From positions 992,001 through 1,056,000 of the forward strand of contig JAHHDT010000005.1 in NCBI GenBank assembly GCA_019739225.1: a stretch of 64,000 bases of DNA, in the 5' to 3' direction. The notes under the pieces are model-generated. The model made no database searches. It saw only the letters and a program-made list of their open reading frames with translations, and was not told the DNA's origin. A program made the position numbers and the translations under genes. Numbering within the stretch: position 1 is the first letter of the stretch; every line of letters begins with the position of its first letter. The stretch comes from Aquamicrobium sp. (GTDB lineage Bacteria; Pseudomonadota; Alphaproteobacteria; Rhizobiales; Rhizobiaceae). Shown here piece by piece: positions 1 through 64,000 of this stretch.

Positions 1-471
1 GTCGCTCGCCGTTTCCGGCACCATCCGCAGCGTCTGGACCAGCGGCACGCCCCATTTGCCCGCATCGTCGACAAAGCGCCGCTCCGTGCCTTCGGCCGGG
101 CAGACGATCAGCCCGTCCACGCCGTGCTCGCGCATGCGGTTGACGAAACCGTCCTGCTTTGCGGCATTCTCGTTGGAATTGGCGAGGATGACGGCAAGAC
201 CGGCAGTTTCCAGAATGCTTTCAATGCCCGCCAGCAGGACGGCGAAGAACGGGTTGGTGAGGTTCGGGATGATGACCCCGACCGTTCGGCTGCGCGCCGC
301 GCGCATCCGTGCCGCGCCCAGATTGTAGACATAGCCGAGCTCGGCCATGGCGGCCTCGACCTTGGCGCGCGTCGCCGCACCCACCAGCGGACTGTCCCGC
401 ACCACCAGCGATGCGGTGGCGCGCGACACGCCGGCATGCTTCGCCACGTCCAGAAGGGTGACCCGTTTCAT
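1..471 (-). CDS. LacI-family transcriptional regulator (C-terminus beyond window edge)
   Basis: The first 157 residues of a LacI/GalR repressor are visible; the gene runs off the left edge. The N-terminus MKRVTLLDVAKHAGVS is the classic LacI helix-turn-helix with its hinge helix, followed by the start of the periplasmic-binding-like effector domain (GVIIPNLTNPFF near residue 65). The start is ATG at 471, the only one that keeps the HTH at the extreme N-terminus. A 14-bp palindrome lies 38 bases upstream and is the probable autoregulatory operator. The gene follows the TRAP operon on the same strand behind a terminator, so it may control that operon, but this is inference. The ligand is unknown. 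Confidence 0.9.
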   Translation of the reverse strand, partial: MKRVTLLDVAKHAGVSRATASLVVRDSPLVGAATRAKVEAAMAELGYVYNLGAARMRAARSRTVGVIIPNLTNPFFAVLLAGIESILETAGLAVILANSNENAAKQDGFVNRMREHGVDGLIVCPAEGTERRFVDDAGKWGVPLVQTLRMVPETASD

Positions 472-494
472 GCCCGGACACTCTGGGTGACCAT
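468..494 (-). CDS. Possible 8-codon leader ORF coupled to the LacI-family gene
   Basis: A perfect Shine-Dalgarno AGGAGG precedes an ATG at 494 that opens only eight codons (MVTQSVRA) before a TGA. That TGA overlaps the ATG of the LacI-type gene as ATGA. The regulator's own ATG has no comparable ribosome site, so its translation may depend on reinitiation after this leader. A one-base sequencing error joining the two frames would look the same. Confidence 0.3.
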   Translation of the reverse strand: MVTQSVRA

Positions 495-508
495 GGCTTC
501 CTCCTGAT

Positions 509-522
509 TTGGATCGATCCAA
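509..522. promoter_or_regulatory. LacI-family operator palindrome
   Basis: The perfect 14-bp inverted repeat TTGGATCGATCCAA with a central CG is the usual form of a LacI-family operator. It sits just upstream of the LacI-type gene and downstream of the TRAP terminator, so autoregulation is the simplest reading. Confidence 0.6.
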
Positions 523-567
523 TCGAGCTTAGTGCGGTAAGTGCCGAGCGTAAAGTGGGCATGAACA

Positions 568-594
568 AACGCCCCGGAGGATGTCCGGGGCGTT
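568..594 (-). terminator. Rho-independent terminator of the TRAP operon
   Basis: An 11-bp perfect GC-rich stem (AACGCCCCGGA and its complement) closes a 5-nt loop. On the minus strand it is followed by a short T-rich stretch. It lies about 35 bases after the stop of the TRAP binding-protein gene. Confidence 0.7.
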
Positions 595-629
595 CGTTTG
601 TCGCTGCCGATTATACGGCCGGCGGATGA

Positions 630-1697
630 TCAGCCGTAACGGTAGGGCGCGCCGGCCCCGCGCATCGTCTCCTGGTATTTCTTCAGGATTTCGACGACCT
701 TGGCATTGCGCCCGCCGCCTGCCGCGACCTCGTCCCAGAACTTCATCGCCTCGTCCTCGACCTGCTTCCATTCTTCTTCCGGAATGGTCGTCAGTTCGAG
801 CTTGCCGCCGGTGGTGCGGTAATGGGCCTCGCCCCACCAGTACCAGTGCTGGCGGTAGTAGTGCGAGGAATCGATGCAGAGCTTGTAGATCGTCTTCAGG
901 TGCTCGGGCAGCTCTTCCCATTTCTCGGTGTTGACGAAATAGGAGCCCGCCCATGCACCGTTGATGTTGTTGGTCAGGTAGTACTTGTTGATGTCCGCCC
1001 AGCCGACCGTGTAGGTCTCCGTCGCGCCGCACCAGGCAACGCCGTCAAGCTCGCCTGTCTGGATCGCCACCTCGATGTCTTCCCACGGGAGCGTCACGGG
1101 CACGACGCCGAAGCGCTCGAGGAAGCGCCCGCCGGTGGGGAAGGTGAAGACGCGCAGACCCTGCAGGTCGGCCAGCGCCTTGATCGGCTTGGTGGTGACG
1201 AAGTTGCACGGATCCCACGCGCCGGCCGATAGCCAGGTCACGCCGGGTATCTCGGCATAGGCCTCTTCCCAGATTTCCTTGAGACCGTACCACTCCCACA
1301 GCACGGGCACGTCGAGGCCGTAGCGCGAGGCGAAGGGGAAGTAGGCGCCGAAGATCGACACGTCGACCGGCGAGGCCATCGAGTCGTCGTCCGATTGTGC
1401 GGCGTCGATCGTGCCCTGCTGCACGGCGCGGAAGAGTTCTCCCTGCGGCACGAGCTGGTCGGCCGTGTAGAGGTCGATCACCATCTCCCCGTTCGCCGCC
1501 TTGTTGAACGCGTCGATGGACGGCTTGATGACATGCTCGGCAAGCGATGCGCCGGCATAGGTCTGCAGGCGCCAGCGGATTGGCGCCTGAGCCTTCACGT
1601 AAGGGGTTGCAAGCGTCGTGGCGCCCACGGCGCCAGCCGTCGTCACGCCGGCTTTCTTGAGAAAGTCACGCTTGGTGAATATGCGATCGGTGCTCAT
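630..1697 (-). CDS. TRAP transporter solute-binding protein (DctP family)
   Basis: This 355-residue protein is a periplasmic DctP-type receptor that delivers its ligand to the DctQ/DctM permease encoded just upstream in the same operon. The N-terminus has a KR-variant Tat-like signal (KRDFLKKAG, then a hydrophobic stretch ending near AQA). The signature region is the block near residues 170-240 (DLQGLRVFTFPTGG, then ELDGVAWCGATETYTVG), resembling the TakP/SmoM branch that binds keto or hydroxy acids. Length is normal for the family. The ligand cannot be read from sequence; the neighbouring N-formylglutamate amidohydrolase suggests an acidic amino-acid derivative. Confidence 0.92.
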   Translation of the reverse strand: MSTDRIFTKRDFLKKAGVTTAGAVGATTLATPYVKAQAPIRWRLQTYAGASLAEHVIKPSIDAFNKAANGEMVIDLYTADQLVPQGELFRAVQQGTIDAAQSDDDSMASPVDVSIFGAYFPFASRYGLDVPVLWEWYGLKEIWEEAYAEIPGVTWLSAGAWDPCNFVTTKPIKALADLQGLRVFTFPTGGRFLERFGVVPVTLPWEDIEVAIQTGELDGVAWCGATETYTVGWADINKYYLTNNINGAWAGSYFVNTEKWEELPEHLKTIYKLCIDSSHYYRQHWYWWGEAHYRTTGGKLELTTIPEEEWKQVEDEAMKFWDEVAAGGGRNAKVVEILKKYQETMRGAGAPYRYG

Positions 1698-1802
1698 TTT
1701 AGTTCTCCCATTGCTGTTGCGGTTCTTGTCGGCCCTCTCGTCGGATCGTTTTCCCCCTTGATTGTGTCGTTGCGCCTCCTTTCGTCTTGCGCCGTTTTCG
1801 GC

Positions 1803-3128
1803 TTACCGGCCCGTGTAGAGACTGGGCAGCCACAACGCGATCTGCGGGAATGCCATGATGAGAACCATGGTCAGGATCATGAGGAAGAAGAACGGCCAGA
1901 TCGACCGGTAGATGTCGCCCAGCGAGATCTCGGGCGGCGCCATGGCGCGCATCAGGAACAGGTTGTAGCCGAAGGGCGGGGTTATGTACGCGATCTGGCA
2001 GGTGATCGTGTAGAGCACGCCGAACCAGATCGGATCGAAACCAAGGCTCCTGACCAGCGGAATGTAGAGCGGTGCGACGATGACCAGCATGGCGGTATCG
2101 TCCAGGAAGATGCCGAGGATGATGAACGAGGCCATCATGGCCACAAGTATGGCCCAGGGTGACAGGTCCCAGGTATTCAGCAGCAGCGCCTCGATCGCGC
2201 GCACCGCACCCAAGCCGTCATAGACGGAGGAAAAGCAGAGCGCGCCGAGGATGATCCAGAGGAACATGCACGATACGCCGAGCGTGTTGCGTGTCGAATC
2301 CTCCAGCACCTTCATGTTGAGGCGTCCGGTCACCAGCGCCGCCAGAGTGGCCAGCAGCGCACCGACGACGGAGCTTTCCACGAGGCTGGTCACACCGGTC
2401 ATGAACAGGCCCATGATCGAGCCGAAGATGCCCAGCGGCAGCAGGCCGGCGGAAAGCAGTTTCAGCTTCTCCGCGCGCGGTATCGCGGCCAGTTCCTCGG
2501 CGGGCAGGGGAGGGCCGAGTTCCGGGTTCCGGTTGCAGCGCCACCAGATGTAGACGGTGAAGAGCGTGGCCATTAGCAGGCCGGGCACGATGCCCGCGAG
2601 CCACAGTTGCAGCACCGGCTGGCGGGCTATCATCGCGTAGAGGACCAGCACGATGCTCGGCGGCAGCAGGATGCCCAGCGACGAACCACCCTGGATCACG
2701 CCCGTGACCATGCGCTTGTCGTAACCTCGCCGCAGAAGCTCGGGCAGCGCCACCGTAGCGCCGATCGCCATGCCGGCAACCGAAAGCCCGTTCATGCAGG
2801 AGATAAGCACCATCAGCCCGATGGTGCCAAGCGCCAGCCCGCCGCGCAGCCCGCCGAACCAGACGTGGAACATGCGATAGAGATTGCTCGCAAGGCCGGA
2901 CTCCGAGAGCATGTAGCCCATGAACACGAAGAAGGGCACGGTGATGAGCGGAAACCAGTTCATCACCTGGATCGAGGCGTTGAACGGCAGTTCCGCCGAA
3001 CCGGCGCCCCAAAGCCACAATGCCGAGACCGCGCCGACGAAACCGATGACACCGAAGACGCGCTGGCCCGTCGCCATTAGCAGCAGCATCGAGGCGAACA
3101 TGAAAAGCGTGATGAATTCCGAGCTCAT
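1803..3128 (-). CDS. TRAP transporter large permease (DctM)
   Basis: This 441-residue, highly hydrophobic protein is the large membrane subunit of a TRAP transporter, using an ion gradient to import the ligand held by the DctP protein. The conserved DctM features are present, including FVFMGYMLSESGLA near residue 67, MNGLSVAGMAIGA, and ITPPFGYNLFLMR near the C-terminus. I chose ATG at 3128 (MSSEFITLF): a longer open frame exists upstream but it lies inside dctQ in another frame and has no hydrophobic character. The start overlaps the dctQ stop as ATGA, indicating translational coupling. Confidence 0.93.
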   Translation of the reverse strand: MSSEFITLFMFASMLLLMATGQRVFGVIGFVGAVSALWLWGAGSAELPFNASIQVMNWFPLITVPFFVFMGYMLSESGLASNLYRMFHVWFGGLRGGLALGTIGLMVLISCMNGLSVAGMAIGATVALPELLRRGYDKRMVTGVIQGGSSLGILLPPSIVLVLYAMIARQPVLQLWLAGIVPGLLMATLFTVYIWWRCNRNPELGPPLPAEELAAIPRAEKLKLLSAGLLPLGIFGSIMGLFMTGVTSLVESSVVGALLATLAALVTGRLNMKVLEDSTRNTLGVSCMFLWIILGALCFSSVYDGLGAVRAIEALLLNTWDLSPWAILVAMMASFIILGIFLDDTAMLVIVAPLYIPLVRSLGFDPIWFGVLYTITCQIAYITPPFGYNLFLMRAMAPPEISLGDIYRSIWPFFFLMILTMVLIMAFPQIALWLPSLYTGR

Positions 3129-3637
3129 GCGATGGGCTTCCCGCGCGCCATGGCGACATCCTTGAAGAAGGCGGAGATCGCTTGGAGCAGCATGAGGAAA
3201 ATGCCCAAGGTCATGATCGCCTTGATCGGCCACATCGGCGGTGCCCAGGACGTATAGTTCTTCTGGTTGTACGACCAGGCGTATTCGGTGGACGAGATGC
3301 CGCCCCACAGCAGCACACCCAGGTAGAACATCACGAACAGGATGGTGAAGGCGTCGGTCGTCGCACGCTGTCTCGCCGAGAGGCGGCCATAGAACAGGTC
3401 CATCCGCACATGCGAGCCGAGCTGCATGGAGTAGGGGCCGCCAAGCAGGTAATAGGCGCAGAGCAGGAACTGCGACATTTCCATCACCCAGTTGATCGGC
3501 CTGCCGAAGAACAGCCGCGACAGGATCGCGTAGACCATGATCGCGGCCATCACGAAGATCAGCCGCATGGCGAAGCGCCCGACCCAGCGGTTGAACGTAT
3601 CCACCCAGCGCACGTAAGCCGCTACGGCCTTGCCCAT
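3125..3637 (-). CDS. TRAP transporter small permease (DctQ)
   Basis: The 170-residue product has four hydrophobic segments, the expected size and topology for DctQ. Typical elements are the membrane-entry motif NWVMEMSQFLL and the SHVRMDLFYGRLS loop, which match the conserved HVRVDL region of DctQ proteins. It overlaps dctM by four bases at its end and the amidohydrolase gene by 16 bases at its start, so the genes form one tightly packed operon. Confidence 0.9.
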   Translation of the reverse strand: MGKAVAAYVRWVDTFNRWVGRFAMRLIFVMAAIMVYAILSRLFFGRPINWVMEMSQFLLCAYYLLGGPYSMQLGSHVRMDLFYGRLSARQRATTDAFTILFVMFYLGVLLWGGISSTEYAWSYNQKNYTSWAPPMWPIKAIMTLGIFLMLLQAISAFFKDVAMARGKPIA

Positions 3638-4413
3638 ACGGCGGCCTCCTTGTCGCCCGTGTTTTTGGTCAGCGCCACAAGCCCGCCTGCCAGCCAGCTG
3701 GAAAGCCGCTCGGCCATTGCCGCCTGGTTCTCGGCTGTGGCGATCAGGTCGTTGCGGATCTCGATCATTACGTTGAGAAGCCGTCGGGGCAGCGCGTGCT
3801 CGCGCAGCGTATGGGTCACGCCGTCCTGCGGTCCGTAGGGCTCGTTTCGCCGCACGACGAGCCCGCCGCCCGCGCCGGGGGCCGCCAGCACGGCGTCGGC
3901 GAGGCGCGTGTCGTCATCGTGCAGGATGCCGATTTCGACCTGCCGCGAAACGCCTTCATAGATTGGCGTGAAGGAATGGATAGTGACGATGGCCGGCGGT
4001 GCGGGCCGGTCGTCGATGGCCTGCGAGAGCGCAGTCTTGAAGGGGTGATAAAACCGGTCGGCGCGCTCGCCACGGGCTTTCCCCGACAGCCCCTCATTGC
4101 CCGGTATGCGGTAGATTTCACTGACCGCCGGGATGGAGCTCGGTGCCTCCGGCGGACGGTTGCAGTCGTAGAGCAGCCGCGAGAAGCGTTGCGCAACCAG
4201 CGGCGCATCGAGCAATTCGGACAGATGGCGCGCCACGCCCAACGCGCCTGGATCCCAGGCTATGTGGCTTTGCAGTGCCGCGGCGTCGAGGCCGAGATCG
4301 CCATACTCCGGCGGAACGGCGTTGGATGCATGTTCGCAGACGATCACGAACGCGCCGGTGCCTTCTATATTGGTCACGTCGACCGGAGACACAGCTGTGT
4401 GCGCACCGTTCAT
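3622..4413 (-). CDS. N-formylglutamate amidohydrolase family protein
   Basis: This 263-residue enzyme belongs to the N-formylglutamate amidohydrolase family, which releases formate and glutamate from N-formyl-L-glutamate; some members act on other N-acylated or peptide-like substrates. Family marks are VIVCEHASNAVP near residue 23, the DPGALGVARHLSELL block, SRLLYDCNRPP and TIHSFTP. It is the first gene of the TRAP operon and overlaps dctQ. No other histidine-degradation genes are nearby, so it probably processes the compound imported by the TRAP system rather than completing the Hut pathway. The exact substrate is not certain. Confidence 0.88.
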   Translation of the reverse strand: MNGAHTAVSPVDVTNIEGTGAFVIVCEHASNAVPPEYGDLGLDAAALQSHIAWDPGALGVARHLSELLDAPLVAQRFSRLLYDCNRPPEAPSSIPAVSEIYRIPGNEGLSGKARGERADRFYHPFKTALSQAIDDRPAPPAIVTIHSFTPIYEGVSRQVEIGILHDDDTRLADAVLAAPGAGGGLVVRRNEPYGPQDGVTHTLREHALPRRLLNVMIEIRNDLIATAENQAAMAERLSSWLAGGLVALTKNTGDKEAAVWARP

Positions 4414-4586
4414 GCCAACGCTCCCGTCATCAACCGATGCCCCGTTCGTTACCGTAGCGGAAGCATCATTCCAGACGGTGAAGGACAGTCAAGGCGCATT
4501 CTGAAACTTTCTCTTCCATCCGTTCGATGATGGTGCATTCTATTCAAATGGTGTCGGCGACGGATCGTCGGCGCGTGGGAGCGAGG

Positions 4587-5462
4587 ATGGAATTTTCCGA
4601 AGACCTGACGGTGGCTGAACGGATGCGTTCCGGTTTCGAAAGCCTGACGCGCGCCGAGCGTCAGCTCGCGAATGCGATGCTTGCGAACTATCCGGTGCTG
4701 GGGTTGGATTCGATCACGGCGGTCGCCCATTCCTCCGGCGTTTCCACCCCGACCGTGGTGCGCATGGCCAAGAAGCTCGGCTTTGCCGGCTTTCCCGAGA
4801 TGCAGGCCGCCCTGCGTAGCGAGCTGGAAGCGACCATCTCCAACCCCATTGCCAAGCACGACCGGTGGGCCTCCAACGCGCCGGACACGCACATTCTCAA
4901 TCGCTTTGCCGACCAGGTGACGGAGAACCTGCGCCAGACCCTGCGCCAGCTTTCGCCGGAGACGTTCAACGGGGTCGTGGCGCTGTTGTCCGACCCGGCG
5001 CGCCGCATCCACATAGTCGGCGGCAGGATCACCCGTTCGCTCGCCGACTACCTTTTCACCCACATGCAGGTGATCCGCGGTGGCGTGGTCCAGGTCGCCT
5101 CGAATGCCAATACCTGGCCGCATTACGTGCTCGAAATGCGCGACTGCGACGTGCTGGTGGCGTTCGACGTGCGCCGGTACGAGCAGGAGATGCTGCGCCT
5201 CGCCGAAATGGCGCGCGACAGGGGCGTGGCTGTCGTTCTTTTCACCGACCAGTGGGGTTCGCCGGTGGCAAAGCTGGCGACGCATTCCTTCCACGCGCGC
5301 ATTGAGGCCCCGTCGGCCTGGGACTCCTCTGTCGTCACGCTCTTCATCGTGGAGGCGATTGTTGCTGCCGTTCAGGACGAAAACTGGGTCGAGACCCGCG
5401 ATCGCATGAAGACGCTCGAAGAGTTGTTCGACCAGACCAGGATGTTCCGCAAGTTCGTTTAG
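4587..5462 (+). CDS. RpiR/MurR-family transcriptional regulator with SIS domain
   Basis: The protein has an N-terminal RpiR helix-turn-helix (residues about 10-80, including TPTVVRMAKKLGFAGFPEMQ) and a C-terminal SIS sugar-isomerase-like domain (VGGRITRSLADYLFTHM, then LVAFDVRRYEQEMLRLAEMA) that usually senses a phosphosugar or other metabolite. I chose ATG at 4587 because a GGGAGCGAGG ribosome site precedes it; in-frame ATGs at 4527 and 4548 lack one. It diverges from the amidohydrolase-TRAP operon across about 170 bases and is the best candidate for its local regulator. Confidence 0.88.
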   Translation: MEFSEDLTVAERMRSGFESLTRAERQLANAMLANYPVLGLDSITAVAHSSGVSTPTVVRMAKKLGFAGFPEMQAALRSELEATISNPIAKHDRWASNAPDTHILNRFADQVTENLRQTLRQLSPETFNGVVALLSDPARRIHIVGGRITRSLADYLFTHMQVIRGGVVQVASNANTWPHYVLEMRDCDVLVAFDVRRYEQEMLRLAEMARDRGVAVVLFTDQWGSPVAKLATHSFHARIEAPSAWDSSVVTLFIVEAIVAAVQDENWVETRDRMKTLEELFDQTRMFRKFV

Positions 5463-5463
5463 G

Positions 5464-6399
5464 TCACGCCGCGGAGTGGATGCGTACAGGCGCTGTTGCC
5501 GTCGGAAGGCGGGCGGTTGTGTCGCCCGGTCCGTTGCCGGCCTCATCGAAAGTGGGGTTTTCGCCCCCCAACTGAGCAAGCGCGGTTGCCTCCTCCTGCA
5601 CGAGACGCCCAATCTCGGAGAATCTTTCGGCAGCCTCCATGTTGCGCCTTGCGGCAACGGCGATCCCGCCCATGAAATGCCGCACCCTTTGCATCATTTC
5701 TTCGCGATCGTTGCAGTTTTCGATAGCCAAAAGCTCGATGTCGATCCGCTCGGCGAGCTTTTGGGCGCGCTGTCCGAGTCGACCGGCAGCCGCGTCGATT
5801 TCCTGCTGGTGCGCCACAAGGTGCTTGCTGCTCGTCGTCAGCGTTGCGAAGGCGGCCTCCAGCCTTTCCATGGTCGCGTTGAAATCGTCGCGAAACGCCC
5901 GGTAGGGCTCAGGAAGGTCGAGCGTCACGCGGCGCGAGAGATCGCCGCCGGCCAGCCCGCCTATCGCTGCGCCCATCAATCGGGCGACGGCAGCGTGAAC
6001 CTTGCCGGCGCGTTGCCTGCCCTCGAGTCCCGAACGGCAGTGCTCGATGGCCGCGCCGAGGCCGGCGGTCTCGCTGTCCGCAAAGGGCGCGGCCGGCAGC
6101 GTGAAGTCGTTCCGCGCGATCCGTTCAAGGCTATCGATCGCCGGTTCGAGGCTTGCCGCGATGGCGCGATGTGCGGTTATCCATGCAGTAGCTGCGACGA
6201 CGATCGGCATCGCGATCAGCGGTAGAGCGATGAGAGCCAAAGATGTGCCCGCTTCCGCCGAAAAGCTCCACAGGATGACGACACAGCACGCGACAGCAGC
6301 CGACACGCCACCGGCTGCGATGGCGATCCTTGTGGCGGGCGACAGCGAAATGTCCCGCCTTTGGTGGCTGCGCGTACGCATGCGGGCGCGAATTCCCAT
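5464..6399 (-). CDS. Orphan membrane protein with HAMP-like region, chemoreceptor-like but lacking a signalling tip
   Basis: This 311-residue protein has two hydrophobic segments near residues 22-72, then a cytoplasmic part with two HAMP-like stretches (SLEPAIDSLERIARNDF and LAGGDLSRRVTLDLPEPYRAF) and a coiled-coil-like helix. This resembles the membrane-proximal part of methyl-accepting chemotaxis proteins, but the conserved hairpin tip that contacts CheA/CheW is absent; instead there is an unrelated helical tail. It may be a decayed receptor or a regulator in its own right. It ends two bases from the RpiR gene stop (convergent). An in-frame ATG at 6381 is an alternative start. Confidence 0.6.
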   Translation of the reverse strand: MGIRARMRTRSHQRRDISLSPATRIAIAAGGVSAAVACCVVILWSFSAEAGTSLALIALPLIAMPIVVAATAWITAHRAIAASLEPAIDSLERIARNDFTLPAAPFADSETAGLGAAIEHCRSGLEGRQRAGKVHAAVARLMGAAIGGLAGGDLSRRVTLDLPEPYRAFRDDFNATMERLEAAFATLTTSSKHLVAHQQEIDAAAGRLGQRAQKLAERIDIELLAIENCNDREEMMQRVRHFMGGIAVAARRNMEAAERFSEIGRLVQEEATALAQLGGENPTFDEAGNGPGDTTARLPTATAPVRIHSAA

Positions 6400-6462
6400 G
6401 CTCGATCTATTCTGCCATCGTACAAGCGCAACCTTGCATCAGGCAGGAGCGCCGCTGCGCGG

Positions 6463-6491
6463 TTGACATTCCGTGCGGCCGTCATTCTATC
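6463..6491 (+). promoter_or_regulatory. Possible sigma-70-type promoter of the SAF oxidoreductase gene
   Basis: A consensus -35 box TTGACA at 6463 is followed, 17 bases on, by a poor -10 match TCTATC. It lies 33 bases before the chosen start. The -10 box is weak, so this is tentative. Confidence 0.3.
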
Positions 6492-6523
6492 TGCCCGCAA
6501 AACTGCCAAGGATGGGAAACGCC

Positions 6524-7840
6524 ATGACCAATGTCGCACTGACGGGCCTCGCCCGCGATCTGGCGCAGCGCGCCGACGAAGGCCGGCCGGTGCGCATCGG
6601 CCTGGTCGGCTGCGGCGAGATGGGCACGGACATCGTGACCCAGGTGGCGCAGATGCGCGGCATCGAGGTGGCGGCCATTGCCGATACCCGCAGGGAGCGC
6701 GCCCGGCAGGCGGTCACGATCGCCCAGCGGCCGTCCGAAAGCGCAGGCGATGCGGAAAGCGCGCAGGCCATGTCGGCACTGATCGAGGCCGGCCGCACCG
6801 CGATCGTGCCGGATTCGTCCATGGTCGTCACTCATGATCTGGTCGACGTCGTGATCGACGCCACCGGCAAGCCGGCCGTCGGCGCCGAGATCGGGCTCAA
6901 GGCGATGGAGCACGGCAAGCATCTCGTCATGATGAATGTCGAGGCTGACGTCACCATCGGCGCCTACCTCAAGCATGCGGCGGCGAAGCTTGGCGTCGTT
7001 TACTCGCTTGGCGCGGGCGACGAACCGTCCTCCTGCATGGAGCTGATCGAGTTCGTCTCGGCGATGGGCCATCGCGTGGTCGCGGCCGGCAAGGGCAAGA
7101 ACAACCCGCTCAACCACGATGCGACACCGGACGAATACCGCGAGGAAGCGGAACGCCGCAACATGAACCCACGCATGCTGGTCGAGTTCGTGGACGGTTC
7201 CAAGACCATGGTGGAAATGGCCGCGATCGCCAACGCCACCGGACTTGTGCCGGACAGGCCCGGCATGCACGGCCCTGCTGCCACGCGCGACGAGCTTTCA
7301 CGCGTGCTTTGCCCGGTTGAGGATGGCGGTGTGCTGTCGCGCAAGGGATGCGTGGATTTCTCCATCGGCAAGGGCGTCGCGCCCGGTGTCTTCGTCATCG
7401 CGGAAATGGCGCATCCGCGCCTGCGCGAGCGGATGAACGACCTGAAGCTGGGCGAGGGGCCTTACTACACCTTCTTCCGGCCCTATCACCTGACCAGCCT
7501 CGAAGTGCCGCTGACCTGCGCTCGCGCCGTGCTTTACGGCAAGGCCGACATGGTGCCGCTCGACAGGCCGGTGGCGGAGGTGTGTGCGGTCGCCAAGCGC
7601 AACCTGAAGCCCGGCGACAGGCTGGACGCGATCGGCGAATACACCTACCGCTCCTGGATCATGACGGTCGAGGACGCCCGCGCGGCGAAGGCGATCCCGT
7701 GCGGTCTCCTAGAAGGTGGTGTCGTGACGGCGCCTGTGGCGAAGGGTGAACTCCTCACCTACGCCAATGCCGCTCCGGATGCCGGTTCGGGCCTCGTTGC
7801 GCTCCGCCGCAAGCAGGACGAACTGGTCGGCGTCGCTTAG
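6524..7840 (+). CDS. NAD(P)-dependent oxidoreductase with C-terminal SAF domain (homoserine-dehydrogenase-like, COG4091 type)
   Basis: The product (438 residues from the chosen ATG) begins with a Rossmann fold (RIGLVGCGEMGTDIV) and a homoserine-dehydrogenase-like catalytic part (DVVIDATGKPAVGAEIG, then SLGAGDEPSSCMELIEF). It ends with an SAF-like domain (LKPGDRLDAIGEY, then GVVTAPVAKGELLTYA). Proteins of this type are annotated as predicted homoserine dehydrogenases, but many sit in sugar-acid catabolic loci and the true substrate here is unknown. I prefer ATG 6524, preceded by AAGGATGGG, over 6473 or 6512. The gene is convergent with proC, three bases apart. Confidence 0.82.
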   Translation: MTNVALTGLARDLAQRADEGRPVRIGLVGCGEMGTDIVTQVAQMRGIEVAAIADTRRERARQAVTIAQRPSESAGDAESAQAMSALIEAGRTAIVPDSSMVVTHDLVDVVIDATGKPAVGAEIGLKAMEHGKHLVMMNVEADVTIGAYLKHAAAKLGVVYSLGAGDEPSSCMELIEFVSAMGHRVVAAGKGKNNPLNHDATPDEYREEAERRNMNPRMLVEFVDGSKTMVEMAAIANATGLVPDRPGMHGPAATRDELSRVLCPVEDGGVLSRKGCVDFSIGKGVAPGVFVIAEMAHPRLRERMNDLKLGEGPYYTFFRPYHLTSLEVPLTCARAVLYGKADMVPLDRPVAEVCAVAKRNLKPGDRLDAIGEYTYRSWIMTVEDARAAKAIPCGLLEGGVVTAPVAKGELLTYANAAPDAGSGLVALRRKQDELVGVA

Positions 7841-7843
7841 CCG

Positions 7844-8656
7844 CTACTTGCCCAGTTCGACCGATCTCGCCCTCGCCGCTTCGACGGCTTCCGTGACCAG
7901 CATCTTCAGGCGGTCGTCACCCATAAGCACCGAAAGTGCTGCGGCCGTCGTGCCGTTGGGGCTCGTTACCTGCTGGCGCAGCGTGCCGGGTTCCTCGCGG
8001 CTTTCGGCGGCAAGTGCCGCGGCTCCATAGACCGTCTGCATGGCAAGCAGCTTCGCGGTCTCGACCGGCAGGCCGGCTTGCTCGCCTGCTGCCGTCAGGC
8101 ATTCGATGAAATGGAAGACATAGGCGGGGCCGGATCCGGAGACCGCGGTCACGGCGTCCATCAGCCCTTCATCGTCGATCATCGCGACTTCCCCGCTGGC
8201 CGACAGAAGATCGCGCACGAAGTCGCCCGTGGCTGCGTCGACATTGTCATTGGCGACGACCACCATCATGCCTTTGCCGATTGCGGCGGGCGTATTGGGC
8301 ATGCAACGGATAATGCCTGCGTCTGCACCCAGCGCACCTTCGAAGGCAGAGATCGGCGTACCGGCCGCAATGCTGACATAGGTTGCTGAGGCCTTGAAGC
8401 GCGCATAGGCGGGAACGACGTTGAGGATCACCTGCGGCTTGACGGCGAAAACGACGAGGCGCGGCGCTGCATCGGCGGCAATCTCCCCGGCGTCCGAAAG
8501 TGCGGTCACGCCCAGCGCGGTCGCCCGCTCGCGCAGAGCATCGGTCGGCTCGACGACGATCGCCTCGTCGGCGCCAAGCTTGCCGGAAGACAGCCAGCCT
8601 GCCAGCATTGCGTATCCCATGTTCCCGCATCCCACGAGCACGATCCTGGCCGGCAT
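7844..8656 (-). CDS. proC: Pyrroline-5-carboxylate reductase
   Basis: ProC catalyses the last step of proline synthesis, the NAD(P)H-dependent reduction of 1-pyrroline-5-carboxylate to L-proline. The 270-residue length is standard. The N-terminal Rossmann motif is VLVGCGNMGYAMLAGWL, the central block VFAVKPQ and IIRCMPNTPAAIGKGM are present, and the C-terminal dimerisation and active-site region carries AVSGSGPAYVFHFIECL followed by QVTSPNGTTAAAL. The gene stands alone between a convergent neighbour and a divergent gene for a Wzz-like protein. Confidence 0.95.
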   Translation of the reverse strand: MPARIVLVGCGNMGYAMLAGWLSSGKLGADEAIVVEPTDALRERATALGVTALSDAGEIAADAAPRLVVFAVKPQVILNVVPAYARFKASATYVSIAAGTPISAFEGALGADAGIIRCMPNTPAAIGKGMMVVVANDNVDAATGDFVRDLLSASGEVAMIDDEGLMDAVTAVSGSGPAYVFHFIECLTAAGEQAGLPVETAKLLAMQTVYGAAALAAESREEPGTLRQQVTSPNGTTAAALSVLMGDDRLKMLVTEAVEAARARSVELGK

Positions 8657-8853
8657 ATCATTCTCCCGAGCTTTGCCGGCACGTTGCCAGCGTTGCGAAG
8701 CCGTTTAGGCCTTCGGCCACCAATGTTCAACACAACCGGATGGTCGCGTCGGTTCCGCCCGAAATTAACCTTTTGTTTTCCATCCCCGTTTAGCTTGCCT
8801 TAACGAATGAGGTAACCAGCTCGCCGTCGTGCGCGCATCTTCTGCAGGCAACG

Positions 8854-11208
8854 ATGTCCGGTTCAACAAACGATTACAGGCAAGGTCGCGCTTCGCTGCT
8901 GGCGATGGTCAGCGACGAAGAGGACGCCGTAACGCGCCATGCCCGGGCACGCGCACGGCGCGAACGCCGTGCGAATCCTGTTCTTTCCGCGCCGATTGAA
9001 CCGGAGGTCGACGCGGTCGATGAACCATTGGTGCACGAGCAGCCGGAACCGCATCGGCTGAGGGACCTGATTTCCGGTCATCTGGCCGAAGACGATCGTG
9101 GCACCACCGAATCGCCGATGGAATCCGAGCCGCTGGGGGGCGACGTGACCGGCAAGACAGTATCAGAACCGTTGAATGCCGACGGTGCCGTATCGCCGGC
9201 TGAACGGAGGACCGGCGGCGGAATGTCGATGCGTCCCGTGATCGGGCTGACGCTTGCAGGTGCCGCGATCGGCGCCGCCGTCGCCTTTGCGTGGCCGAAG
9301 TCCTATGTCGCCACGAGCGAATTGCTGATCGATCCGCAGGCCCTGCGCGCCGGCGTGGTCTCGGGGCAACTCTCGGCCGATACCGCCTTCGCTCTGGTCG
9401 ACAACCAGCTTCGCGTGCTGAGTTCGGGGACCATGCTTGAAGCAGCCGCCGACCGGTTGAACCTTGCCGCCGACCCCGAGTTCAACGGCGACGCCGCCGG
9501 CCCGTTCGGCCTGGTTGGCTCGCTTGCTGGTCTTGGCGACCTTGTGGCGGGCGACGGTGCCAGCTCGGTAGAGCGCCGCCGGGCCCGTTCCTTGCAGACG
9601 CTCGAACGTGCGGTCGAGACGAACCGGCAGGGCGGCTCGTCCGTCATCGAGGTTTCGGCGCGAACCGGCGATCCCGAAAAATCGGCGCTGATCGCCAACA
9701 CGATCTCCGAGCTGTTTCTGGCGAATGCCGGCGGCGGCACTGCCTCGCCCAGCGGCAGCATGAGCGAACGTCTTTCGGAACTGCGCGCAGGCGTGGAGGA
9801 GGCTGAACGGGCGATCGCCGATTTCAAGACGCAAAACGATCTTGTCGATGCACAGGGGCGGCTGATCTCCGATGATGAGATCGTTCGCCTCAGCGAGCGC
9901 CTCTCGGCGGCGCAGGCGCGTACGGTGGAGCTCAATGCACGCACCGCGTCGACCCGCGAGGCCAACGTCGATTCGATCGTCACCGGCTCGCTGCCGGAGC
10001 AATACGCGTCCTCGACATTGACGGATCTGAGAAGCCGGTACGCAGCCGCGCGCCAACAGGTGGATCGGCTGGGCGTGAAGCTCGGACCCCGTCACCCCGA
10101 ATTGCTCTCCGCCCGCGCCGAGCTTGAAGGCACGCGCCAGGAGATTGCCGACGAATTGCGGCGGGTGGCTGCGGCATTGCAGACCGAATTGACGCGGGCT
10201 GTGCGCGAGGAGCAGGAACTGGCCTCGCAACTCGCCGAGATGAAGGCGCGCCAGGGCGACATCGGCGGTGAACTGGTCGCCTTGAGGGAGCTGGAGCGGG
10301 AGGCAGCAGCAAAGCGCTCGGTCTATGAGCAGTCTTTGCAGGCCGCACAGGCCGGTCCCGGTGCTTCGGCGCCCGGCAGTGCCAGCCTGATTTCAAGAGC
10401 GGCCCCGCCGCTCTTTTCAAGCGGCCCTTCGGTGCCGGCCTTTTCGATGGCCGGTGCGCTGACCGGTTTGCTCGCAGGGCTGGGTTTTGCCGGGCTGCGC
10501 AGGCGGCGCGACGACGATGCCTGGCTCAAGGACGATGCGTATGCATCGCTTCAGGCCGACGAGGCATTCACCGAAGCACCGGAAACTGACCTGGATAGTG
10601 ACATTCGTTCCGCAGAAAGCGGAAACGTCGAGGAGACCGACGAAATGCATTCCCACAATCCCTACAGCGCTTATCCGCATAACGATGCCCAGGCCGGCGG
10701 GCAGCCGGCGTCGACGGAAGCCCGGCAGCACCAGCCGGCCGGTGGGCACGGCCAGCAGCCATCGCAGCAGCCTCATCACCCCGGTGCGATGTACGCGCAG
10801 CCTGTTCCCCCGGCGCCGCCCGGATGGCCGCAGATGCCGATGCACGGCGTCTATCAGCCACAGCCCCCGCTGATGCCGATGCCGGGCTGGCCCGCAGCGC
10901 ACTATCCGGCCCCGCCGCCGCATTATTATCCTCAGGCCGGAGCCTATCCCGTGCCGCAGCCGCCCTACTTCGGCGCGCCTGCCTATGCGCCGCCACAGCA
11001 GCATGACTATCCGCAGAGCCAGGAAGCGCCGCGCCCGGTCGATGAGCCACGGCGGGCCGCGCCAGAGGCAGCTTTCGACCACAACGAATATATCGACGAA
11101 AGCACGGACGCGGCGATCGAGGAAATCCGCCAGAGCCTGCGCGAGTTCCGGGACGCGATCGAGGACTTCGCCCACAGCCGTGCGCCGCGCAAACGCTACG
11201 GTACCTGA
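8854..11208 (+). CDS. Wzz/GumC-like chain-length-type membrane protein with Pro/His/Tyr-rich tail, no kinase domain
   Basis: The 784-residue protein has an acidic, low-complexity cytoplasmic N-terminus, a first membrane helix near residue 127, a long periplasmic segment with coiled coils (Wzz-like region from SYVATSELLIDP; heptads around residues 300-480) and a second helix near residue 530. This is the topology of polysaccharide co-polymerases such as Wzz, GumC and ExoP. After the second helix there is no Walker A/B BY-kinase. Instead the tail is rich in Pro, His, Gln, Tyr and Met (about residues 610-750) and ends in a charged helix (IEEIRQSLREFRDAIEDF). No glycosyltransferase genes are close, so its polymer is unknown. 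It lies 120 bases before folD. Confidence 0.75.
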   Translation: MSGSTNDYRQGRASLLAMVSDEEDAVTRHARARARRERRANPVLSAPIEPEVDAVDEPLVHEQPEPHRLRDLISGHLAEDDRGTTESPMESEPLGGDVTGKTVSEPLNADGAVSPAERRTGGGMSMRPVIGLTLAGAAIGAAVAFAWPKSYVATSELLIDPQALRAGVVSGQLSADTAFALVDNQLRVLSSGTMLEAAADRLNLAADPEFNGDAAGPFGLVGSLAGLGDLVAGDGASSVERRRARSLQTLERAVETNRQGGSSVIEVSARTGDPEKSALIANTISELFLANAGGGTASPSGSMSERLSELRAGVEEAERAIADFKTQNDLVDAQGRLISDDEIVRLSERLSAAQARTVELNARTASTREANVDSIVTGSLPEQYASSTLTDLRSRYAAARQQVDRLGVKLGPRHPELLSARAELEGTRQEIADELRRVAAALQTELTRAVREEQELASQLAEMKARQGDIGGELVALRELEREAAAKRSVYEQSLQAAQAGPGASAPGSASLISRAAPPLFSSGPSVPAFSMAGALTGLLAGLGFAGLRRRRDDDAWLKDDAYASLQADEAFTEAPETDLDSDIRSAESGNVEETDEMHSHNPYSAYPHNDAQAGGQPASTEARQHQPAGGHGQQPSQQPHHPGAMYAQPVPPAPPGWPQMPMHGVYQPQPPLMPMPGWPAAHYPAPPPHYYPQAGAYPVPQPPYFGAPAYAPPQQHDYPQSQEAPRPVDEPRRAAPEAAFDHNEYIDESTDAAIEEIRQSLREFRDAIEDFAHSRAPRKRYGT

Positions 11209-11328
11209 CCGGCCGGCGATTTCGCCGCGCGTTTTCGGGTTTACGGCATCGGACGGCGCAATGACGGGATCGCCTTGCGTCGAAATCGCCAGAATGCGAT
11301 GCCGGAACCGGACGACGCGGGGAGAATC

Positions 11329-12225
11329 ATGGCGAACATCATCGACGGAAAACAGGTTGCCGAAGACGTCATTGCAACGGTGACGAAAGCGACCGCAACG
11401 CTTGCCGAAAAGGGTGTCACCCCCGGGCTTGCTGTCGTCATTGTCGGTGAGGACCCGGCCAGCCAGGTCTATGTCGCCTCCAAGTCGAAGAAGGCGAAGG
11501 CGTGCGGCTTCCACTCGGTGCAGCACACGCTGGCAGCCGATACGCCGCAGGCCGACCTGCTGTCGCTGATCGGCGACCTCAATGCCGATCCCGCGATCCA
11601 CGGCATTCTGGTGCAGCTTCCGCTGCCTGACCATATCGATGCCGGCGCCGTCATTCAGGCGATCTCCCCCGATAAGGATGTCGACGGCTTCACCTTCGTC
11701 AATGTCGGTCGACTGGGCACTGGCGAGGTGGCAAGCGCCTTCGTGCCCTGCACGCCTGCAGGCTCGATGCTGCTCATCGAGCGGGAACGCGGACGTGATC
11801 TCTCCGGCCTGAGCGCCGTCGTCGTCGGCCGCTCCAACATCGTTGGCAAGCCGATGGCGAACCTGCTGTTGGCGGCCAATTGCACCGTCACGGTTGCCCA
11901 TTCGCGCACCAAGGACCTGCCTGCCCTGTGTCGCACCGCCGATATCCTGGTCGCCGCGGTCGGCCGGCCGGAAATGGTGCGCGGCGATTGGGTCAAGGAA
12001 GGCGCGACCGTTGTCGATGTCGGCATCAATCGCATCCCCGCGCCGGACAAGGGCGAGGGCAAGACACGTCTCGTCGGCGATGTCGCCTTTGCCGAGGCCG
12101 CTGAGCGTGCCGGTGCGATCACCCCCGTACCGGGCGGTGTGGGACCGATGACCATCGCAATGCTGATGGCGAATACGCTCGTTTCCGCCAGTCGGACCGC
12201 GGGCATCGAGCCGCCGAAATTCTGA
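11329..12225 (+). CDS. folD: Bifunctional methylenetetrahydrofolate dehydrogenase/cyclohydrolase
   Basis: FolD interconverts 5,10-methylene-, methenyl- and 10-formyl-tetrahydrofolate using NADP. The 298-residue protein carries the substrate motif [14 protein letters not shown] with the catalytic lysine region, the [24 protein letters not shown] block, and the nucleotide-binding [19 protein letters not shown] start it at ATG 11329, behind GGGGAG, because the upstream in-frame extension is unlike the family. It could also help absorb one-carbon units from the nearby predicted N-demethylase, but formaldehyde handling is not encoded here, so that link is only a suggestion. Confidence 0.96.
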
Positions 12226-12265
12226 GCCGCTTTTCGACATTCAAACCAGCGAGTAGAACGCGGTT

Positions 12266-13228
12266 ATGACCGATACGCCTTCGCCCGGCCGCCAGTTCGC
12301 CTTCCTGCTCGTCGACAAGTTCTCGATGTTCTCGCTCGCGGCGGCGATCGACACCGTGCGCTCGGCCAACAGGTTGCTCGGTCGCGACTTCTACGGCTGG
12401 ACGACGGTCTCCGCCGACGGCGATTCCGTCATCGCGTCAAACGGCCTGCCCATCAAGATCGACTACGCGATCACAGACCTGCCGGTTGTTGACATCCTTT
12501 TCGTCTGCGCCGGGCTCTCCTACGAATTTCCCGGCAAGTCCAAGGTGCTCGGCGCGCTTCGCTCGCTGGGGCGTCGCGGCGCGGCCCTCGGCGGGCTCTC
12601 GGTAGGCTCCTACCTGCTTGCGGAAGCCGGCCAGCTCGAAGGTCACCGGTGTACGATCCACTGGGAGAACAAGGCGGGCTTCAAGGAGCGGTTTCCGGAG
12701 ATCGACTGTACCGGAAACGTCTTCGAGATCGATCGGAAGCGATACACATGCGCGGGCGGCACGACCTCCATCGACCTGATGCTCGAGATCATCCGTACCG
12801 ACTTCGGCCAGAACCTCGCCAATGAGGTCGCCAACCAGTTCCAGCACGAACGCATCCGCTCGGCGGGCGATCGCCAGCGGGTCGGCCCGGAACGTGATCT
12901 GACCGGCAAGTCCGAGAAACTGCGGCGGATCGTCGAACTGATGGCGGACAACCTCGACGAACCCTATTCGGCCGTTCAGCTAGCCAAGTCCGCCGGTCTC
13001 TCCGTGCGCCAGGTGGAGCGCCTGTTCCTGCGTCATCTCAACATGACGCCAGGGCGCTACTACATGCGGCTGCGGCTGGAGCGCGCGCGTGAATTGTTGC
13101 GCCAGACCAATATGCCGATCCTCGACGTGGCGATCGCCACCGGCTTCACCTCGCATTCCTATTTCGCGCAGAGCTACCGGCTGCTGTTCGGCCGCCCGCC
13201 GAGCGAGGAACGGCGGACGACGTACTGA
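12266..13228 (+). CDS. GlxA-family AraC-type transcriptional regulator
   Basis: This 320-residue regulator has an N-terminal DJ-1/PfpI-like domain (residues about 10-190; GALGGLSVGSYLLAEAGQL around the nucleophile elbow, with Ser instead of Cys, so probably not enzymatic). A C-terminal AraC helix-turn-helix follows (LAKSAGLSVRQVERLF and ATGFTSHSYFAQSYRLLFG). GlxA-type regulators commonly control nitrogenous-compound catabolism. It starts 40 bases after folD and sits directly beside the BMP transporter/N-demethylase cluster, so it is a plausible regulator of that cluster. Confidence 0.9.
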   Translation: MTDTPSPGRQFAFLLVDKFSMFSLAAAIDTVRSANRLLGRDFYGWTTVSADGDSVIASNGLPIKIDYAITDLPVVDILFVCAGLSYEFPGKSKVLGALRSLGRRGAALGGLSVGSYLLAEAGQLEGHRCTIHWENKAGFKERFPEIDCTGNVFEIDRKRYTCAGGTTSIDLMLEIIRTDFGQNLANEVANQFQHERIRSAGDRQRVGPERDLTGKSEKLRRIVELMADNLDEPYSAVQLAKSAGLSVRQVERLFLRHLNMTPGRYYMRLRLERARELLRQTNMPILDVAIATGFTSHSYFAQSYRLLFGRPPSEERRTTY

Positions 13229-13260
13229 CGTGACGCTCGCACAAGGCAGCCAAAACAGAA

Positions 13261-13281
13261 ACGCCGCCCGGTGGGCGGCGT
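13261..13281 (-). terminator. Terminator of the BMP transporter operon
   Basis: A 9-bp GC-rich perfect stem (ACGCCGCCC and its complement) with a 3-nt loop is followed on the minus strand by TTTCTGTTTT, so it terminates the leftward transporter operon. It may also stop the convergent GlxA-type gene. Confidence 0.7.
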
Positions 13282-13308
13282 CTCCGTATAAGGTTGTGGC
13301 GTACCGTC

Positions 13309-14394
13309 TTACGCAGGCGGGATGACGCCCTCGACATACCAGTCCATCGACAGCAGATCCGCGTCGGTCAGCGTCACGCCGGCGGCGACCTTCTCGGCGC
13401 CGGTATGGTCGTTGATCGGGCCGGTGAAGATGTGCATCGAGCCGTCGATCTGGCCGTTCTTGACGGCCTCGGCTGCGGCAACGACATCGTCGGGGATCGA
13501 CTCGTTGTAGTCGCCGATTACGACTTCGCCTTCCTTGAGGCCCGGCCAGCTATCCTTGCTCTCCCAGGTGCCGTCGATGACCGCCTTGGCGGTCGCGGCA
13601 TAGTGCGGGCCCCAGTTGTCGATGATCGAGGTGAGCTGCGCCTTCGGCGCGAAGGCGCTCATGTCTGCGCCCTGGCCGAAACCACCGACGATGCCGCGCT
13701 CCTCGGCCACCTGCAGGGCGGCAGGGCCGTCGGTGTGCTGGGCGATGACGTCGATGCCCTGGTCGATCATGGCGCGGGCGGCGTCGGCCTCGCGCGCAGG
13801 GTCGTTCCAGGTCGAGATGTAGACGGGCGTGATCGTGAAGTCCGGATTCACCTTACGCGCCGCCAGCACGAATGCGTTGACGCCCATAACGACTTCGGGG
13901 ATCGGGAAGGAGCCGATATAGCCTGCTTTGCCGGTCTTCGACAAATGGCCGGCGAGCGTGCCGCAAACCGCGCGGCCTTCGTAGAACCGCGCATTGTAGG
14001 TCGCGACGTTCTCGGAGCGCTGGTAGCCGGTCGCGTGCTCGAACTTCACGTCTGGGAACTGCTGCGCGATCTTGATGACGTAGTCGCCGTAGCCGAAGCT
14101 GGTGGCGAAGATGAGCTTGCAGCCGGCCTGCACGAGTTCGCGCATGACGCGTTCGCAGTCAGGGCCCTCGGCGACGTTCTCGACGAAGACGCTCTCGACG
14201 GCGTCGCCCAACTCCTGCTCCATGTAGAGACGGCCCTGGTTATGGGCGTAGTTCCAGCCATTGTCGTTGATGGTCCCGATATAGATGAAGCCGACCTTGA
14301 GCGGTTCGGTCTGCGAGAAGGCTTTTTGGCCGAGCAGCGGCAGCGCGGCGGCTGCACCGCCGATCTTAAGGACGTTACGACGTGATAGTGTCAT
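13309..14394 (-). CDS. BMP-family ABC transporter substrate-binding protein (nucleoside/purine type)
   Basis: The 361-residue protein is a BMP/PnrA/Med-family periplasmic receptor. It has a Tat-type signal (SRRNVLKIG, hydrophobic stretch, cleavage near FSQ) and the family pattern VGFIYIGTINDNGWNYAHNQ, IFATSFGYGD, and GTLAGHLSKTGKAGYIG. Characterised family members bind nucleosides or related purines. It is the last cistron of a complete ABC importer (ATPase, two permeases, receptor, in transcription order). Because the importer diverges from an NdmCDE-like operon, an N-methylated purine or similar heterocycle is a reasonable ligand guess. Confidence 0.9.
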   Translation of the reverse strand: MTLSRRNVLKIGGAAAALPLLGQKAFSQTEPLKVGFIYIGTINDNGWNYAHNQGRLYMEQELGDAVESVFVENVAEGPDCERVMRELVQAGCKLIFATSFGYGDYVIKIAQQFPDVKFEHATGYQRSENVATYNARFYEGRAVCGTLAGHLSKTGKAGYIGSFPIPEVVMGVNAFVLAARKVNPDFTITPVYISTWNDPAREADAARAMIDQGIDVIAQHTDGPAALQVAEERGIVGGFGQGADMSAFAPKAQLTSIIDNWGPHYAATAKAVIDGTWESKDSWPGLKEGEVVIGDYNESIPDDVVAAAEAVKNGQIDGSMHIFTGPINDHTGAEKVAAGVTLTDADLLSMDWYVEGVIPPA

Positions 14395-14448
14395 GTTGGT
14401 TTCTCCTGAGCTTGTGGTTCGGTCGATCGAAGGAGCTCCTCGCCCACT

Positions 14449-15378
14449 TCAATTGCTTGGCAGGAAGGGCTTGCCGAGGCAGGCCGGCGCATTGGTCGAG
14501 GCATCGCGACGAATCGATATGAGCACCAGCACGGCGATCGTCGCGAGATAGGGCATGGCTGCCCAGAGTTCCGACGGGATGGCGGTCAACGGGCCGCCGC
14601 CCGCCTTGGCGTAGAGTTCCATGGTCATCACGAGGCCAAAGAGGTAAGCGCCCGCCAGCAGGCGGAACGGCCGCCACGAGGCGAATACGACGAGCGCGAC
14701 CGCGATCCAGCCGCGTCCGGCGGTCATGCCTTCGGCCCACTGTGGCGTCAGTAGCAGCGGGAAGCACGCGCCGGCTATACCGGCCATCGCGCCGCCGAAG
14801 GCAATCGCGCCATAGCGTATCGCACGCACCGGGTAGCCGATCGAATGCGCCGACAGATCGTTCTCGCCCACCGCGCGCAGGATCAGCCCGCCGCGGGTGC
14901 GCTTCAGGAACCACCAGACCACGACGACCATGATGAGTGAGAAATACACCAGCGGCGAATAGCCGAACAGGACGCGCAGATACGGATGCGTCGTCAGTTC
15001 GGCCGGGAAGACCGAGCGGAAAAGGCTGACGGGCATTGCCGAATAACTCTGGCCGGCGAGTGCCGAAAAACCGGTGCCGAAGATGGTCAGCGCCAGGCCG
15101 GTCGCGGTCTGGTTTGCCGACAGGCTGAGCGTCAGGAAGCCGAAGATGAGCGATGACAGCAGCCCGGCGATGGCGGCGACCAGCACCGCAAGCCAAGGAT
15201 TGCCAGTCGTGAACATGGTGATGAAGCCTGTCACCGCACCGATGAGCATCATGCCTTCGACACCGAGATTGAGCACCCCGGCGCGTTCCACCACCAGTTC
15301 TCCCAGCGCCGCGATCAGGATCGGCGTCGACGCGACGATCAGTGTCATCGTGACGGCGATCAGAAGGCCGATTGTCAT
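14449..15378 (-). CDS. ABC transporter permease (BMP/nucleoside type, second subunit)
   Basis: This 309-residue membrane protein matches the YufQ-like permease of BMP-family importers, with the hallmark [20 protein letters not shown] near residue 25 and [18 protein letters not shown] in the cytoplasmic coupling loop. I start it at ATG 15378 (MTIGLLIAV); a much longer open frame upstream only shadows the other permease. Its start overlaps the preceding permease stop by four bases (ATGA). Confidence 0.9.
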
Positions 15379-16478
15379 GGCTGGGCCTCCGCTGCTGCAC
15401 GTACCCCGGCTGCCGGCTGACTGGAAACGCGCCGTACCCGGTACCGTACGAGAATGTCGCCCGCCAGCAGGAAGAAAAGCAGCATCGCTTGGAAGATGCC
15501 GCTGGCCGCGCTCGGCAGTCCGGTCGTCGTCTGGGCCAGGTCGCCGCCGACAAACGTTACAGCGAGAACGATTGCCGCGAAGATGACGCCGATCGGGTGC
15601 AGCCGGGCAAGGAAGGCGACGATGATGGCTGTGAAGCCGTAATTGGTCGGGAAGCCGGGCACCATGCGCTGGAACGGCCCTGCGACCTCCAGCACCCCTG
15701 CAAGTCCGGCGAGCCCACCGCTGACCAGCAGCGCCAGCCAGATCGTGGCATTGGTCGAAAACCCCGCATAGCGAGCGGCCTTCGGCGCCGCGCCCACGAC
15801 CTTGATGCGGTATCCGAAGACTGAGCGCGACATCACGAACCAGACGACGAGCGCGACGAGAAGCGCCACCGGCACGCCCCAGTGCACGATCGTCCCGGGG
15901 ATCATGTTGGGCAGGCGCGCGGCCTCGGAAAAGACACGCGTCTGGGGAAAGCCCATGCCCATCGGATCTTTCCACGGGCCTCGCACCACATAATAGACAA
16001 GCTGGACCGAAGCGTAGGTCAACATCAGCGACGTCAGGATTTCGTTGACGTTGAACCGCGTCTTGAAGAATGCCGGAATTGCCGCATAGGCCATGCCGCC
16101 GGCCATGCCCGCCAGTACCATCGCTGGCAGGATCCATATTCCGGTCATGCCGTGGGTGGCGAGCGCAACCCACGTGCCGGTCAGACCGCCGACGATATAT
16201 TGCCCCTCGGCGCCGATGTTCCAGACGTTCGCGCGATAAGCGACGGCCAAGCCTACGCCGATGATGATCAGGGGCGAGGCTTTCACCGCAAGGTCCTGCC
16301 AGCGGAAGGTGCTGGTCAGCGGCGTAATGAAAATCTGCTGCACGGCGGCGAGGCCGTCATAGCCGATCAGCGAGAAGACGAGCGCGCCTGCGATCATCGT
16401 CAGTGCCAGCGCGCCGAACGGCGTTGCGTAGAGCATCAGCCTGCTCGGGGCAGGGCGCTTCTCAAGCCGGAACGGCAT
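15375..16478 (-). CDS. ABC transporter permease (BMP/nucleoside type, first subunit)
   Basis: A 367-residue membrane protein of the YufP-like branch, with many hydrophobic segments and the conserved YRANVWNIGAEGQYIVGGL motif near residue 80. The coupling loop carries VVGAAPKAARYAGFS, similar to the other subunit. It overlaps the ATPase gene by 17 bases and the second permease by four, so all transporter subunits are translationally coupled. Confidence 0.9.
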   Translation of the reverse strand: MPFRLEKRPAPSRLMLYATPFGALALTMIAGALVFSLIGYDGLAAVQQIFITPLTSTFRWQDLAVKASPLIIIGVGLAVAYRANVWNIGAEGQYIVGGLTGTWVALATHGMTGIWILPAMVLAGMAGGMAYAAIPAFFKTRFNVNEILTSLMLTYASVQLVYYVVRGPWKDPMGMGFPQTRVFSEAARLPNMIPGTIVHWGVPVALLVALVVWFVMSRSVFGYRIKVVGAAPKAARYAGFSTNATIWLALLVSGGLAGLAGVLEVAGPFQRMVPGFPTNYGFTAIIVAFLARLHPIGVIFAAIVLAVTFVGGDLAQTTTGLPSAASGIFQAMLLFFLLAGDILVRYRVRRVSSQPAAGVRAAAEAQP

Positions 16479-18006
16479 CGGAAGCCTCCGTTTCGCCGTG
16501 GATGCCGCCCATCAGAAGGCCGACCTCTTCAACGTCCACCTCCGCAACCGGCATAGCGCGCGACAGCCGGCCTCCGTTTATGACCGCCATCGTGTCGCAG
16601 AGCGCGAGCAGTTCGTCCAGGTCCTGGGAGATGATGACGATCGCCGAACCGGCCTGGGCCAGGTCGACCAGCGCCTGATGGATCGCCGCCGCGGCGCCCG
16701 CGTCGACACCCCATGTCGGCTGGCTGACGACCAGCACCGACGGTCGCTGTAGTATCTCGCGGCCCATGACGAACTTCTGCAGATTGCCGCCCGAGAGTGA
16801 GCCGGCGATCGCGCCGGGTCCCTGTGCCTTGACGCCGAACGTCTCGATCACCTTGCCGGCGAAGGCTTCGGCCTTGTCGCGGCCGATCAGCCCTAGCGTG
16901 ACCATGTCGATGCGATCGCGTGCCGTCAGCACCGCGTTGTCGGCAAGGGTGAAGTCGCCGACCGCTGCATGGCCGTTTCGCTCCTCGGGCACCGCCGAGA
17001 GGCCTTTGCTTCGACGCGCCGAAACATCGGCCGTGCCCATCGGCTTGCCGTCGACGGCGACCGCGCCGGCTTCGCTGGCCGGCGTCTCGCCCGAAAGCGC
17101 CTCCAGAAGCGCGTTCTGGCCATTGCCTGCAACGCCCGCGATGCCAAAGATCTCGCCGGCCCGTACCGCGAAGCTGACATGCCGGACGGGCACGTCGAAA
17201 TGGTCCGCCTGCACTGTGGAAAGTTTCGAGACGACGAGACGGGGCTCGCCAAGCGCGCGGTCGCGGCTGCGGGTAAGGTCGCGCAGGCCGGCGCCGATCA
17301 TCTTTTCCGCCATCGAGCGGGAGGTTTCCTGACGGGGATCGCAGGTATGCACCAGCTTCCCCGCGCGCAGGATCGTCGCCGTGTCGCAAAGTGCCTGAAT
17401 CTCGTGAAGCTTGTGGGAAATGTAGAGAATCGAGCAACCCTGTGCGGCCAGCTGGCGCAGCACGCCGAAAAGCTGCTCCACCTCCTGAGGGGTAAGCACG
17501 GATGTCGGCTCGTCCATGATCAGCAGCTTGGGTTCGAGCAGCAGCGCGCGCACGATCTCGATTCGCTGGCGCTCACCGACGGACAGTGTCTCGACCGTAC
17601 GGTTGGGATCGAGCGTCAGGCCGTACTCGTCCATGATCGCGCTTATGCGCGCGCGCAACTCGCGCGACGGCACCTTGGAGTCGATGCCGAGCGCGATGTT
17701 CTCCAATACGCTCAGGGCCTCGAAAAGCGAGAAGTGCTGAAAAACCATGCCGATGCCGAGGCGGCGCGCGGCGTTGGGATTGGTTATGGTGACCGGCTCG
17801 CCGTTCCAGCGAATCTCGCCCGCGTCCGGCTGCATGATCCCGTAGATCATCTTGACGAGCGTCGACTTGCCGGCTCCGTTTTCGCCAAGCAGAGCATGTA
17901 TCTCGCCCGGCTTCACCCCGAAGCTGACACTGTCGTTGGCAAGCACTCCCGGAAATCGTTTCGTGATGCCGGTGAGTTCCAGCCGAAACGGCGTATCGCA
18001 GTTCAA
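16462..18006 (-). CDS. ABC transporter ATP-binding protein, two fused nucleotide-binding domains
   Basis: The 514-residue protein has two ATPase halves. The first has a canonical Walker A (GENGAGKST near residue 41), signature LSVGERQRIEI and Walker B LLIMDEPT. The second has the degenerate P-loop GVAGNGQNALLEAL, signature LSGGNLQKFVMGREI and VLVVSQPTWGVD, as is normal for sugar/nucleoside importers in which one site is inactive. It is the first gene of the importer operon. Its ATG lies about 63 bases from the NtrC-like site in the divergent control region. Confidence 0.93.
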   Translation of the reverse strand: MNCDTPFRLELTGITKRFPGVLANDSVSFGVKPGEIHALLGENGAGKSTLVKMIYGIMQPDAGEIRWNGEPVTITNPNAARRLGIGMVFQHFSLFEALSVLENIALGIDSKVPSRELRARISAIMDEYGLTLDPNRTVETLSVGERQRIEIVRALLLEPKLLIMDEPTSVLTPQEVEQLFGVLRQLAAQGCSILYISHKLHEIQALCDTATILRAGKLVHTCDPRQETSRSMAEKMIGAGLRDLTRSRDRALGEPRLVVSKLSTVQADHFDVPVRHVSFAVRAGEIFGIAGVAGNGQNALLEALSGETPASEAGAVAVDGKPMGTADVSARRSKGLSAVPEERNGHAAVGDFTLADNAVLTARDRIDMVTLGLIGRDKAEAFAGKVIETFGVKAQGPGAIAGSLSGGNLQKFVMGREILQRPSVLVVSQPTWGVDAGAAAAIHQALVDLAQAGSAIVIISQDLDELLALCDTMAVINGGRLSRAMPVAEVDVEEVGLLMGGIHGETEASDAVPA

Positions 18007-18068
18007 TCCAAGCCTCGGTTTCCCGGCGCTTCACGCGCGCCCAACTCTTATGTTCCCCAGCGCCATGT

Positions 18069-18087
18069 TGCACCAAGTTTTGGTGCG
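18069..18087. promoter_or_regulatory. NtrC-type binding site in divergent transporter/N-demethylase promoter
   Basis: The sequence TGCACCA-AGTTT-TGGTGCG matches the NtrC consensus TGCACCA-N5-TGGTGCA at 13 of 14 defined positions. It stands in the 187-base gap between the divergent ABC importer and the oxygenase gene. This suggests nitrogen-limitation control of one or both operons. I could not find a convincing sigma-54 promoter beside it. Confidence 0.6.
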
Positions 18088-18193
18088 GTGCTAGTCTGAC
18101 AAAGCATCAAGATTGCCTCTTTGCAAGGCCTTCGAAAGGGATGCACAAAAATTAATCTTGAGCGCGCGAATGCTGCCGTGCGATGATGGTTTT

Positions 18194-19096
18194 ATGAAGC
18201 CCGACAAGTTGATCGATCCCGTCACCCGCGACCTCTGGCAGGTCATCGCGGCAACCGACGAAGTGCCTGTCGGCGCCGTTGAAACGACGCTGCTGCTGGA
18301 TGCGCCTATTGCCCTGACCCGAGACGAACAGGGGCAGCCGGTCGTCTGGCTCAGAACCGTCGAGGAGGCCGGAGACGAGATCGACGCGGACGAAATCGTC
18401 GAGCGGCTCCCGGTTCTGGTGCGCTACGGCTATATCTGGACGAGCCTCGGCAAGCCGCCGACGGACATCTTCCCGATTCCCGAATACGCCGAGCCCGACC
18501 GAAAGAACATGAGCTGCGGGTCGATCGGCGTGAACGTTTCCGCACCGCGCGCGGTCGAGAACTTCCTCGACATGGGGCATTTCCCATATGTCCACACCGA
18601 CATTTTGGGCGCCGAGCCTCACACGGAGGTGAAGGAATATGATGTCGAAGTGTCGGAGGAGCGCGACGAGGTGCTCGCCACGCGCTGCCGCTTCTTCCAG
18701 CCGCGCGCCGCGCTCTCGGCGACGGAGGGCATCGAGGTGGAATATGTCTACCGCGTCCCGCACCCGTTCTGTTCGGTGCTCTATAAATCCTGTCCGGAGG
18801 ACGAGAGCCGCCGCGACGTGATCGCCATCTTCCTGCAGCCGATGACGCAGGACCGCTGCCGCGCCCATCTGCTGCAGTCGATGGTGGATTCGGTGTCCAC
18901 AATCACGGAGCTGCGCCGGTTCCAGCAGACGATCTTCGGCCAGGACAAGCCCATCCTGGAAAACCAGATGCCGCGCCGATTGCCGCTCGACCCGCGCGCC
19001 GAAACCCCCATCCGCGCCGACACGTCGGCGATTGCCTATCGCCGCTGGCTCAGCCGCAAAGGCATCGCCTACGGCGTCATCCCTCAAGCCGGCTGA
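18194..19096 (+). CDS. NdmC-like oxygenase subunit: mononuclear-iron domain without a Rieske centre
   Basis: This 300-residue protein resembles the alpha subunit of Rieske non-haem iron oxygenases of the VanA/Ndm group but has no Rieske cluster motif: the N-terminal scaffold is present (WQVIAATDEVPVG, then VRYGYIWTSLG), yet both the C-X-H and C-X2-H ligand segments are missing. The catalytic iron site is intact: NFLDMGHFPYVH gives N123, D126, H129 and H134, and D251 (IFGQDKPILE) is the likely carboxylate ligand. Pseudomonas putida CBB5 NdmC has the same deletion and depends on the Rieske domain of NdmD. I chose ATG 18194; the upstream in-frame ATG at 18113 adds unrelated sequence. The substrate is inferred, not shown. 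Confidence 0.85.
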   Translation: MKPDKLIDPVTRDLWQVIAATDEVPVGAVETTLLLDAPIALTRDEQGQPVVWLRTVEEAGDEIDADEIVERLPVLVRYGYIWTSLGKPPTDIFPIPEYAEPDRKNMSCGSIGVNVSAPRAVENFLDMGHFPYVHTDILGAEPHTEVKEYDVEVSEERDEVLATRCRFFQPRAALSATEGIEVEYVYRVPHPFCSVLYKSCPEDESRRDVIAIFLQPMTQDRCRAHLLQSMVDSVSTITELRRFQQTIFGQDKPILENQMPRRLPLDPRAETPIRADTSAIAYRRWLSRKGIAYGVIPQAG

Positions 19097-19116
19097 TAGC
19101 GCATATCGTTGAAACC

Positions 19117-20814
19117 ATGACCCTTTCCATCGACGATGCCCGCTGGCATCCCATCGCCTCCAGTGACGACCTGCCTTTCCGGCACGTCTTCCACGGCCAG
19201 TTGCTTGGTCGCGAGCTCGCGGTGTGGCGCGCCGACGACGGCAATGTGAACATCTGGGAAAACCGCTGCCTGCATCGTGGCGTGCGGCTTTCGATCGGCA
19301 TCAACGAGGGCGGCGAGCTGAAATGCCAGTATCACGGCTGGCGTTATGCGAACCGCTCGGCCGGCTGCACCTACATTCCCGCTCATCCGGCCGACGCGCC
19401 CGCCCGCCGCATCCAGAACAGGACCTATCCGGTGCGGGAAGCATTCGGGCTCGTCTGGTCGGCTCCGAGCGAAAACGCGGCATTTCCGGACCTGCCTCGA
19501 GCAGAGGACCGGGCGTGGCTGCCGCTACGCCCAATGCCTGTCAACGCGGCGCCTGAAGATGTGGCCGCGGGCCTTGCCAAGGCCTTGGACGCAGAAGGCC
19601 CGCACGGTCTGACCGTGCGCGCTGGCGACGCAGTCTATTTCGTGCAGCCGGTCGATTCAGGCCGCAGCGTGATCCGCGGACTTGTTTCCGATCCGACGAC
19701 CGACACGATCCCACTGTTGCGCGAGAAGAATCGCACTCTGGCGAAGCTGCGGGACCGGCTGGAGCGTTCGGCCGCACGCAAGCCTGCGCCAGCCCCGCTG
19801 CAGCCCACCTACGAGAAGGTCTCGGCCGAACTTGCCACGATGCCCGACATCGCCGTGCCGCACGGCGGCACAATGATCGTCGTCGTCAAGCGGAAGTGGC
19901 AGACGGCGCGCGGCGTGACCGGTTTCGAGCTTGCCGACCGTAGCGGCAGCCACCTGCCGACCTTCCAGCCCGGGGCGCATATCGACGTTCACCTGCCGAC
20001 CGGATTGGTCCGCCAGTATTCGATCACCAACGGTCCCGGCGAATTGCTGAGCTATGTGATTGGCGTCAAGCGGGAGGAAGTGTCCAAGGGCGGCTCGCAC
20101 GCGCTGGCCGATACTGTCCGCGAAGGCGACCTGCTGACGATCTCGGAGCCGCGCAACAATTTCCCGCTCCGCCGCGATGCAACGCGCACCCTACTTGTCG
20201 CGGCAGGCATCGGCATCACGCCGATCCTTTCCATGGCCCGGTTCCTCGACAAGTCGGACCTGCCCTACGAACTGCACTACTTCGTCCGCGATGCCGACAC
20301 GGCAGCTTTCCGTGACAGGCTGGATGTCCTGCGCGGCAAGGTAACGGTGCATGATGCGCTCGCCCGCGACGCGATCAGGCAGACCATCGGCGAAGCGCTC
20401 GGCCGCTGGAGCTTCGCACAGCACGTCTATATCTGCGGGCCGGGCTCGATGCTGGAGATGGTGCGGGCGCTCGCAGCCGGTCTCGATTGGCCGGACGAGG
20501 CCGTGCATTTCGAGTATTTCAAAAACGACCGGGTGATCGACGACAGCTCCTCCTTCGAGGTCGAGCTTGCCCGTTCCGCGATGACGCTACAGGTGCCCGC
20601 TGGCAAGACCATCCTGGAGGTGATGCGCGAGGCTGGCGTTACCGTGCTTTCATCCTGCGAGCAGGGTGCGTGTGGAACCTGCATGACCACGGTGATTGAA
20701 GGCGAGGTCGACCATCAGGACGTCTATCTCAACGAAAGCGAGAAGCGCGCAAACAAGGCGATCATGACCTGTGTGTCGCGCGCCAAATCCGCTCGCCTGG
20801 TGCTGGATATCTGA
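19117..20814 (+). CDS. NdmD-like reductase: Rieske domain fused to FMN/NAD reductase and plant-type ferredoxin
   Basis: The 565-residue protein has three parts. Residues about 8-110 form a Rieske [2Fe-2S] domain with ligands C51, H53, C70 and H73. Residues about 245-470 form a phthalate-dioxygenase-reductase-like flavin/NAD module (RQYSITNGPGE, then AAGIGITPILSMARFL). The C-terminus is a plant-type [2Fe-2S] ferredoxin with C514, C519, C522 and C552. A Rieske domain on a reductase is unusual and is the defining trait of NdmD, where it serves an oxygenase partner. The gene begins 20 bases after the Rieske-less oxygenase. Together they would pass electrons from NAD(P)H to the mononuclear iron. 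Confidence 0.9.
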   Translation: MTLSIDDARWHPIASSDDLPFRHVFHGQLLGRELAVWRADDGNVNIWENRCLHRGVRLSIGINEGGELKCQYHGWRYANRSAGCTYIPAHPADAPARRIQNRTYPVREAFGLVWSAPSENAAFPDLPRAEDRAWLPLRPMPVNAAPEDVAAGLAKALDAEGPHGLTVRAGDAVYFVQPVDSGRSVIRGLVSDPTTDTIPLLREKNRTLAKLRDRLERSAARKPAPAPLQPTYEKVSAELATMPDIAVPHGGTMIVVVKRKWQTARGVTGFELADRSGSHLPTFQPGAHIDVHLPTGLVRQYSITNGPGELLSYVIGVKREEVSKGGSHALADTVREGDLLTISEPRNNFPLRRDATRTLLVAAGIGITPILSMARFLDKSDLPYELHYFVRDADTAAFRDRLDVLRGKVTVHDALARDAIRQTIGEALGRWSFAQHVYICGPGSMLEMVRALAAGLDWPDEAVHFEYFKNDRVIDDSSSFEVELARSAMTLQVPAGKTILEVMREAGVTVLSSCEQGACGTCMTTVIEGEVDHQDVYLNESEKRANKAIMTCVSRAKSARLVLDI

Positions 20815-20815
20815 C

Positions 20816-21475
20816 GTGACCATCAAGCTTTACGACTTCGAACTGTCGGGCAACTGCTATAAGCTGCGGCTGCTCATGAGCATTCTCAAGGTGCCCTACG
20901 AGGTGGTGCCGGTGGATTTCTATCCCGGCCGCGAGCACCGCGCTGACTGGTTCCTCGAGCTCAATCCTTTCGGCCAGTTGCCGGTCCTGCAAGACGGCGA
21001 GGAGACACTGTCGGACAGCGGCGCGATCCTCGTTTATCTGGCGCGTAAATACGACAGGTCAGGCCGGTGGTTTCCCGACGATCCGGCGACGATGGCGGAA
21101 ATCCTGCGCTGGCATGCCGTCGGCGACGACTTGACGTCGACCGTATCCGCCGCGCGGCTGGTGCTGGGCATGTTCTACGATTTCGATCTGGAGAAGGCGC
21201 AGAAAGGCGCGCACCGCATCTTCCGCATCATGGACGAACATCTCTGGTTCGGCGAAAAGGATGGGCGCGACTGGCTTTGCCGGCCGGCCCATCCGACGAC
21301 GGCTGACATCGCCTGTTTTCCCTATGTGATGCTTTCCGAAGAGGCGGACGTCTCGCGCCAGGATTATCCGGCGCTTCGCCGCTGGACGGATCGCGTGCGC
21401 CGCATACCGGGTTTCACCGTCATGTCCGGCATATTCCCGGCAGGGCCGGCACGCGAGGCGCAGGCCGCATCATAA
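20816..21475 (+). CDS. NdmE-like glutathione S-transferase-family protein
   Basis: This 219-residue protein has an N-terminal thioredoxin-like GST domain (IKLYDFELSGNCYKLRLLMS, NPFGQLPVLQDGEETLSDSGAILVYL, quoted here in separate parts) and a helical C-terminal domain. It starts with GTG at 20816, one base after the reductase stop, so it is co-translated with it. In the CBB5 NdmCDE complex the GST-like NdmE is needed for assembly rather than for glutathione chemistry; the same role is inferred here from gene order. A GC-rich 6-bp hairpin (21495-21509) follows without a T-run. Confidence 0.85.
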   Translation: MTIKLYDFELSGNCYKLRLLMSILKVPYEVVPVDFYPGREHRADWFLELNPFGQLPVLQDGEETLSDSGAILVYLARKYDRSGRWFPDDPATMAEILRWHAVGDDLTSTVSAARLVLGMFYDFDLEKAQKGAHRIFRIMDEHLWFGEKDGRDWLCRPAHPTTADIACFPYVMLSEEADVSRQDYPALRRWTDRVRRIPGFTVMSGIFPAGPAREAQAAS

Positions 21476-21639
21476 GCACCGGCTTGCGAACACCGCTGGC
21501 CGAGCCAGCCCGCAACGGTCGTCACGAGCTCCGGGTCTAGACTAGATGTACTAGCACGCCACTTTGCCGTTGCTCGGCCCCGTCGATCGCCCACTAGCTT
21601 CCGCTGGCGGAATTTCGGCGACACGGGCACGGGTGGCGG

Positions 21640-23421
21640 ATGCGGGCGATTGTGATGGGTCTTGCTGTGGCGGGAATGGTGGCGGCATCGTCTCCGGCAG
21701 CGCTTTCGGCCGAACGGACGATCATCGTCCTGGATGCTTCGGGTTCTATGTGGGGCCAGATCGACGGCAAGCCCAAGCTGGAAATCGCCCGCGAAACGCT
21801 GCGATCCGTATTGCCGACAATCCCGGCTGACCGCGAACTCGGGCTGATGGCCTACGGCCACCGGCAGAAGGGAAGCTGCACCGACATCGAACTGGTGGTC
21901 GAACCGGCTGCGGGCACCGCCGACGCCATCGCGGCTGCGGCTGCCAAGATGAAGTTTCTCGGCAAGACGCCGCTCTCCGATGCGGTGCGCCAGGCCGCGG
22001 AGGCGCTGCGCTATACCGAGGACAAGGCGACCGTTGTCCTCATTACCGACGGTATCGAGACCTGTAACGCAGACCCCTGCGCGCTCGGCAAAGAACTCGA
22101 GCAATCGGGTGTCGACTTCACCGCCCACGTTGTCGGTTTCGGCCTGTCGCGCGATGAAGGCCGTCAGGTCGCCTGCCTCGCCGAGAATACCGGCGGCCGC
22201 TATATCCAGGCAAGCGATGGGCAAGGGCTGAACGAAGCTCTCAGCGAGACCGTCGCCGCCGCGCCGGCTTCGGCGCGCGCGGAGCAACCGGAAAAGCCGG
22301 AACCTGTCGTCCTGCCCGAGGCGACGGTGACTGCGCCGGACTCCGCGCCGATCGGCTCTGGCATAGAGGTATCGTGGACTGGTCCAGGTACTGGCAACGA
22401 CTACATCGACATCGTGCCCGCGGGATATGACGAAGTGTCCGGCGAGCTTGCCTATGCCTATGTCGATCGCGGCACCCCGCTGCCGATCCGCGTGCCTGGC
22501 AAGGTTGGCGACTACGTCGTGCGATATGTCTGGGAGGGGCCGGACGGTCGCCACGTGCTGGCTTCGAAGCCGATTGGCGTGATCGACAGCGAGGTTGCGC
22601 TTGTCGCGCCACCGAAAGTCTCGGTCGGAGAAGCGTTCAATGTCGAATGGAAAGGCCCCGACTCCGGCGGCGATTACATCGACATCGTGCCCGCCGGCTA
22701 TACCGAGGTTTCAGGCGAAATTTCGTACTTCTATGTCAAGGGTGGCAATCCGGCGAAGATTGAGGCGCCGGGCAAGGCAGGCGACTACCAGATCCGCTAC
22801 ATCCTCGAGGGGCCGGACGGGCGCCGCATGCTGACGTCGATCCCGCTGGAAGTTTCCGACGCGGCTGTGAGCCTTGCCTTTCAGCCGACTGTCGGCGCGG
22901 GCGAGAAGATCGACATCCATTGGACGGGACCGGCTTCGAGCGGCGACTATCTCGACCTCGTGCCCGAAGGACACACGGAGCCGAGCGGCGAGACGGCCTA
23001 TTTCTACATCGACGGTTCGCCAGACGGCGAGACGGCGACCATGCAGGCGCCGGGCGATGCCGGTGAGTATCAGGTGCGCTACGTTCTGGAAGCTCCCGGG
23101 GGGCGACGCGTGATGGCCAGCCAACCGATCAGGGTGACGCCTGCCGCCGCGACGCTCAGGGCCCCCGAAGCCGTGGAGACCGGGACGACCTTTGCTGTCG
23201 AATGGACGGGCCCCAGGGCCGATCAGGACTACATCGATCTGGTGCCTCAGGGGCATTCGGAGACCTCAGGCGAACTCGCATACTTTTATGTCGCGCAGTC
23301 GGAGGACGGCACCGCGAAGCTGACGGCGCCCGAAAAACCTGGAGCTTATGAGCTGCGTTACGTTCTCGAAGCGCCCGGTGGACGTCGGGTTCTGACCCGG
23401 GTTCCGATCACGGTTCAATAG
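21640..23421 (+). CDS. Secreted von Willebrand factor A protein with four C-terminal repeats
   Basis: The 593-residue protein has a signal peptide (cleavage near LSA, residue 24), a VWA domain (residues about 26-200) with an intact MIDAS start DASGS (residues 32-36) and a TDG motif, a short Pro/Glu linker, and four tandem units of about 91-94 residues. Disulfide-forming cysteines occur in the VWA part. It probably acts in the periplasm or at the surface through metal-dependent protein binding. It is the only gene in its local unit, 164 bases after the N-demethylase operon. No function is known to me for this architecture. Confidence 0.8.
22324..23418 (+). repeat. Four tandem ~91-94-residue coding repeats in the VWA protein
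   Basis: The units begin near residues 229, 319, 410 and 504. Each contains W(T/K)GP at spacings of 91, 91 and 94 residues (W246, W337, W428, W522 region), then DYIDxVPxG, SGExxYxY, and a closing RYVxExPxGRRxL. They look like small beta-sandwich domains. The last three are closest to each other, which suggests internal duplication. Confidence 0.85.
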
Positions 23422-23461
23422 AGTTCAGGCTGGCAGGCGAGTTGTCTGCCAGCCTGAAAAT

Positions 23462-25281
23462 CTAACCGAAGGCACCTGCACCCGCATCGGCGCGTAGTGC
23501 CAGGGCGCGCATGCCGGCGAAAAGTTCGCGGCCCATGCCGAACCCGTTGTCCGAAAGATCCGGTGCGGCGGGCGCGCGGCTTGCCAGATACGCCGTCCCC
23601 CACCTTGACCTCCAGCGTACCGGCCTCCGCATCGAGGCGGATCACGTCGCCATCCTCGATCCGGCCGATCATGCCGCCGTCGAGCGCTTCCGGTGTCACG
23701 TGGATTGCCGCCGGCACCTTGCCGGATGCGCCTGACATGCGTCCGTCCGTCACCAGCGCGACCTTGCGCCCGCGGTCTTGCAGGATGCCGAGGACAGTCG
23801 TCAGCCGGTGCAGTTCTGGCATTCCGTTGGCCTTCGGTCCCTGAAAGCGGATGACGGCGACGAAGTCGCGGTCGAGTTGTCCTGCCTTGAACGCCTCGTT
23901 CAGCGCCTCCTGGCTGTGAAACACTAGCGCGGGAGCCTCAATGACACGGTTCTCCGGCTTTCACGGCCGAAACCTTAATGATCGCCGCCCCTAGATTGCC
24001 TTTCAGCACCTTCAGGCCGCCGCTCGGCTGGAACGGCTTGCCCGCCGTCGTCAGCACCTTGTCGTCGCCGCTTTTCTCGGGGGCCGGTGCGCGCGAGACC
24101 GAGCCGTCGTCAGCCAGATGCGGCTCGATGGCGTAGTTGCGCAGTCCTGCGCCCCAGACCGTGCGCACGTCCTCATGCAGCAGCCCGTCATCCAGCAGTT
24201 CGCGGATGAGGAAGCCCATGCCACCGGCAGCATGGAAATGGTTCACGTCGGCAAGCCCGTTGGGATAGACCCGCGCCAGCAGCGGCGTTGCGTCCGAGAG
24301 GTCGGATATGTCCTGCCACGTGAGCCTGATGCCGGCGGCAGCCGCCATCGCGATCAGGTGGATTGTGTGGTTGGTCGACCCGCCGGTGGCGTTGAGGCCG
24401 ACCACGCCGTTGACGATGGAGCGTTCGTCAATCATGTGCCCCACCGGCGTGAACTCGTTGCCGAGCGCGGTGATGGCCAGGGCCCGCTTGGCAGCTTCCC
24501 GGGTCAGCGCGTCGCGCAGCGGCGTGTTGGGATTGATGAAGGATGCGCCCGGCGTGTGCAGGCCCATGATCTCCATCAGCATCTGGTTGGAATTGGCCGT
24601 GCCGTAGAAGGTGCAGGTGCCAGGTCCGTGATAGGACTTGGACTCTGCCTCCAGCAATTCGGCGCGACCCACCTTGCCCTCTGCATAGAGCTGGCGCACG
24701 CGCGCCTTCTCATCATTGGGAAGGCCCGACGTCATCGGCCCTGCCGGGATGAACACCGCCGGCAGGTGGCCGAAGGTCAGCGCCGCGATCAGCAGGCCGG
24801 GGACGATCTTGTCGCAGACGCCGAGATAGACGGCGGCATCGAACATGTTGTGCGACAGGCCGATCGCCGCCGACATGGCGATGACGTCGCGCGAGAAGAG
24901 CGAGAGCTCCATGCCCGGCTGGCCCTGGGTGACGCCGTCGCACATGGCCGGAACCCCGCCGGCCACCTGCGCCACGCCGCCCGCGTCAGCCGCCGCCTGC
25001 TTGATGAGCTGCGGGAAGGTTTCGAACGGCTGATGCGCCGAGAGCATGTCGTTGTACGACGTCACGATGCCGAGATTGGCGACGCGGTCTCCGGCAAGTG
25101 CTGCCTTGTCGACGGGGCCGCAGGCCGCGAAGCCGTGAGCGAGGTTGCCGCAAGACAACACCGTGCGATGTGGGCCGCTGGAAATTGCGGCGTCGACCCG
25201 CGCGAGATAGGCCTCCCGCGTCGGCTTCGACCGCTCCCGGACGCGCGCTGTGATGGCTTCGATCTCAGGTCTGGCTGTCAT
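23462..25281 (-). pseudogene. edd: Phosphogluconate dehydratase, disrupted by two frameshifts
   Basis: Edd dehydrates 6-phosphogluconate to KDPG in the Entner-Doudoroff pathway. From ATG 25281 (after AAGGACGG) the frame is normal for 447 residues, with Fe-S/active-site elements such as [20 protein letters not shown]. Near 23955 one extra G shifts the frame to an early TGA; deleting it restores [18 protein letters not shown]. Near 23600 an extra G in a GGGGG run shifts it again; correction restores [16 protein letters not shown] through the TAG at 23462. Both lesions are single-G insertions, so sequencing error is as likely as true inactivation. No second edd or eda is in the window. Confidence 0.85.
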
Positions 25282-25295
25282 GGCTGTCCGTCCTT

Positions 25296-26006
25296 TCAGC
25301 CGGCCCAATAGACGGGGACCGGCCTTTCCGCATGGGCAAAAACCGCGCTGACCGGCAGGTCGCCGCCCGGGGCAAGCGCCTTTTCCAGCACCGCGCGTTT
25401 CTCCGCCCCTTCGATATGCAGCGCGAGGAAGCGCGCTTCCAGAAGACGCCCCAGCGAGAGGGTCAGCCGCGGCTCGCCGGCGCTGTGAGCGTGAACCGGC
25501 AATACGAGAGCCTCGTTGTCCGGATCCAGCAATGCGTCGAGATTTCCGGCGTCGGGGAAAAACGAGGCGGTGTGGCCGTCCGTTCCCATTCCCAGAATGG
25601 CGGCATCGAGGGGCATCGGGAGATCGCGCAGTTCGGCAGAAGCCGCAGTCGCGGCTTCTTCGGCATTTGCATCCTTATGGTAGAGACCAACGAGCCGGGC
25701 GGCATTTGCCTTGCCTCGCAGAAGCCTGCTCCGCACCAGCGCCGCATTGGAGCGCGGCGAGCTTTCCGGAACCAGCCGCTCGTCCACGAGCGTGACGATC
25801 ACCCGTTTCCAGTCCAGCGGCTGTTGCGAGAGCGCGTCGAAGAAGAGCCCGGGGGTCGTGCCGCCCGATACCGCCAGCAGTGCCGTGCCACGATCCTTGA
25901 TGGCGGCCTCAAGAACACGTGCCACCTCTGCCGCCAGGGCAGCGGCGAGCTGCTGCGATGAGGAATATATCCGCCAGTCGGGAGATGCAGCCATCTCCCG
26001 CCTCAC
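25296..26006 (-). CDS. pgl: 6-Phosphogluconolactonase
   Basis: Pgl (DevB type) hydrolyses 6-phosphogluconolactone to 6-phosphogluconate. The 236-residue protein has [37 protein letters not shown] and the C-terminal [15 protein letters not shown], all standard. The start is GTG 26006, overlapping the zwf stop as GTGA; an ATG at 25994 is the alternative. It sits between zwf and edd in the usual rhizobial order. Confidence 0.94.
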
Positions 26007-27472
26007 ATGCTCTCGTGCCAGGTCCGCCCGTCACGCTCGATCAGCGCGATGGACGCAGAGGGACCCCATGTGCCGGCGGTGTAGCCTTGCACGGTGTGGC
26101 GGTTTTCTTCCCACGAGGCCTGGATCGGGTCGATCCACTGCCATGCCGCCTCGACCTCGTCGCGGCGCATGAACAGCGTCTGGTTGCCGCGTACCACGTC
26201 CATGATGAGCCGCTCGTAGGCATCCGGGTTGCGCACCTCGAAGGCGTCCGCGAAGCTCATGTCGAGCGGCACGTGACGCAGCCGCATGCCGCCGGGACCT
26301 GGATCCTTGATCATGATCCACTGCTTGACGCCTTCGTCTGGCTGAAGCCGGATGACGAGCTGGTTGGCGGTGACGACGCCGGCGCTGTCGTCGAAGATCG
26401 AGTGCGGCACCGGTTTGAACTGGATGCAGATTTCCGAGACGCGTTCGGCAAGGCGCTTGCCCGTGCGCAGGTAGAAGGGCACGCCGGCCCAGCGCCAGTT
26501 CGCGATCTCTGCCTTGATGGCGACGAATGTTTCCGTGTCGCTGTCGTTGCCGAGTTCCTCGGCGTATCCCTTTACCGCACCACCCGCCGATGCACCTGCT
26601 TTGTACTGGCCGCGCACCGTCAGCTTTGGCGCCTCGTTGCCGTTGATCCGCTTCAGCGAACGCAGGATCTTCAGCTTCTCGTCGCGCACCGCGTCGGCAT
26701 CCATGGAGGAGGGTGGTTCCATCGCCATCAGGCACAGAAGCTGCAGCATGTGGTTCTGCACCATGTCGCGCAGCGCGCCGGCCTTGTCGTAATAGCTGAC
26801 GCGGTCTTCCAGCCCCACCGTTTCCGCGACGGTGATCTGTACATGGTCGATATGCGCCGAGTTCCACAGCGGTTCGTAGAGCGTGTTGGCGAAGCGCAGC
26901 GCCATCAGGTTCTGCACTGTCTCTTTGCCGAGATAGTGATCGATGCGGAAAATCTGCTGTTCGTTGAACACGCAGCCGATCGCATCGTTCAGTGCGCGCG
27001 CCGAGGCAAGGTCGCGGCCGATCGGCTTTTCAACGACGATGCGCGGATCGCCCTCGTTGAGGCCGTGCTTGGCGAGATGCCCGGCGATGTCGCCGAACAG
27101 GCCCGGGGCCACGGCGAGGTAGAAGGCGCGCACGGCTGTGCTGTCGCCGATGGCCTCCTTCAGCCGATCGAAACCTTCGCCTGATTTCGCATCCACCGGC
27201 ACGTAGGAAAGCCGCGCCAGGAAGCTGTCGAGCTCGCCATTGACGATTTCATCGGGCTTCACATGTTCGGTGATCGCCTTGCGGGCGAATTCCCGGTACT
27301 CGTCATCCGACAGCGAAGAGCGCGACGCGCCGATGATGCGGGTCGGCTCCGAAAACTGGCCGGCCATCTGACGCTGATAGAGCGCCGGCAGCAGCTTGCG
27401 TTCGGCGAGATCGCCGGTGCCGCCGAAGATGATGAAGTCGAACGGGTCGACGGGGATGATCTGGCTGGTCAT
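26003..27472 (-). CDS. zwf: Glucose-6-phosphate dehydrogenase
   Basis: Zwf oxidises glucose 6-phosphate to 6-phosphogluconolactone with NADP or NAD, feeding the Entner-Doudoroff and pentose phosphate pathways. The 489-residue length is standard. The coenzyme motif IIFGGTGDLAERKLLPAL is at the N-terminus and the active-site peptide RIDHYLGKETVQN lies near residue 175. It is the first gene of zwf-pgl-edd. The 204-base gap upstream, shared with a divergent aldehyde dehydrogenase gene, contains an AT-rich stretch (27525-27545, with TATAAT and AATCGATT) that could hold a promoter or operator. Confidence 0.96.
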   Translation of the reverse strand: MTSQIIPVDPFDFIIFGGTGDLAERKLLPALYQRQMAGQFSEPTRIIGASRSSLSDDEYREFARKAITEHVKPDEIVNGELDSFLARLSYVPVDAKSGEGFDRLKEAIGDSTAVRAFYLAVAPGLFGDIAGHLAKHGLNEGDPRIVVEKPIGRDLASARALNDAIGCVFNEQQIFRIDHYLGKETVQNLMALRFANTLYEPLWNSAHIDHVQITVAETVGLEDRVSYYDKAGALRDMVQNHMLQLLCLMAMEPPSSMDADAVRDEKLKILRSLKRINGNEAPKLTVRGQYKAGASAGGAVKGYAEELGNDSDTETFVAIKAEIANWRWAGVPFYLRTGKRLAERVSEICIQFKPVPHSIFDDSAGVVTANQLVIRLQPDEGVKQWIMIKDPGPGGMRLRHVPLDMSFADAFEVRNPDAYERLIMDVVRGNQTLFMRRDEVEAAWQWIDPIQASWEENRHTVQGYTAGTWGPSASIALIERDGRTWHESM

Positions 27473-27676
27473 GTCGGTCGCGGGAATCCTGCACTTCGCA
27501 TCTGCAAAAAGGCGTATAATCTAATCGATTTAAAATGGCCAGTGCCGATATTCGGCTGCGTAGCCCTTGACACCTTTTGCCGCGCTGGGTTTGTCACGCG
27601 GCAAGACTGGTCCATCGCGCCCGCGCTTTCAAGCCGATAGGACCGGCACGACCGCGAACGCTGGAGATTGTCGACC

Positions 27677-29152
27677 ATGGGCACCCCATTTTCCCGTACC
27701 GTCGCCGAAGGCGCAGCCTTCATGAACCTCATCGACGGCAAGCCGGCCGATTCGCTTTCGGGTATACGGATCGACGTCGCGTCGCCTTCCGACGGCAAGG
27801 TGTTTTCGTCCATTCCCGCATCCAATGCAGCCGATGTCGACCGCGCGGTCAGGTCCGCTCACGAGGCTTTTCATGAAGGGCCGTGGAGCCGCATGCCGGC
27901 GGTCGAGCGCGGGCGCTGCCTGACGCGGCTTTTCCAGCTCGTCGAGAAAAATGGCGACGAACTGGCCGCGCTCGAATCGCGTGACACCGGCAAGCCCGTG
28001 CGGCAGGGCAGGGCGGATGTGACCGCCACCATGCGCTACTATGAGTTCTATGGCGGCGCGGGCGACAAGATCCACGGCGACACGATTCCGTTCCTGGACG
28101 GATATACCGCGCTGACGCTGCGCGAGCCGCACGGCGTCGTTGCCGGCATCATCCCCTGGAACTATCCGATGCAGATTCTCGCTCGTGTGGCCGGTGCGGC
28201 ACTGGCCATGGGCAACACGCTGGTGGTGAAGCCGGCGGAAGACGCATCGCTCACCACGATCCGCATCGCGCAGCTCGCTCTGGAAGCCGGCGTGCCTGAA
28301 GGTGTCTTCAACGTCATCACCGGCTATGGCCGCGACGCGGGCGCCGCACTCTCCTCCCACCCGCTGGTCGACTACGTCACCTTTACCGGTTCGCCTATGA
28401 CAGGCACTGCGATCCAACAGGCCGCTGCCGTCAACAATCGCGGCGTGACCATGGAACTTGGCGGCAAGTCGCCGCAGATCGTGTTCGCCGACGCCGATGT
28501 CGAAGCAGCACTGCCGGTGCTGGTCAATGCGATCATCCAGAACGGCGGCCAGACCTGTTCTGCGGGCAGCCGCGTGCTGATCGAGAAGCCGCTCTACGAA
28601 CAGATAGCTTCGGCTCTCGCAGAGAGGTTCTCCGCACTTGTCGCCGGTCCTCACGATGCGGACCTTGACCTTGGGCCACTCATCAACAAGTCGCAGCAGA
28701 CTCGTGTCGCGGCGATGATCGCGGCGGCCAGGGAAGCGGGCGTATCGGTGCTTGCCGAGGGTTCTATTCATGCTGATGCACCGGCAGGCGGGTACTATCA
28801 GGCGCCTGTGCTGTTCGGCGCAGTCGATCCCCGCGCTGCCGTCGCGCAGGAAGAGGTCTTCGGCCCGGTGCTGACACTCTTCCCGTTCGAGGGCGAGGAA
28901 GAGGCGATCCGTCTGGCCAACGGCACTGAGTTCGGTCTCGTCGCCGGCATCTGGACAAAGGACGGCGCGCGCCAGCACCGCGTCGCCAAGCGGGTGCGTG
29001 CTGGGCAGGTGTTCATCAACGGCTATGGTGCGGGAGGCGGCATCGAGCTGCCATTCGGCGGCTTCAAGAAGTCCGGCCATGGCCGCGAAAAGGGGTTCGA
29101 GGCGCTCTATGACATGAGCGCGACGAAGACGATTGTGTTCAACCATGGCTGA
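27677..29152 (+). CDS. NAD(P)-dependent aldehyde dehydrogenase
   Basis: This is a 491-residue member of the ALDH superfamily, close to the betaine-aldehyde/gamma-aminobutyraldehyde group. The oxyanion and fold signature is WNYPMQI, the glutamate motif MELGGKSPQIVF, and the catalytic cysteine lies in NGGQTCSAGSRVL. I chose ATG 27677, ten bases after CTGGAG; a TTG at 27668 and an ATG at 27722 are alternatives. It diverges from zwf and is followed by an SDR gene on the same strand, but a hairpin separates them. The substrate is unknown; an aldehyde from polyamine or sugar catabolism is possible. Confidence 0.9.
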   Translation: MGTPFSRTVAEGAAFMNLIDGKPADSLSGIRIDVASPSDGKVFSSIPASNAADVDRAVRSAHEAFHEGPWSRMPAVERGRCLTRLFQLVEKNGDELAALESRDTGKPVRQGRADVTATMRYYEFYGGAGDKIHGDTIPFLDGYTALTLREPHGVVAGIIPWNYPMQILARVAGAALAMGNTLVVKPAEDASLTTIRIAQLALEAGVPEGVFNVITGYGRDAGAALSSHPLVDYVTFTGSPMTGTAIQQAAAVNNRGVTMELGGKSPQIVFADADVEAALPVLVNAIIQNGGQTCSAGSRVLIEKPLYEQIASALAERFSALVAGPHDADLDLGPLINKSQQTRVAAMIAAAREAGVSVLAEGSIHADAPAGGYYQAPVLFGAVDPRAAVAQEEVFGPVLTLFPFEGEEEAIRLANGTEFGLVAGIWTKDGARQHRVAKRVRAGQVFINGYGAGGGIELPFGGFKKSGHGREKGFEALYDMSATKTIVFNHG

Positions 29153-29172
29153 GGCGCGGTCCGCCTAACGAA

Positions 29173-29198
29173 CGAAAAGCCAACGACTTGGCTTTTCG
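29173..29198 (+). terminator. Perfect 11-bp hairpin after the aldehyde dehydrogenase gene
   Basis: CGAAAAGCCAA and its complement enclose a 4-nt loop. The descending arm contains TTTT but no further T-run follows, so it may be a weak terminator or a processing/stability element between the two genes. Confidence 0.45.
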
Positions 29199-29258
29199 AG
29201 CAACGAACGCCCGGAGCCCCAGCAGAGGGCCGGGCAACATCAAAGAGGATATCGGTAT

Positions 29259-30008
29259 ATGGCACGTCTGCAGGACAAGGTCGCAATCATCACCGGCGCC
29301 GCGTCGGGTTTCGGCGAGGGCATGGCCAAGCGCTTCGCCGAGGAAGGCGCCAAGGTCGTGGTTGCCGATCTCAATGTGAAGGGTGCGGAGCGGGTCGCGA
29401 AAGAGATTGGCGATGCTGCCGTGCACGTGCAGACCGATGTATCGCTAAAGTCCGAAATCGACGAGATGGTCGCCGCCGCCATGGATGCGTTCGGCCGCGT
29501 CGACATCATGGTCAACAATGCCGGTTACACGCACCGCAACGGCGACATGCTGTCGATCGAGGAACAAACCTTCGACCTCATCGCCGCCGTAAACATGAAG
29601 TCGATCTACTATTCCACGCTGGCGGTTGTGCCGATCATGGAAAAGCAGGGCGGTGGCTCGATCATCACCACCGCCTCGACGGCGGGCCTGCGGCCGCGCC
29701 CGGGCCTGACCTGGTATAACGCTTCCAAGGGCTGGACGATCACCGCCACCAAGTCGATGGCGGTCGAGCTCGCGCCGAAGAACATCCGTGTCAATTGCCT
29801 CTGCCCGGTGGCGGGTGAGACCGGCATGCTGGCGCAGTTCATGGGCGAGGACACGCCGGAGAAGCGCGCGCAGTTCCGCGCCTCGATCCCGCTCGGCAGG
29901 CTTTCGACACCGCTCGACATCGCCAACGCGGCTCTGTGGCTCGCCTCCGACGAGGCGGCATTCATCACCGGCGTCGCGCTCGAGGTCGATGGCGGCCGCT
30001 GCATCTGA
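29259..30008 (+). CDS. SDR-family oxidoreductase
   Basis: A 249-residue classical short-chain dehydrogenase. It has the cofactor motif ITGAASGFGEGMAKRF near residue 12 (T-G-x3-G-x-G), NNAG at about residue 86, the catalytic serine in ITTASTAGLRPRPG, and the Tyr-x3-Lys pair in WYNASKGW. The acidic residue after the second beta strand (VVADLN) favours NAD. The C-terminal ITGVALEVDGG is typical of glucose-1-dehydrogenase/3-ketoacyl-reductase-like members. The substrate is unknown. It lies 106 bases after the aldehyde dehydrogenase and 88 before a transporter gene. Confidence 0.92.
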   Translation: MARLQDKVAIITGAASGFGEGMAKRFAEEGAKVVVADLNVKGAERVAKEIGDAAVHVQTDVSLKSEIDEMVAAAMDAFGRVDIMVNNAGYTHRNGDMLSIEEQTFDLIAAVNMKSIYYSTLAVVPIMEKQGGGSIITTASTAGLRPRPGLTWYNASKGWTITATKSMAVELAPKNIRVNCLCPVAGETGMLAQFMGEDTPEKRAQFRASIPLGRLSTPLDIANAALWLASDEAAFITGVALEVDGGRCI

Positions 30009-30096
30009 GGGTTCAGTCGCGACGGCAAAATGACGATCGGGTCGGGAACGTCTCCGGCCCCATCGACGTTCAACAGGCCACAAGGGGCGACAATCC

Positions 30097-31866
30097 ATGA
30101 CAATCGAGCAGATCTTCATCTTCGGGCTGCTGGGCGCCGTGCTCGTCATGCTGGTCTGGGGCAAGATCCGCTACGATCTCGTGGCTTTCGGCGCACTCAT
30201 CATCGCTGTACTCGGCGGCGCCATCAGTGCTGAAGCCGCTTTCGAAGGCTTCGGCCACGAAGCCACCATCATCGTCGCACTCGTGCTGGTCATATCGCGA
30301 GCAATGATTAACGCCGGCGCGGTCGAACTGATCGCGCAGTATGTCGTGTCGGCATCGCGGCCGCTGCCCCTCCATATCACCATCATGTCGGTAACGGGCG
30401 CGGCGCTATCCGCCGTCATCAACAATGTCGCTGCCATCGTCATCCTGATGTCGCTCGACATGGAGGCGGCCAAGAAGGCATCGCGCTCGCCCTCGCTGTC
30501 GTTGATGCCGCTCTCCTATGCGACGATCTTCGGCGGCATGATCACCCTGATCGGCACGCCGTCCAACATCGTCATCGCGCAGTTCCGCGAGCGTGCGCTC
30601 GGCGAGCCGTACGGCATGTTCGACTTCGCCCCGGTCGGGCTCGTCTGCGCCGCCGTCGGCATCGCCTTCGTGGCGACTATCGGCTGGAGGCTCATTCCGC
30701 AGCGCACCGAGCGCACGCGGCCGAACATGACCGAGAGCGACCTGTTCATTGCCGAAGCGCGCGTGCCGGAGAAATCCAGCGCCATCGGCAAGACGCCAGC
30801 TGACCTCTATGAACTGGGCGACGAGCATGACGTGACCATCCTCGGCATTGTGCGGCGCGGCAAGCGCCTGCCGGGCTTTGCCGCGGCCACCGAGATGAAG
30901 AAGGGCGACTTCCTCGTTCTCGAAGGCGATCCGAAATCGATCGAGGCGTTTGTCGGCGGCGCCAAGCTGGCGCTCACCAAGCAGGAGAAGCCTGAAGGCA
31001 TCACCGACAAGACGATGTCGCTGATGGAGGTTATCGTGCCCGAGGGATCGCGCGCGATCGGTCGCAACGCACATGAAATGCGCATGCGCTATCGCCGCGG
31101 CGTCAGCCTGCTCGGCATCTCGCGCAACGGCAAGAGGTTCCGCGAGCAGGTGGAAAAGCTGGCCATCAAGCAAGGTGACGTGCTGCTGCTGTTCGGCCCG
31201 GTCGACCTGCTGAACGACGCGGCCGACTGGTTGGGCACGCTGCCGCTGGCAGATCGCAGCCATACCGTCATCCAACGAAGGAAGGCAATGTTGGCGATCG
31301 GCATCTTCATCGCCGCCATCGCCTCGACCGTGGTGGGCTGGGTACCGCTTTCGATCGCGCTGGCCGGGGTCGTCGCGCTCTACGCGATGGCCAATATCGT
31401 GACGCCGTCCGACGTCTACGGCTCGATCGAATGGCCGATCATCGTGCTGTTGGGCTCCCTCATTCCCCTGGGTACGGCTTTTGAGGAAGCAGGCGGGACG
31501 GAGCTCATCACCGAAGCGATCATTGGCCAGACTGGGGGGCTCCCTGCCTGGGCAATTCTTGCCATCGTCATGGCGGTGACGATGATCCTGTCCGACTTCC
31601 TGAATTCGATCGCAACCGCCCTTATCGCGGCGCCGATCGGCGTCGGTGTCGCGCAGTCGCTCGGCGTTTCGCCGGACCCGTTCCTGATGGGTGTCGCCGT
31701 GGCAGGGACCTGCGGCCTGCTGACGCCGATCGGTCACAAGAACAACGCCATCATCATGGGCCCCGGCGGCTATGCCTTCGGCGACTACTGGCGGCTGGGC
31801 GCGCCGCTGGAACTGATGGTGATCGCGGTGGGTGTGCCGACAATCCTGTTCTTCTGGCCGCTTTGA
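30097..31866 (+). CDS. DASS/SLC13-family transporter with two central TrkA-C (RCK_C) domains
   Basis: This 589-residue inner-membrane protein has two hydrophobic halves of several helices each, separated by a soluble segment (about residues 215-400) that contains two TrkA_C-like domains (DVTILGIVRRGKRLPG and SLLGISRNGKRFRE). The membrane part carries SNT-type signatures such as IGTPSNIVIAQFRE and TPIGHKNNAIIMGPGGY. Proteins of this layout carry anions such as sulfate or dicarboxylates with sodium. The soluble domains may bind a regulatory ligand. Substrate identity cannot be told from sequence. Confidence 0.88.
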   Translation: MTIEQIFIFGLLGAVLVMLVWGKIRYDLVAFGALIIAVLGGAISAEAAFEGFGHEATIIVALVLVISRAMINAGAVELIAQYVVSASRPLPLHITIMSVTGAALSAVINNVAAIVILMSLDMEAAKKASRSPSLSLMPLSYATIFGGMITLIGTPSNIVIAQFRERALGEPYGMFDFAPVGLVCAAVGIAFVATIGWRLIPQRTERTRPNMTESDLFIAEARVPEKSSAIGKTPADLYELGDEHDVTILGIVRRGKRLPGFAAATEMKKGDFLVLEGDPKSIEAFVGGAKLALTKQEKPEGITDKTMSLMEVIVPEGSRAIGRNAHEMRMRYRRGVSLLGISRNGKRFREQVEKLAIKQGDVLLLFGPVDLLNDAADWLGTLPLADRSHTVIQRRKAMLAIGIFIAAIASTVVGWVPLSIALAGVVALYAMANIVTPSDVYGSIEWPIIVLLGSLIPLGTAFEEAGGTELITEAIIGQTGGLPAWAILAIVMAVTMILSDFLNSIATALIAAPIGVGVAQSLGVSPDPFLMGVAVAGTCGLLTPIGHKNNAIIMGPGGYAFGDYWRLGAPLELMVIAVGVPTILFFWPL

Positions 31867-31888
31867 GGCAGGCGGCGGACCAACCCGT

Positions 31889-33175
31889 CTAAATCCTGTC
31901 GCGCAGCGCATACCAGTTGAGGGCGAGGAAGAGCAGCGGCGCGCGCAGGCTTCGGCCGCCCGGAAACGGCGGTATCTTCAGGTCTTCGAACAGCTTCAGC
32001 CGGTCGCGGTTGCCGGCCACCGTCTCGGCATAGAGCTTGCCGACGAAGTTGGACAGCATGACGCCATGGCCGGAATAGCCGCCCGCGGAAATGACGTTGG
32101 GCATGACCTCGCGCACGAACGGCTTGCGCGGCATGGTGATGCCGACATAGCCGCCCCACGAATGGGTGATCTCCACGTCCTTCAATGCGGGATATATCTC
32201 CGCGATCTGCCGGCGGATGTGCACGGCGATGTCCTGCGGATTGCCCGGCGCATAGATCTCGCGTCCGCCGAAAAGCAGCCGCCCGTCCTTGGACTTGCGG
32301 AAGTAGCGCACCACGAAGCGCGAGTCGTCGACCGCCTCGCCGCCAGGGATGACCGGGCTGTCGCTGCCCAGCGGCACCGTCGCGCCGATGAACGAGCCGA
32401 TCGGCATGACATGCGACGCGCTCTCGGGCTCGAGGTTCTCGCCATAGGCATTGACGGCGATCAGCGCCTTGTCGGCGGCAATCGTTCCAGATGGGGTCGC
32501 CACAAGCACCTTGCCGCCCCGGCTGGCAATGCCGGTCGCCCTGGTCTTCTCGTGGAGCCGGGCTCCGGCGCTCGCCGCGGCCCTTGCGGTACCGATAACC
32601 AGCTTCAGCGGATGGATATGACCTGTGCCGGTATCGCGTACGCCACCGAAATAGCGGGTCGAGCCGAGCCGCTCGGCTGTTTCCGCAGCGTCCATGAAGC
32701 TCAGGTGTGGATAGCCGTACCGCTCGGCCATGATTGCCGGGTGGGCCCGGTAATCGGCCAGATAGCGCTTCTTGTGCACCACCGACATCTGGCCCGGCGC
32801 GTAGTCGATCTCGATGCCGTTCGTCTCGGCGAAACCCAGCAGGTGCGACTTGGCTTCTTCCGCCAGGTCGAACAGCGCGCGGGCGCGCGTCAGGCCGAGT
32901 TCGGCTTCGATCTCCTCGGCCCATGCACGCTGGCCCGTTCCCATCTGGCCGCCGTTCCGGCCCGAGGCACCGTCGCCGAAGCGATGCGCCTCGATCAGCA
33001 CGACATTCGTGCCCGCCTTGGCCAGATGCACTGCCGCGGAAAGTCCGGTGAAACCGCCGCCGATGATAACGACGTCGGCCGAAACGTCGCCGTCGAGAGC
33101 CCCATATTCAGGTCGCTCACCGGCGGTATCTTCGTACCAGGAGAAGCCGGGGGAGATGGGGGATTGGTAGGGCAT
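31889..33175 (-). CDS. puuB: FAD-dependent amine oxidoreductase, gamma-glutamylputrescine-oxidase-like
   Basis: The 428-residue flavoprotein is a DadA/PuuB-type oxidase. Its FAD-binding motif ADVVIIGGGFTGLSAAVHLA begins near residue 29, and the C-terminal SWGGYVGITMPRKPF and GYSGHGVMLSNFVGKL match the PuuB branch. PuuB oxidises gamma-glutamylputrescine to the aldehyde, ammonia and hydrogen peroxide. The ATG is directly adjacent to the stop of the glutamine-synthetase-like gene (no gap), the normal pairing with PuuA-type enzymes. The call to PuuB rather than a general amino-acid oxidase rests partly on this neighbour. Confidence 0.82.
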   Translation of the reverse strand: MPYQSPISPGFSWYEDTAGERPEYGALDGDVSADVVIIGGGFTGLSAAVHLAKAGTNVVLIEAHRFGDGASGRNGGQMGTGQRAWAEEIEAELGLTRARALFDLAEEAKSHLLGFAETNGIEIDYAPGQMSVVHKKRYLADYRAHPAIMAERYGYPHLSFMDAAETAERLGSTRYFGGVRDTGTGHIHPLKLVIGTARAAASAGARLHEKTRATGIASRGGKVLVATPSGTIAADKALIAVNAYGENLEPESASHVMPIGSFIGATVPLGSDSPVIPGGEAVDDSRFVVRYFRKSKDGRLLFGGREIYAPGNPQDIAVHIRRQIAEIYPALKDVEITHSWGGYVGITMPRKPFVREVMPNVISAGGYSGHGVMLSNFVGKLYAETVAGNRDRLKLFEDLKIPPFPGGRSLRAPLLFLALNWYALRDRI

Positions 33176-34609
33176 TCAGACGTTCAACAGCAGATATTCG
33201 CGTTCCCACGGGCTGATAACTTCCATGAAGGTCTCGAACTCGGCCTTCTTGATCGCGGCGTAAGTTGAAACGAAGGGTTCGCCCAGCATGTCGCGCAACG
33301 CGTCGTCGCTCTCGAAGAGGTCCACCGCTTCCAGAAGACCGCGCGGTAGCTCGATCTCGTCTTCGTTTACCGATGTCCCCACGGGCGCATCGCACGGCAC
33401 CTTGTTGATCATGCCGATAAGCCCGCAGGCCAGCGAGGCAGCGAGTGCGAGGTAGGGGTTGGCGTCTGAAGATGGAATCCGGTTTTCCACGCGGCGCGCC
33501 TGGGGGTCCGAGCGTGGTACGCGAAAGGCCGTGGTGCGGTTGTCATAGCCCCACTTCGTGTTGACCGGCGCGGAGGCTGCCTGAGTGAGCCGGCGATACG
33601 AATTCACGTAAGGCGCCAGCATCACCAGCGCGTTGGGAATGTGGCGCTGCATGCCGCCGATGAAATGCCCGAAGGCTTCGGTTTCGCTGCCGTCTTCCGC
33701 GGCAAAGACGCTCTTTCCCGTCTTCCTGTCGACGATCGACTGGTGAATGTGCATGGCCGAGCCGGGCTGTCGCTGGATCGGCTTTGCCATGAAGGTTGCG
33801 TAGGTCTCGTGCTTCAGCGCGGCCTCGCGGATTGTGCGCTTGAACATGAACACCTGATCGGCGAGTTCGACCGGATCGCCGTGGCGCAGGTTGATCTCGA
33901 GCTGCCCTGCGCCTTCCTCGTGGATGAGCGTGTCGATCTCCAGACCTTGGCCTTCGGAGAAGTGGTAGATATCGTCGATCAGCTCGTCGAATTCGTTGAC
34001 GCCGGCGATGGAATAGCCCTGTCCACCGCCGATGGCGCGACCGGATCGGCCGACCGGCGGTTCGAGCGGATAATCGGGATCGGGATTTTTGCGTACGAGA
34101 TAGAACTCGATTTCCGGGGCAACCACCGGGCGGAGGCCACGGTCGGCGTATGCGGCGACCACACGCTTGAGCACATTGCGCGGAGTGAACTCGACCGAGC
34201 GTCCGTCCTGGTGCACGAGATCGCAGATGACCTGTGCCGTCGGATCGCTCTCCCACGGCACGACGGACAGTGTCGACAGGTCAGGCAGCAGCTTCAGGTC
34301 GCCGTCATCTTCCGGGTAGGTGAAACCGTTGCCGTCTTCCGGATAATCGCCCGAGATCGTAGTCATGAAGACGGCCGAGGGCAGAGCGAGCGATGTGTTC
34401 GAGGTGAACTTCTTCGACGGCATCATCTTGCCGCGCGCCACGCCTGCCTGGTCGGGCGTGATGCACTCGATGTCCTCGATGCCGCGCCAGTCCAGCCAGC
34501 CGGACGCTTCCTTCCAGTTCTTCACGCCCCTTTGGCTTTGCACGAATGCAGGTATGCGTGTCCTGCCATTGCGGCTGGCAGGCCGGGCTTCCTTCTTCTG
34601 GACGGGCAT
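33176..34609 (-). CDS. puuA: Glutamine synthetase family protein, gamma-glutamyl-polyamine synthetase-like
   Basis: The 477-residue protein has the beta-grasp and catalytic domains of glutamine synthetase: EIEFYLV and EEGAGQLEINL supply metal-binding glutamates, AMHIHQS follows, and the ATP-binding region is present around NRIPSSDANPYLALA. PuuA-type enzymes ligate glutamate to putrescine with ATP, the first step of the gamma-glutamyl putrescine route. The start is ATG 34609. The true amine (putrescine, spermidine or an ethanolamine-like substrate) is not known. It is co-oriented with puuB downstream and a pseudo-receiver gene 67 bases upstream. Confidence 0.85.
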   Translation of the reverse strand: MPVQKKEARPASRNGRTRIPAFVQSQRGVKNWKEASGWLDWRGIEDIECITPDQAGVARGKMMPSKKFTSNTSLALPSAVFMTTISGDYPEDGNGFTYPEDDGDLKLLPDLSTLSVVPWESDPTAQVICDLVHQDGRSVEFTPRNVLKRVVAAYADRGLRPVVAPEIEFYLVRKNPDPDYPLEPPVGRSGRAIGGGQGYSIAGVNEFDELIDDIYHFSEGQGLEIDTLIHEEGAGQLEINLRHGDPVELADQVFMFKRTIREAALKHETYATFMAKPIQRQPGSAMHIHQSIVDRKTGKSVFAAEDGSETEAFGHFIGGMQRHIPNALVMLAPYVNSYRRLTQAASAPVNTKWGYDNRTTAFRVPRSDPQARRVENRIPSSDANPYLALAASLACGLIGMINKVPCDAPVGTSVNEDEIELPRGLLEAVDLFESDDALRDMLGEPFVSTYAAIKKAEFETFMEVISPWEREYLLLNV

Positions 34610-34676
34610 CAATCACCGGTGGATCGTTTGAGATAAGCCAGTATAGCCGTGCCCGGCGAACGAAGGAAAGGGGGGC

Positions 34677-35114
34677 TCAGGCGCGCAATCGCTCCAGCAG
34701 GCGATGGATCAGCGGTTGCAGCCTTTCCGGCGTTATCGGCTTTGTGACGGTAGCGTCGATGGCGCCGTCGCTGGCGGCCTCGTCGGCGAGCGGGTCGTGG
34801 GTCGTCAGCAGGATCACGAAAGGCGTCCTGGCGTCGGTGTTGTCGCGCAGCGTCTGCAGCTTCGCCATCAGATGTTCGCATTCGCGGTTGTCGGCGCCAC
34901 CATCGAGAACAACCGTTGCCGGCACGCGTACTTCAAGGGCAGTGGCTGCGTCTTCGGGCGTTTCGGCCTGCACCTTCAACCCGGCCCCCTGAACGATGCG
35001 GCTGACCACGATACGGTTGACTGGCGATGAGGCGACCACAAGCGCGAGGCCGTAGTCGAATGCAGTGACCCAGCCACCCCCGCCGGGGGCGTCGTCTATT
35101 CTCGAATCCGGCAT
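34677..35114 (-). CDS. CheY-like pseudo-receiver domain protein
   Basis: This stand-alone 145-residue protein folds like a response-regulator receiver (residues about 20-140). The phosphoacceptor aspartate appears in TVVLDGGADN and the conserved lysine in VTKPITPERL. The N-terminal acidic pair that binds magnesium is missing (ALVVASSPVNR). It may therefore not be phosphorylated normally. The start is ATG 35114; an upstream in-frame extension looks non-coding. It precedes puuA on the same strand. No histidine kinase is adjacent. Confidence 0.7.
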   Translation of the reverse strand: MPDSRIDDAPGGGGWVTAFDYGLALVVASSPVNRIVVSRIVQGAGLKVQAETPEDAATALEVRVPATVVLDGGADNRECEHLMAKLQTLRDNTDARTPFVILLTTHDPLADEAASDGAIDATVTKPITPERLQPLIHRLLERLRA

Positions 35115-35246
35115 GAGGCAGTACCGATCGATTGAGAAACAGATGTGGAATGTCAGGCTAGCTGCCCTTTGTCGCGATTTCCGGCAGCATGTCAAGCGAT
35201 GACAACCTAAGCGCGAAAACATGCGAAGCCGGGTTAAGAAAATGCA

Positions 35247-35280
35247 AAGAAGGGCGACGCTGCATCGCGTCGCCCTTCTT
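35247..35280 (-). terminator. Strong hairpin terminator after the aceA transcript
   Basis: A 14-bp perfect inverted repeat (AAGAAGGGCGACGC and its complement) encloses the loop TGCATC. On the minus strand the descending arm ends CCTTCTTT and is followed by GCATTTTC. It closes the aceA plus small-protein unit. Confidence 0.75.
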
Positions 35281-35303
35281 CAATTCGGTTGCAAGCGGTT
35301 GGA

Positions 35304-35549
35304 TCAGGCTGCGTTGCGCGCCTGCGTCACGATCACCGGCACCAGCAGGTCGCCCCAGTTGCCGTCGCCACCGTGATGACGCGCCGAGCGCACGAGCTCG
35401 ACCGACACGCCCGCCTCCACCGCCTTCATGACGGACTGGTTGAGCCGGTGCAGGTCGTTCGCCACCATGCGGATGACGGCCTGCTGGTCGATGTTCATGC
35501 TCGAGGACTGCTCCTCGGCCCTTTCCTTGACACGGGTTCTGGGCGCCAT
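35304..35549 (-). CDS. Small conserved-looking protein downstream of aceA
   Basis: An 81-residue protein with no recognised catalytic motif. The first 17 residues are basic and polar, then comes a helical-looking segment (IDQQAVIRMVANDLHRLNQ, then VMKAVEAGVSVELVRSARHH). It lies 40 bases after aceA, is on the same strand, and is followed by the shared terminator, so it is part of the aceA transcript. A ribosome site (AAGGAGAAG) precedes its ATG. I do not recognise the function. Confidence 0.65.
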   Translation of the reverse strand: MAPRTRVKERAEEQSSSMNIDQQAVIRMVANDLHRLNQSVMKAVEAGVSVELVRSARHHGGDGNWGDLLVPVIVTQARNAA

Positions 35550-35589
35550 TGGTCTTCTCCTTCGGTATGCCCTTGGGCGGTTGATCCGG

Positions 35590-36879
<1,290 letters not shown>

Positions 36880-37036
36880 TGCAAACTCCGTGGCAATCTT
36901 TGCTATTCATCAGGAGTCAATTTCGTCGACCCCGTATGTGACGAGATTTACATTGCGCTGCCGAAGACAACGAGGAAAATCAGGAAAAGGCTGCAAAAAT
37001 TCGGGTGAAGCTGTATTGCGTTTGACATCGACGGTC

Positions 37037-37085
37037 TGTAAATTTGTAAAAAGTGTAAATACTGCCAGATGGGCAAAGTTGTAAA
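37037..37085. promoter_or_regulatory. Cluster of TGTAAA direct repeats in the aceA/regulator control region
   Basis: TGTAAA occurs at 37037, 37045, 37054 and 37080, the first three at 8-9 base spacing. They are in the 226-base divergent gap and end about 20 bases before the regulator start. They are the best candidate for the regulator's own binding site. The surrounding DNA is AT-rich compared with the genes. Confidence 0.5.
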
Positions 37086-37105
37086 ATCCGGTCAAAGGCT
37101 GCGAG

Positions 37106-38539
37106 ATGGCTGACCAGAAAATATTCGCCGGGCCGCGCATCCGCCGGATCCGCAACGCGATGGGCCTGACCCAGACCGCGATGGCGGACGGACTGGGCAT
37201 CTCGCCGTCCTATCTCAACCTGATCGAGCGCAACCAGCGTCCGCTGACCGTCCAACTCATCCTGAAGCTCGCCTCGGCCTACGACGTCGAACCGGAAGCT
37301 CTGCAGGGTGAGGCCGGCGGTTCCGTCGCCGCGCTGCGCGAGGTGTTCGCCGATCCGTTGCTTGCGGGCGAACTGCCGAGCGACCAGGAACTGCTCGAGG
37401 TGGCCGAAGCCGCGCCCAATGCGTCGGCTGCGGTCGTCAAGCTGTTCCGCGCTTACAAGGAGCAGGCGGAGAGGCTGTCCGATCTTTCGGAACTGCTCGC
37501 GCGGGAGGGACGCGCGACCACGCTTTCCTCAGCCCGCTTGCCCATCGATGAGGTGCGCGAGACGTTCGAGCGCCGCCCGAACCACTTTCCGGCACTGGAG
37601 GAGGAGGCCGAAGCCTTCACCCAGTTGCTGCAGCCCGGCGACGACCTCTATGCCGCGCTGAAGGAATGGTTGCGCCGCGATTACGGCATCGTGGTCAAGG
37701 TGCTGCCGGCCGCCACCATGCCGAACTGGCGCAGGCGCTACGACCGCCATTCGCAGCGCCTGTTCATCTCGGAGCGGCTGTCGCCCTTCGACCAGTTGCG
37801 CGAGGTGGCGATGGAGGCCAGCCTCATCCGCATGCAGGTGGCGGTGGCCGCCGAGCTGAAGGCGCTGAAGCTCGGCAGCGACGAGGCGCGCCGGCTTGCC
37901 CGCTTCGAGCTCGGGCGCTACGCGGCCCACGCGCTGATGATGCCGTATGCGGCGTTTCTGGCTGCGGCACAGCGCGCCCGTTATGACATCGACGTCTTGC
38001 GCTCGCGTTTCGGTGTGTCCTTCGAGCAGGCTGCGAACCGGCTTGCCATGCTGCAAAGGCAGGGCGCAGCGGGCGTGCCCTTCTTCATGCTTGAGGTGGA
38101 TAATGCCGGCAATCGCTTCCGTCGCGCCGGCGCGCAGGGTTTTCCGCAGGCGCGTTTCGGCGGCGGCTGCCCAAAGCTCGCCGTGCATGCGGCCTTCGCC
38201 CAGCCGGGGCAGGTGCTGGTTGAGGCGGTCGAGATGCCGGACGGTGCCGAGTTCCTGACGATCGCGCGTACGCTGGAAGGGCCGCAAGGCGGCTTCAACG
38301 AGCGCCCTCGGCGCACCGCGATCCTGATCGGCTGCGATATCGCTTTCAGGGATGAGGTCGTCTACGGCGCGGCTCTCCCGGCTTCGTCCGGCAAGGGGCC
38401 GGTGCCGTCCACGTCGGTCGGGGCCGCCTGCCGGCTGTGCGAGCGGGTCGGTTGTCTCGCGCGCGCCGAACCGCCGGTCACACGGCCGCTAGGCCTCGAC
38501 GAGATGTCGACAGGTCTCAGCGCGTTCGATTTCCAGTAG
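37106..38539 (+). CDS. XRE-type short-chain fatty-acyl regulator (ScfR/RamB family)
   Basis: The 477-residue protein has an N-terminal helix-turn-helix (QTAMADGLGISPSYLNLIERNQ, given here as residues 23-44), an ImmA/IrrE-like middle part (RRYDRHSQRLFISERL region), and a C-terminal domain with a CxxC pattern (CRLCERVGCLARAEPP near residue 447). This layout defines regulators of glyoxylate-cycle and acyl-CoA genes such as RamB, ScfR and MccR. It diverges from aceA, strongly suggesting it controls that gene in response to acetyl-CoA or propionyl-CoA levels. Confidence 0.9.
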   Translation: MADQKIFAGPRIRRIRNAMGLTQTAMADGLGISPSYLNLIERNQRPLTVQLILKLASAYDVEPEALQGEAGGSVAALREVFADPLLAGELPSDQELLEVAEAAPNASAAVVKLFRAYKEQAERLSDLSELLAREGRATTLSSARLPIDEVRETFERRPNHFPALEEEAEAFTQLLQPGDDLYAALKEWLRRDYGIVVKVLPAATMPNWRRRYDRHSQRLFISERLSPFDQLREVAMEASLIRMQVAVAAELKALKLGSDEARRLARFELGRYAAHALMMPYAAFLAAAQRARYDIDVLRSRFGVSFEQAANRLAMLQRQGAAGVPFFMLEVDNAGNRFRRAGAQGFPQARFGGGCPKLAVHAAFAQPGQVLVEAVEMPDGAEFLTIARTLEGPQGGFNERPRRTAILIGCDIAFRDEVVYGAALPASSGKGPVPSTSVGAACRLCERVGCLARAEPPVTRPLGLDEMSTGLSAFDFQ

Positions 38540-38544
38540 ACGGT

Positions 38545-38856
38545 TCAGGTTTCCGGTTCGCTGAGGCCACGCAGCAAGACAGCCAGATCCCGTCGGCCGT
38601 CGATGATTGCTGCGATCACCACCTCTGCGTTCTGTTGATCGTGACGATACAGGACAAGGTGGTTGCGGACGACAAGGATCCGATAGTGCTTGTCGAATGC
38701 GCGGCCTGATAGCGGAAAGCCACGAAGGCGGTCGCATGCCTCCACTATCGATCCAGTATATGCTTCCGCTGCTCTGATATTGTCAGCCGAGATGTAGTCG
38801 AAGATGGATTGAAGGTCGCTTTCGGCCTCCTCCAACCAGACAAGCTCAGCCGCCAT
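38545..38856 (-). CDS. RelE/ParE-family toxin
   Basis: This 103-residue protein has the ParE pattern: LVWLEEAESDLQSIFDYIS at the N-terminus, RLRGFPLSGRAF in the middle, and YRILVVRNHLVLYRHD toward the C-terminus. Such toxins poison DNA gyrase or the ribosome when their antitoxin is lost. The ATG overlaps the antitoxin gene by 11 bases, as is common. It is convergent with the ScfR-like gene, six bases away. Confidence 0.85.
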   Translation of the reverse strand: MAAELVWLEEAESDLQSIFDYISADNIRAAEAYTGSIVEACDRLRGFPLSGRAFDKHYRILVVRNHLVLYRHDQQNAEVVIAAIIDGRRDLAVLLRGLSEPET

Positions 38857-39043
38857 ATCGGGCTCTCAGGCGAGCCACGACTTCCTCATGCGGTATCCTT
38901 CCGCCTCGCGCCTCCGCTGCCGCGAGCTTGGCCTCGATGCGCTTGCGCGCGGCCATCACCAGCAGCGCCTGTGCGATCTCCTCCTGCTCCGCTTCGGGCA
39001 GGGCCTCCACTTCCTTGATGGCGTCCTTGAGGGTCTGGTTCAT
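38846..39043 (-). CDS. Antitoxin of the ParE-type module
   Basis: A 65-residue, mostly helical and charged protein (MNQTLKDAIKEVEALPEAE, then basic residues IRYGG-like end RLRARYGG). It directly precedes and overlaps the toxin gene, has a good length for a type II antitoxin, and begins at ATG 39043. Its N-terminus resembles small antitoxins that use a ribbon-helix-helix or an addiction-module helix. The family cannot be fixed from sequence alone. Confidence 0.72.
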   Translation of the reverse strand: MNQTLKDAIKEVEALPEAEQEEIAQALLVMAARKRIEAKLAAAEARGGRIPHEEVVARLRARYGG

Positions 39044-39098
39044 GCCTGCGCTCCTGACAGCTCGTATATAGCATGGCCGGACGGCCTGGAGAATGCTT

Positions 39099-39977
39099 TC
39101 ACCCGCCTCCGACCGGCCGCTCGCCCTGGAACAGCGGCGCGTGAGCGCTGACCAGTTCCACGATGCGGTCGATGACGGTTCGTACTTCGGCGCGGTGCCG
39201 GTCGTCATTGTGCATGACCAGCCATTGCGCGCCGCGCAGCTCTTCGATCTCGTCGCCTGCGCGCTCCAGAAACGGGTCCCGGTCGCCGGCAAAGCAGGGC
39301 AGCAGGCCCTTGCCGACGCCGACGCGGACCAGATCGTGCAGCGTGCGCGGTGAGTTCGCCCAGGCGACGACATCGCCCTCGGCATGTTCGGCGAGCCAGC
39401 GGGCCGAGCGGGTCGCCATATCCTCCGGCGCGATCGCGACCCATCCTTCCTCCCGGTCCGGATGCGAGTGGCCACGGGCCCGGAAGGGTGCCTGCGCGAC
39501 CGTCACTGTGCGCCTGCTGGCTAGGTTCGGGCTTTCCGGCGGCGCATTGCGGATGCCGATTTCGACTTCCCGATGGGCGATGTCCAGCTTCGCCTCGGTG
39601 GCCTTGAAGGCGATGCGGAACGGGTCTTCAGACGTCCACAGCCGGGCGAAATTGTCGGCGAGGAAGTTGGTCGTCCAGGTTCCGGACGAGATACGGACCA
39701 GCGGCCGCCTGCCGCCCGTATCGAGCCAGTCGTCGATCGTCCGCGCGCCGTCTTCCATCGTGCGCGCCTTGATGAGGAGCGATTGCCCGTCGGCGGTGAG
39801 TTCGTAGCCGGTCTGACGGCGGATGAAGAGTGGCCGGCCCACCGCCTGCTCGAGCGCCAGCATCCGCCTGCCGATCGTGGCGGGGCTCGATCCATGCGCC
39901 TTTGCCGCTGCCGACAGCCCGCCGCCGCGGGCGACTGCGATGAAGAGTTGCAGGTCGTCCCAGTTGATGTTTTTCAT
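39099..39977 (-). CDS. LysR-family transcriptional regulator
   Basis: A 292-residue LysR protein with an N-terminal winged helix (WDDLQLFIAVARGGGLSAAA, then RRMLALEQAVGRPLFIRR) and a C-terminal effector domain. It is the branch that regulates single neighbouring targets and typically lacks a strict ligand signature. The next gene upstream on the same strand is a zinc-independent quinone-oxidoreductase-like enzyme, 187 bases away, which is a possible target. The inducer is unknown. Confidence 0.9.
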   Translation of the reverse strand: MKNINWDDLQLFIAVARGGGLSAAAKAHGSSPATIGRRMLALEQAVGRPLFIRRQTGYELTADGQSLLIKARTMEDGARTIDDWLDTGGRRPLVRISSGTWTTNFLADNFARLWTSEDPFRIAFKATEAKLDIAHREVEIGIRNAPPESPNLASRRTVTVAQAPFRARGHSHPDREEGWVAIAPEDMATRSARWLAEHAEGDVVAWANSPRTLHDLVRVGVGKGLLPCFAGDRDPFLERAGDEIEELRGAQWLVMHNDDRHRAEVRTVIDRIVELVSAHAPLFQGERPVGGG

Positions 39978-40164
39978 CAGTGAAACATGACATCCGGATT
40001 TCCGGCGTTCAAGCGCCGAATGGCTACTCCTATCTTTCAGTTACGAAAGAAATCAGGAGATGCGCTATGGATTTCATGACAGCTCTTGTGCTCCTCCAGC
40101 ACGAACTGACGCGAAAGTCGCGACAAAAGCGGCGGGACTGGACGCTTGACACGCCCGAGCCCGA

Positions 40165-41142
40165 TCATCCGACGGTGAGAACCACGTTTCCAGTCAGCCG
40201 GCCGCCTTCGACGGCCTCGTGCGCGGCAGCGATCTCGTCGAGCGGGAAAGTCGCGCCGACGGAGTGCTTGAGCGCGTCCGCCTCGAGCAAACGGGTAAGT
40301 TCGTCAACCGCCGCCGTCCTCTCGTAAGGCAGCAGGTCGTAAACGACGAAGACCGAAAGCTTGAGGCTGCCCCACAACATTGCCGGAAAGGAGATCGGTA
40401 TCTCGCCGGCGACATTGGACCCATAGCACACCATGGTGCCATGAGGTGCGAGTGCGCCCTTGGGCAACAGTGCAGCGGTGCTTGACAGGTCCATGTCGAT
40501 AATGCCGTCGACGCCCTTTCCGCCAGTCAGCGCCTTGACGCGCTCGGCGACGTCCTCGTGGCGGTAGTCGATCAGTTCGTCAACGCCGGCCGCCCGGGCA
40601 TGGGCCTGCCGGACCGGGGACACGGTGCCAATCACCCGCGCGCCTCGCAACTTGGCGATTTGAACGGCGTAGTGGCCTACGGCGGCGGCTGCTCCGGTTA
40701 TCAGCAGGGTCTTTCCTTCGATGTCGCCATGCAGGCTCACCGCGTGCAGCGCCGTCAGGGCCGGAATGCCAAGGCACGCGCCGGCGGCAAAGTCGATGTT
40801 CGAAGGCAGCGGCACGGCCTGTTCCTGCGGCACGGCGATATATTCTGCAGCCGTGCCCATCGGCCGCTTCCACTGCCCGTTCCAGACCCAGACCCGCTGC
40901 CCGACGCGGCTGTTCTCGACGCCTTTGCCCACCGCCTCGATGATGCCGGCACCGTCCGAGTGCGGGATGATGCGCGGCGCGATCATGGGGCGGCCCTTGC
41001 GGCTCTTCACGTCGGAGGGGTTCACGCCGGATGCGTGCAGCCGCACCAAAACCTCGCTCGGCCCCGGTTTGGGCGTTTCCATCTCGCCGACTTCCAGAAC
41101 TTCACGTGCTTCGCCATTCCGGTCGTACCAGGCCGCCTTCAT
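40165..41142 (-). CDS. NADPH:quinone oxidoreductase-like MDR-family protein
   Basis: The 325-residue protein belongs to the medium-chain dehydrogenase/reductase superfamily, quinone-reductase branch. It has the GroES-like N-terminus (VLVRLHASGVNPSDVKSRKG) and the nucleotide-binding GAAAAVGHYAVQIAK near residue 152. The zinc-ligand cysteines of alcohol dehydrogenases are absent. I start it at ATG 41142, after GGAGGGAT; an upstream extension to 41211 is unlikely. It diverges from a DMT-type exporter gene. A role in quinone or alpha,beta-unsaturated carbonyl reduction is inferred. Confidence 0.88.
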   Translation of the reverse strand: MKAAWYDRNGEAREVLEVGEMETPKPGPSEVLVRLHASGVNPSDVKSRKGRPMIAPRIIPHSDGAGIIEAVGKGVENSRVGQRVWVWNGQWKRPMGTAAEYIAVPQEQAVPLPSNIDFAAGACLGIPALTALHAVSLHGDIEGKTLLITGAAAAVGHYAVQIAKLRGARVIGTVSPVRQAHARAAGVDELIDYRHEDVAERVKALTGGKGVDGIIDMDLSSTAALLPKGALAPHGTMVCYGSNVAGEIPISFPAMLWGSLKLSVFVVYDLLPYERTAAVDELTRLLEADALKHSVGATFPLDEIAAAHEAVEGGRLTGNVVLTVG

Positions 41143-41255
41143 GCCATCCCTCCAGCTTTTTGTGGGTGCCACAACTAGACGAGGTGGCTGGACCACGCCA
41201 GCCCCGACCATTCGCGCTAGCGATAATTCCCTTCGTCACGTCTGGAACAGCGGCC

Positions 41256-42209
41256 ATGGCCCACGCAGCGCCACAGCACGAGATGCCGTCCGCAACGCCG
41301 GCCGCGCGCGAGGAGCGCATCGGCTTTCTCCTTGTTTTCCTGGCTGCGCTCTGCTGGAGCCTGGGCGGGGTCATTGCCCGCTTCGTAGAGGCGGACGACC
41401 CGTTCACGTCGATCTTCTGGCGTTCGATCTGGGCTGCCGCGTTCCTTCTTCTGTACATGCTGTGGCGTGACGGCTTACGCGGCACGCTGCAGCTCTTCGG
41501 CGCCATGGGCCTGCCGGGACTGGCTGTCGCCTGCTGTTTCGCCATCGCGACATCGACCTTCGTGATAGCGCTGTCCTACACCACCGTCGCCAACATCCTG
41601 CTGATGCAGGCAGGCGCGCCGTTGATCGCGGCGCTTTTGTCGTTCCTGCTGTTCGGAGAGCGGATTTCATCGATTACGTGGCTCGCCATCGCGGTGGTCA
41701 TCGCAGGCGTTGCCGTCATGGTGTCGGATTCGTTGACCGGCAACATGTCGATCGTTGGCGACGGGCTTGCGATCCTGATCGTTTTCGCCTTTTCGGTTGC
41801 GACCGTCCTGACCCGTCGTTTCGCGCATGTGCGAATGACGCCAGCCATGTGCCTCGGCACCGTCTTCGCCGCCGTCTTTGCGGCGAGCCAGGCCTCGACG
41901 CTGGCTGCGTCAGGTTCCGACATGGCGTTTCTGTTCGTCTTCGGTGCTGTCAATCTGGGCCTCGGCCTTGCCTTCTTCGCAACCGGCGCGAGGGTCATTC
42001 CCGCCGCCTATGCCGCACTGCTGGCAACATTCGAGACTCTGTTCGGCCCGGTATGGGTGTGGCTGGTTCATGGCGAAGTGCCATCGTCGCGTACGCTGGT
42101 CGGCGGCGCGATCGTCTTTGCGGCGCTGATCATCTACATCGCGATCGAGTTTCGACGCATGTCGCGGCCCGCCCGCCCGGGTGTCAGCGGCATAGCTGCA
42201 CCGCACTGA
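41256..42209 (+). CDS. DMT-superfamily (EamA) transporter
   Basis: A 317-residue membrane protein with about ten hydrophobic helices in two EamA repeats: the first opens with LAALCWSLGGVIARFVE, the second around AILIVFAFSVATVLTRRF. This family exports amino acids, metabolites or drugs. I chose ATG 41256 (ATG 41281 is an alternative); the open frame upstream covers the promoter region and is not coding. The substrate is not predictable. It ends 88 bases before the polyamine operon on the same strand. Confidence 0.88.
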   Translation: MAHAAPQHEMPSATPAAREERIGFLLVFLAALCWSLGGVIARFVEADDPFTSIFWRSIWAAAFLLLYMLWRDGLRGTLQLFGAMGLPGLAVACCFAIATSTFVIALSYTTVANILLMQAGAPLIAALLSFLLFGERISSITWLAIAVVIAGVAVMVSDSLTGNMSIVGDGLAILIVFAFSVATVLTRRFAHVRMTPAMCLGTVFAAVFAASQASTLAASGSDMAFLFVFGAVNLGLGLAFFATGARVIPAAYAALLATFETLFGPVWVWLVHGEVPSSRTLVGGAIVFAALIIYIAIEFRRMSRPARPGVSGIAAPH

Positions 42210-42297
42210 GGTGCGCTTCCGCCGCGCCTGTCCCCATTGACAAGCGCGCTGGGGCAGGGGCAGGCTGGCACATCGGCAACAACCATACAGGTCTATT

Positions 42298-43767
42298 TTG
42301 CGTCCAACGTCACCCGGCGTCATCGCACCGGCAAGCAAGCGCACCGTCAAATCCAAAAAAAACGACAGCGCCGGCAAGACCGGCAGTAAGTCACGCGCGA
42401 AACCCAAGGCGACGGGCTTTATCTCGCCCGATCACGAGCGCGAATACCTGGCCTTCGTGGAGGAACATCCGGACATCGAAGCCGTCGAGTTCCTCATGGT
42501 CGATCCCAACGGGGTGATGCGCGGCAAGTGGGCGCCGGGCGATGCTTTGAAGAAGGCCTTCGAAGAAGGCGTCAATTTTCCAATGTCGCTCCATGGCCTC
42601 GATGTGTGGGGCAGGGAGGTCGAGGAGACCGGCCTTCACATCGAAACGGGCGACAAGGACGGCTATTGCCGCGCCACCCGCGGCTCGCTTTCGATCGTAC
42701 CGTGGGCCAAGCGCAAGACCGCGCAGGTGCTGCTCCAGACCTTCTCGCCCGAAGGCGAGCCCTTCATGGCCGATCCGCGACAGGTGCTGAAGAAGAAGGT
42801 CGCGGAGGCCAACGCCAAGGGCTTCTTCCCGGTCGTCGCGTTCGAGCTCGAGTTCTATCTGCTCGATCCCAACACGGACTGGGACGATGGCATGCCCGCC
42901 CCCGTGGGTGCGACAGCCGGGCCTGACCGGCTGCGCATGTATGGGCTCGACGATCTGGCCGAGCATGCGGAGCTGTTCGATATGATCCGCGATGCGGCGG
43001 CTGCGCAGAGCCTGCCGATCGACACCATCATCAAGGAAGCCGCGCCCGGCCAGTTCGAGGTCAACCTCAAGCACCGGGCCGATCCGCTGCGTGCGGCCGA
43101 CGATGTCATCATGCTGCGCCGCATCGTAATCGGCTGCGCGCGCGCCCACGGGCTGACCGCCACCTTCATGGCCAAGCCGTTCCTCGAATATGCCGGCAAC
43201 GGCATGCACGTTCATGCCTCGATGCTCGATGCGGATGGCGTCAACATCTTTGGCGGAGCCAAGGGAAGGAAGCGACTGGAGTCGGCAGTCGCCGGCCTAC
43301 TCAAGACAATGCCGGAATCGCTGCTTCTGTTCATCAACACCTGGAACGGCTTCCGCCGCATCACGCCCGGCTCCTATGCGCCGACGCGTGCCGTGTGGGC
43401 GGAAAACAACCGGTCCGTGGCGTTGCGCATACCGGTATCCAACGACGAAAATCGCCGTGTCGAGCATCGCATCGCGGGTGCCGACGCAAACCCATACCTC
43501 GTCATGTCCGCAATCATCCAGGGCATGGTGGAGGGCGTGGAGCAGAAGGCAGTGCCGCCGCCGCCCGTCGAGGGCAACGCCTACGACGACGAAGGGCTCT
43601 TCCTGCCGGACGACATGGACGACGCGCTTCAGCTCATGGAGAAGAGCAGGTTCGTCGACAGGGCGCTCGGACCGCTTCTCGCCAAGGTCTACAAGGATTT
43701 GAAACGGGCGGAGATACTGGCGTTCTGGGGCGAGATCACGCCTCTGGAGCGAACGACTTATCTTTGA
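42298..43767 (+). CDS. Glutamine synthetase family protein at the head of a polyamine transport operon
   Basis: The 489-residue protein is a second gamma-glutamyl-amine-synthetase-like enzyme. FELEFYLLDPNTD and KEAAPGQFEVNLKH carry metal-binding glutamates, GMHVHASML follows, and NRRVEHRIAGADANPYL holds the nucleotide/phosphate region. It opens with a Lys/Ser-rich extension of about 40 residues. The only plausible start I see is TTG at 42298, since no ATG precedes the conserved core. It is followed by potF-potG-potH-potI-like genes, so the imported polyamine is probably glutamylated as it enters. Confidence 0.85.
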   Translation: MRPTSPGVIAPASKRTVKSKKNDSAGKTGSKSRAKPKATGFISPDHEREYLAFVEEHPDIEAVEFLMVDPNGVMRGKWAPGDALKKAFEEGVNFPMSLHGLDVWGREVEETGLHIETGDKDGYCRATRGSLSIVPWAKRKTAQVLLQTFSPEGEPFMADPRQVLKKKVAEANAKGFFPVVAFELEFYLLDPNTDWDDGMPAPVGATAGPDRLRMYGLDDLAEHAELFDMIRDAAAAQSLPIDTIIKEAAPGQFEVNLKHRADPLRAADDVIMLRRIVIGCARAHGLTATFMAKPFLEYAGNGMHVHASMLDADGVNIFGGAKGRKRLESAVAGLLKTMPESLLLFINTWNGFRRITPGSYAPTRAVWAENNRSVALRIPVSNDENRRVEHRIAGADANPYLVMSAIIQGMVEGVEQKAVPPPPVEGNAYDDEGLFLPDDMDDALQLMEKSRFVDRALGPLLAKVYKDLKRAEILAFWGEITPLERTTYL

Positions 43768-43776
43768 TGCAACGCA

Positions 43777-43808
43777 GCGTTTTCGTGCTTGTCGCACTGC
43801 GAAAACGC
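43777..43808 (+). terminator. Hairpin between the glutamine-synthetase-like gene and potF
   Basis: A 9-bp stem (GCGTTTTCG and its complement) with an inner 4-bp stem follows the upstream stop by 10 bases. There is no T-run after it, so it is more likely a partial terminator or an RNA-stability element than a full stop signal. Confidence 0.4.
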
Positions 43809-43883
43809 CAATAGGCTTTCACCCAACAACCCGGCCGTGAACGCAGACAACGAGCCGGGACGGGGCTTACAGAGGAGAACATC

Positions 43884-44981
43884 ATGATCCGCAAGGCAAT
43901 TGTCTATTCGACCGTCTCGCTCGCCGCCGCGGCCTTCGCGTTCGCCGCGCAGGCGCAGGAGCGCGTCGTCAACGTGCTGAACTGGTCCGACTATATCGAC
44001 GATTCACTTATTGCGGAGTTCACGGAAAAGACCGGCATCCGCGTCGTCTACGACGTGTTCGATTCCAACGAGATTCTCGAAACCAGGCTGCTCGCGGGTG
44101 GCTCGGGCTATGACGTCGTCGTGCCGACCGGGTCGTTCCTGTCGCGCCAGATCCAGGCGGGCGTCTTCCAGAAGCTCCAGAAGGACAAGCTGCCCAATCT
44201 CTCCAACATGTGGGACGTGGTGACCACCCGCACCGACAAGTACGATCCGGGTGGCGAATACTCCATCAACTACATGTGGGGCACCGTCGGCATCGGATAC
44301 AACGTCCAGAAGGTTGCCGAGATCCTGGGGACCGAAAAAATCGATAGCTGGGACGTGCTGTTCAAGCCGGAGAACGCCGAGAAGTTCGCAAGCTGCGGCA
44401 TCTACATGCTGGATTCGCCGAGCGACATCATCCCGATCGTGCTCAACTACCTCGGCTTCGACCCCAACAGCCACGAGCCCGATGAGATCGCCAAGGCCGA
44501 GGAACTTCTGCTTTCGATCCGGCCTTCCATTCGCAAGTTCCACTCCTCGGAATACATCAACGCGCTCGCCAACGGCGACATCTGTATGGCCGTCGGCTGG
44601 TCGGGTGACGTTCTGCAGTCGCGTGATCGCGCGGCAGAGGCCGACCAGGGCGTGACGGTGGCCTATGTGGCGCCGAAGGAAGGCACGCAGATGTGGTTCG
44701 ACCAGATGGCCATTCCGGCCGATGCGCCCAATGTCGATGAGGCCCACGAGTTCCTCAACTTCATCATGGAGCCGGAAGTGATCGCCAAGGCGACTAATTA
44801 CGTCTACTTCGCCAATGGCAACCTCGCTTCGCAGGAGTTCATCGACGACGAGGTGATCAACGACCCTGCGATCTACCCGGACAAGGATGCGCTGGAGACG
44901 CTATTCACCCACATTCCCTACGATTCCAGAACGCAGCGCGTCGTCACCCGGAGCTGGACCAAGGTGGTGACCGGCCAATAG
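43884..44981 (+). CDS. potF: Polyamine ABC transporter substrate-binding protein (PotF/PotD type)
   Basis: The 365-residue periplasmic receptor has a cleavable signal (AFAFAAQAQE near residue 25) and the spermidine/putrescine-binding pattern: VVNVLNWSDYIDDSLIAEF near residue 28, YDVVVPTGSFLSRQI, and INYMWGTVGIGYNVQKV. PotF/PotD proteins clamp the amine between aromatic and acidic residues. It begins after GAGGAG with good spacing. It is the first transport gene of the operon, followed by a hairpin and potG. Confidence 0.93.
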   Translation: MIRKAIVYSTVSLAAAAFAFAAQAQERVVNVLNWSDYIDDSLIAEFTEKTGIRVVYDVFDSNEILETRLLAGGSGYDVVVPTGSFLSRQIQAGVFQKLQKDKLPNLSNMWDVVTTRTDKYDPGGEYSINYMWGTVGIGYNVQKVAEILGTEKIDSWDVLFKPENAEKFASCGIYMLDSPSDIIPIVLNYLGFDPNSHEPDEIAKAEELLLSIRPSIRKFHSSEYINALANGDICMAVGWSGDVLQSRDRAAEADQGVTVAYVAPKEGTQMWFDQMAIPADAPNVDEAHEFLNFIMEPEVIAKATNYVYFANGNLASQEFIDDEVINDPAIYPDKDALETLFTHIPYDSRTQRVVTRSWTKVVTGQ

Positions 44982-44987
44982 GATGAC

Positions 44988-45018
44988 GAAAACGCCGGTG
45001 CATCGCGCCGGCGTTTTC
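44988..45018 (+). terminator. Attenuating terminator after potF
   Basis: An 11-bp stem (GAAAACGCCGG and its complement) with a 9-nt loop is followed by CTTTT. It lies between potF and potG in the same orientation. Such a hairpin often lets the binding protein be expressed more than the membrane complex. Confidence 0.65.
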
Positions 45019-45053
45019 CTTTTGAGCGTGGCATCTGGACTGGGGAACCCGAG

Positions 45054-46196
45054 ATGAAATCGCTTGGCAGCATTCGCAGGAGCTTCGCGCCCTGGAACGA
45101 TCCCGAGGCGAAGCCCTATATTTCGTTTGAACGCGTGACCAAGCGCTTCGGCGATTTCACGGCCGTCAACGACCTCTCGCTCGACATCTACGAACGCGAA
45201 TTCTTTGCTCTGCTCGGTGCTTCGGGCTGCGGCAAGTCCACGCTGCTGCGCATGCTGGCTGGTTTCGAGGAGCCGACCTCCGGCCGCATCCTGCTGGAAG
45301 GGCAGGATCTTCGCGGCATTCCGCCCTATCGCCGACCCGTGAACATGATGTTCCAGTCATACGCGCTGTTTCCGCATATGACGGTGGAAGCAAACATCGC
45401 CTTCGGTCTCAAGCAGGACGGCATGAGCAAGGCGGACATCGCGTCGCGCGTTGCCGAGATGCTCAAGCTGGTCAAGCTGGAGCAGTTCGCCAAGCGCAAG
45501 CCGCACCAGCTTTCCGGCGGTCAGCGCCAGCGCGTCGCGCTGGCACGTTCCGTGGCGAAACGGCCCAAGGTGCTGCTGCTGGACGAACCGCTCGGCGCGC
45601 TCGACAAGAAGCTGCGCGAGGAAACGCAGTTCGAGTTGATGGACCTCCAGCAGGAGCTCGGCCTTACCTTCGTCGTGGTCACCCACGATCAGGAGGAGGC
45701 GATGACGATGGCCGATCGCATCGCCATCATGGACAAGGGCCAGGTGATGCAGGTGGCAACCCCTGCCGAGGTCTACGAAGCGCCTTCGTCCCGGTTCGTG
45801 GCCGATTTCGTTGGCAACGTGAACATGCTGGAAGGCACCATCGCCGAGCGAAGCGACAACGCAGCGACGATTACGGGCGCCAGCGGCGCGCGCATTCGGG
45901 TCGAGAATGCCGGCGAGGCCATCGAGGGCAGCACTGTGGCCTTTGCGATCCGGCCTGAGAAGATCAAGGTATCGTCGAAGCCGCCGGCCGAAGGCGCCAC
46001 CAATGTGATGGAGGGCGAGATATGGGATCTCGCCTACCTCGGCGACATGACGGTCTATCACGTCAAGCTTTCGGACGGGCAGGTGGTGAAGGCGAGCGCC
46101 TTGAACAGCGCCCGTACGATGGACGATCCGCTGAGCTGGCATGACCGTGCGTGGATTTCCTTCGCGCCGGATGCCGGCGTCGTGCTGACCCGCTAG
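45054..46196 (+). CDS. potG: Polyamine ABC transporter ATP-binding protein
   Basis: The 380-residue ATPase has Walker A GASGCGKST near residue 60, signature LSGGQRQRVALARS, Walker B VLLLDEPLGALD and a His switch in VVVTHDQEEAMTMADR. A TOBE domain occupies the last 100 residues, as in PotA/PotG. It is followed by the two permeases with 15- and 3-base gaps. PotG-type ATPases power putrescine import. Confidence 0.94.
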   Translation: MKSLGSIRRSFAPWNDPEAKPYISFERVTKRFGDFTAVNDLSLDIYEREFFALLGASGCGKSTLLRMLAGFEEPTSGRILLEGQDLRGIPPYRRPVNMMFQSYALFPHMTVEANIAFGLKQDGMSKADIASRVAEMLKLVKLEQFAKRKPHQLSGGQRQRVALARSVAKRPKVLLLDEPLGALDKKLREETQFELMDLQQELGLTFVVVTHDQEEAMTMADRIAIMDKGQVMQVATPAEVYEAPSSRFVADFVGNVNMLEGTIAERSDNAATITGASGARIRVENAGEAIEGSTVAFAIRPEKIKVSSKPPAEGATNVMEGEIWDLAYLGDMTVYHVKLSDGQVVKASALNSARTMDDPLSWHDRAWISFAPDAGVVLTR

Positions 46197-46211
46197 GATC
46201 GGGAGTCGGCC

Positions 46212-47180
46212 ATGGCACAAACGATCGCAAGAGACGTTCCTTCACCGGCGGGCCGGAGCGAAGGCATGGGCAGCCAGCTCGTGTCGGCCATCGCCAATCG
46301 CGCGGTGATCCTGGTTCCCTATCTCTGGCTGTTTATTTTCTTTCTGGTGCCGTTCGGCATCGTGCTGAAAATTTCGCTGTCGCAGACCGCGATTGCGATG
46401 CCGCCGTATCTGCCGGTCTTCGGCTTCGGCGACGGTGTCTCGGGCTTCATCGCCAATCTGCGCGAACTCTCTTTCGACAATTACCTGTGGCTTCTCGACG
46501 ACGCGCTCTATTTCAACGCCTACGTCTCGAGCGTCGTCATCGCGGGCGTTTCGACATTCTTTGCGCTGTTGATCGGCTACCCGATGGCCTACGGCATGGC
46601 GCGCGCGCCGGAATCCATGCGGCCACTGCTGTTGATGCTTGTGATCCTGCCCTTCTGGACGTCGTTCCTGATCCGCGTCTACGCCTGGATCGGCATCCTG
46701 AAGCCCGAAGGCCTGCTGAACCAGTTCCTGCTGTGGGTGGGCGTTATCGACACGCCGCTGCAGATCATGAATACCAACACGGCGATCTATATCGGCATCG
46801 TCTATTCCTACCTGCCTTTCATGGTGCTGCCGCTCTACGCGACGCTGGAAAAGATGGACTTTTCGCTGATTGAAGCGGCTCAGGATCTTGGCTGTCCGCC
46901 CACGACCGCATTCTGGAAGATCACCTTCCCACTGTCTTTGCCGGGCGTCGTGGCCGGTTGCCTGCTGGTCTTCATCCCGGCAATCGGCGAATTCGTCATT
47001 CCCGACCTGCTTGGCGGCTCCCAGACGCTGATGATCGGCAAGACGCTGTGGAACGAGTTCTTCTCCAACCGCGACTGGCCGGTCGCCTCGGCCGTGGCCA
47101 TCGTGCTGTTGCTGATCCTCGTGGTGCCGATGATGTTCTTCCAGCGTGCTCAGGCGCGCGCGCAGGAACAGGGGAGGTAG
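46212..47180 (+). CDS. potH: Polyamine ABC transporter permease (PotH/PotB type)
   Basis: A 322-residue inner-membrane permease with about six helices. The cytoplasmic EAA loop is visible as FSLIEAAQDLGCPPTTAFWKI near residue 215, which docks to the ATPase. The first hydrophobic segment is near residues 33-55. It lies 15 bases after potG and pairs with the next gene. Confidence 0.92.
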   Translation: MAQTIARDVPSPAGRSEGMGSQLVSAIANRAVILVPYLWLFIFFLVPFGIVLKISLSQTAIAMPPYLPVFGFGDGVSGFIANLRELSFDNYLWLLDDALYFNAYVSSVVIAGVSTFFALLIGYPMAYGMARAPESMRPLLLMLVILPFWTSFLIRVYAWIGILKPEGLLNQFLLWVGVIDTPLQIMNTNTAIYIGIVYSYLPFMVLPLYATLEKMDFSLIEAAQDLGCPPTTAFWKITFPLSLPGVVAGCLLVFIPAIGEFVIPDLLGGSQTLMIGKTLWNEFFSNRDWPVASAVAIVLLLILVVPMMFFQRAQARAQEQGR

Positions 47181-47183
47181 GCC

Positions 47184-48002
47184 ATGCAGGGGCAACTCAG
47201 CCGCTTCAACATCGCCTCGCTGGTTCTGGGGTTCTCGTTTCTCTACCTGCCGATCGTTCTGCTGGTCATCTACTCGTTTAACGACTCGCGCCTGGTCACG
47301 GTATGGGGCGGCTTCTCGACGCGCTGGTATGTGTCGCTCCTGTCCAACCAGCAGCTTCTGGATGCCGCCTGGGTCACTGCGCGGATCGCCTTTGTCTCGG
47401 CTACGGTCGCCACGGTGCTGGGCACGCTGGCGGCGCTAGCGCTCACGCGTTACACGCGCTTTCGGGGGCGTTTTCTTTTCTCCGGCATGGTCTTCGCGCC
47501 GCTGGTGATGCCAGAGGTCATTACCGGGCTTTCGCTGCTTCTGCTGTTTGTCGCGGTCGGGCTCGATCGCGGGTTCCTCACCGTCACGCTGGCCCACATC
47601 ACCTTCACCATGTGTTTCGTGGCCGTGGTGGTGCAGTCGCGACTGCTGAGCTTCGACAGATCGCTGGAAGAGGCCGCCATGGACCTCGGGGCAACTCCGA
47701 TGCGCACATTCTTCCAGGTGACGCTTCCGGTCATCATGCCCGCCATCGTGTCCGGCTGGATGCTGGCCTTCACCCTGTCTCTCGATGATCTGGTCATCGC
47801 CAGCTTTACCTCCGGCCCCGGCGCCACCACGCTGCCGATGCGCATCTACAGTCAGGTGCGGCTGGGCGTGACGCCGGAGATAAACGCGGTCTGCACGATC
47901 CTGATCGTGGTTGTCACTGCAGGCGTTTTGACCGCCGCCATCCTCAACAAGCGGCGTGATGTGCAGCGCCGGCGCGACGAGCAGGCCGCCCAGCGCGGAT
48001 AG
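47184..48002 (+). CDS. potI: Polyamine ABC transporter permease (PotI/PotC type)
   Basis: A 272-residue permease with an EAA loop EEAAMDLGATPMRTFFQVTLP near residue 160 (longer motif abbreviated) and about six membrane helices. It starts three bases after potH and ends seven bases before a convergent AsmA-family gene. It completes the polyamine importer with potF, potG and potH. Confidence 0.92.
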   Translation: MQGQLSRFNIASLVLGFSFLYLPIVLLVIYSFNDSRLVTVWGGFSTRWYVSLLSNQQLLDAAWVTARIAFVSATVATVLGTLAALALTRYTRFRGRFLFSGMVFAPLVMPEVITGLSLLLLFVAVGLDRGFLTVTLAHITFTMCFVAVVVQSRLLSFDRSLEEAAMDLGATPMRTFFQVTLPVIMPAIVSGWMLAFTLSLDDLVIASFTSGPGATTLPMRIYSQVRLGVTPEINAVCTILIVVVTAGVLTAAILNKRRDVQRRRDEQAAQRG

Positions 48003-48008
48003 CGCGGG

Positions 48009-49844
48009 CTATTCGAAGTCGATTGTGGAGCCGACCTGTGCGGCAAACGGCGAATCCCACGCGCCACCGATGAAGAAGGACAGATCGGCGTCGCCGGGCT
48101 GGCCATCTTCTCCGAGTGGCGCCAGATAGCCTGAGAGCGCCAGCGCACGGCCGAAATAGGGAATGATGCCGCCGAGCGTCAGCACCTGCCCGTTGAGGCG
48201 GAATTCAGCCTTTTCGATCCGTGCGACGCCGCCATTGACCCTGGCCTTGAACTCCGCGCCGCGCATCGGCAGCGTGCCGCCGACGATTTCCGATAGAGCG
48301 AAGAAGCCGCCGGCCGACGCGCGCTCCCTGAACTTGGCGAGATCGAACCCCTGCAGCGCGCCTTCGCCCAAGGTTCCGCTCACCGTGCCCTCGGCATTGC
48401 CCATCACCGTATTCCAGTCGCGGCCGGTGCCCTTGAGCATCAGCGAGAGATTGGCGCGCCCCTGCGGCACCAATTGAGTGGCGCCGGTCGCACTGGCGAT
48501 CGCCCGCGCATCGACATTGTCTGCCATCATGCGCATCTCTACGGCCTTGCTCTCCCCCTGCAGGTCGACACGCACGCCTGCCTGCAGCTTGCCGTCGAAG
48601 ACGGTCGCGTCCGAGATGTCGAAGGCGGCGAGCGTGCCTTTCACCTGAGCGGCGGCGGCCAGCTCGGTCATCGCGACGGTGCCCAGCGTTGCATTGGCGG
48701 CCGAAAGGCGCAGGTCCAGCGACAGTTGCTCGGAGAAGCCGGTGTCGATCTGGTCATAGATGTTGCCGTTGGTGGTCGCGAGCGGCGTGAACGCTGAAAG
48801 AAACGATCGCACGTCGAGAGTGTCAAATGCGAGCGTTCCCGAAATCGCCGGAACCGGATCGGCGAAAGAGACCTCAAGCACGCCGCGTCCCGAATTGCCG
48901 CTGAGGTTGAGCGCGACGGAATCGAGCCGCAACCGCTGTGCGGTGCCCTGCATCGTACCGGCGATGGACATCGCGCCGATCGCCGCGCCTGGTGCGATGT
49001 CTGTCTTCGACCATTCGAGCATCCGCCGCAGCGACGGCGAGGAGAGGCTGCCCTTTCCTTCGAAATAGGTGTTCTTCGAGAGATTGGCCGTTCCCTCGAA
49101 GCTTGCTTCCAGCAGCGCCGATTTCAGGCTTGCGGTTGCGGGTGCGTTGCCGCCCGCAATCAGCAGCAGCGGTTGCGCGCTCGACCCTTCGACAGCGATA
49201 TTCTCGCCGCGCCAGATGCCGGTTGCCGTCAGCCGCGCGGTGCGGTTGAGCGATGGCCAGACGATCTTGCCGTTGAGGCTGCTGATGCCGTCCTCGGCGT
49301 CTCCGTCGACGACCGCAATGCGCCCCTCGAAGAATTCAACCGTGCCGAATGCGTCGTCGGGCAGCGCGCTACGGTCGGGATTGCCCGGGTTGCTCGCCAC
49401 GATCTCTCGTGCTGCGGTGACTGCGCGCGTCATGCGCCCACCGCCGGGTGAGGCTGGCAGGTCGATAACTGAACCTTCGATGGTCAGCCGCAGCACCGGC
49501 CGGTACATCGCCACGGCCGAGAGCACCACATTGCCGCGCAGCGCTGCCAGCGCCGAAAGGGCTACTTCCAGCCTGTCGGCTTTCAATACCGGCGGGTGGC
49601 CGTTGTCAGCCCATTCGAGAAAGGCAACATCGTTGAGCGTTGCCCTGAAAGTCGGCCAGACGTCGAGCGCCGGTGCCTCACCCAGCACGACACGGTAGCC
49701 GCTCCACAGACTAAGCTCATGGGCGATGCGATCCCGCACGATCTGTGTGGATGCGACCCAAGGCAGCGCGGCGATGAACAAAAGCGCGAGCGCGAGCAGT
49801 GCCGCCAGCGCGATAACGCCTCGTTTCACCATTGAAAGCCGCAT
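48009..49844 (-). CDS. AsmA-family protein
   Basis: The 611-residue protein has one N-terminal membrane anchor (residues about 8-30) and a long periplasmic part made of repeated beta-rich units, ending in an AsmA-like C-terminal region (FDLAKFRERASAGGFFALSE, then GGIIPYFGRALALSGYLAP). AsmA relatives bridge inner and outer membranes and are thought to move or organise lipids. ATG 49844 or ATG 49832 could be the start. It is transcribed alone and is convergent with potI. Confidence 0.85.
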   Translation of the reverse strand: MRLSMVKRGVIALAALLALALLFIAALPWVASTQIVRDRIAHELSLWSGYRVVLGEAPALDVWPTFRATLNDVAFLEWADNGHPPVLKADRLEVALSALAALRGNVVLSAVAMYRPVLRLTIEGSVIDLPASPGGGRMTRAVTAAREIVASNPGNPDRSALPDDAFGTVEFFEGRIAVVDGDAEDGISSLNGKIVWPSLNRTARLTATGIWRGENIAVEGSSAQPLLLIAGGNAPATASLKSALLEASFEGTANLSKNTYFEGKGSLSSPSLRRMLEWSKTDIAPGAAIGAMSIAGTMQGTAQRLRLDSVALNLSGNSGRGVLEVSFADPVPAISGTLAFDTLDVRSFLSAFTPLATTNGNIYDQIDTGFSEQLSLDLRLSAANATLGTVAMTELAAAAQVKGTLAAFDISDATVFDGKLQAGVRVDLQGESKAVEMRMMADNVDARAIASATGATQLVPQGRANLSLMLKGTGRDWNTVMGNAEGTVSGTLGEGALQGFDLAKFRERASAGGFFALSEIVGGTLPMRGAEFKARVNGGVARIEKAEFRLNGQVLTLGGIIPYFGRALALSGYLAPLGEDGQPGDADLSFFIGGAWDSPFAAQVGSTIDFE

Positions 49845-50065
49845 CTCGCCTCGCCGCTAGGGGATGTCGCCGGCGACGCTCCCTACACTACCCGATTTGC
49901 AGAATAGCTGCTTTTCAAGCTTTTGTGGCCTGCCTATGGCGTTTTCCACCAGGCAGATGGAGGTATTTTCGCCACCTTGCCTTGCAAGCCGGCGATATGC
50001 TTAACCCTCTGCAAATTTCCTGCCGGCGGAATCCTCACCGTTCGGCACCCTCAGGAGGAACCCGC

Positions 50066-52024
50066 ATGAACCAGACTGCCCCGCTTTGGAGTCCGTCGGC
50101 CGAAGATATCGCGGCTGCGCCGATGACCGCCTTCATGGCCCTGGCTGAAAAGGCGAGCGGCAAGCCGATTGCGGACTACGAAACGCTGCATGCATGGTCT
50201 GTCGACGATCGTGAGACCTTTTGGAATCTCGTCTGGGATTATTGCGACGTTATCGGCGAGCGCGGGGAGCGTACGCTGATCGATGGCGACAAGATGCCGG
50301 GCGCCCGGTTCTTTCCGGATGCGAAGCTGAATTTCGCTGAGAACCTGCTTCGCAAGACGGGAAGTTCCGACGCGCTTGTGTTCCGCGGCGAGGACAAAGT
50401 CGAGCGAAGGCTGTCCTGGGATGAGTTGCGTGCGTTGGTCTCACAGCTTCAGCAGCTCTTCCGCGCCCATGGCGTCAAGGCCGGCGATCGCGTCGCCGCC
50501 ATGATGCCCAACATGCCCGAGACGATCGCCTGCATGCTGGCGGCGGCTTCCATCGGCGCTATCTGGTCTTCCTGTTCCCCTGATTTCGGCGAGCAGGGCG
50601 TGCTCGACCGCTTCGGCCAGATCGAGCCCGTGCTTTTCATCGCGCCCGACGGCTACTGGTATGCCGGCAAGCGCATCGAGGTCGGGGCGAAGATCGCGGC
50701 CGTGCTCGACAGGATGCCTTCGGTGAAAGCGGCCCTGATTGTCGATTATCTCGGAACGGCCAGGGAGGTGGCGGGCGGTATCGGCAAGGCCGAAGCGCTG
50801 GAGACCGCGCTTTCGCCTTTCGCACCTGCGCCGCTCGAGTTCGAGCGACAGGCTTTCGATCATCCGCTCTATATCCTGTTCTCGTCGGGCACGACGGGCA
50901 TTCCCAAATGCATCGTCCATTCCGCCGGCGGCGCGCTGCTGCAGCATGTCAAGGAACAGCGCCTGCACGCCGGCATCGGCGACGGCGACCGTTTCTTCTA
51001 TTTCACCACATGCGGCTGGATGATGTGGAACTGGCTGGTGTCCGGTCTGGCATCCGGCGCGACGCTTCTGCTCTACGACGGTTCGCCCTTCCACCCGAAC
51101 GGCAATGCCATCTTCGATTTCGCGCAAGCCGAGAAGATGACCTATTTCGGTACGTCGGCGAAGTTCATCGATTCCGTGCGCAAGGAAGGTCTGCGCCCCA
51201 TCGAGACTCACGACCTTTCCTCCGTGCGGGTCATCTCGTCGACCGGCTCGCCGCTGGCCCCGGAATGCTTCCGCTTCGTCTATGACGGCATCAAGAAGGA
51301 CGTCCATCTGGCGTCGATCTCGGGCGGCACCGACATCGTTTCCTGTTTCGTCCTCGGCGTGCCGATCAACCCCGTCTGGGTCGGCGAGATCCAGGGTGCG
51401 GGTCTCGGCATGGCTGTCGACGTCTGGGACGATGCCGGCAAGTCCGTTCGTGGCGAAAAAGGCGAACTCGTCTGCACCAGGGCGTTTCCCTGCATGCCGG
51501 TGAAATTCTGGGCGGATCCGGATGACTCCAAATACAAGGCTGCCTATTTCGACCGCTTCGACAATGTGTGGTGCCACGGCGATTTCGCCGAATGGACGGA
51601 GCATGGCGGCCTCGTCATCCATGGCCGCTCCGATGCAACCCTCAATCCTGGCGGCGTGCGCATCGGCACGGCCGAAATCTACAATCAGGTGGAGCAGATG
51701 GAGGAAATCCTCGAGGCGCTCTGCATCGGCCAGACCTGGGAGGACGACGTTCGTGTCGTGCTCTTCGTGCGACTTGCAGAAGGCGTGGTCCTCGACGAGG
51801 CGCTGGAAAAGAAGATCCGCACGAAGATCCGCACCGGCGCCAGCCCGCGTCACGTGCCCGCGCGCATCGTGCCGGTTGCCGACATACCGCGCACCAAGTC
51901 GGGCAAGATTACCGAGCTTGCCGTGCGCGACGTGGTGCATGGCCGTCCGGTCAAGAACAAGGAGGCGCTTGCCAATCCAGAGGCTCTGGAGCTCTATCGC
52001 GACATCACCGCGCTGCAATCGTAG
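50066..52024 (+). CDS. acsA2: Acetoacetate-CoA ligase
   Basis: The 652-residue enzyme activates acetoacetate to acetoacetyl-CoA with ATP. It has the adenylate-forming core: FSSGTTGIPKCIVHSAGG near residue 275, STGSPL, and the C-terminal PRTKSGKITELAVRDV with the catalytic lysine. The N-terminal LWSPSAEDIAAAPMTAFM is characteristic of acetoacetyl-CoA synthetases rather than acetyl-CoA synthetases. In rhizobia the enzyme recovers carbon from polyhydroxybutyrate; a phasin gene lies 7 kb away. The start is ATG 50066, behind AGGAGG. Confidence 0.92.
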   Translation: MNQTAPLWSPSAEDIAAAPMTAFMALAEKASGKPIADYETLHAWSVDDRETFWNLVWDYCDVIGERGERTLIDGDKMPGARFFPDAKLNFAENLLRKTGSSDALVFRGEDKVERRLSWDELRALVSQLQQLFRAHGVKAGDRVAAMMPNMPETIACMLAAASIGAIWSSCSPDFGEQGVLDRFGQIEPVLFIAPDGYWYAGKRIEVGAKIAAVLDRMPSVKAALIVDYLGTAREVAGGIGKAEALETALSPFAPAPLEFERQAFDHPLYILFSSGTTGIPKCIVHSAGGALLQHVKEQRLHAGIGDGDRFFYFTTCGWMMWNWLVSGLASGATLLLYDGSPFHPNGNAIFDFAQAEKMTYFGTSAKFIDSVRKEGLRPIETHDLSSVRVISSTGSPLAPECFRFVYDGIKKDVHLASISGGTDIVSCFVLGVPINPVWVGEIQGAGLGMAVDVWDDAGKSVRGEKGELVCTRAFPCMPVKFWADPDDSKYKAAYFDRFDNVWCHGDFAEWTEHGGLVIHGRSDATLNPGGVRIGTAEIYNQVEQMEEILEALCIGQTWEDDVRVVLFVRLAEGVVLDEALEKKIRTKIRTGASPRHVPARIVPVADIPRTKSGKITELAVRDVVHGRPVKNKEALANPEALELYRDITALQS

Positions 52025-52124
52025 CCGGCGCTATGGTTAGCAAACCGTTGCCGAGAAATTTACCTCGATTTCACGGATGATACAGAATCGTAAACTGCCG
52101 CACAGTCAGGTAGGGTTTTGTTAA

Positions 52125-52254
52125 GGTTCGGGCCCGATAGTCGTGAGCAACTTGAGGGAGAAATCCCGCTCCGCCGCCCTGGAGCTCGGTACGCTCAAGC
52201 TTCTTGTGTGACAGCCAAATTCATACTCAGGCGCTTCTCTGAAGCGCCTTTTTC
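52125..52254 (+). ncRNA. Candidate small RNA with intrinsic terminator
   Basis: The region after the acetoacetate-CoA ligase gene has no ORF but strong structure: CTTGAG (52151) pairs with CTCAAG (52194), a small inner hairpin forms around 52157-52172, and a perfect terminator follows (9-bp stem AGGCGCTTC, loop TCT, then five Ts). The 5' end is a guess near 52125. It could instead be the 3' end of the preceding mRNA. I do not recognise a known RNA family. Confidence 0.4.
52229..52254 (+). terminator. Intrinsic terminator, plus strand
   Basis: AGGCGCTTC and its complement, separated by TCT, are followed by TTTTTC. The T-run is only on the plus strand, so it terminates rightward transcription from the acetoacetate-CoA ligase gene or the candidate small RNA. 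Confidence 0.8.
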
Positions 52255-52274
52255 TTTGCTGTCGCCGGAGGCCC

Positions 52275-53975
52275 TCACATCATCGCTTCGCGGTCTCGCA
52301 TCAGCGCACCTGAAAGCAGGACTATAGGCACGGTAGCAGTCGCGATGATGAGCAACGCCGCCACGGCGCCATCCTGCGCCATGCCGCGCGAGGCGCTTTC
52401 GTAGATGAAGGTTGCGAGCGTGTTGAAACCGAACGGCCGCAGCAGGATCGTCGCCGACAGCTCCTTCATCGTATCTACGAACACCAGCACCCCCGCCGTG
52501 AAGATCGCCGGCCACAACAGCGGGATGGTAACACTCGCCGCGCTCTGCAGCGATGAGCGCCCGAGGCTGCGTGCTGCTTCGTCGATGTTGGGCGGCAGCT
52601 TTTCCAGTCCCGACCGAATGGCGCCTTCAGCCAGCGCCAGAAAGCGGATCGAGCAGGCGAGCACGATCGCCGTTGCCGATCCTGTGAGCAACAGGCCGGT
52701 CGAGACATCGAACCATGCGCGCATCTGGGCGTCGAGCCAGTTGTCGAATCGCGCCAGCGAGAAAAGCAGGCCCAGCGCCATGATGGTTCCCGGCAGCGCA
52801 TAGCCGATCATGGCGAAGCGTGTGGCCAGCGTCACGCCGCTGGATCGCGCCACGCGGGCAGCGTTGATGAGCAGCAGCGCGATGAACACAGCCAGCACCG
52901 CGGCCGCCAGCGCCGTCGTGAGGCTGCTGAGGAAGGCGCGGCCCAGCGCCGGATCGAAAAACTGATGCGTGCGGCGTAACGCGTAGATGCCGAACACGTA
53001 GATCGGAATGCCGAAACCCAGCAGAATGGGGGTGGCGACGACGAGCGTCGCCGCAGGTCTCTGCCACCCGGTGAGCCTTACCCGCGGCGGTCGCGCCTTC
53101 ATGTGGGTCGCGCGGGCCGAATGGAACCGCTGCCGTCGGCGCCCCCACTGCTCGGCCATGAGGAGCGCGAAAACGAACACGAGCATCAGCATCGCGATCT
53201 GTGCCGCGCCTTCGAGGCTGCCGCGATTGAGCCACGTCGTGAAGACAGACAGCGTCAGCGTGCGTACGCCGAGATATTCCGACGCACCGAAATCGTTGAG
53301 CGTCTCCATGAGAACAAGCGCGACGCCCGCGATGATTGCGGGACGCGACACCGGCAGCAGGATGCGGCGGAAAACCGTCAACGGCTTCGCGCCCAGCGTA
53401 CGCGCGACGTCGGCAATGTTGCGACCCTGCATGATGAACACGACGCGTGCCGTCAGATAGACGTAGGGATAAAGCACACAGGACATGACCAGGGCGGCGC
53501 CGCCCGTGGACCGCAGGTCCGGAAACCAGTAGTCGCGGGCGGTGTGGAACCCGAAAAGCGAGCGCCACACCGTCTGCACCGGCCCGGCGAACAGGAAGAA
53601 CTCCGCAAACGCGTATGAGGCCAGATAAGGGGGCACTGCCAGCGGCAGCACGAGCGCCCACGCCAGCGTTCTACGAAAGGGAAAATCATAGCCGACGACG
53701 AGCCAGGCACATGCGACGCCGGTTATGGCCGTCAGTACTGCGACAAGTGCGAGCAGATGCAGTGTTGTCAGCGTCGCGCGAGGCAGCACTGTGGAGGCCA
53801 GATGCGGCCATGCCTCGCCCGTGCCGGAAAACGCAATTCCGGCGAGCGTGGCAACAGGCAGCAGAACCATCGCGCATACTGCGAGCGCGATGAAGAAGAC
53901 GACGCCGTGCCGCTCGCGCTTGACGCGTGGGGCAGGGGCAGTCTGAGGCGATGCTGGTCTGTCTAGGCTCGTCAC
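52275..53975 (-). CDS. fbpB: Ferric-iron ABC transporter permease (FbpB type)
   Basis: This 566-residue protein is a fused pair of permease domains, each with about six helices and its own EAA loop (ARTLGAKPLTVFRRILLPV near residue 190 and ARSLGRSSLQSAASVTIPLL near residue 470). This fused form is typical of FbpB/SfuB iron permeases. It follows the binding-protein gene on the same strand, separated by a hairpin. No fbpC-type ATPase is adjacent, so the ATPase must be encoded elsewhere. Confidence 0.9.
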   Translation of the reverse strand: MTSLDRPASPQTAPAPRVKRERHGVVFFIALAVCAMVLLPVATLAGIAFSGTGEAWPHLASTVLPRATLTTLHLLALVAVLTAITGVACAWLVVGYDFPFRRTLAWALVLPLAVPPYLASYAFAEFFLFAGPVQTVWRSLFGFHTARDYWFPDLRSTGGAALVMSCVLYPYVYLTARVVFIMQGRNIADVARTLGAKPLTVFRRILLPVSRPAIIAGVALVLMETLNDFGASEYLGVRTLTLSVFTTWLNRGSLEGAAQIAMLMLVFVFALLMAEQWGRRRQRFHSARATHMKARPPRVRLTGWQRPAATLVVATPILLGFGIPIYVFGIYALRRTHQFFDPALGRAFLSSLTTALAAAVLAVFIALLLINAARVARSSGVTLATRFAMIGYALPGTIMALGLLFSLARFDNWLDAQMRAWFDVSTGLLLTGSATAIVLACSIRFLALAEGAIRSGLEKLPPNIDEAARSLGRSSLQSAASVTIPLLWPAIFTAGVLVFVDTMKELSATILLRPFGFNTLATFIYESASRGMAQDGAVAALLIIATATVPIVLLSGALMRDREAMM

Positions 53976-53997
53976 GCCGGGTCCTTCAAACGCAAAA

Positions 53998-54021
53998 GCC
54001 GGGCTGCATGCGCAGTCCGGC
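53998..54021 (-). terminator. Attenuating hairpin between iron-binding protein and permease genes
   Basis: On the minus strand GCCGG-A-CTGC pairs with GCAG-C-CCGGC around a short loop with one mismatch, followed by TTTTGCG. This probably reduces permease expression relative to the binding protein. Confidence 0.55.
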
Positions 54022-54044
54022 CTTCGCTTTGCATTGGAGCAAGC

Positions 54045-55103
54045 TTAGCTCGACGGGCCGTCGTCGAGGCCGACGCGATCGACCATCTCCGAAGCTGCCT
54101 TGCGGTGGGCAGCGATCTCGGCCAGCGAGAGGGTGTCGGCGTTCAGTTCACCGAATGCCTGCACCACCGGCGAAGCCTCGAGGCCCGGCTGCACCGGATA
54201 CTCGTAGGACTGCTCGGCCTGGATCTGCTGCGCTTCCGGGCTCGACAGAAACTGGATCAGCTTGACGGCGTTCTCGCGGTTGGGCGAGTTCTTGGCAAGC
54301 GCTACGCCGGAAACGTTGACGTGCGTGCCGCCGTTCTCGAAGGTGGGGAACACGACCTTGATCGCGTTGGCCCATTCCTTTTCCTCGGGGTCCTTTTCAT
54401 TGGTCTGCATCAGGCCGACATAATAGGTGTTGCCCAGCGCGATGTCGCATTCGCCGGCCATGATGGCCTTAGCCTGTGGGCGATCGCCGCCGTCGGGCTT
54501 GCGCGCCAGATTGTTCTTCAGCCCGGTCAGCCATTCCTCGGTCTTCTCCTCGCCCCAATGAGCGATTGCCGCCGAGATCAGCGCGAGGTTGTAGTCGTGC
54601 TGGCCCGAGCGCATGCAGATCTTGCCCTTCCACTTCGGGTCGGCCAACTCGGCATAGGTGATCGGCTCGTCACCGACGCGCTCCTTGGATGCGTAGAGGA
54701 CACGCGCACGCTTGGTGATGCCGAACCAGTGACCCTCGGGGTCGCGATATTCGGCAGGCAGGTTGGCGTTGACGGTCTCGTCTTCCAGCGCCTGCGTCAC
54801 GCCCTTTTCCTTGACGTTCGTCAGGCGTGCGATGTCGACGGTGAGGATCACGTCCGCAGGCGAATTGGTGCCCTCGGCGGCGATGCGGTCCTCAAGCCCC
54901 TTGTCCAGGAACAGGAGTTCGGTGCGGATACCGGTTTCGGCGGTGAATGCATCGAGAGCTGGCTGGATCAGGGCCGGCTGGCGATACGAATAGATGTTGA
55001 CCACCTCATCGGCCGCTGCGGCAAAGGGCACGTAGGCAATGCCGGCTGCAAGCGCTGCCGCCGCGAGGCGGGTGCTGGTCGAGCGAGATGCTCCGAAAAT
55101 CAT
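54045..55103 (-). CDS. fbpA: Ferric-iron ABC transporter substrate-binding protein (FbpA/FutA type)
   Basis: The 352-residue periplasmic protein has a signal peptide (cleavage near AAA-ADEV) and the transferrin-like iron-binding layout: VVNIYSYRQPALIQPALDAF at the mature N-terminus, and a tyrosine pair in GNTYYVGLMQ that supplies phenolate ligands, as in FutA and FbpA. It is the first gene of the iron operon. A perfect ICE-type box lies 125 bases upstream of its ATG, so iron control through Irr is likely. Confidence 0.9.
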   Translation of the reverse strand: MIFGASRSTSTRLAAAALAAGIAYVPFAAAADEVVNIYSYRQPALIQPALDAFTAETGIRTELLFLDKGLEDRIAAEGTNSPADVILTVDIARLTNVKEKGVTQALEDETVNANLPAEYRDPEGHWFGITKRARVLYASKERVGDEPITYAELADPKWKGKICMRSGQHDYNLALISAAIAHWGEEKTEEWLTGLKNNLARKPDGGDRPQAKAIMAGECDIALGNTYYVGLMQTNEKDPEEKEWANAIKVVFPTFENGGTHVNVSGVALAKNSPNRENAVKLIQFLSSPEAQQIQAEQSYEYPVQPGLEASPVVQAFGELNADTLSLAEIAAHRKAASEMVDRVGLDDGPSS

Positions 55104-55227
55104 GACTTTCCTCCAGGCAGGGGGTTCAAAGCCCCGTGTTTGAACGGATCGGATGTTCCAGCGGGAACAGGCGGTTCATGATCGAAACCACATATCTGGT
55201 CAATAGAAAGCGCAACAAAATCAGCAG

Positions 55228-55244
55228 TTTAGAATAATTCTAAA
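55228..55244. promoter_or_regulatory. Irr/ICE-type iron control box
   Basis: TTTAGAATAATTCTAAA matches the alphaproteobacterial ICE consensus TTTAGAA-N3-TTCTAAA exactly. The palindrome extends to 27 bases (55223-55249) with 13-bp arms and a single central base. It is in the 193-base gap upstream of fbpA and is the strongest operator in the window. Confidence 0.75.
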
Positions 55245-55296
55245 CTGCTTAAGTCAGGTTTTCATGAGTGAATTTCGAGATTTGGCTTCCAGAGCC

Positions 55297-58200
55297 TCAA
55301 TCCGCCAGCACCCGCGTTGACGGAAACGTGATCTCCACCATGGTGCCTTCGCCCGGATTCGACGAAATCGAGAAGCGGGCTCTGTTGGCTTCGACCATCG
55401 CCTTGGTCAGCGGCAGACCAAGTCCGGTACCGTCATGGCGGCCACGCTTAAGCGCGTTGATCTGCTTGAACGGCTTCAACGCCTGGTCGATTTCCGACAG
55501 GCTCATGCCGATGCCGGTATCGCGCACCCGCATGACGACGTCGCCCGACGGCTCGTAGGAGGTCGACACGATGACTTGCCCGCCGGCCTGGGTATAGCGA
55601 ACCGCGTTGGAGAGCAGGTTCAGCGCGATCTGGCGTACGCTGCGCAGGTCGGCCACCACTTCCGGCAGACGCGATGCGAAGCTCGAGCGAATGATTACGC
55701 GGTCGCGGTTCGCCTGCGGCTGCATGACCGCGACGGACTCGCCCAGCGTATCGTTGAGCGACACCGCCTCGTAGTTCATCTCCTGCTCGCCGGCCTCGAT
55801 CTTCGAGATGTCGAGCAGGTCGTTGACGAGGTCGAGCACATGGTTGCCCGAACGGTTGATGTCGCGCAGATAGTCGCGGTAGCGGTCCGACCCGATCGGC
55901 CCGAACTTCTCGTCGATCATCAATTCCGAAAAGCCGATGATCGCGTTGAGGGGCGTGCGGATTTCATGGCTGACGCGGGCAAGGAACTCGGTCTTCTGCG
56001 AAGAAGCCCGCTCGGCCTGGGTGCGGGCCTGGGTCAGTTCCTCTTCGGCGCGCTTCCATTGCGTGATGTCGCGCACCACGGCGCAGTAGCCGCTGTCGTC
56101 GGACAGTTTGCCGATGGTCATGAACAGCGGAATGAAGCGACCCTCGGCCTCCCGCCCGATGACCTCGCGTCCGTCATTGAGAACGCTTGCAACACCGTTT
56201 TCGGCAAGACCGGCGAGGTAGTCGCGCGCTGCTCGCTGGCTCTCTATCGCAAACAGCGACGCAAATGGCTTGCCTTCGACCTCCGCGCTGTCGAACCCGA
56301 AAAGCGCCTCCGCCGGCCGGCTGATGTTTCGGATCGTTCCGTCCGCCGCGATCAGCACCACCCCGTCGGTTGCCGTGTCGATGATGGTCCGCATCTCGGC
56401 GACCTGCCGCGCCATGTCCTCGACCTCGGCGGATGCGGGGACGGTCGCCGGCTGGGCAACAGGCTCGGCAATCGTCGCCGGCTGCGGGCCATCGGCGCGC
56501 TGCAGCGCCAGCAACAACGCCGAGCCGCCGCGCCAGCGGATCGACTGGAGATGCGCATCCACTGGAAACTCTTCGCCGCCCAGTGTGCGCAGCCGCAGCT
56601 TGCTGCCCTCGGGTTCCGATGCAGTATCCGGGTTCTTGTCCACGAACAGCCTGTCGAGCCCGCCCTCGCGCCTTATCTGGTCGAGGCTGGCATAGCCGGT
56701 CAGGTTCAGAAACTCGCGGTTGGCGAAATAGAGGTCGTCGCCGGCGTGCACCAGAAGCGGCAGCGGCAGACCGGCGACCAGCTCGGCATCGAGCCCAGTC
56801 TCGTCGCTGCGTTCGCCGGAGACGAAAGCCGACGGGGTGAACCCGTCGATGGCAATGGGCGGCGCAGGTGGCGGTGCCACGTCCGCAGTCCGGTCGGAAA
56901 CTGCATCGTCCTCGGCCAAGGCGGAGATTTCATCTTCGCCGGTATCGGCGGATGTCGGTTCGTCGTCCTCTTCCACGATCGCGGCGTCGCTGACCGTCTC
57001 CGCGGCTGGAGTCTCATCCTCCGCACCCGGTCCGTCATCGAGCGCATCGCCTTCTTCGTGGTCGTCATTGGCGGCGCGGTCAGCCGTTTTGGCCTCGCGC
57101 TTGGCGGCAGCGTCGGGCGCGTCCAGCGTGTCCTCGTCGATCTCCGCGCCGGCATCGCCTGCACCGTCGAGCTCTGCCAGATACTGCTCGTCGTAGAATT
57201 CGTCGGAAACCTTTTGGGCGTCTGCGGCCTCCAACGAGACAACGTTCTGGTCATTCAGGTCGTCGGGCTGTACGGCCAGGGTTTCGTCGGTCGACACACT
57301 GGCGGTTGTATCAAGCGTACGATCGTCTTCCGCCGCTTCCACTTCAGGCTTCAAATCATCAGCAGCTTCGACAGTCGCCTCCGCTGCTTTCTGGGCCGTC
57401 TCGTCTCGTTCCGCCTGACGTGTTTCCTCGTAGTCGCGCCGCAACCGTGTCCGGATTTCCTCGAAGGCGTTGCGTTCGCCGGGGGAAAGCTGCCTTTCCG
57501 TCGCCCGCACCGGGCGGTGTTCGGCAAGCCGCACGACCTTGTCGCTCGCGCGCCGCTCGTGTCCCTCGCTGAGCGAAAGCGCCGGCACTTCCCCGTTGAA
57601 AGGGTCGTGTGCGGTGGGCTCCGAGGTGGTGCTGCCCTTGCTATCGTCTTCGACAGCCACAGGCTGCACCGGAGACGCCGCGTCACCCGTCACGATCTTC
57701 ATGCCGAGGGCTTCCGGGTCGACGGTCACGTCGCCCATCCGTACGACGCCGAAGCCGCGAAAACCCTCGAATTCGCGATCGCGGCTGTAGACGGGCAGGG
57801 CGGCCAGATCGACAGGGGCCCGCAAGTCCGTACCGGCGACGGGCCACATTACCGACCGGCCGGACCACGTATCGCGACGCTGGAGCAGTCCGGCGATCTC
57901 TCCCTGCGGGTCGAGCTGGAACGCGGCGGCCACGTCGTTGAAGCGTCGCCCGATCACCTCCGCCGCCTCCTTGCCCACGGCGCGGGCAAAATCGTCGGAA
58001 ACCGCACTGAAGGCGCCCTCGGCATCGGTGCGCCAGACGAAGCGCACGGGGCCGGTGGGAAGGTCCGGCCTTTGCTGCGACGGCGGCTCGTCGAAGTACC
58101 AGTCGTCGGAGCCATCCGGTGCGGGCTGCTCTTTGGACGCCGTCGACACCCGATCCTCAACAACGGTCGGCTCACTCGCCGCCTCTCCCGCACTTGCGTG

Positions 58201-59013
58201 GTCTGCGGCTATATCCTCGGCCACCCGCTCCGGCAGGTCAGCGTCGGAGGGCGGCGCGACGTCGTCTCCCATAAGGTCTGCCGTGGCAACGACATCGGGC
58301 GCGTCGGGTTCGTCGGCTTCATGTTCGGTCTGAGGCGCGACCTCCTCGACCGGCTCGTCCACCGCGACGAGAAGATTCAGGGCAGGCTCGTCCACCAGCC
58401 GGGCAATGCCCGCGGGAATGAGACCATCTCCTGCCGGGATCAGCCGCTTCACCAGCCGGTCGCTCTCGTGGGCGACCTCGGTAACCAGTCGCGACAACGT
58501 CTCCTGCGAAATTCCAAGGCCGTCGAAGCCGGGCGAAGTCGCGTTTGCGCGCGCGCTGCCGTCGAGCAACGCGGCGAAGTAGCCTGCCTCGCCAAACCCC
58601 TCGATGACGCGTGCAGCGGCTTCGTCGCCGCCAAGCGATCGGGGCGTTTGCGCCGGCACCGCGAGCAGCACCGCCGGTTCACCATCAGGCAGCGTGACCC
58701 CTGAAACCAGAAACTGGACGGCGCGGCTGGTCATGCCGCTCGCCAGCCGCACCATCACCTGTCGGTCGCGATCCATGCGCGGAAAGCCCGGGGTCGCGGC
58801 GATCTGCCGGCGCGCGGCAAAGCCCAGGCCTGGCGAGCCGCCCATGACCGCTTCGATATCCGGATAGCCGAGCAATGCCGCGCCCGGTCCGTTCGCCCAT
58901 ATCACCTCGTCGAGGTCCACCGTCAGCAGCGCCAGCGCATCGCCGGCGGCAAAACGCGTGCGCACCTCTTCCATCACGGCAATATCGATGAAGGAATAGG
59001 GGCCTGAAGCCAT
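55297..59013 (-). CDS. Large PAS-domain sensor histidine kinase, DivJ/PleC (PdhS/CbrA) type
   Basis: The 1238-residue protein has no clear membrane helix. The first 130 residues look PAS-like (LLTVDLDEVIWANGPGAALLG), then a low-complexity acidic linker alternates with further PAS domains near residues 330-420, 740-810 and 860-970. The kinase core starts with H1016 (HEIRTPLNAIIGFSELM), then the N box (NLLSNAVRY), G1 (DTGIGM near 1165) and G2 (GTGLGL near 1195). The H-box plus FGPIGSDRYRDYL is typical of DivJ/PleC relatives that act on DivK. A cell-cycle role as in PdhS or CbrA is inferred. Confidence 0.85.
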   Translation of the reverse strand: MASGPYSFIDIAVMEEVRTRFAAGDALALLTVDLDEVIWANGPGAALLGYPDIEAVMGGSPGLGFAARRQIAATPGFPRMDRDRQVMVRLASGMTSRAVQFLVSGVTLPDGEPAVLLAVPAQTPRSLGGDEAAARVIEGFGEAGYFAALLDGSARANATSPGFDGLGISQETLSRLVTEVAHESDRLVKRLIPAGDGLIPAGIARLVDEPALNLLVAVDEPVEEVAPQTEHEADEPDAPDVVATADLMGDDVAPPSDADLPERVAEDIAADHASAGEAASEPTVVEDRVSTASKEQPAPDGSDDWYFDEPPSQQRPDLPTGPVRFVWRTDAEGAFSAVSDDFARAVGKEAAEVIGRRFNDVAAAFQLDPQGEIAGLLQRRDTWSGRSVMWPVAGTDLRAPVDLAALPVYSRDREFEGFRGFGVVRMGDVTVDPEALGMKIVTGDAASPVQPVAVEDDSKGSTTSEPTAHDPFNGEVPALSLSEGHERRASDKVVRLAEHRPVRATERQLSPGERNAFEEIRTRLRRDYEETRQAERDETAQKAAEATVEAADDLKPEVEAAEDDRTLDTTASVSTDETLAVQPDDLNDQNVVSLEAADAQKVSDEFYDEQYLAELDGAGDAGAEIDEDTLDAPDAAAKREAKTADRAANDDHEEGDALDDGPGAEDETPAAETVSDAAIVEEDDEPTSADTGEDEISALAEDDAVSDRTADVAPPPAPPIAIDGFTPSAFVSGERSDETGLDAELVAGLPLPLLVHAGDDLYFANREFLNLTGYASLDQIRREGGLDRLFVDKNPDTASEPEGSKLRLRTLGGEEFPVDAHLQSIRWRGGSALLLALQRADGPQPATIAEPVAQPATVPASAEVEDMARQVAEMRTIIDTATDGVVLIAADGTIRNISRPAEALFGFDSAEVEGKPFASLFAIESQRAARDYLAGLAENGVASVLNDGREVIGREAEGRFIPLFMTIGKLSDDSGYCAVVRDITQWKRAEEELTQARTQAERASSQKTEFLARVSHEIRTPLNAIIGFSELMIDEKFGPIGSDRYRDYLRDINRSGNHVLDLVNDLLDISKIEAGEQEMNYEAVSLNDTLGESVAVMQPQANRDRVIIRSSFASRLPEVVADLRSVRQIALNLLSNAVRYTQAGGQVIVSTSYEPSGDVVMRVRDTGIGMSLSEIDQALKPFKQINALKRGRHDGTGLGLPLTKAMVEANRARFSISSNPGEGTMVEITFPSTRVLAD

Positions 59014-59165
59014 GCGGAAAAACCTGAAGCCGTTGCGCGGGCGAGCGAGCCGCTGTTAACTCTTTGTTAATAAAAGCTTGGACGCGCCGCGTCCAGAAAG
59101 TCGGGACAGTGCACGGCGCGAATCTTGTTCCTTGGTTAATCCCCGAAGCATGATTTTGCTGCGAT

Positions 59166-59206
59166 GCAACAAAATTGTTGCAATGCACAAATCGATCGCC
59201 TATATT
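59166..59206 (+). promoter_or_regulatory. Phasin promoter with TGC/GCA-rich inverted repeat
   Basis: TTGCAA (59178) and TATATT (59201) are spaced by 17 bases, a good sigma-70-type promoter 64 bases before the phasin ATG. The -35 overlaps the inverted repeat GCAACAAAATTGTTGC (59166-59181), and TGC/GCA elements recur around it. PhaR-type repressors of phasin genes bind TGC-rich sites, so this may be a PhaR operator. Confidence 0.45.
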
Positions 59207-59269
59207 GGTGCCAAGTCAAGCGAGCCGGCACGATAGGACGTTGCCGGACCCAGTGTAAAGGATCGAGCG

Positions 59270-59725
59270 ATGACCAAAGCAGCCGCAAAGACCGCCGAGA
59301 ACATCGAATTCCCGACCTTCGACGCCGAAAAGACGGCCGACCAGTTTCGTGCCTTCGCCGAAAAGGGCGTCGAGCAGTCGAAAGAAGCCTACGTCAAGAT
59401 GAAGACGGGCGCCGAAAACGCGCAGAAGGCGCTCGAGACGACCCTCGAAACCGCCCGCGCCGCCGGCAGCGAGTTCTCGATGAAGTCGATCGCCGCTGCC
59501 CGCGCCAACACGGAAGCCGGTTTCGCGCACCTTGAGGCGCTGGTTGCTGCCAAATCCCTCTCCGAGGTAATCGAGCTGCAGACCGCATTCCTGCGCAAGG
59601 CCGTCGAGACCGCCGTCGAGCAGGGCAAGGATTTCCAGGCTGCCTCCACGAAGGCCGCCGAGGATGTCTCGAAGCCGATGAAGGAAGCCTTCGAGTCGAC
59701 CGTCAAGGAACTCAAGATCGCCTGA
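59270..59725 (+). CDS. Phasin family protein
   Basis: This 151-residue, helical, Lys/Ala/Glu-rich protein has the phasin_2 pattern: a disordered start, then EKTADQFRAFAEKGVEQSK, an amphipathic core, and a C-terminal AAEDVSKPMKEAFESTVKEL. Phasins coat polyhydroxyalkanoate granules. The gene has a well-placed promoter and is followed by structured RNA hairpins. The adjacent acetoacetyl-CoA synthetase region and this gene suggest PHB storage. Confidence 0.92.
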   Translation: MTKAAAKTAENIEFPTFDAEKTADQFRAFAEKGVEQSKEAYVKMKTGAENAQKALETTLETARAAGSEFSMKSIAAARANTEAGFAHLEALVAAKSLSEVIELQTAFLRKAVETAVEQGKDFQAASTKAAEDVSKPMKEAFESTVKELKIA

Positions 59726-59745
59726 CGCGTTCAGGTCTCAAGTAC

Positions 59746-59865
59746 ACCGCGTAACGGAAACCTCCTCCCTTCCCGATCGCGGTTCAGAAGACCGGCACCT
59801 CCTCCCGCCGGTCTCCTAACAGGAAAAGGCCGGGATCTCCTCCCCCCGGCCTTTTTCCTTTTTTA
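59746..59865 (+). ncRNA. Three tandem hairpins with CCTCCTCCC loops (cuckoo/CcsR-like RNA)
   Basis: Three hairpins follow the phasin stop. Stem 1 is ACCGCG (59746) with CGCGGT (59778) around CCTCCTCCC (59761-59769). Stem 2 is AGACCGGC (59789) with GCCGGTCT (59807) around CCTCCTCCC (59798-59806). Stem 3 is an 11-bp stem (59824-59834/59845-59855) with loop TCTCCTCCC and a T-rich tail. C-rich loops with CCUCCUCCC define the CcsR/cuckoo small RNAs of alphaproteobacteria, often processed from the 3' end of an mRNA. The loops could bind Shine-Dalgarno-like sequences. Confidence 0.6.
59824..59864 (+). terminator. Intrinsic terminator of the phasin/RNA transcript
   Basis: AAAAGGCCGGG and its complement form an 11-bp stem with a 10-nt C-rich loop, followed by T, CC and six Ts. 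It closes the phasin mRNA and the third CCTCCTCCC-type hairpin. Confidence 0.8.
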
Positions 59866-59943
59866 GGCTTGGCCTGCGGCGCATCGGGCTTGAAATCGCC
59901 GCCGATAGTCCGTAAGAGCCTCGCCAGCCAGAGCTTGGCGCGT

Positions 59944-60020
59944 GCGGTTGTAGCTCAGTTGGTTAGAGCACCAGATTGTGGATCTGGGGGTCGCTGGTTC
60001 GAGCCCAGCCAACCGTACCA
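59944..60020 (+). tRNA. tRNA-His (anticodon GTG)
   Basis: The 77-nt gene folds as a standard cloverleaf, with anticodon stem CCAGA/TCTGG around the loop TTGTGGA, T-loop TTCGAGC, and an encoded CCA. The acceptor stem begins at G1 with a T immediately before it, and the discriminator base is A73. Alphaproteobacterial tRNA-His characteristically lacks G-1 and has A73, unlike most other bacteria. Confidence 0.95.
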
Positions 60021-60048
60021 TCTTATCCCCACAGCCCGCGGACCGAAA

Positions 60049-60462
60049 TCAGTCGATTGCCTCGATGCCTTGGGCTTTCAGCCGTTCGAGATGATCTTTC
60101 ATTTCCTTGAGCCGCTCCGAAGAATGGCCCTGCCAGTCCGTGACTTCGCCTGTCACGCGAATCGGTTCGCGGGACCGATAGGATTGTGTCGGGTTGCCGG
60201 GGAATTTCTTGTCCGTCAGGTTCGGGTCGTCTTCGATCGGACCCGTGGGCTCCACGACATAGATTCGTTCCTGCCCATCGCCCGTGGCCAGTTCAGCACC
60301 CCAGATGGCCGCGTCGAGCGTTCCTGTCAGATAGACCCAGGACGCCCGCTTTCGCGCCCCGTAGTTGGAATTGTAACCGGCTTCTATCAGGTCACCCGGT
60401 CTCAGGTCGGCGCGGGTGCCGTGGTAGAATCGGCTCGGATTTTCATTGTCGGGAACTGTCAT
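60049..60462 (-). CDS. arr: Rifampin ADP-ribosyltransferase (Arr)
   Basis: Arr transfers ADP-ribose from NAD to the hydroxyl of rifampin and thus inactivates it. The 137-residue protein is full length and has the family blocks RFYHGTRADL (H14), ASWVYLTGTLDAAIWGAEL (Y44), and EDDPNLTDKKFPGNPT (D78/D79), followed by SYRSREPIRVTGEVTDWQGH. It is convergent with tRNA-His, 28 bases away, and stands alone. Chromosomal Arr proteins are common in soil bacteria, so it need not be recently acquired; resistance would have to be tested. Confidence 0.93.
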   Translation of the reverse strand: MTVPDNENPSRFYHGTRADLRPGDLIEAGYNSNYGARKRASWVYLTGTLDAAIWGAELATGDGQERIYVVEPTGPIEDDPNLTDKKFPGNPTQSYRSREPIRVTGEVTDWQGHSSERLKEMKDHLERLKAQGIEAID

Positions 60463-60549
60463 GGTTTAGTGATCCTCCTTGTCGCGGCAAGCGAGTCGAC
60501 TGCCCCGTTCTGTATTGTGGGTGCCTTTCCGTTTCCGTCAGAAGCGCCC

Positions 60550-62076
60550 TCAGAAAAGCGAGCCCTGCTCCCCGCCGCCCGGCTTCGGCTTCGCCGCCGG
60601 CTTCCTGGTAGCAGGCTTCGGCGCCTCAGTGCCGGATGCGACCGCTCCGGCGCGGCCGTCGGCAAACTCGATGCTCAGTACATCGCCTGGGCCGATGCGC
60701 GCCGCACTTTTCACCGGCTGGTCGTCGGCGTCGCGGATCAGGGCGAAGCCGCGCTGCAGCACCGACTTGTGAGACAGCGTTTCCGCCAACCGCCCGGCCT
60801 GCGCAAGACGTGTCGAGCGCCGTTCCAATGTCGCGGCAATACTTTGATCCGCGCGCCGGCCGAGCAATTGCAGGGCCTGGCGGTGCGTTTCGACCCGCCG
60901 AAGCAGCGTGGCCGGCGCAACCCGCGCGGCGTCGCGGGCAAAGCGTGTCCGCGCCTCGTTGACGCGACGCTGAAGCATCGCGGGCGACAGGCGCAGGCCA
61001 CGGAAGCGCAGGCGCTTCGCCTCGGTGTTGGCGAACAACGCGCGGCCCAGCCGGCTGGCGGCCTCGTCGAAGCGCCGGCGCGGCAGGGCCAGCAACTGGT
61101 CGGCCGAGGGCAGCGCGCGCGCCGCAGCGCGCAGACCCTGGCGTTTGCGTTCAGTGCTGCGCGAGACGGCACCTTTGACACGAGCCGAGAGCCGCGAAAG
61201 CGCCGCTTCCAGATCGGCCTTTACCGGCACCGCGAGCTCTGCCGCGCCGGTCGGCGTGGGCGCGCGCACATCGGCTGCATGGTCGATCAGCGTCCAGTCC
61301 GTCTCGTGGCCCACGGCCGAGATCAGCGGAATGCTTGATGCGGCGGCCGCGCGGACCACTGCTTCATCGTTGAAGCCCCACAGGTCCTCGAGGCTGCCGC
61401 CCCCGCGCGCGACGATCAGAACGTCCGGCCGCGGTATCGGACCTGCCGGATCGAGCCGATTGAAGCCTTCGATCGCCGCTGAGACTTCCGCCCCCGTCGT
61501 TTCGCCCTGAACCCGCACCGGCCACACCAGCACGTGCAGCGGGAAGCGATCGGTGATGCGGTGGATGATGTCGCGAATGACCGAGCCGGTAGGCGACGTG
61601 ACGACGCCCACCACGCGCGGCATATACGGCAGGGCGCGTTTGCGTTGGTCGTCGAACAACCCTTCGGCCGCGAGCTTGCGCCGGCGCTCCTCCAGCAGCG
61701 CCATAAGCGCGCCGGCGCCGGCCGGCTCCAGATTGTCGATGACGATCTGGTATTTCGACGAACCGGGATAGGTGGTCAGCTTGCCGGAGGCGATCACCTC
61801 CATGCCTTCCTCGGGCCTGAATTTCAGGCGCGAGAAGGTACCTTTCCAGATGACCGCTTCTAACCGCGCGCGCTCGTCCTTCAGTGCGAAATAGGCATGG
61901 CCGGACGAGTGAGGCCCCCGGTAGCCCGAAATCTCGCCGCGCACGCGCACATTGCCGAACTGGTCCTCGACCGCGCGCTTCAGCGCGCCCGAAATCTCGG
62001 AAACGGTGAATTCGGCGGCATTGGTTGCAGCACCGGAAGGGAGGTCGGACAAAGGCAAGGATTCGCTCATCGTCAA
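60550..62076 (-). CDS. xseA: Exodeoxyribonuclease VII large subunit
   Basis: XseA is the catalytic subunit of exonuclease VII, which degrades single-stranded DNA from both ends together with XseB. The 508-residue protein has the N-terminal OB fold ([25 protein letters not shown], in part), the catalytic-domain motifs [15 protein letters not shown] and [21 protein letters not shown], and a C-terminal coiled-coil region. ATG 62076 or 62070 is the start. xseB is not in the window. Confidence 0.95.
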
Positions 62077-62180
62077 AGCATGGCATGAAAGCGGTGATGC
62101 GCGTCAAGGATCGTGGCACAAGCGATTGGCAGCAAACTGCGGACAAACGCCTGCTGGCTCATCGCTGCAGGCGTTGACCG

Positions 62181-63137
62181 TTACCAGCCAGCCATCGCCG
62201 GCCGTTGCTTCTGTCGCTTCACGCGGGCAAACGCCATTCCGTCGAAGTCGAACTGGCCGGTCTCCTCGGGCACGGGCACGGAGATGTTGTCGAGGCTGTC
62301 GCAGATGTGTCGCGCCAGCGCATCGACCAGCTCCGGCTGGCTCGAATGGCCGCGTACGATTCCGATCCGCACGTCGGGCAGGGCGCCGAACCCGTCCGTC
62401 TCTCCGAGGATGCGCATGCCCGGCCGAAGCGCGCACTCCGGCAGGATCGAAACGGCCTGGCCCGACAGCACCGCCGCGATGATGACGGTGGCCGACCAGC
62501 TCGTGAACAGGATGCGGTAGTCGCGACCCATCTGGTCGAGCATGTCGCACGCCGTCCTGCGCCACATGCAGGTAGCACGGCCGACGGCAATCGGCAGCAC
62601 GTCCTCCATATGGATCGAGTGGTTCGCGGACGTGACCCACAGCAGCGGCTCGCGCCGCACCACCTCGGCCGCGCCCTTATCGCTGTCGTGGGTGATCAGG
62701 GCGATGTCGAGATGGCCGCGCTTGATGTGGTCGATGAGGTTCACCGTCGGCTCACAGATGACGGACAGTTCCACGCGCGGGTTGGACCGCGCGAAGCGGG
62801 CCATGATCTCGGGCAGGAATCGGTCGGCATAATCGTCCGGCGTGCCGATGCGAATATGGCCTTCCAGGCTGGCGTCGTCGAAGGCGGCTAGCGTCTCCCT
62901 GTTCAGGCGCAGAAGTCTTCGTGCATAGGTCAGCAGGCGTTCGCCTTCCTCGGTCAGCCGGTTTGTGCGGCCTTCCTTTTCGAAGAGCGCCTTGCCCAGG
63001 CGTTCCTCCAGCCGCCGCATCTGCATGGAGACCGCCGATTGCGTGCGATGCACTTCATCCGCGGCCCTCGTGAAGCTGCCGGTGTCGGCTATGGTGATGA
63101 ACGTGTGAAGCTGGTCGAGATCGAGCGGAGCGGCCAT
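62181..63137 (-). CDS. LysR-family transcriptional regulator, LsrB-like
   Basis: A 318-residue LysR protein with winged helix (LDLDQLHTFITIADTGSFTR, then SAVSMQMRRLEERLGKALF) and effector domain beginning GHIRIGTPDDYADRFLPEI. The DYADR and FTSWSAT motifs and overall length recall LsrB, a rhizobial redox regulator, from memory only. C190 and C197 (ATCMWRRTACDML) might be redox-active. It diverges from a DUF1127 gene over 183 AT-rich bases, where it may autoregulate. Confidence 0.85.
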   Translation of the reverse strand: MAAPLDLDQLHTFITIADTGSFTRAADEVHRTQSAVSMQMRRLEERLGKALFEKEGRTNRLTEEGERLLTYARRLLRLNRETLAAFDDASLEGHIRIGTPDDYADRFLPEIMARFARSNPRVELSVICEPTVNLIDHIKRGHLDIALITHDSDKGAAEVVRREPLLWVTSANHSIHMEDVLPIAVGRATCMWRRTACDMLDQMGRDYRILFTSWSATVIIAAVLSGQAVSILPECALRPGMRILGETDGFGALPDVRIGIVRGHSSQPELVDALARHICDSLDNISVPVPEETGQFDFDGMAFARVKRQKQRPAMAGW

Positions 63138-63320
63138 GCGCGTGATCCATCATGTTTTCTGATCCAACACATTAAAAACATTCGTTAGACTAATCAATCG
63201 CCTCGTGGGACTGTCTCGATGCTAACCAGCAGACGCGATTCAACAGCGGCTGCCGCGGCGCATTCATGCGCTGGCGGTGGATTAGTCATGCGCCGCGTCG
63301 GTTTTTGAAGGAGAGATGAG

Positions 63321-63611
63321 ATGACCGCCCTTGACCACCACACGCATGCGATCGCTGCCGAACGGCGCACGGTTGCCGCCGTGTCGCGCGTGGCCAACGG
63401 TTTCCGCGCATTCCTGCGCGCGCTCATCAATCGACGCGAAGTAAACCGCCTTGGCGACCTGTCGGACCACGAACTCGCCGACATCGGCCTGATGCGCACC
63501 GACCTCGTGGTCGCCATGCGCTCGCCGATGAGCATCGATCCGACGGCGCGCCTCAGCGACATCGCCCGCGAACGCTACCTCACCGAGGACGGCGCACGCC
63601 GGGTCTGCTGA
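63321..63611 (+). CDS. DUF1127 domain protein
   Basis: A 96-residue, arginine-rich protein with the DUF1127 motif near its middle (NRREVNRLGDLSDHELADIG, then LMRTDLVVAMRSP). Small DUF1127 proteins in alphaproteobacteria bind RNA or influence small-RNA maturation (CcaF1 in Rhodobacter) and phosphate or stress responses. GGAG lies eight bases before the ATG. The gene ends in a strong terminator. Its function in this strain is unknown. Confidence 0.88.
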   Translation: MTALDHHTHAIAAERRTVAAVSRVANGFRAFLRALINRREVNRLGDLSDHELADIGLMRTDLVVAMRSPMSIDPTARLSDIARERYLTEDGARRVC

Positions 63612-63674
63612 TGCCACAGTTTCCGCAGGCTGACTCCCACATCCCGCCGGTTCCCCTCCGGTAGCCTGCATGCT

Positions 63675-63709
63675 GCCCGGTCATCCTCCCAGGATGGCCG
63701 GGCTTTTTT
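63675..63709 (+). terminator. Intrinsic terminator after the DUF1127 gene
   Basis: GCCCGG-T-CATCCT pairs with AGGATG-G-CCGGGC around a CCC loop, with one wobble pair, then TTTTTT. The apical part contains CATCCTCCC, a partial C-rich motif, but the Cs are mainly in the stem. Confidence 0.85.
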
Positions 63710-63710
63710 A

Positions 63711-64000
63711 TTAGCGCCGCGGGTTCTTCATGCCCTGCAGGAACTGGTCGAAGACCGATTCCATATTCTTCTGGTAATCGTCCCGCGTCTTGCGGCCGCT
63801 TTCGAACATGTCGCCGAAGAGATCATCATAGGGCGTTCGCGCGCGTCCGCTGGGATTGGTGCGCGGCTGGGGTTGGGATTCGCGCTGGGTCTGCGACCGA
63901 GGCTGTTGTTGCCCGCCCCGCATCATCTCCTCGAAAATCTTGCCGAGCGGGTTGTCGAACGGCCCCTGCGGTGCGCTGGGCGCCTGCCGCTGGGCCTGTC
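63711..64000 (-). CDS. Gln/Pro/Arg-rich protein, C-terminal part (cut by window edge)
   Basis: About 95 codons of the C-terminus are visible before the TAA at 63711; the gene continues beyond the right edge. The sequence is rich in Gln, Arg and Pro, with PLGKIFEEMM near the edge and a final helical part (YDDLFGDMFESGRKTRDDY, then SVFDQFLQGMKNPRR). It resembles the tails of DUF937-type proteins of rhizobia, but the defining domain is outside the window. No function can be given. Confidence 0.6.
   Translation of the reverse strand, partial: QAQRQAPSAPQGPFDNPLGKIFEEMMRGGQQQPRSQTQRESQPQPRTNPSGRARTPYDDLFGDMFESGRKTRDDYQKNMESVFDQFLQGMKNPRR

Follow-up and report, generated by a model that had tools for sequence, protein, structure and literature searches.

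Organization of the locus

The analysed DNA, a stretch of 64,000 nucleotides from Aquamicrobium sp. that we call the window, holds at 18194-21475 a trio of genes for an oxygenase, a reductase and a GST-like protein and, divergent from it, an importer operon at 13309-18006 (Table 1). The original prediction described the trio as NdmC-NdmD-NdmE-like in architecture and placed a BMP-type importer beside it; domain content and ligands agree with the first statement, and the Pfam Bmp match of the binding protein with the second. The GST-like gene does begin one base past the reductase, as predicted: the TGA occupies 20812-20814 and the GTG start lies at 20816. Of 101 loci whose reductase is fused to a Rieske domain, 98 likewise have a GST gene within 6.5 kb.

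A possible operator is the inverted repeat that lies between the trio and the importer operon, where their divergent promoters are expected. Whether the AraC regulator is part of the trio/importer system is uncertain. This regulator is the nearest to the importer, misses the curated GbdR cut-off and resembles a regulator of choline metabolism, an observation that runs against the purine reading given below.

Table 1 Features of the trio, the importer operon and their surroundings (window positions).
Feature	Position	Strand	Basis or remark
GlxA/GbdR-like AraC regulator, convergent to importer operon	12266..13228	+	335 bits to GbdR, cut-off 480
BMP-family substrate-binding protein, Tat signal	13309..14394	-	Pfam Bmp E 5e-52
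ABC permease 2	14449..15372	-	
ABC permease 1	15375..16478	-	
ABC ATPase, two ABC domains, leads divergent importer operon	16462..18006	-	start codon per ORF list
Inverted repeat GCACCAA-N3-TTGGTGC, divergent promoter region	18070..18086	.	sequence; possible operator
Oxygenase, Rieske-cluster-less, NdmC-like, VanA_C/SRPBCC catalytic domain	18194..19096	+	300 aa
Rieske-domain base without cluster-binding loops or ligands (oxygenase residues 1-90)	18194..18463	+	hhalign, structure model
D126-x2-H129-x4-H134, presumed iron ligands and bridging Asp	18569..18595	+	conservation in relatives
D251, presumed third iron ligand	18944..18946	+	conservation in relatives
Reductase, NdmD-like: Rieske, apparent catalytic-domain remnant, flavin/NADH domains, plant-type 2Fe-2S ferredoxin	19117..20814	+	565 aa
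Rieske [2Fe-2S] domain, ligands C51 H53 C70 H73	19144..19392	+	Pfam
Apparent remnant of Rieske oxygenase catalytic domain without iron ligands (reductase residues 160-225)	19594..19791	+	hhalign
GST-like protein, NdmE-like	20816..21475	+	GTG start

The oxygenase keeps its iron site and lacks the Rieske cluster

Pfam assigns to the window oxygenase a VanA_C domain and a weak KshA_C match, and finds no Rieske domain in it. We take H129, H134 and D251 to be the ligands of the mononuclear iron, and D126 is presumably the Asp residue through which, in Rieske oxygenases, the iron site is linked to the Rieske cluster of the neighbouring subunit. D126, H134 and D251 are invariant in all 94 oxygenase representatives (88% identity), and H129 is found in 93 of them. 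The motif CxH(10-30)CxxH occurs in none of the 214 oxygenase-only ORFs of the wider family, which rejects the idea that a Rieske motif was missed in the window gene alone. Thus the window oxygenase has iron ligands without Rieske ligands, as in NdmCDE, and differs from a canonical alpha subunit, which carries both sites on one chain.

The Rieske domain has nevertheless not gone entirely. Residues 1-90 match the Rieske domain of the reductase (hhalign probability 97.6%, E 3e-12 to 5e-12) with a score that none of 100 shuffled-column controls reached, and residues 11-90 have a mean pLDDT of 95-98 in the predicted single-chain model. The predicted loss of the Rieske ligand set and retention of the catalytic iron residues therefore hold, while a complete absence of the domain does not, since a ligand-free base remains.

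The reductase carries the Rieske domain and an apparent catalytic remnant

In the reductase, Pfam recognizes a Rieske domain at residues 10-92, confirming the predicted N-terminal domain, and Fer2 at 484-557; the Rieske ligand columns are invariant in all 39 aligned reductases. This added N-terminal cluster and the GST-like third gene of the operon are further marks of the NdmCDE architecture. Residues 160-225 match oxygenase residues 205-245 (hhalign probability 82.5%, E 1e-5, reached by 0 of 100 shuffles), and the match to NdmA-like oxygenases alone is not significant (0.5%). A catalytic-domain remnant in the reductase is thus moderately supported and less certain than the Rieske base of the oxygenase.

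Clean domain fission is rejected as the origin of the two chains, because the oxygenase retains its N-terminal Rieske base. As judged from these profile matches, the split between oxygenase and reductase is not a clean cut, which is new here. Since one chain keeps a Rieske base and the other an apparent catalytic remnant, the pair may go back to two oxygenase subunits with complementary decay.

Distribution and relationship to NdmCDE

The trio is not a chance arrangement, because 73 of the 297 genomes sampled from the same family have an oxygenase homologue and trios recur in other named genomes; the four other sampled genomes of the genus have no oxygenase homologue. In S. meliloti 1021, several places match. 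It is one of four domain arrangements in a wider family, a result new here, and this family occurs in rhizobia, Devosia, marine MAGs and actinobacteria.

We computed a quick tree from 94 representatives thinned from 212 oxygenase genes, restricted to matches of at least 190 bits and 200 residues, in which the proxies L038 and L039 stand for the NdmC type in place of CBB5 NdmC itself. The window oxygenase falls into an alpha clade of 45 rows (SH-aLRT 95), and L038/L039 group separately (100). The window trio is closest to Devosia, with 83/74/81% identity to locus L109. Of the 17 closest loci (L107-L123: 16 titled Devosia and one MAG; two, L108 and L114, are truncated), none has a BMP protein, a deaminase or FrmA in the flanks covered, which speaks against the purine reading. 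The neighbours of L109 include lactate-dehydrogenase-like, radical SAM, HlyD, short-chain dehydrogenase and two-component genes, and a scan of them for purine genes gave nothing informative.

NdmCDE, a characterised complex of such architecture, is a 7-methylxanthine N7-demethylase, and NdmA-E act on methylxanthines, according to PMC4408171. The window trio could share this activity (7-methylxanthine to xanthine) and work on plant methylxanthines, given an identical architecture and a BMP protein that ranks among those closest to its counterpart in the P. putida KF715 cluster, but we regard this as unlikely. Besides the separate clade, identity to the NdmB-associated K. pneumoniae trio is 46/37/52%. 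The ferredoxin part of NdmD is the third PDB match of the ferredoxin part of the window reductase (81 bits, after 90 and 85) and the first of that of the K. pneumoniae trio L038 (122 bits), so the window reductase is not closest to NdmD, by a small margin and with the ferredoxin part of NdmD alone in the PDB. On a strand of the catalytic domain, H190 is present in 44 and C193 in 42 of the 45 clade members, against R190 and I193 in both NdmC-type sequences. An NdmB-like query (E up to 0.001) finds no NdmA/NdmB orthologue in the window's genome, its four matches being the trio's own oxygenase, its own reductase and two proteins at 25 and 26% identity. Clade, identities and PDB ranking lead us to reject orthology with NdmCDE; the window trio is, from its sequences, not an NdmCDE orthologue, which is also new here. 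The original prediction of a trio without NdmA or NdmB, whose substrate may differ from methylxanthines, is upheld on both points.

Importer and neighbour genes

The window BMP protein lies in another branch than the BMP proteins found beside guanine deaminase. Nearest to it are those of L157 (53%) and the P. putida KF715 cluster (46%), with a branch support of 86; this cluster has HpxO (above cut-off) and an NdmC-type trio, and its annotation adds a further Rieske oxygenase and a nucleobase symporter. Among curated models, those of putative vitamin B6 transporters (NCBIfam) fit the importer best. A B6 importer is rejected, because binding protein (57.5 of 400), ATPase (439.9 of 670) and permease 1 (204.7 of 400) all score below cut-off.

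Related loci often adjoin BMP importers, and a minority adjoin FrmA, guanine deaminase or 8-oxoguanine deaminase. A same-strand FrmA-type formaldehyde-glutathione dehydrogenase lies within 6.5 kb at 24 of 101 fused-reductase loci (18 of 61 representatives), and the 29 stand-alone-Rieske loci have no FrmA within this distance; both copies tested pass the curated model. Copy number in the window's genome served to estimate how often FrmA or guanine deaminase would adjoin by chance: with one close FrmA match (E up to 1e-120), or two at the looser limit of 1e-60, chance adjacency for FrmA is about 0.25-0.5%. Of 94 representative clusters, 16 have a guanine deaminase within 9 kb (24 of 156 loci). 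Eight of nine neighbours tested pass TIGR02967, and the ninth, from Nocardioides, scores 366-374 against a cut-off of 375.4 and passes NF006679. At guanine-deaminase-bearing loci, six of eight second amidohydrolases tested pass the 8-oxoguanine deaminase model NF006055, the other two (L035, L052) not passing it. At most fused-type loci the range examined contains no FrmA and no guanine deaminase, in part because contigs end. Beside the window trio there is neither a deaminase nor FrmA. Both observations, like the separate branch of the BMP protein, count against the purine reading.

Demethylation of an N-methyl compound other than a purine, such as betaine or N-methylpyridine, would suit the GbdR-like regulator, the B6-transporter-like importer and a betaine-aldehyde-dehydrogenase-like gene located some 6 kb downstream, none of which reaches its cut-off. 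We consider it rather improbable, in view of the methylxanthine substrates of NdmA-E (PMC4408171) and of the relatives themselves: two clades adjoin guanine deaminase, one of them also 8-oxoguanine deaminase, and some actinobacterial members adjoin nucleobase symporters or a xanthine-dehydrogenase-like gene. The Rieske fold supports ring-carbon hydroxylation as well as demethylation. Hydroxylation of a purine ring carbon instead of methyl removal, which the lack of FrmA near stand-alone-Rieske loci would favour, is nonetheless very improbable given FrmA beside 18 of 61 fused-type representatives and a characterised complex of this architecture that is a demethylase (PMC4408171).

Proposed function

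Because some related operons adjoin guanine-breakdown or formaldehyde-clearing genes, purine-base demethylation is probable. We infer that the trio probably forms a split Rieske non-heme iron monooxygenase, which demethylates an N-methyl purine, of either methylguanine or methylxanthine type, imported by the adjacent BMP importer. NADH would reduce the flavin of the reductase, and electrons would pass from its ferredoxin to its own Rieske cluster. This cluster would dock on the oxygenase and deliver electrons via D126 to the mononuclear iron at H129, H134 and D251, where O2 would hydroxylate the N-methyl group and formaldehyde would leave. We regard the oxygenase, together with the Rieske part of the reductase, as a probable pair of complementary, partly decayed Rieske oxygenase subunits that jointly restore a ring; the GST-like protein would be a structural partner. 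XdhABC, guanine deaminase and ureidoglycine aminohydrolase are above cut-off in the window's genome, which would provide the means to use the product.

More specifically, and as a tentative proposal that we hold for possible rather than probable, the trio could be a methylguanine N-demethylase (e.g. for 7- or 1-methylguanine from RNA/DNA turnover). It would then belong to a widespread, undescribed module of modified-guanine catabolism (BMP importer, split Rieske demethylase, guanine and 8-oxoguanine deaminases, formaldehyde dehydrogenase), its chains derived from complementary decay of paired subunits and forming a mixed ring. Methylguanine fits the wider family, but neither a deaminase nor a formaldehyde gene lies near the window trio or, in the flanks covered, near the trios of its closest relatives (Devosia), and the window importer comes from a different lineage. 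Among the literature matches listed, there is no described route linking methylguanine with Rieske enzymes, demethylation or purine use, and no bacterial N-demethylation route for methylated nucleic-acid bases. In reviews from these matches that were searched by term, 7-methylguanine is absent and guanine deaminase appears in reference lists only.

If the proposed function is right, the odd split of caffeine degraders, the bacteria in which the enzyme plan has so far been studied, would be a common plan, one use of which may be to recycle methylated bases from nucleic acids. The domain arrangements (fused, stand-alone, swapped) would offer a natural series in which to study how a Rieske cluster can change chains while electron transfer is kept.

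Comparison with known systems

NdmCDE of P. putida CBB5 shares with the window the cluster-less oxygenase, the reductase with an extra N-terminal Rieske domain and the GST-like third subunit. The window differs in its separate clade from the NdmC-type proxies, in lacking NdmA/B and in having a BMP importer. PMC10380055 describes an NdmCDE complex made up of three C, three D and three E subunits, which uses one NADH and one O2 and makes one formaldehyde per methyl group. The K. pneumoniae trio stands with an NdmB-like enzyme, and its clade, shared with P. putida relatives, is not that of the window.

The alphaproteobacterial setting of the original prediction is correct, but such NdmCDE homologues, of unknown function, were in print by 2015 (Sinorhizobium, Mesorhizobium; PMC4408171). 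These rhizobial systems have the same trio, and the window trio is 61-68% identical to the two that were compared. Many of them also have a second oxygenase in tandem, a GntR regulator, FrmA or guanine deaminase, none of which the window has.

NdmA and NdmB share the catalytic fold and iron ligands with the window oxygenase and hold Rieske and iron sites on a single chain, which the window distributes over two. The best PDB matches of the window oxygenase, by sequence and by fold, are the Rieske oxygenases SxtT and GxtA, whose Rieske domain is intact and whose pathway is unrelated; they are named as database matches only. Finally, phthalate dioxygenase reductase resembles the flavin-NADH-ferredoxin part of the window reductase (E 6e-69): it has no Rieske domain, and its 321 residues match residues 253-565 only.

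Verification of the trio and its surroundings

The three genes originally predicted at 18194-21475 were found there, tightly spaced on one strand. Our domain-model scan matched the oxygenase to catalytic-domain models but to no Rieske model, and confirmed the N-terminal Rieske domain of the reductase and the GST-like nature of the third protein. The adjacent BMP-type importer is a full set, separated from the trio by 187 bases between listed starts. The finding is real and the earlier reading sound. A GlxA/GbdR-like regulator faces the importer convergently; some Sinorhizobium trios (L032, L045) likewise have a GlxA-type regulator at a distance of about 11 kb. Elsewhere in the window, the two-frame appearance of an edd-like gene may reflect a frameshift, a sequencing error or a pseudogene.

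Features of the window
Feature	Position	Strand	Remarks
GlxA/GbdR-like AraC regulator	12266-13228		convergent with importer
BMP-type ABC importer	13309-18006		divergent from trio
Inverted repeat	inside 187-base divergent gap		7 bp, GCACCAA-N3-TTGGTGC
Oxygenase	18194-19096	+	VanA_C, weakly KshA_C
Reductase	19117-20814	+	N-terminal Rieske, flavin and NADH domains, C-terminal 2Fe-2S ferredoxin
GST-like protein	20816-21475	+
edd-like (6-phosphogluconate dehydratase) gene	23415-25308	-	two ORFs, different frames, 456 and 169 aa; longer matches ILVD_EDD_N
Alphaproteobacterial ar14 small RNA	59742-60020		immediately upstream of tRNA-His

The bridging aspartate and two histidine ligands of Rieske oxygenases are spaced D-x2-H-x4-H, a spacing present in 211 of 212 oxygenase genes of the family. 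Across 48 aligned oxygenases D126, H134 and D251 never vary and H129 hardly does; among 94 representatives of the 212 genes the first three occur in all and H129 in 93. No Rieske motif was detected in the 214 oxygenase-only ORFs of the family, and every one of the 39 aligned reductases keeps its Rieske ligands.

Apparent complementary remnants in the two subunits

Oxygenase residues 1-90 align with the Rieske domain of the reductase (hhalign 97.6%, E 3e-12 to 5e-12), a score matched by none of 100 column shuffles. The oxygenase N-terminus keeps strands of the Rieske base and lacks the cluster-binding part. In Foldseek, the AlphaFold2 model of the oxygenase (mean pLDDT 85.6; 95-98 over residues 11-90) matches Rieske oxygenases along some 330 alignment columns, with TM-scores by query of 0.73-0.78 for SxtT/GxtA chains and 0.62-0.66 for NdmA chains.

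The reductase shows the converse: its residues 160-225 are similar to the final part of the catalytic domain (82.5%, E 1e-5; 0/100 shuffles as good). This remnant is not significant against NdmA-like oxygenases alone (0.5%); the whole N-terminal part of the reductase aligns with them at 99.7% over residues 4-224, in an alignment that continues from the Rieske domain into the remnant. The region is shared with stand-alone Rieske proteins (99.0% to the reductase). For the reductase model (mean pLDDT 83.7, pTM 0.56), the alignment to SxtT/GxtA chains spans 267-313 columns including gaps (TM 0.49-0.53 by target length); it is loose (rmsd 5.7-11 A) and does not specify the residues covered.

A clean domain fission is rejected on account of the Rieske base in the oxygenase. 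Instead of one protein cut in two, we infer a pair of subunits that have each decayed in part and complement one another, strongly for the oxygenase half and with moderate confidence for the reductase half.

Domain arrangements across the family

Gene surroundings were scanned in 77 sequences, made up of the window, 17 stretches from plasmids (L031-L047) and 59 from genomes (L048-L106), and at 80 loci of named genomes (L107-L186), the top 80 among at least 529 relatives. Arrangements were counted within 6.5 kb of the oxygenase. The set is redundant, some genomes being present twice, and representatives at 88% identity give the safer figures. The Rieske domain is fused to the reductase at 101 loci and stands alone without a local reductase at 29, including L114, a contig end. 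Rieske protein and reductase are separate genes at six loci, five of them real (L064-L068) and one, L034, a reductase read in two frames. The remaining arrangement, at one locus in Variovorax (L041, 13310-15803), is a stand-alone Rieske gene followed by an oxygenase-reductase fusion, the reverse of the NdmD fusion. Stand-alone Rieske proteins (n=40) have 142-243 residues, mostly 200 or more. In S. meliloti AK57 (L034, 13998-15765) and Cupriavidus EM10 (L044, 14691-16441), the annotation divides the Rieske-reductase into two genes that overlap.

No Rieske protein lies within 6.5 kb at 25 loci; at some it is slightly farther (e.g. L054, L058) and some are contig ends (L108). At L056, L057, L175, L179 and L183, Rieske-less oxygenases adjoin BMP importers with no Rieske protein in the stretch examined, and may use one whose gene lies elsewhere.

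At many loci two oxygenases stand in tandem, and these fall into two clades of the tree, alpha (45 rows) and beta (22 rows); tandem Rieske-less oxygenases served by one Rieske-reductase (e.g. L034, L048, L089, L127) are mostly split between them. The clades differ on a strand of the catalytic domain: H190 occurs in 44 and C193 in 42 of the 45 alpha members, R190 in 22/22 beta members and 2/2 NdmC-type enzymes.

Genomic neighbours of the relatives

The neighbours of the relatives point to purines and formaldehyde. Among the 101 fused-type loci, a GST gene is nearby in 98, a BMP protein in 58 and a same-strand FrmA (formaldehyde-glutathione dehydrogenase) in 24 (18/61 representatives). Chance FrmA adjacency is about 0.25-0.5%, estimated from one close or two looser matches in the 5.35 Mb of the window's genome; 19 of the 24 matches score 590 bits or more, the rest being cut or lower (62-502 bits).

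Guanine deaminase genes occur no more than 9 kb away in 16/94 representative clusters (24/156 loci), with at least 10 state changes on the tree, gains and losses pooled. Of nine neighbouring copies tested, eight score above the cut-off of the curated model TIGR02967. The Nocardioides copy falls short of it (366-374, cut-off 375.4) but is accepted by another guanine deaminase model. In the stand-alone-Rieske clade, eight second amidohydrolases were tested at loci that also carry guanine deaminase: six pass the 8-oxoguanine deaminase model, and those of L035 and L052 reach no model's cut-off. Amidohydrolases of the R. etli type (L036, L042, L062, L070) also match this model best, with scores below its cut-off. 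Matches to both deaminases occur together with a split oxygenase and a BMP importer at L054, L058, L081, L083, L084 and L086, model-tested in the first two. Nucleobase symporters are present at actinobacterial loci L153, L178 and L184, and a xanthine-dehydrogenase-like gene at the Nocardioides locus.

Lineage and substrate of the window's enzyme

No deaminase or FrmA adjoins the window trio, and none lies in the flanking sequence covered for the 17 loci closest to it; the importer's nearest relatives are at L157 (53%) and the NdmC-type locus of P. putida KF715 (46%). Together, these observations count against a guanine substrate here. XdhABC, guanine deaminase and ureidoglycine aminohydrolase are encoded together on another contig, and FrmA also elsewhere in the genome, in which no NdmA/NdmB orthologue was found.

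The window oxygenase is sister to Devosia enzymes inside the alpha clade. Homologues occur in 73/297 sampled genomes of the family and 0/4 others of the genus; this distribution, with the best named relatives in Devosia, suggests transfer.

Comparison with known systems

What stands out most as new is that the oxygenase retains a Rieske base, that the family comprises several domain arrangements and that some relatives lie among guanine-catabolic genes. In one open-access library, which lacks most subscription papers, we found no report linking Rieske enzymes with methylguanine or a guanine deaminase.

NdmCDE is described as containing three copies of each subunit, with NdmC by itself insoluble (PMC10380055), and the complex structure as still unsolved as of 2026 (PMC13237722). 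An NdmB-like gene (E 1e-186 against NdmB) and an NdmD-like ferredoxin mark the cluster of K. pneumoniae as one for methylxanthines. NdmD is the third-best match of the window's ferredoxin part, by a small margin. The likeness to NdmCDE lies in the shared architecture; on the oxygenase tree the window enzyme groups separately from its NdmC-type counterparts in K. pneumoniae and P. putida, as a lineage of its own.
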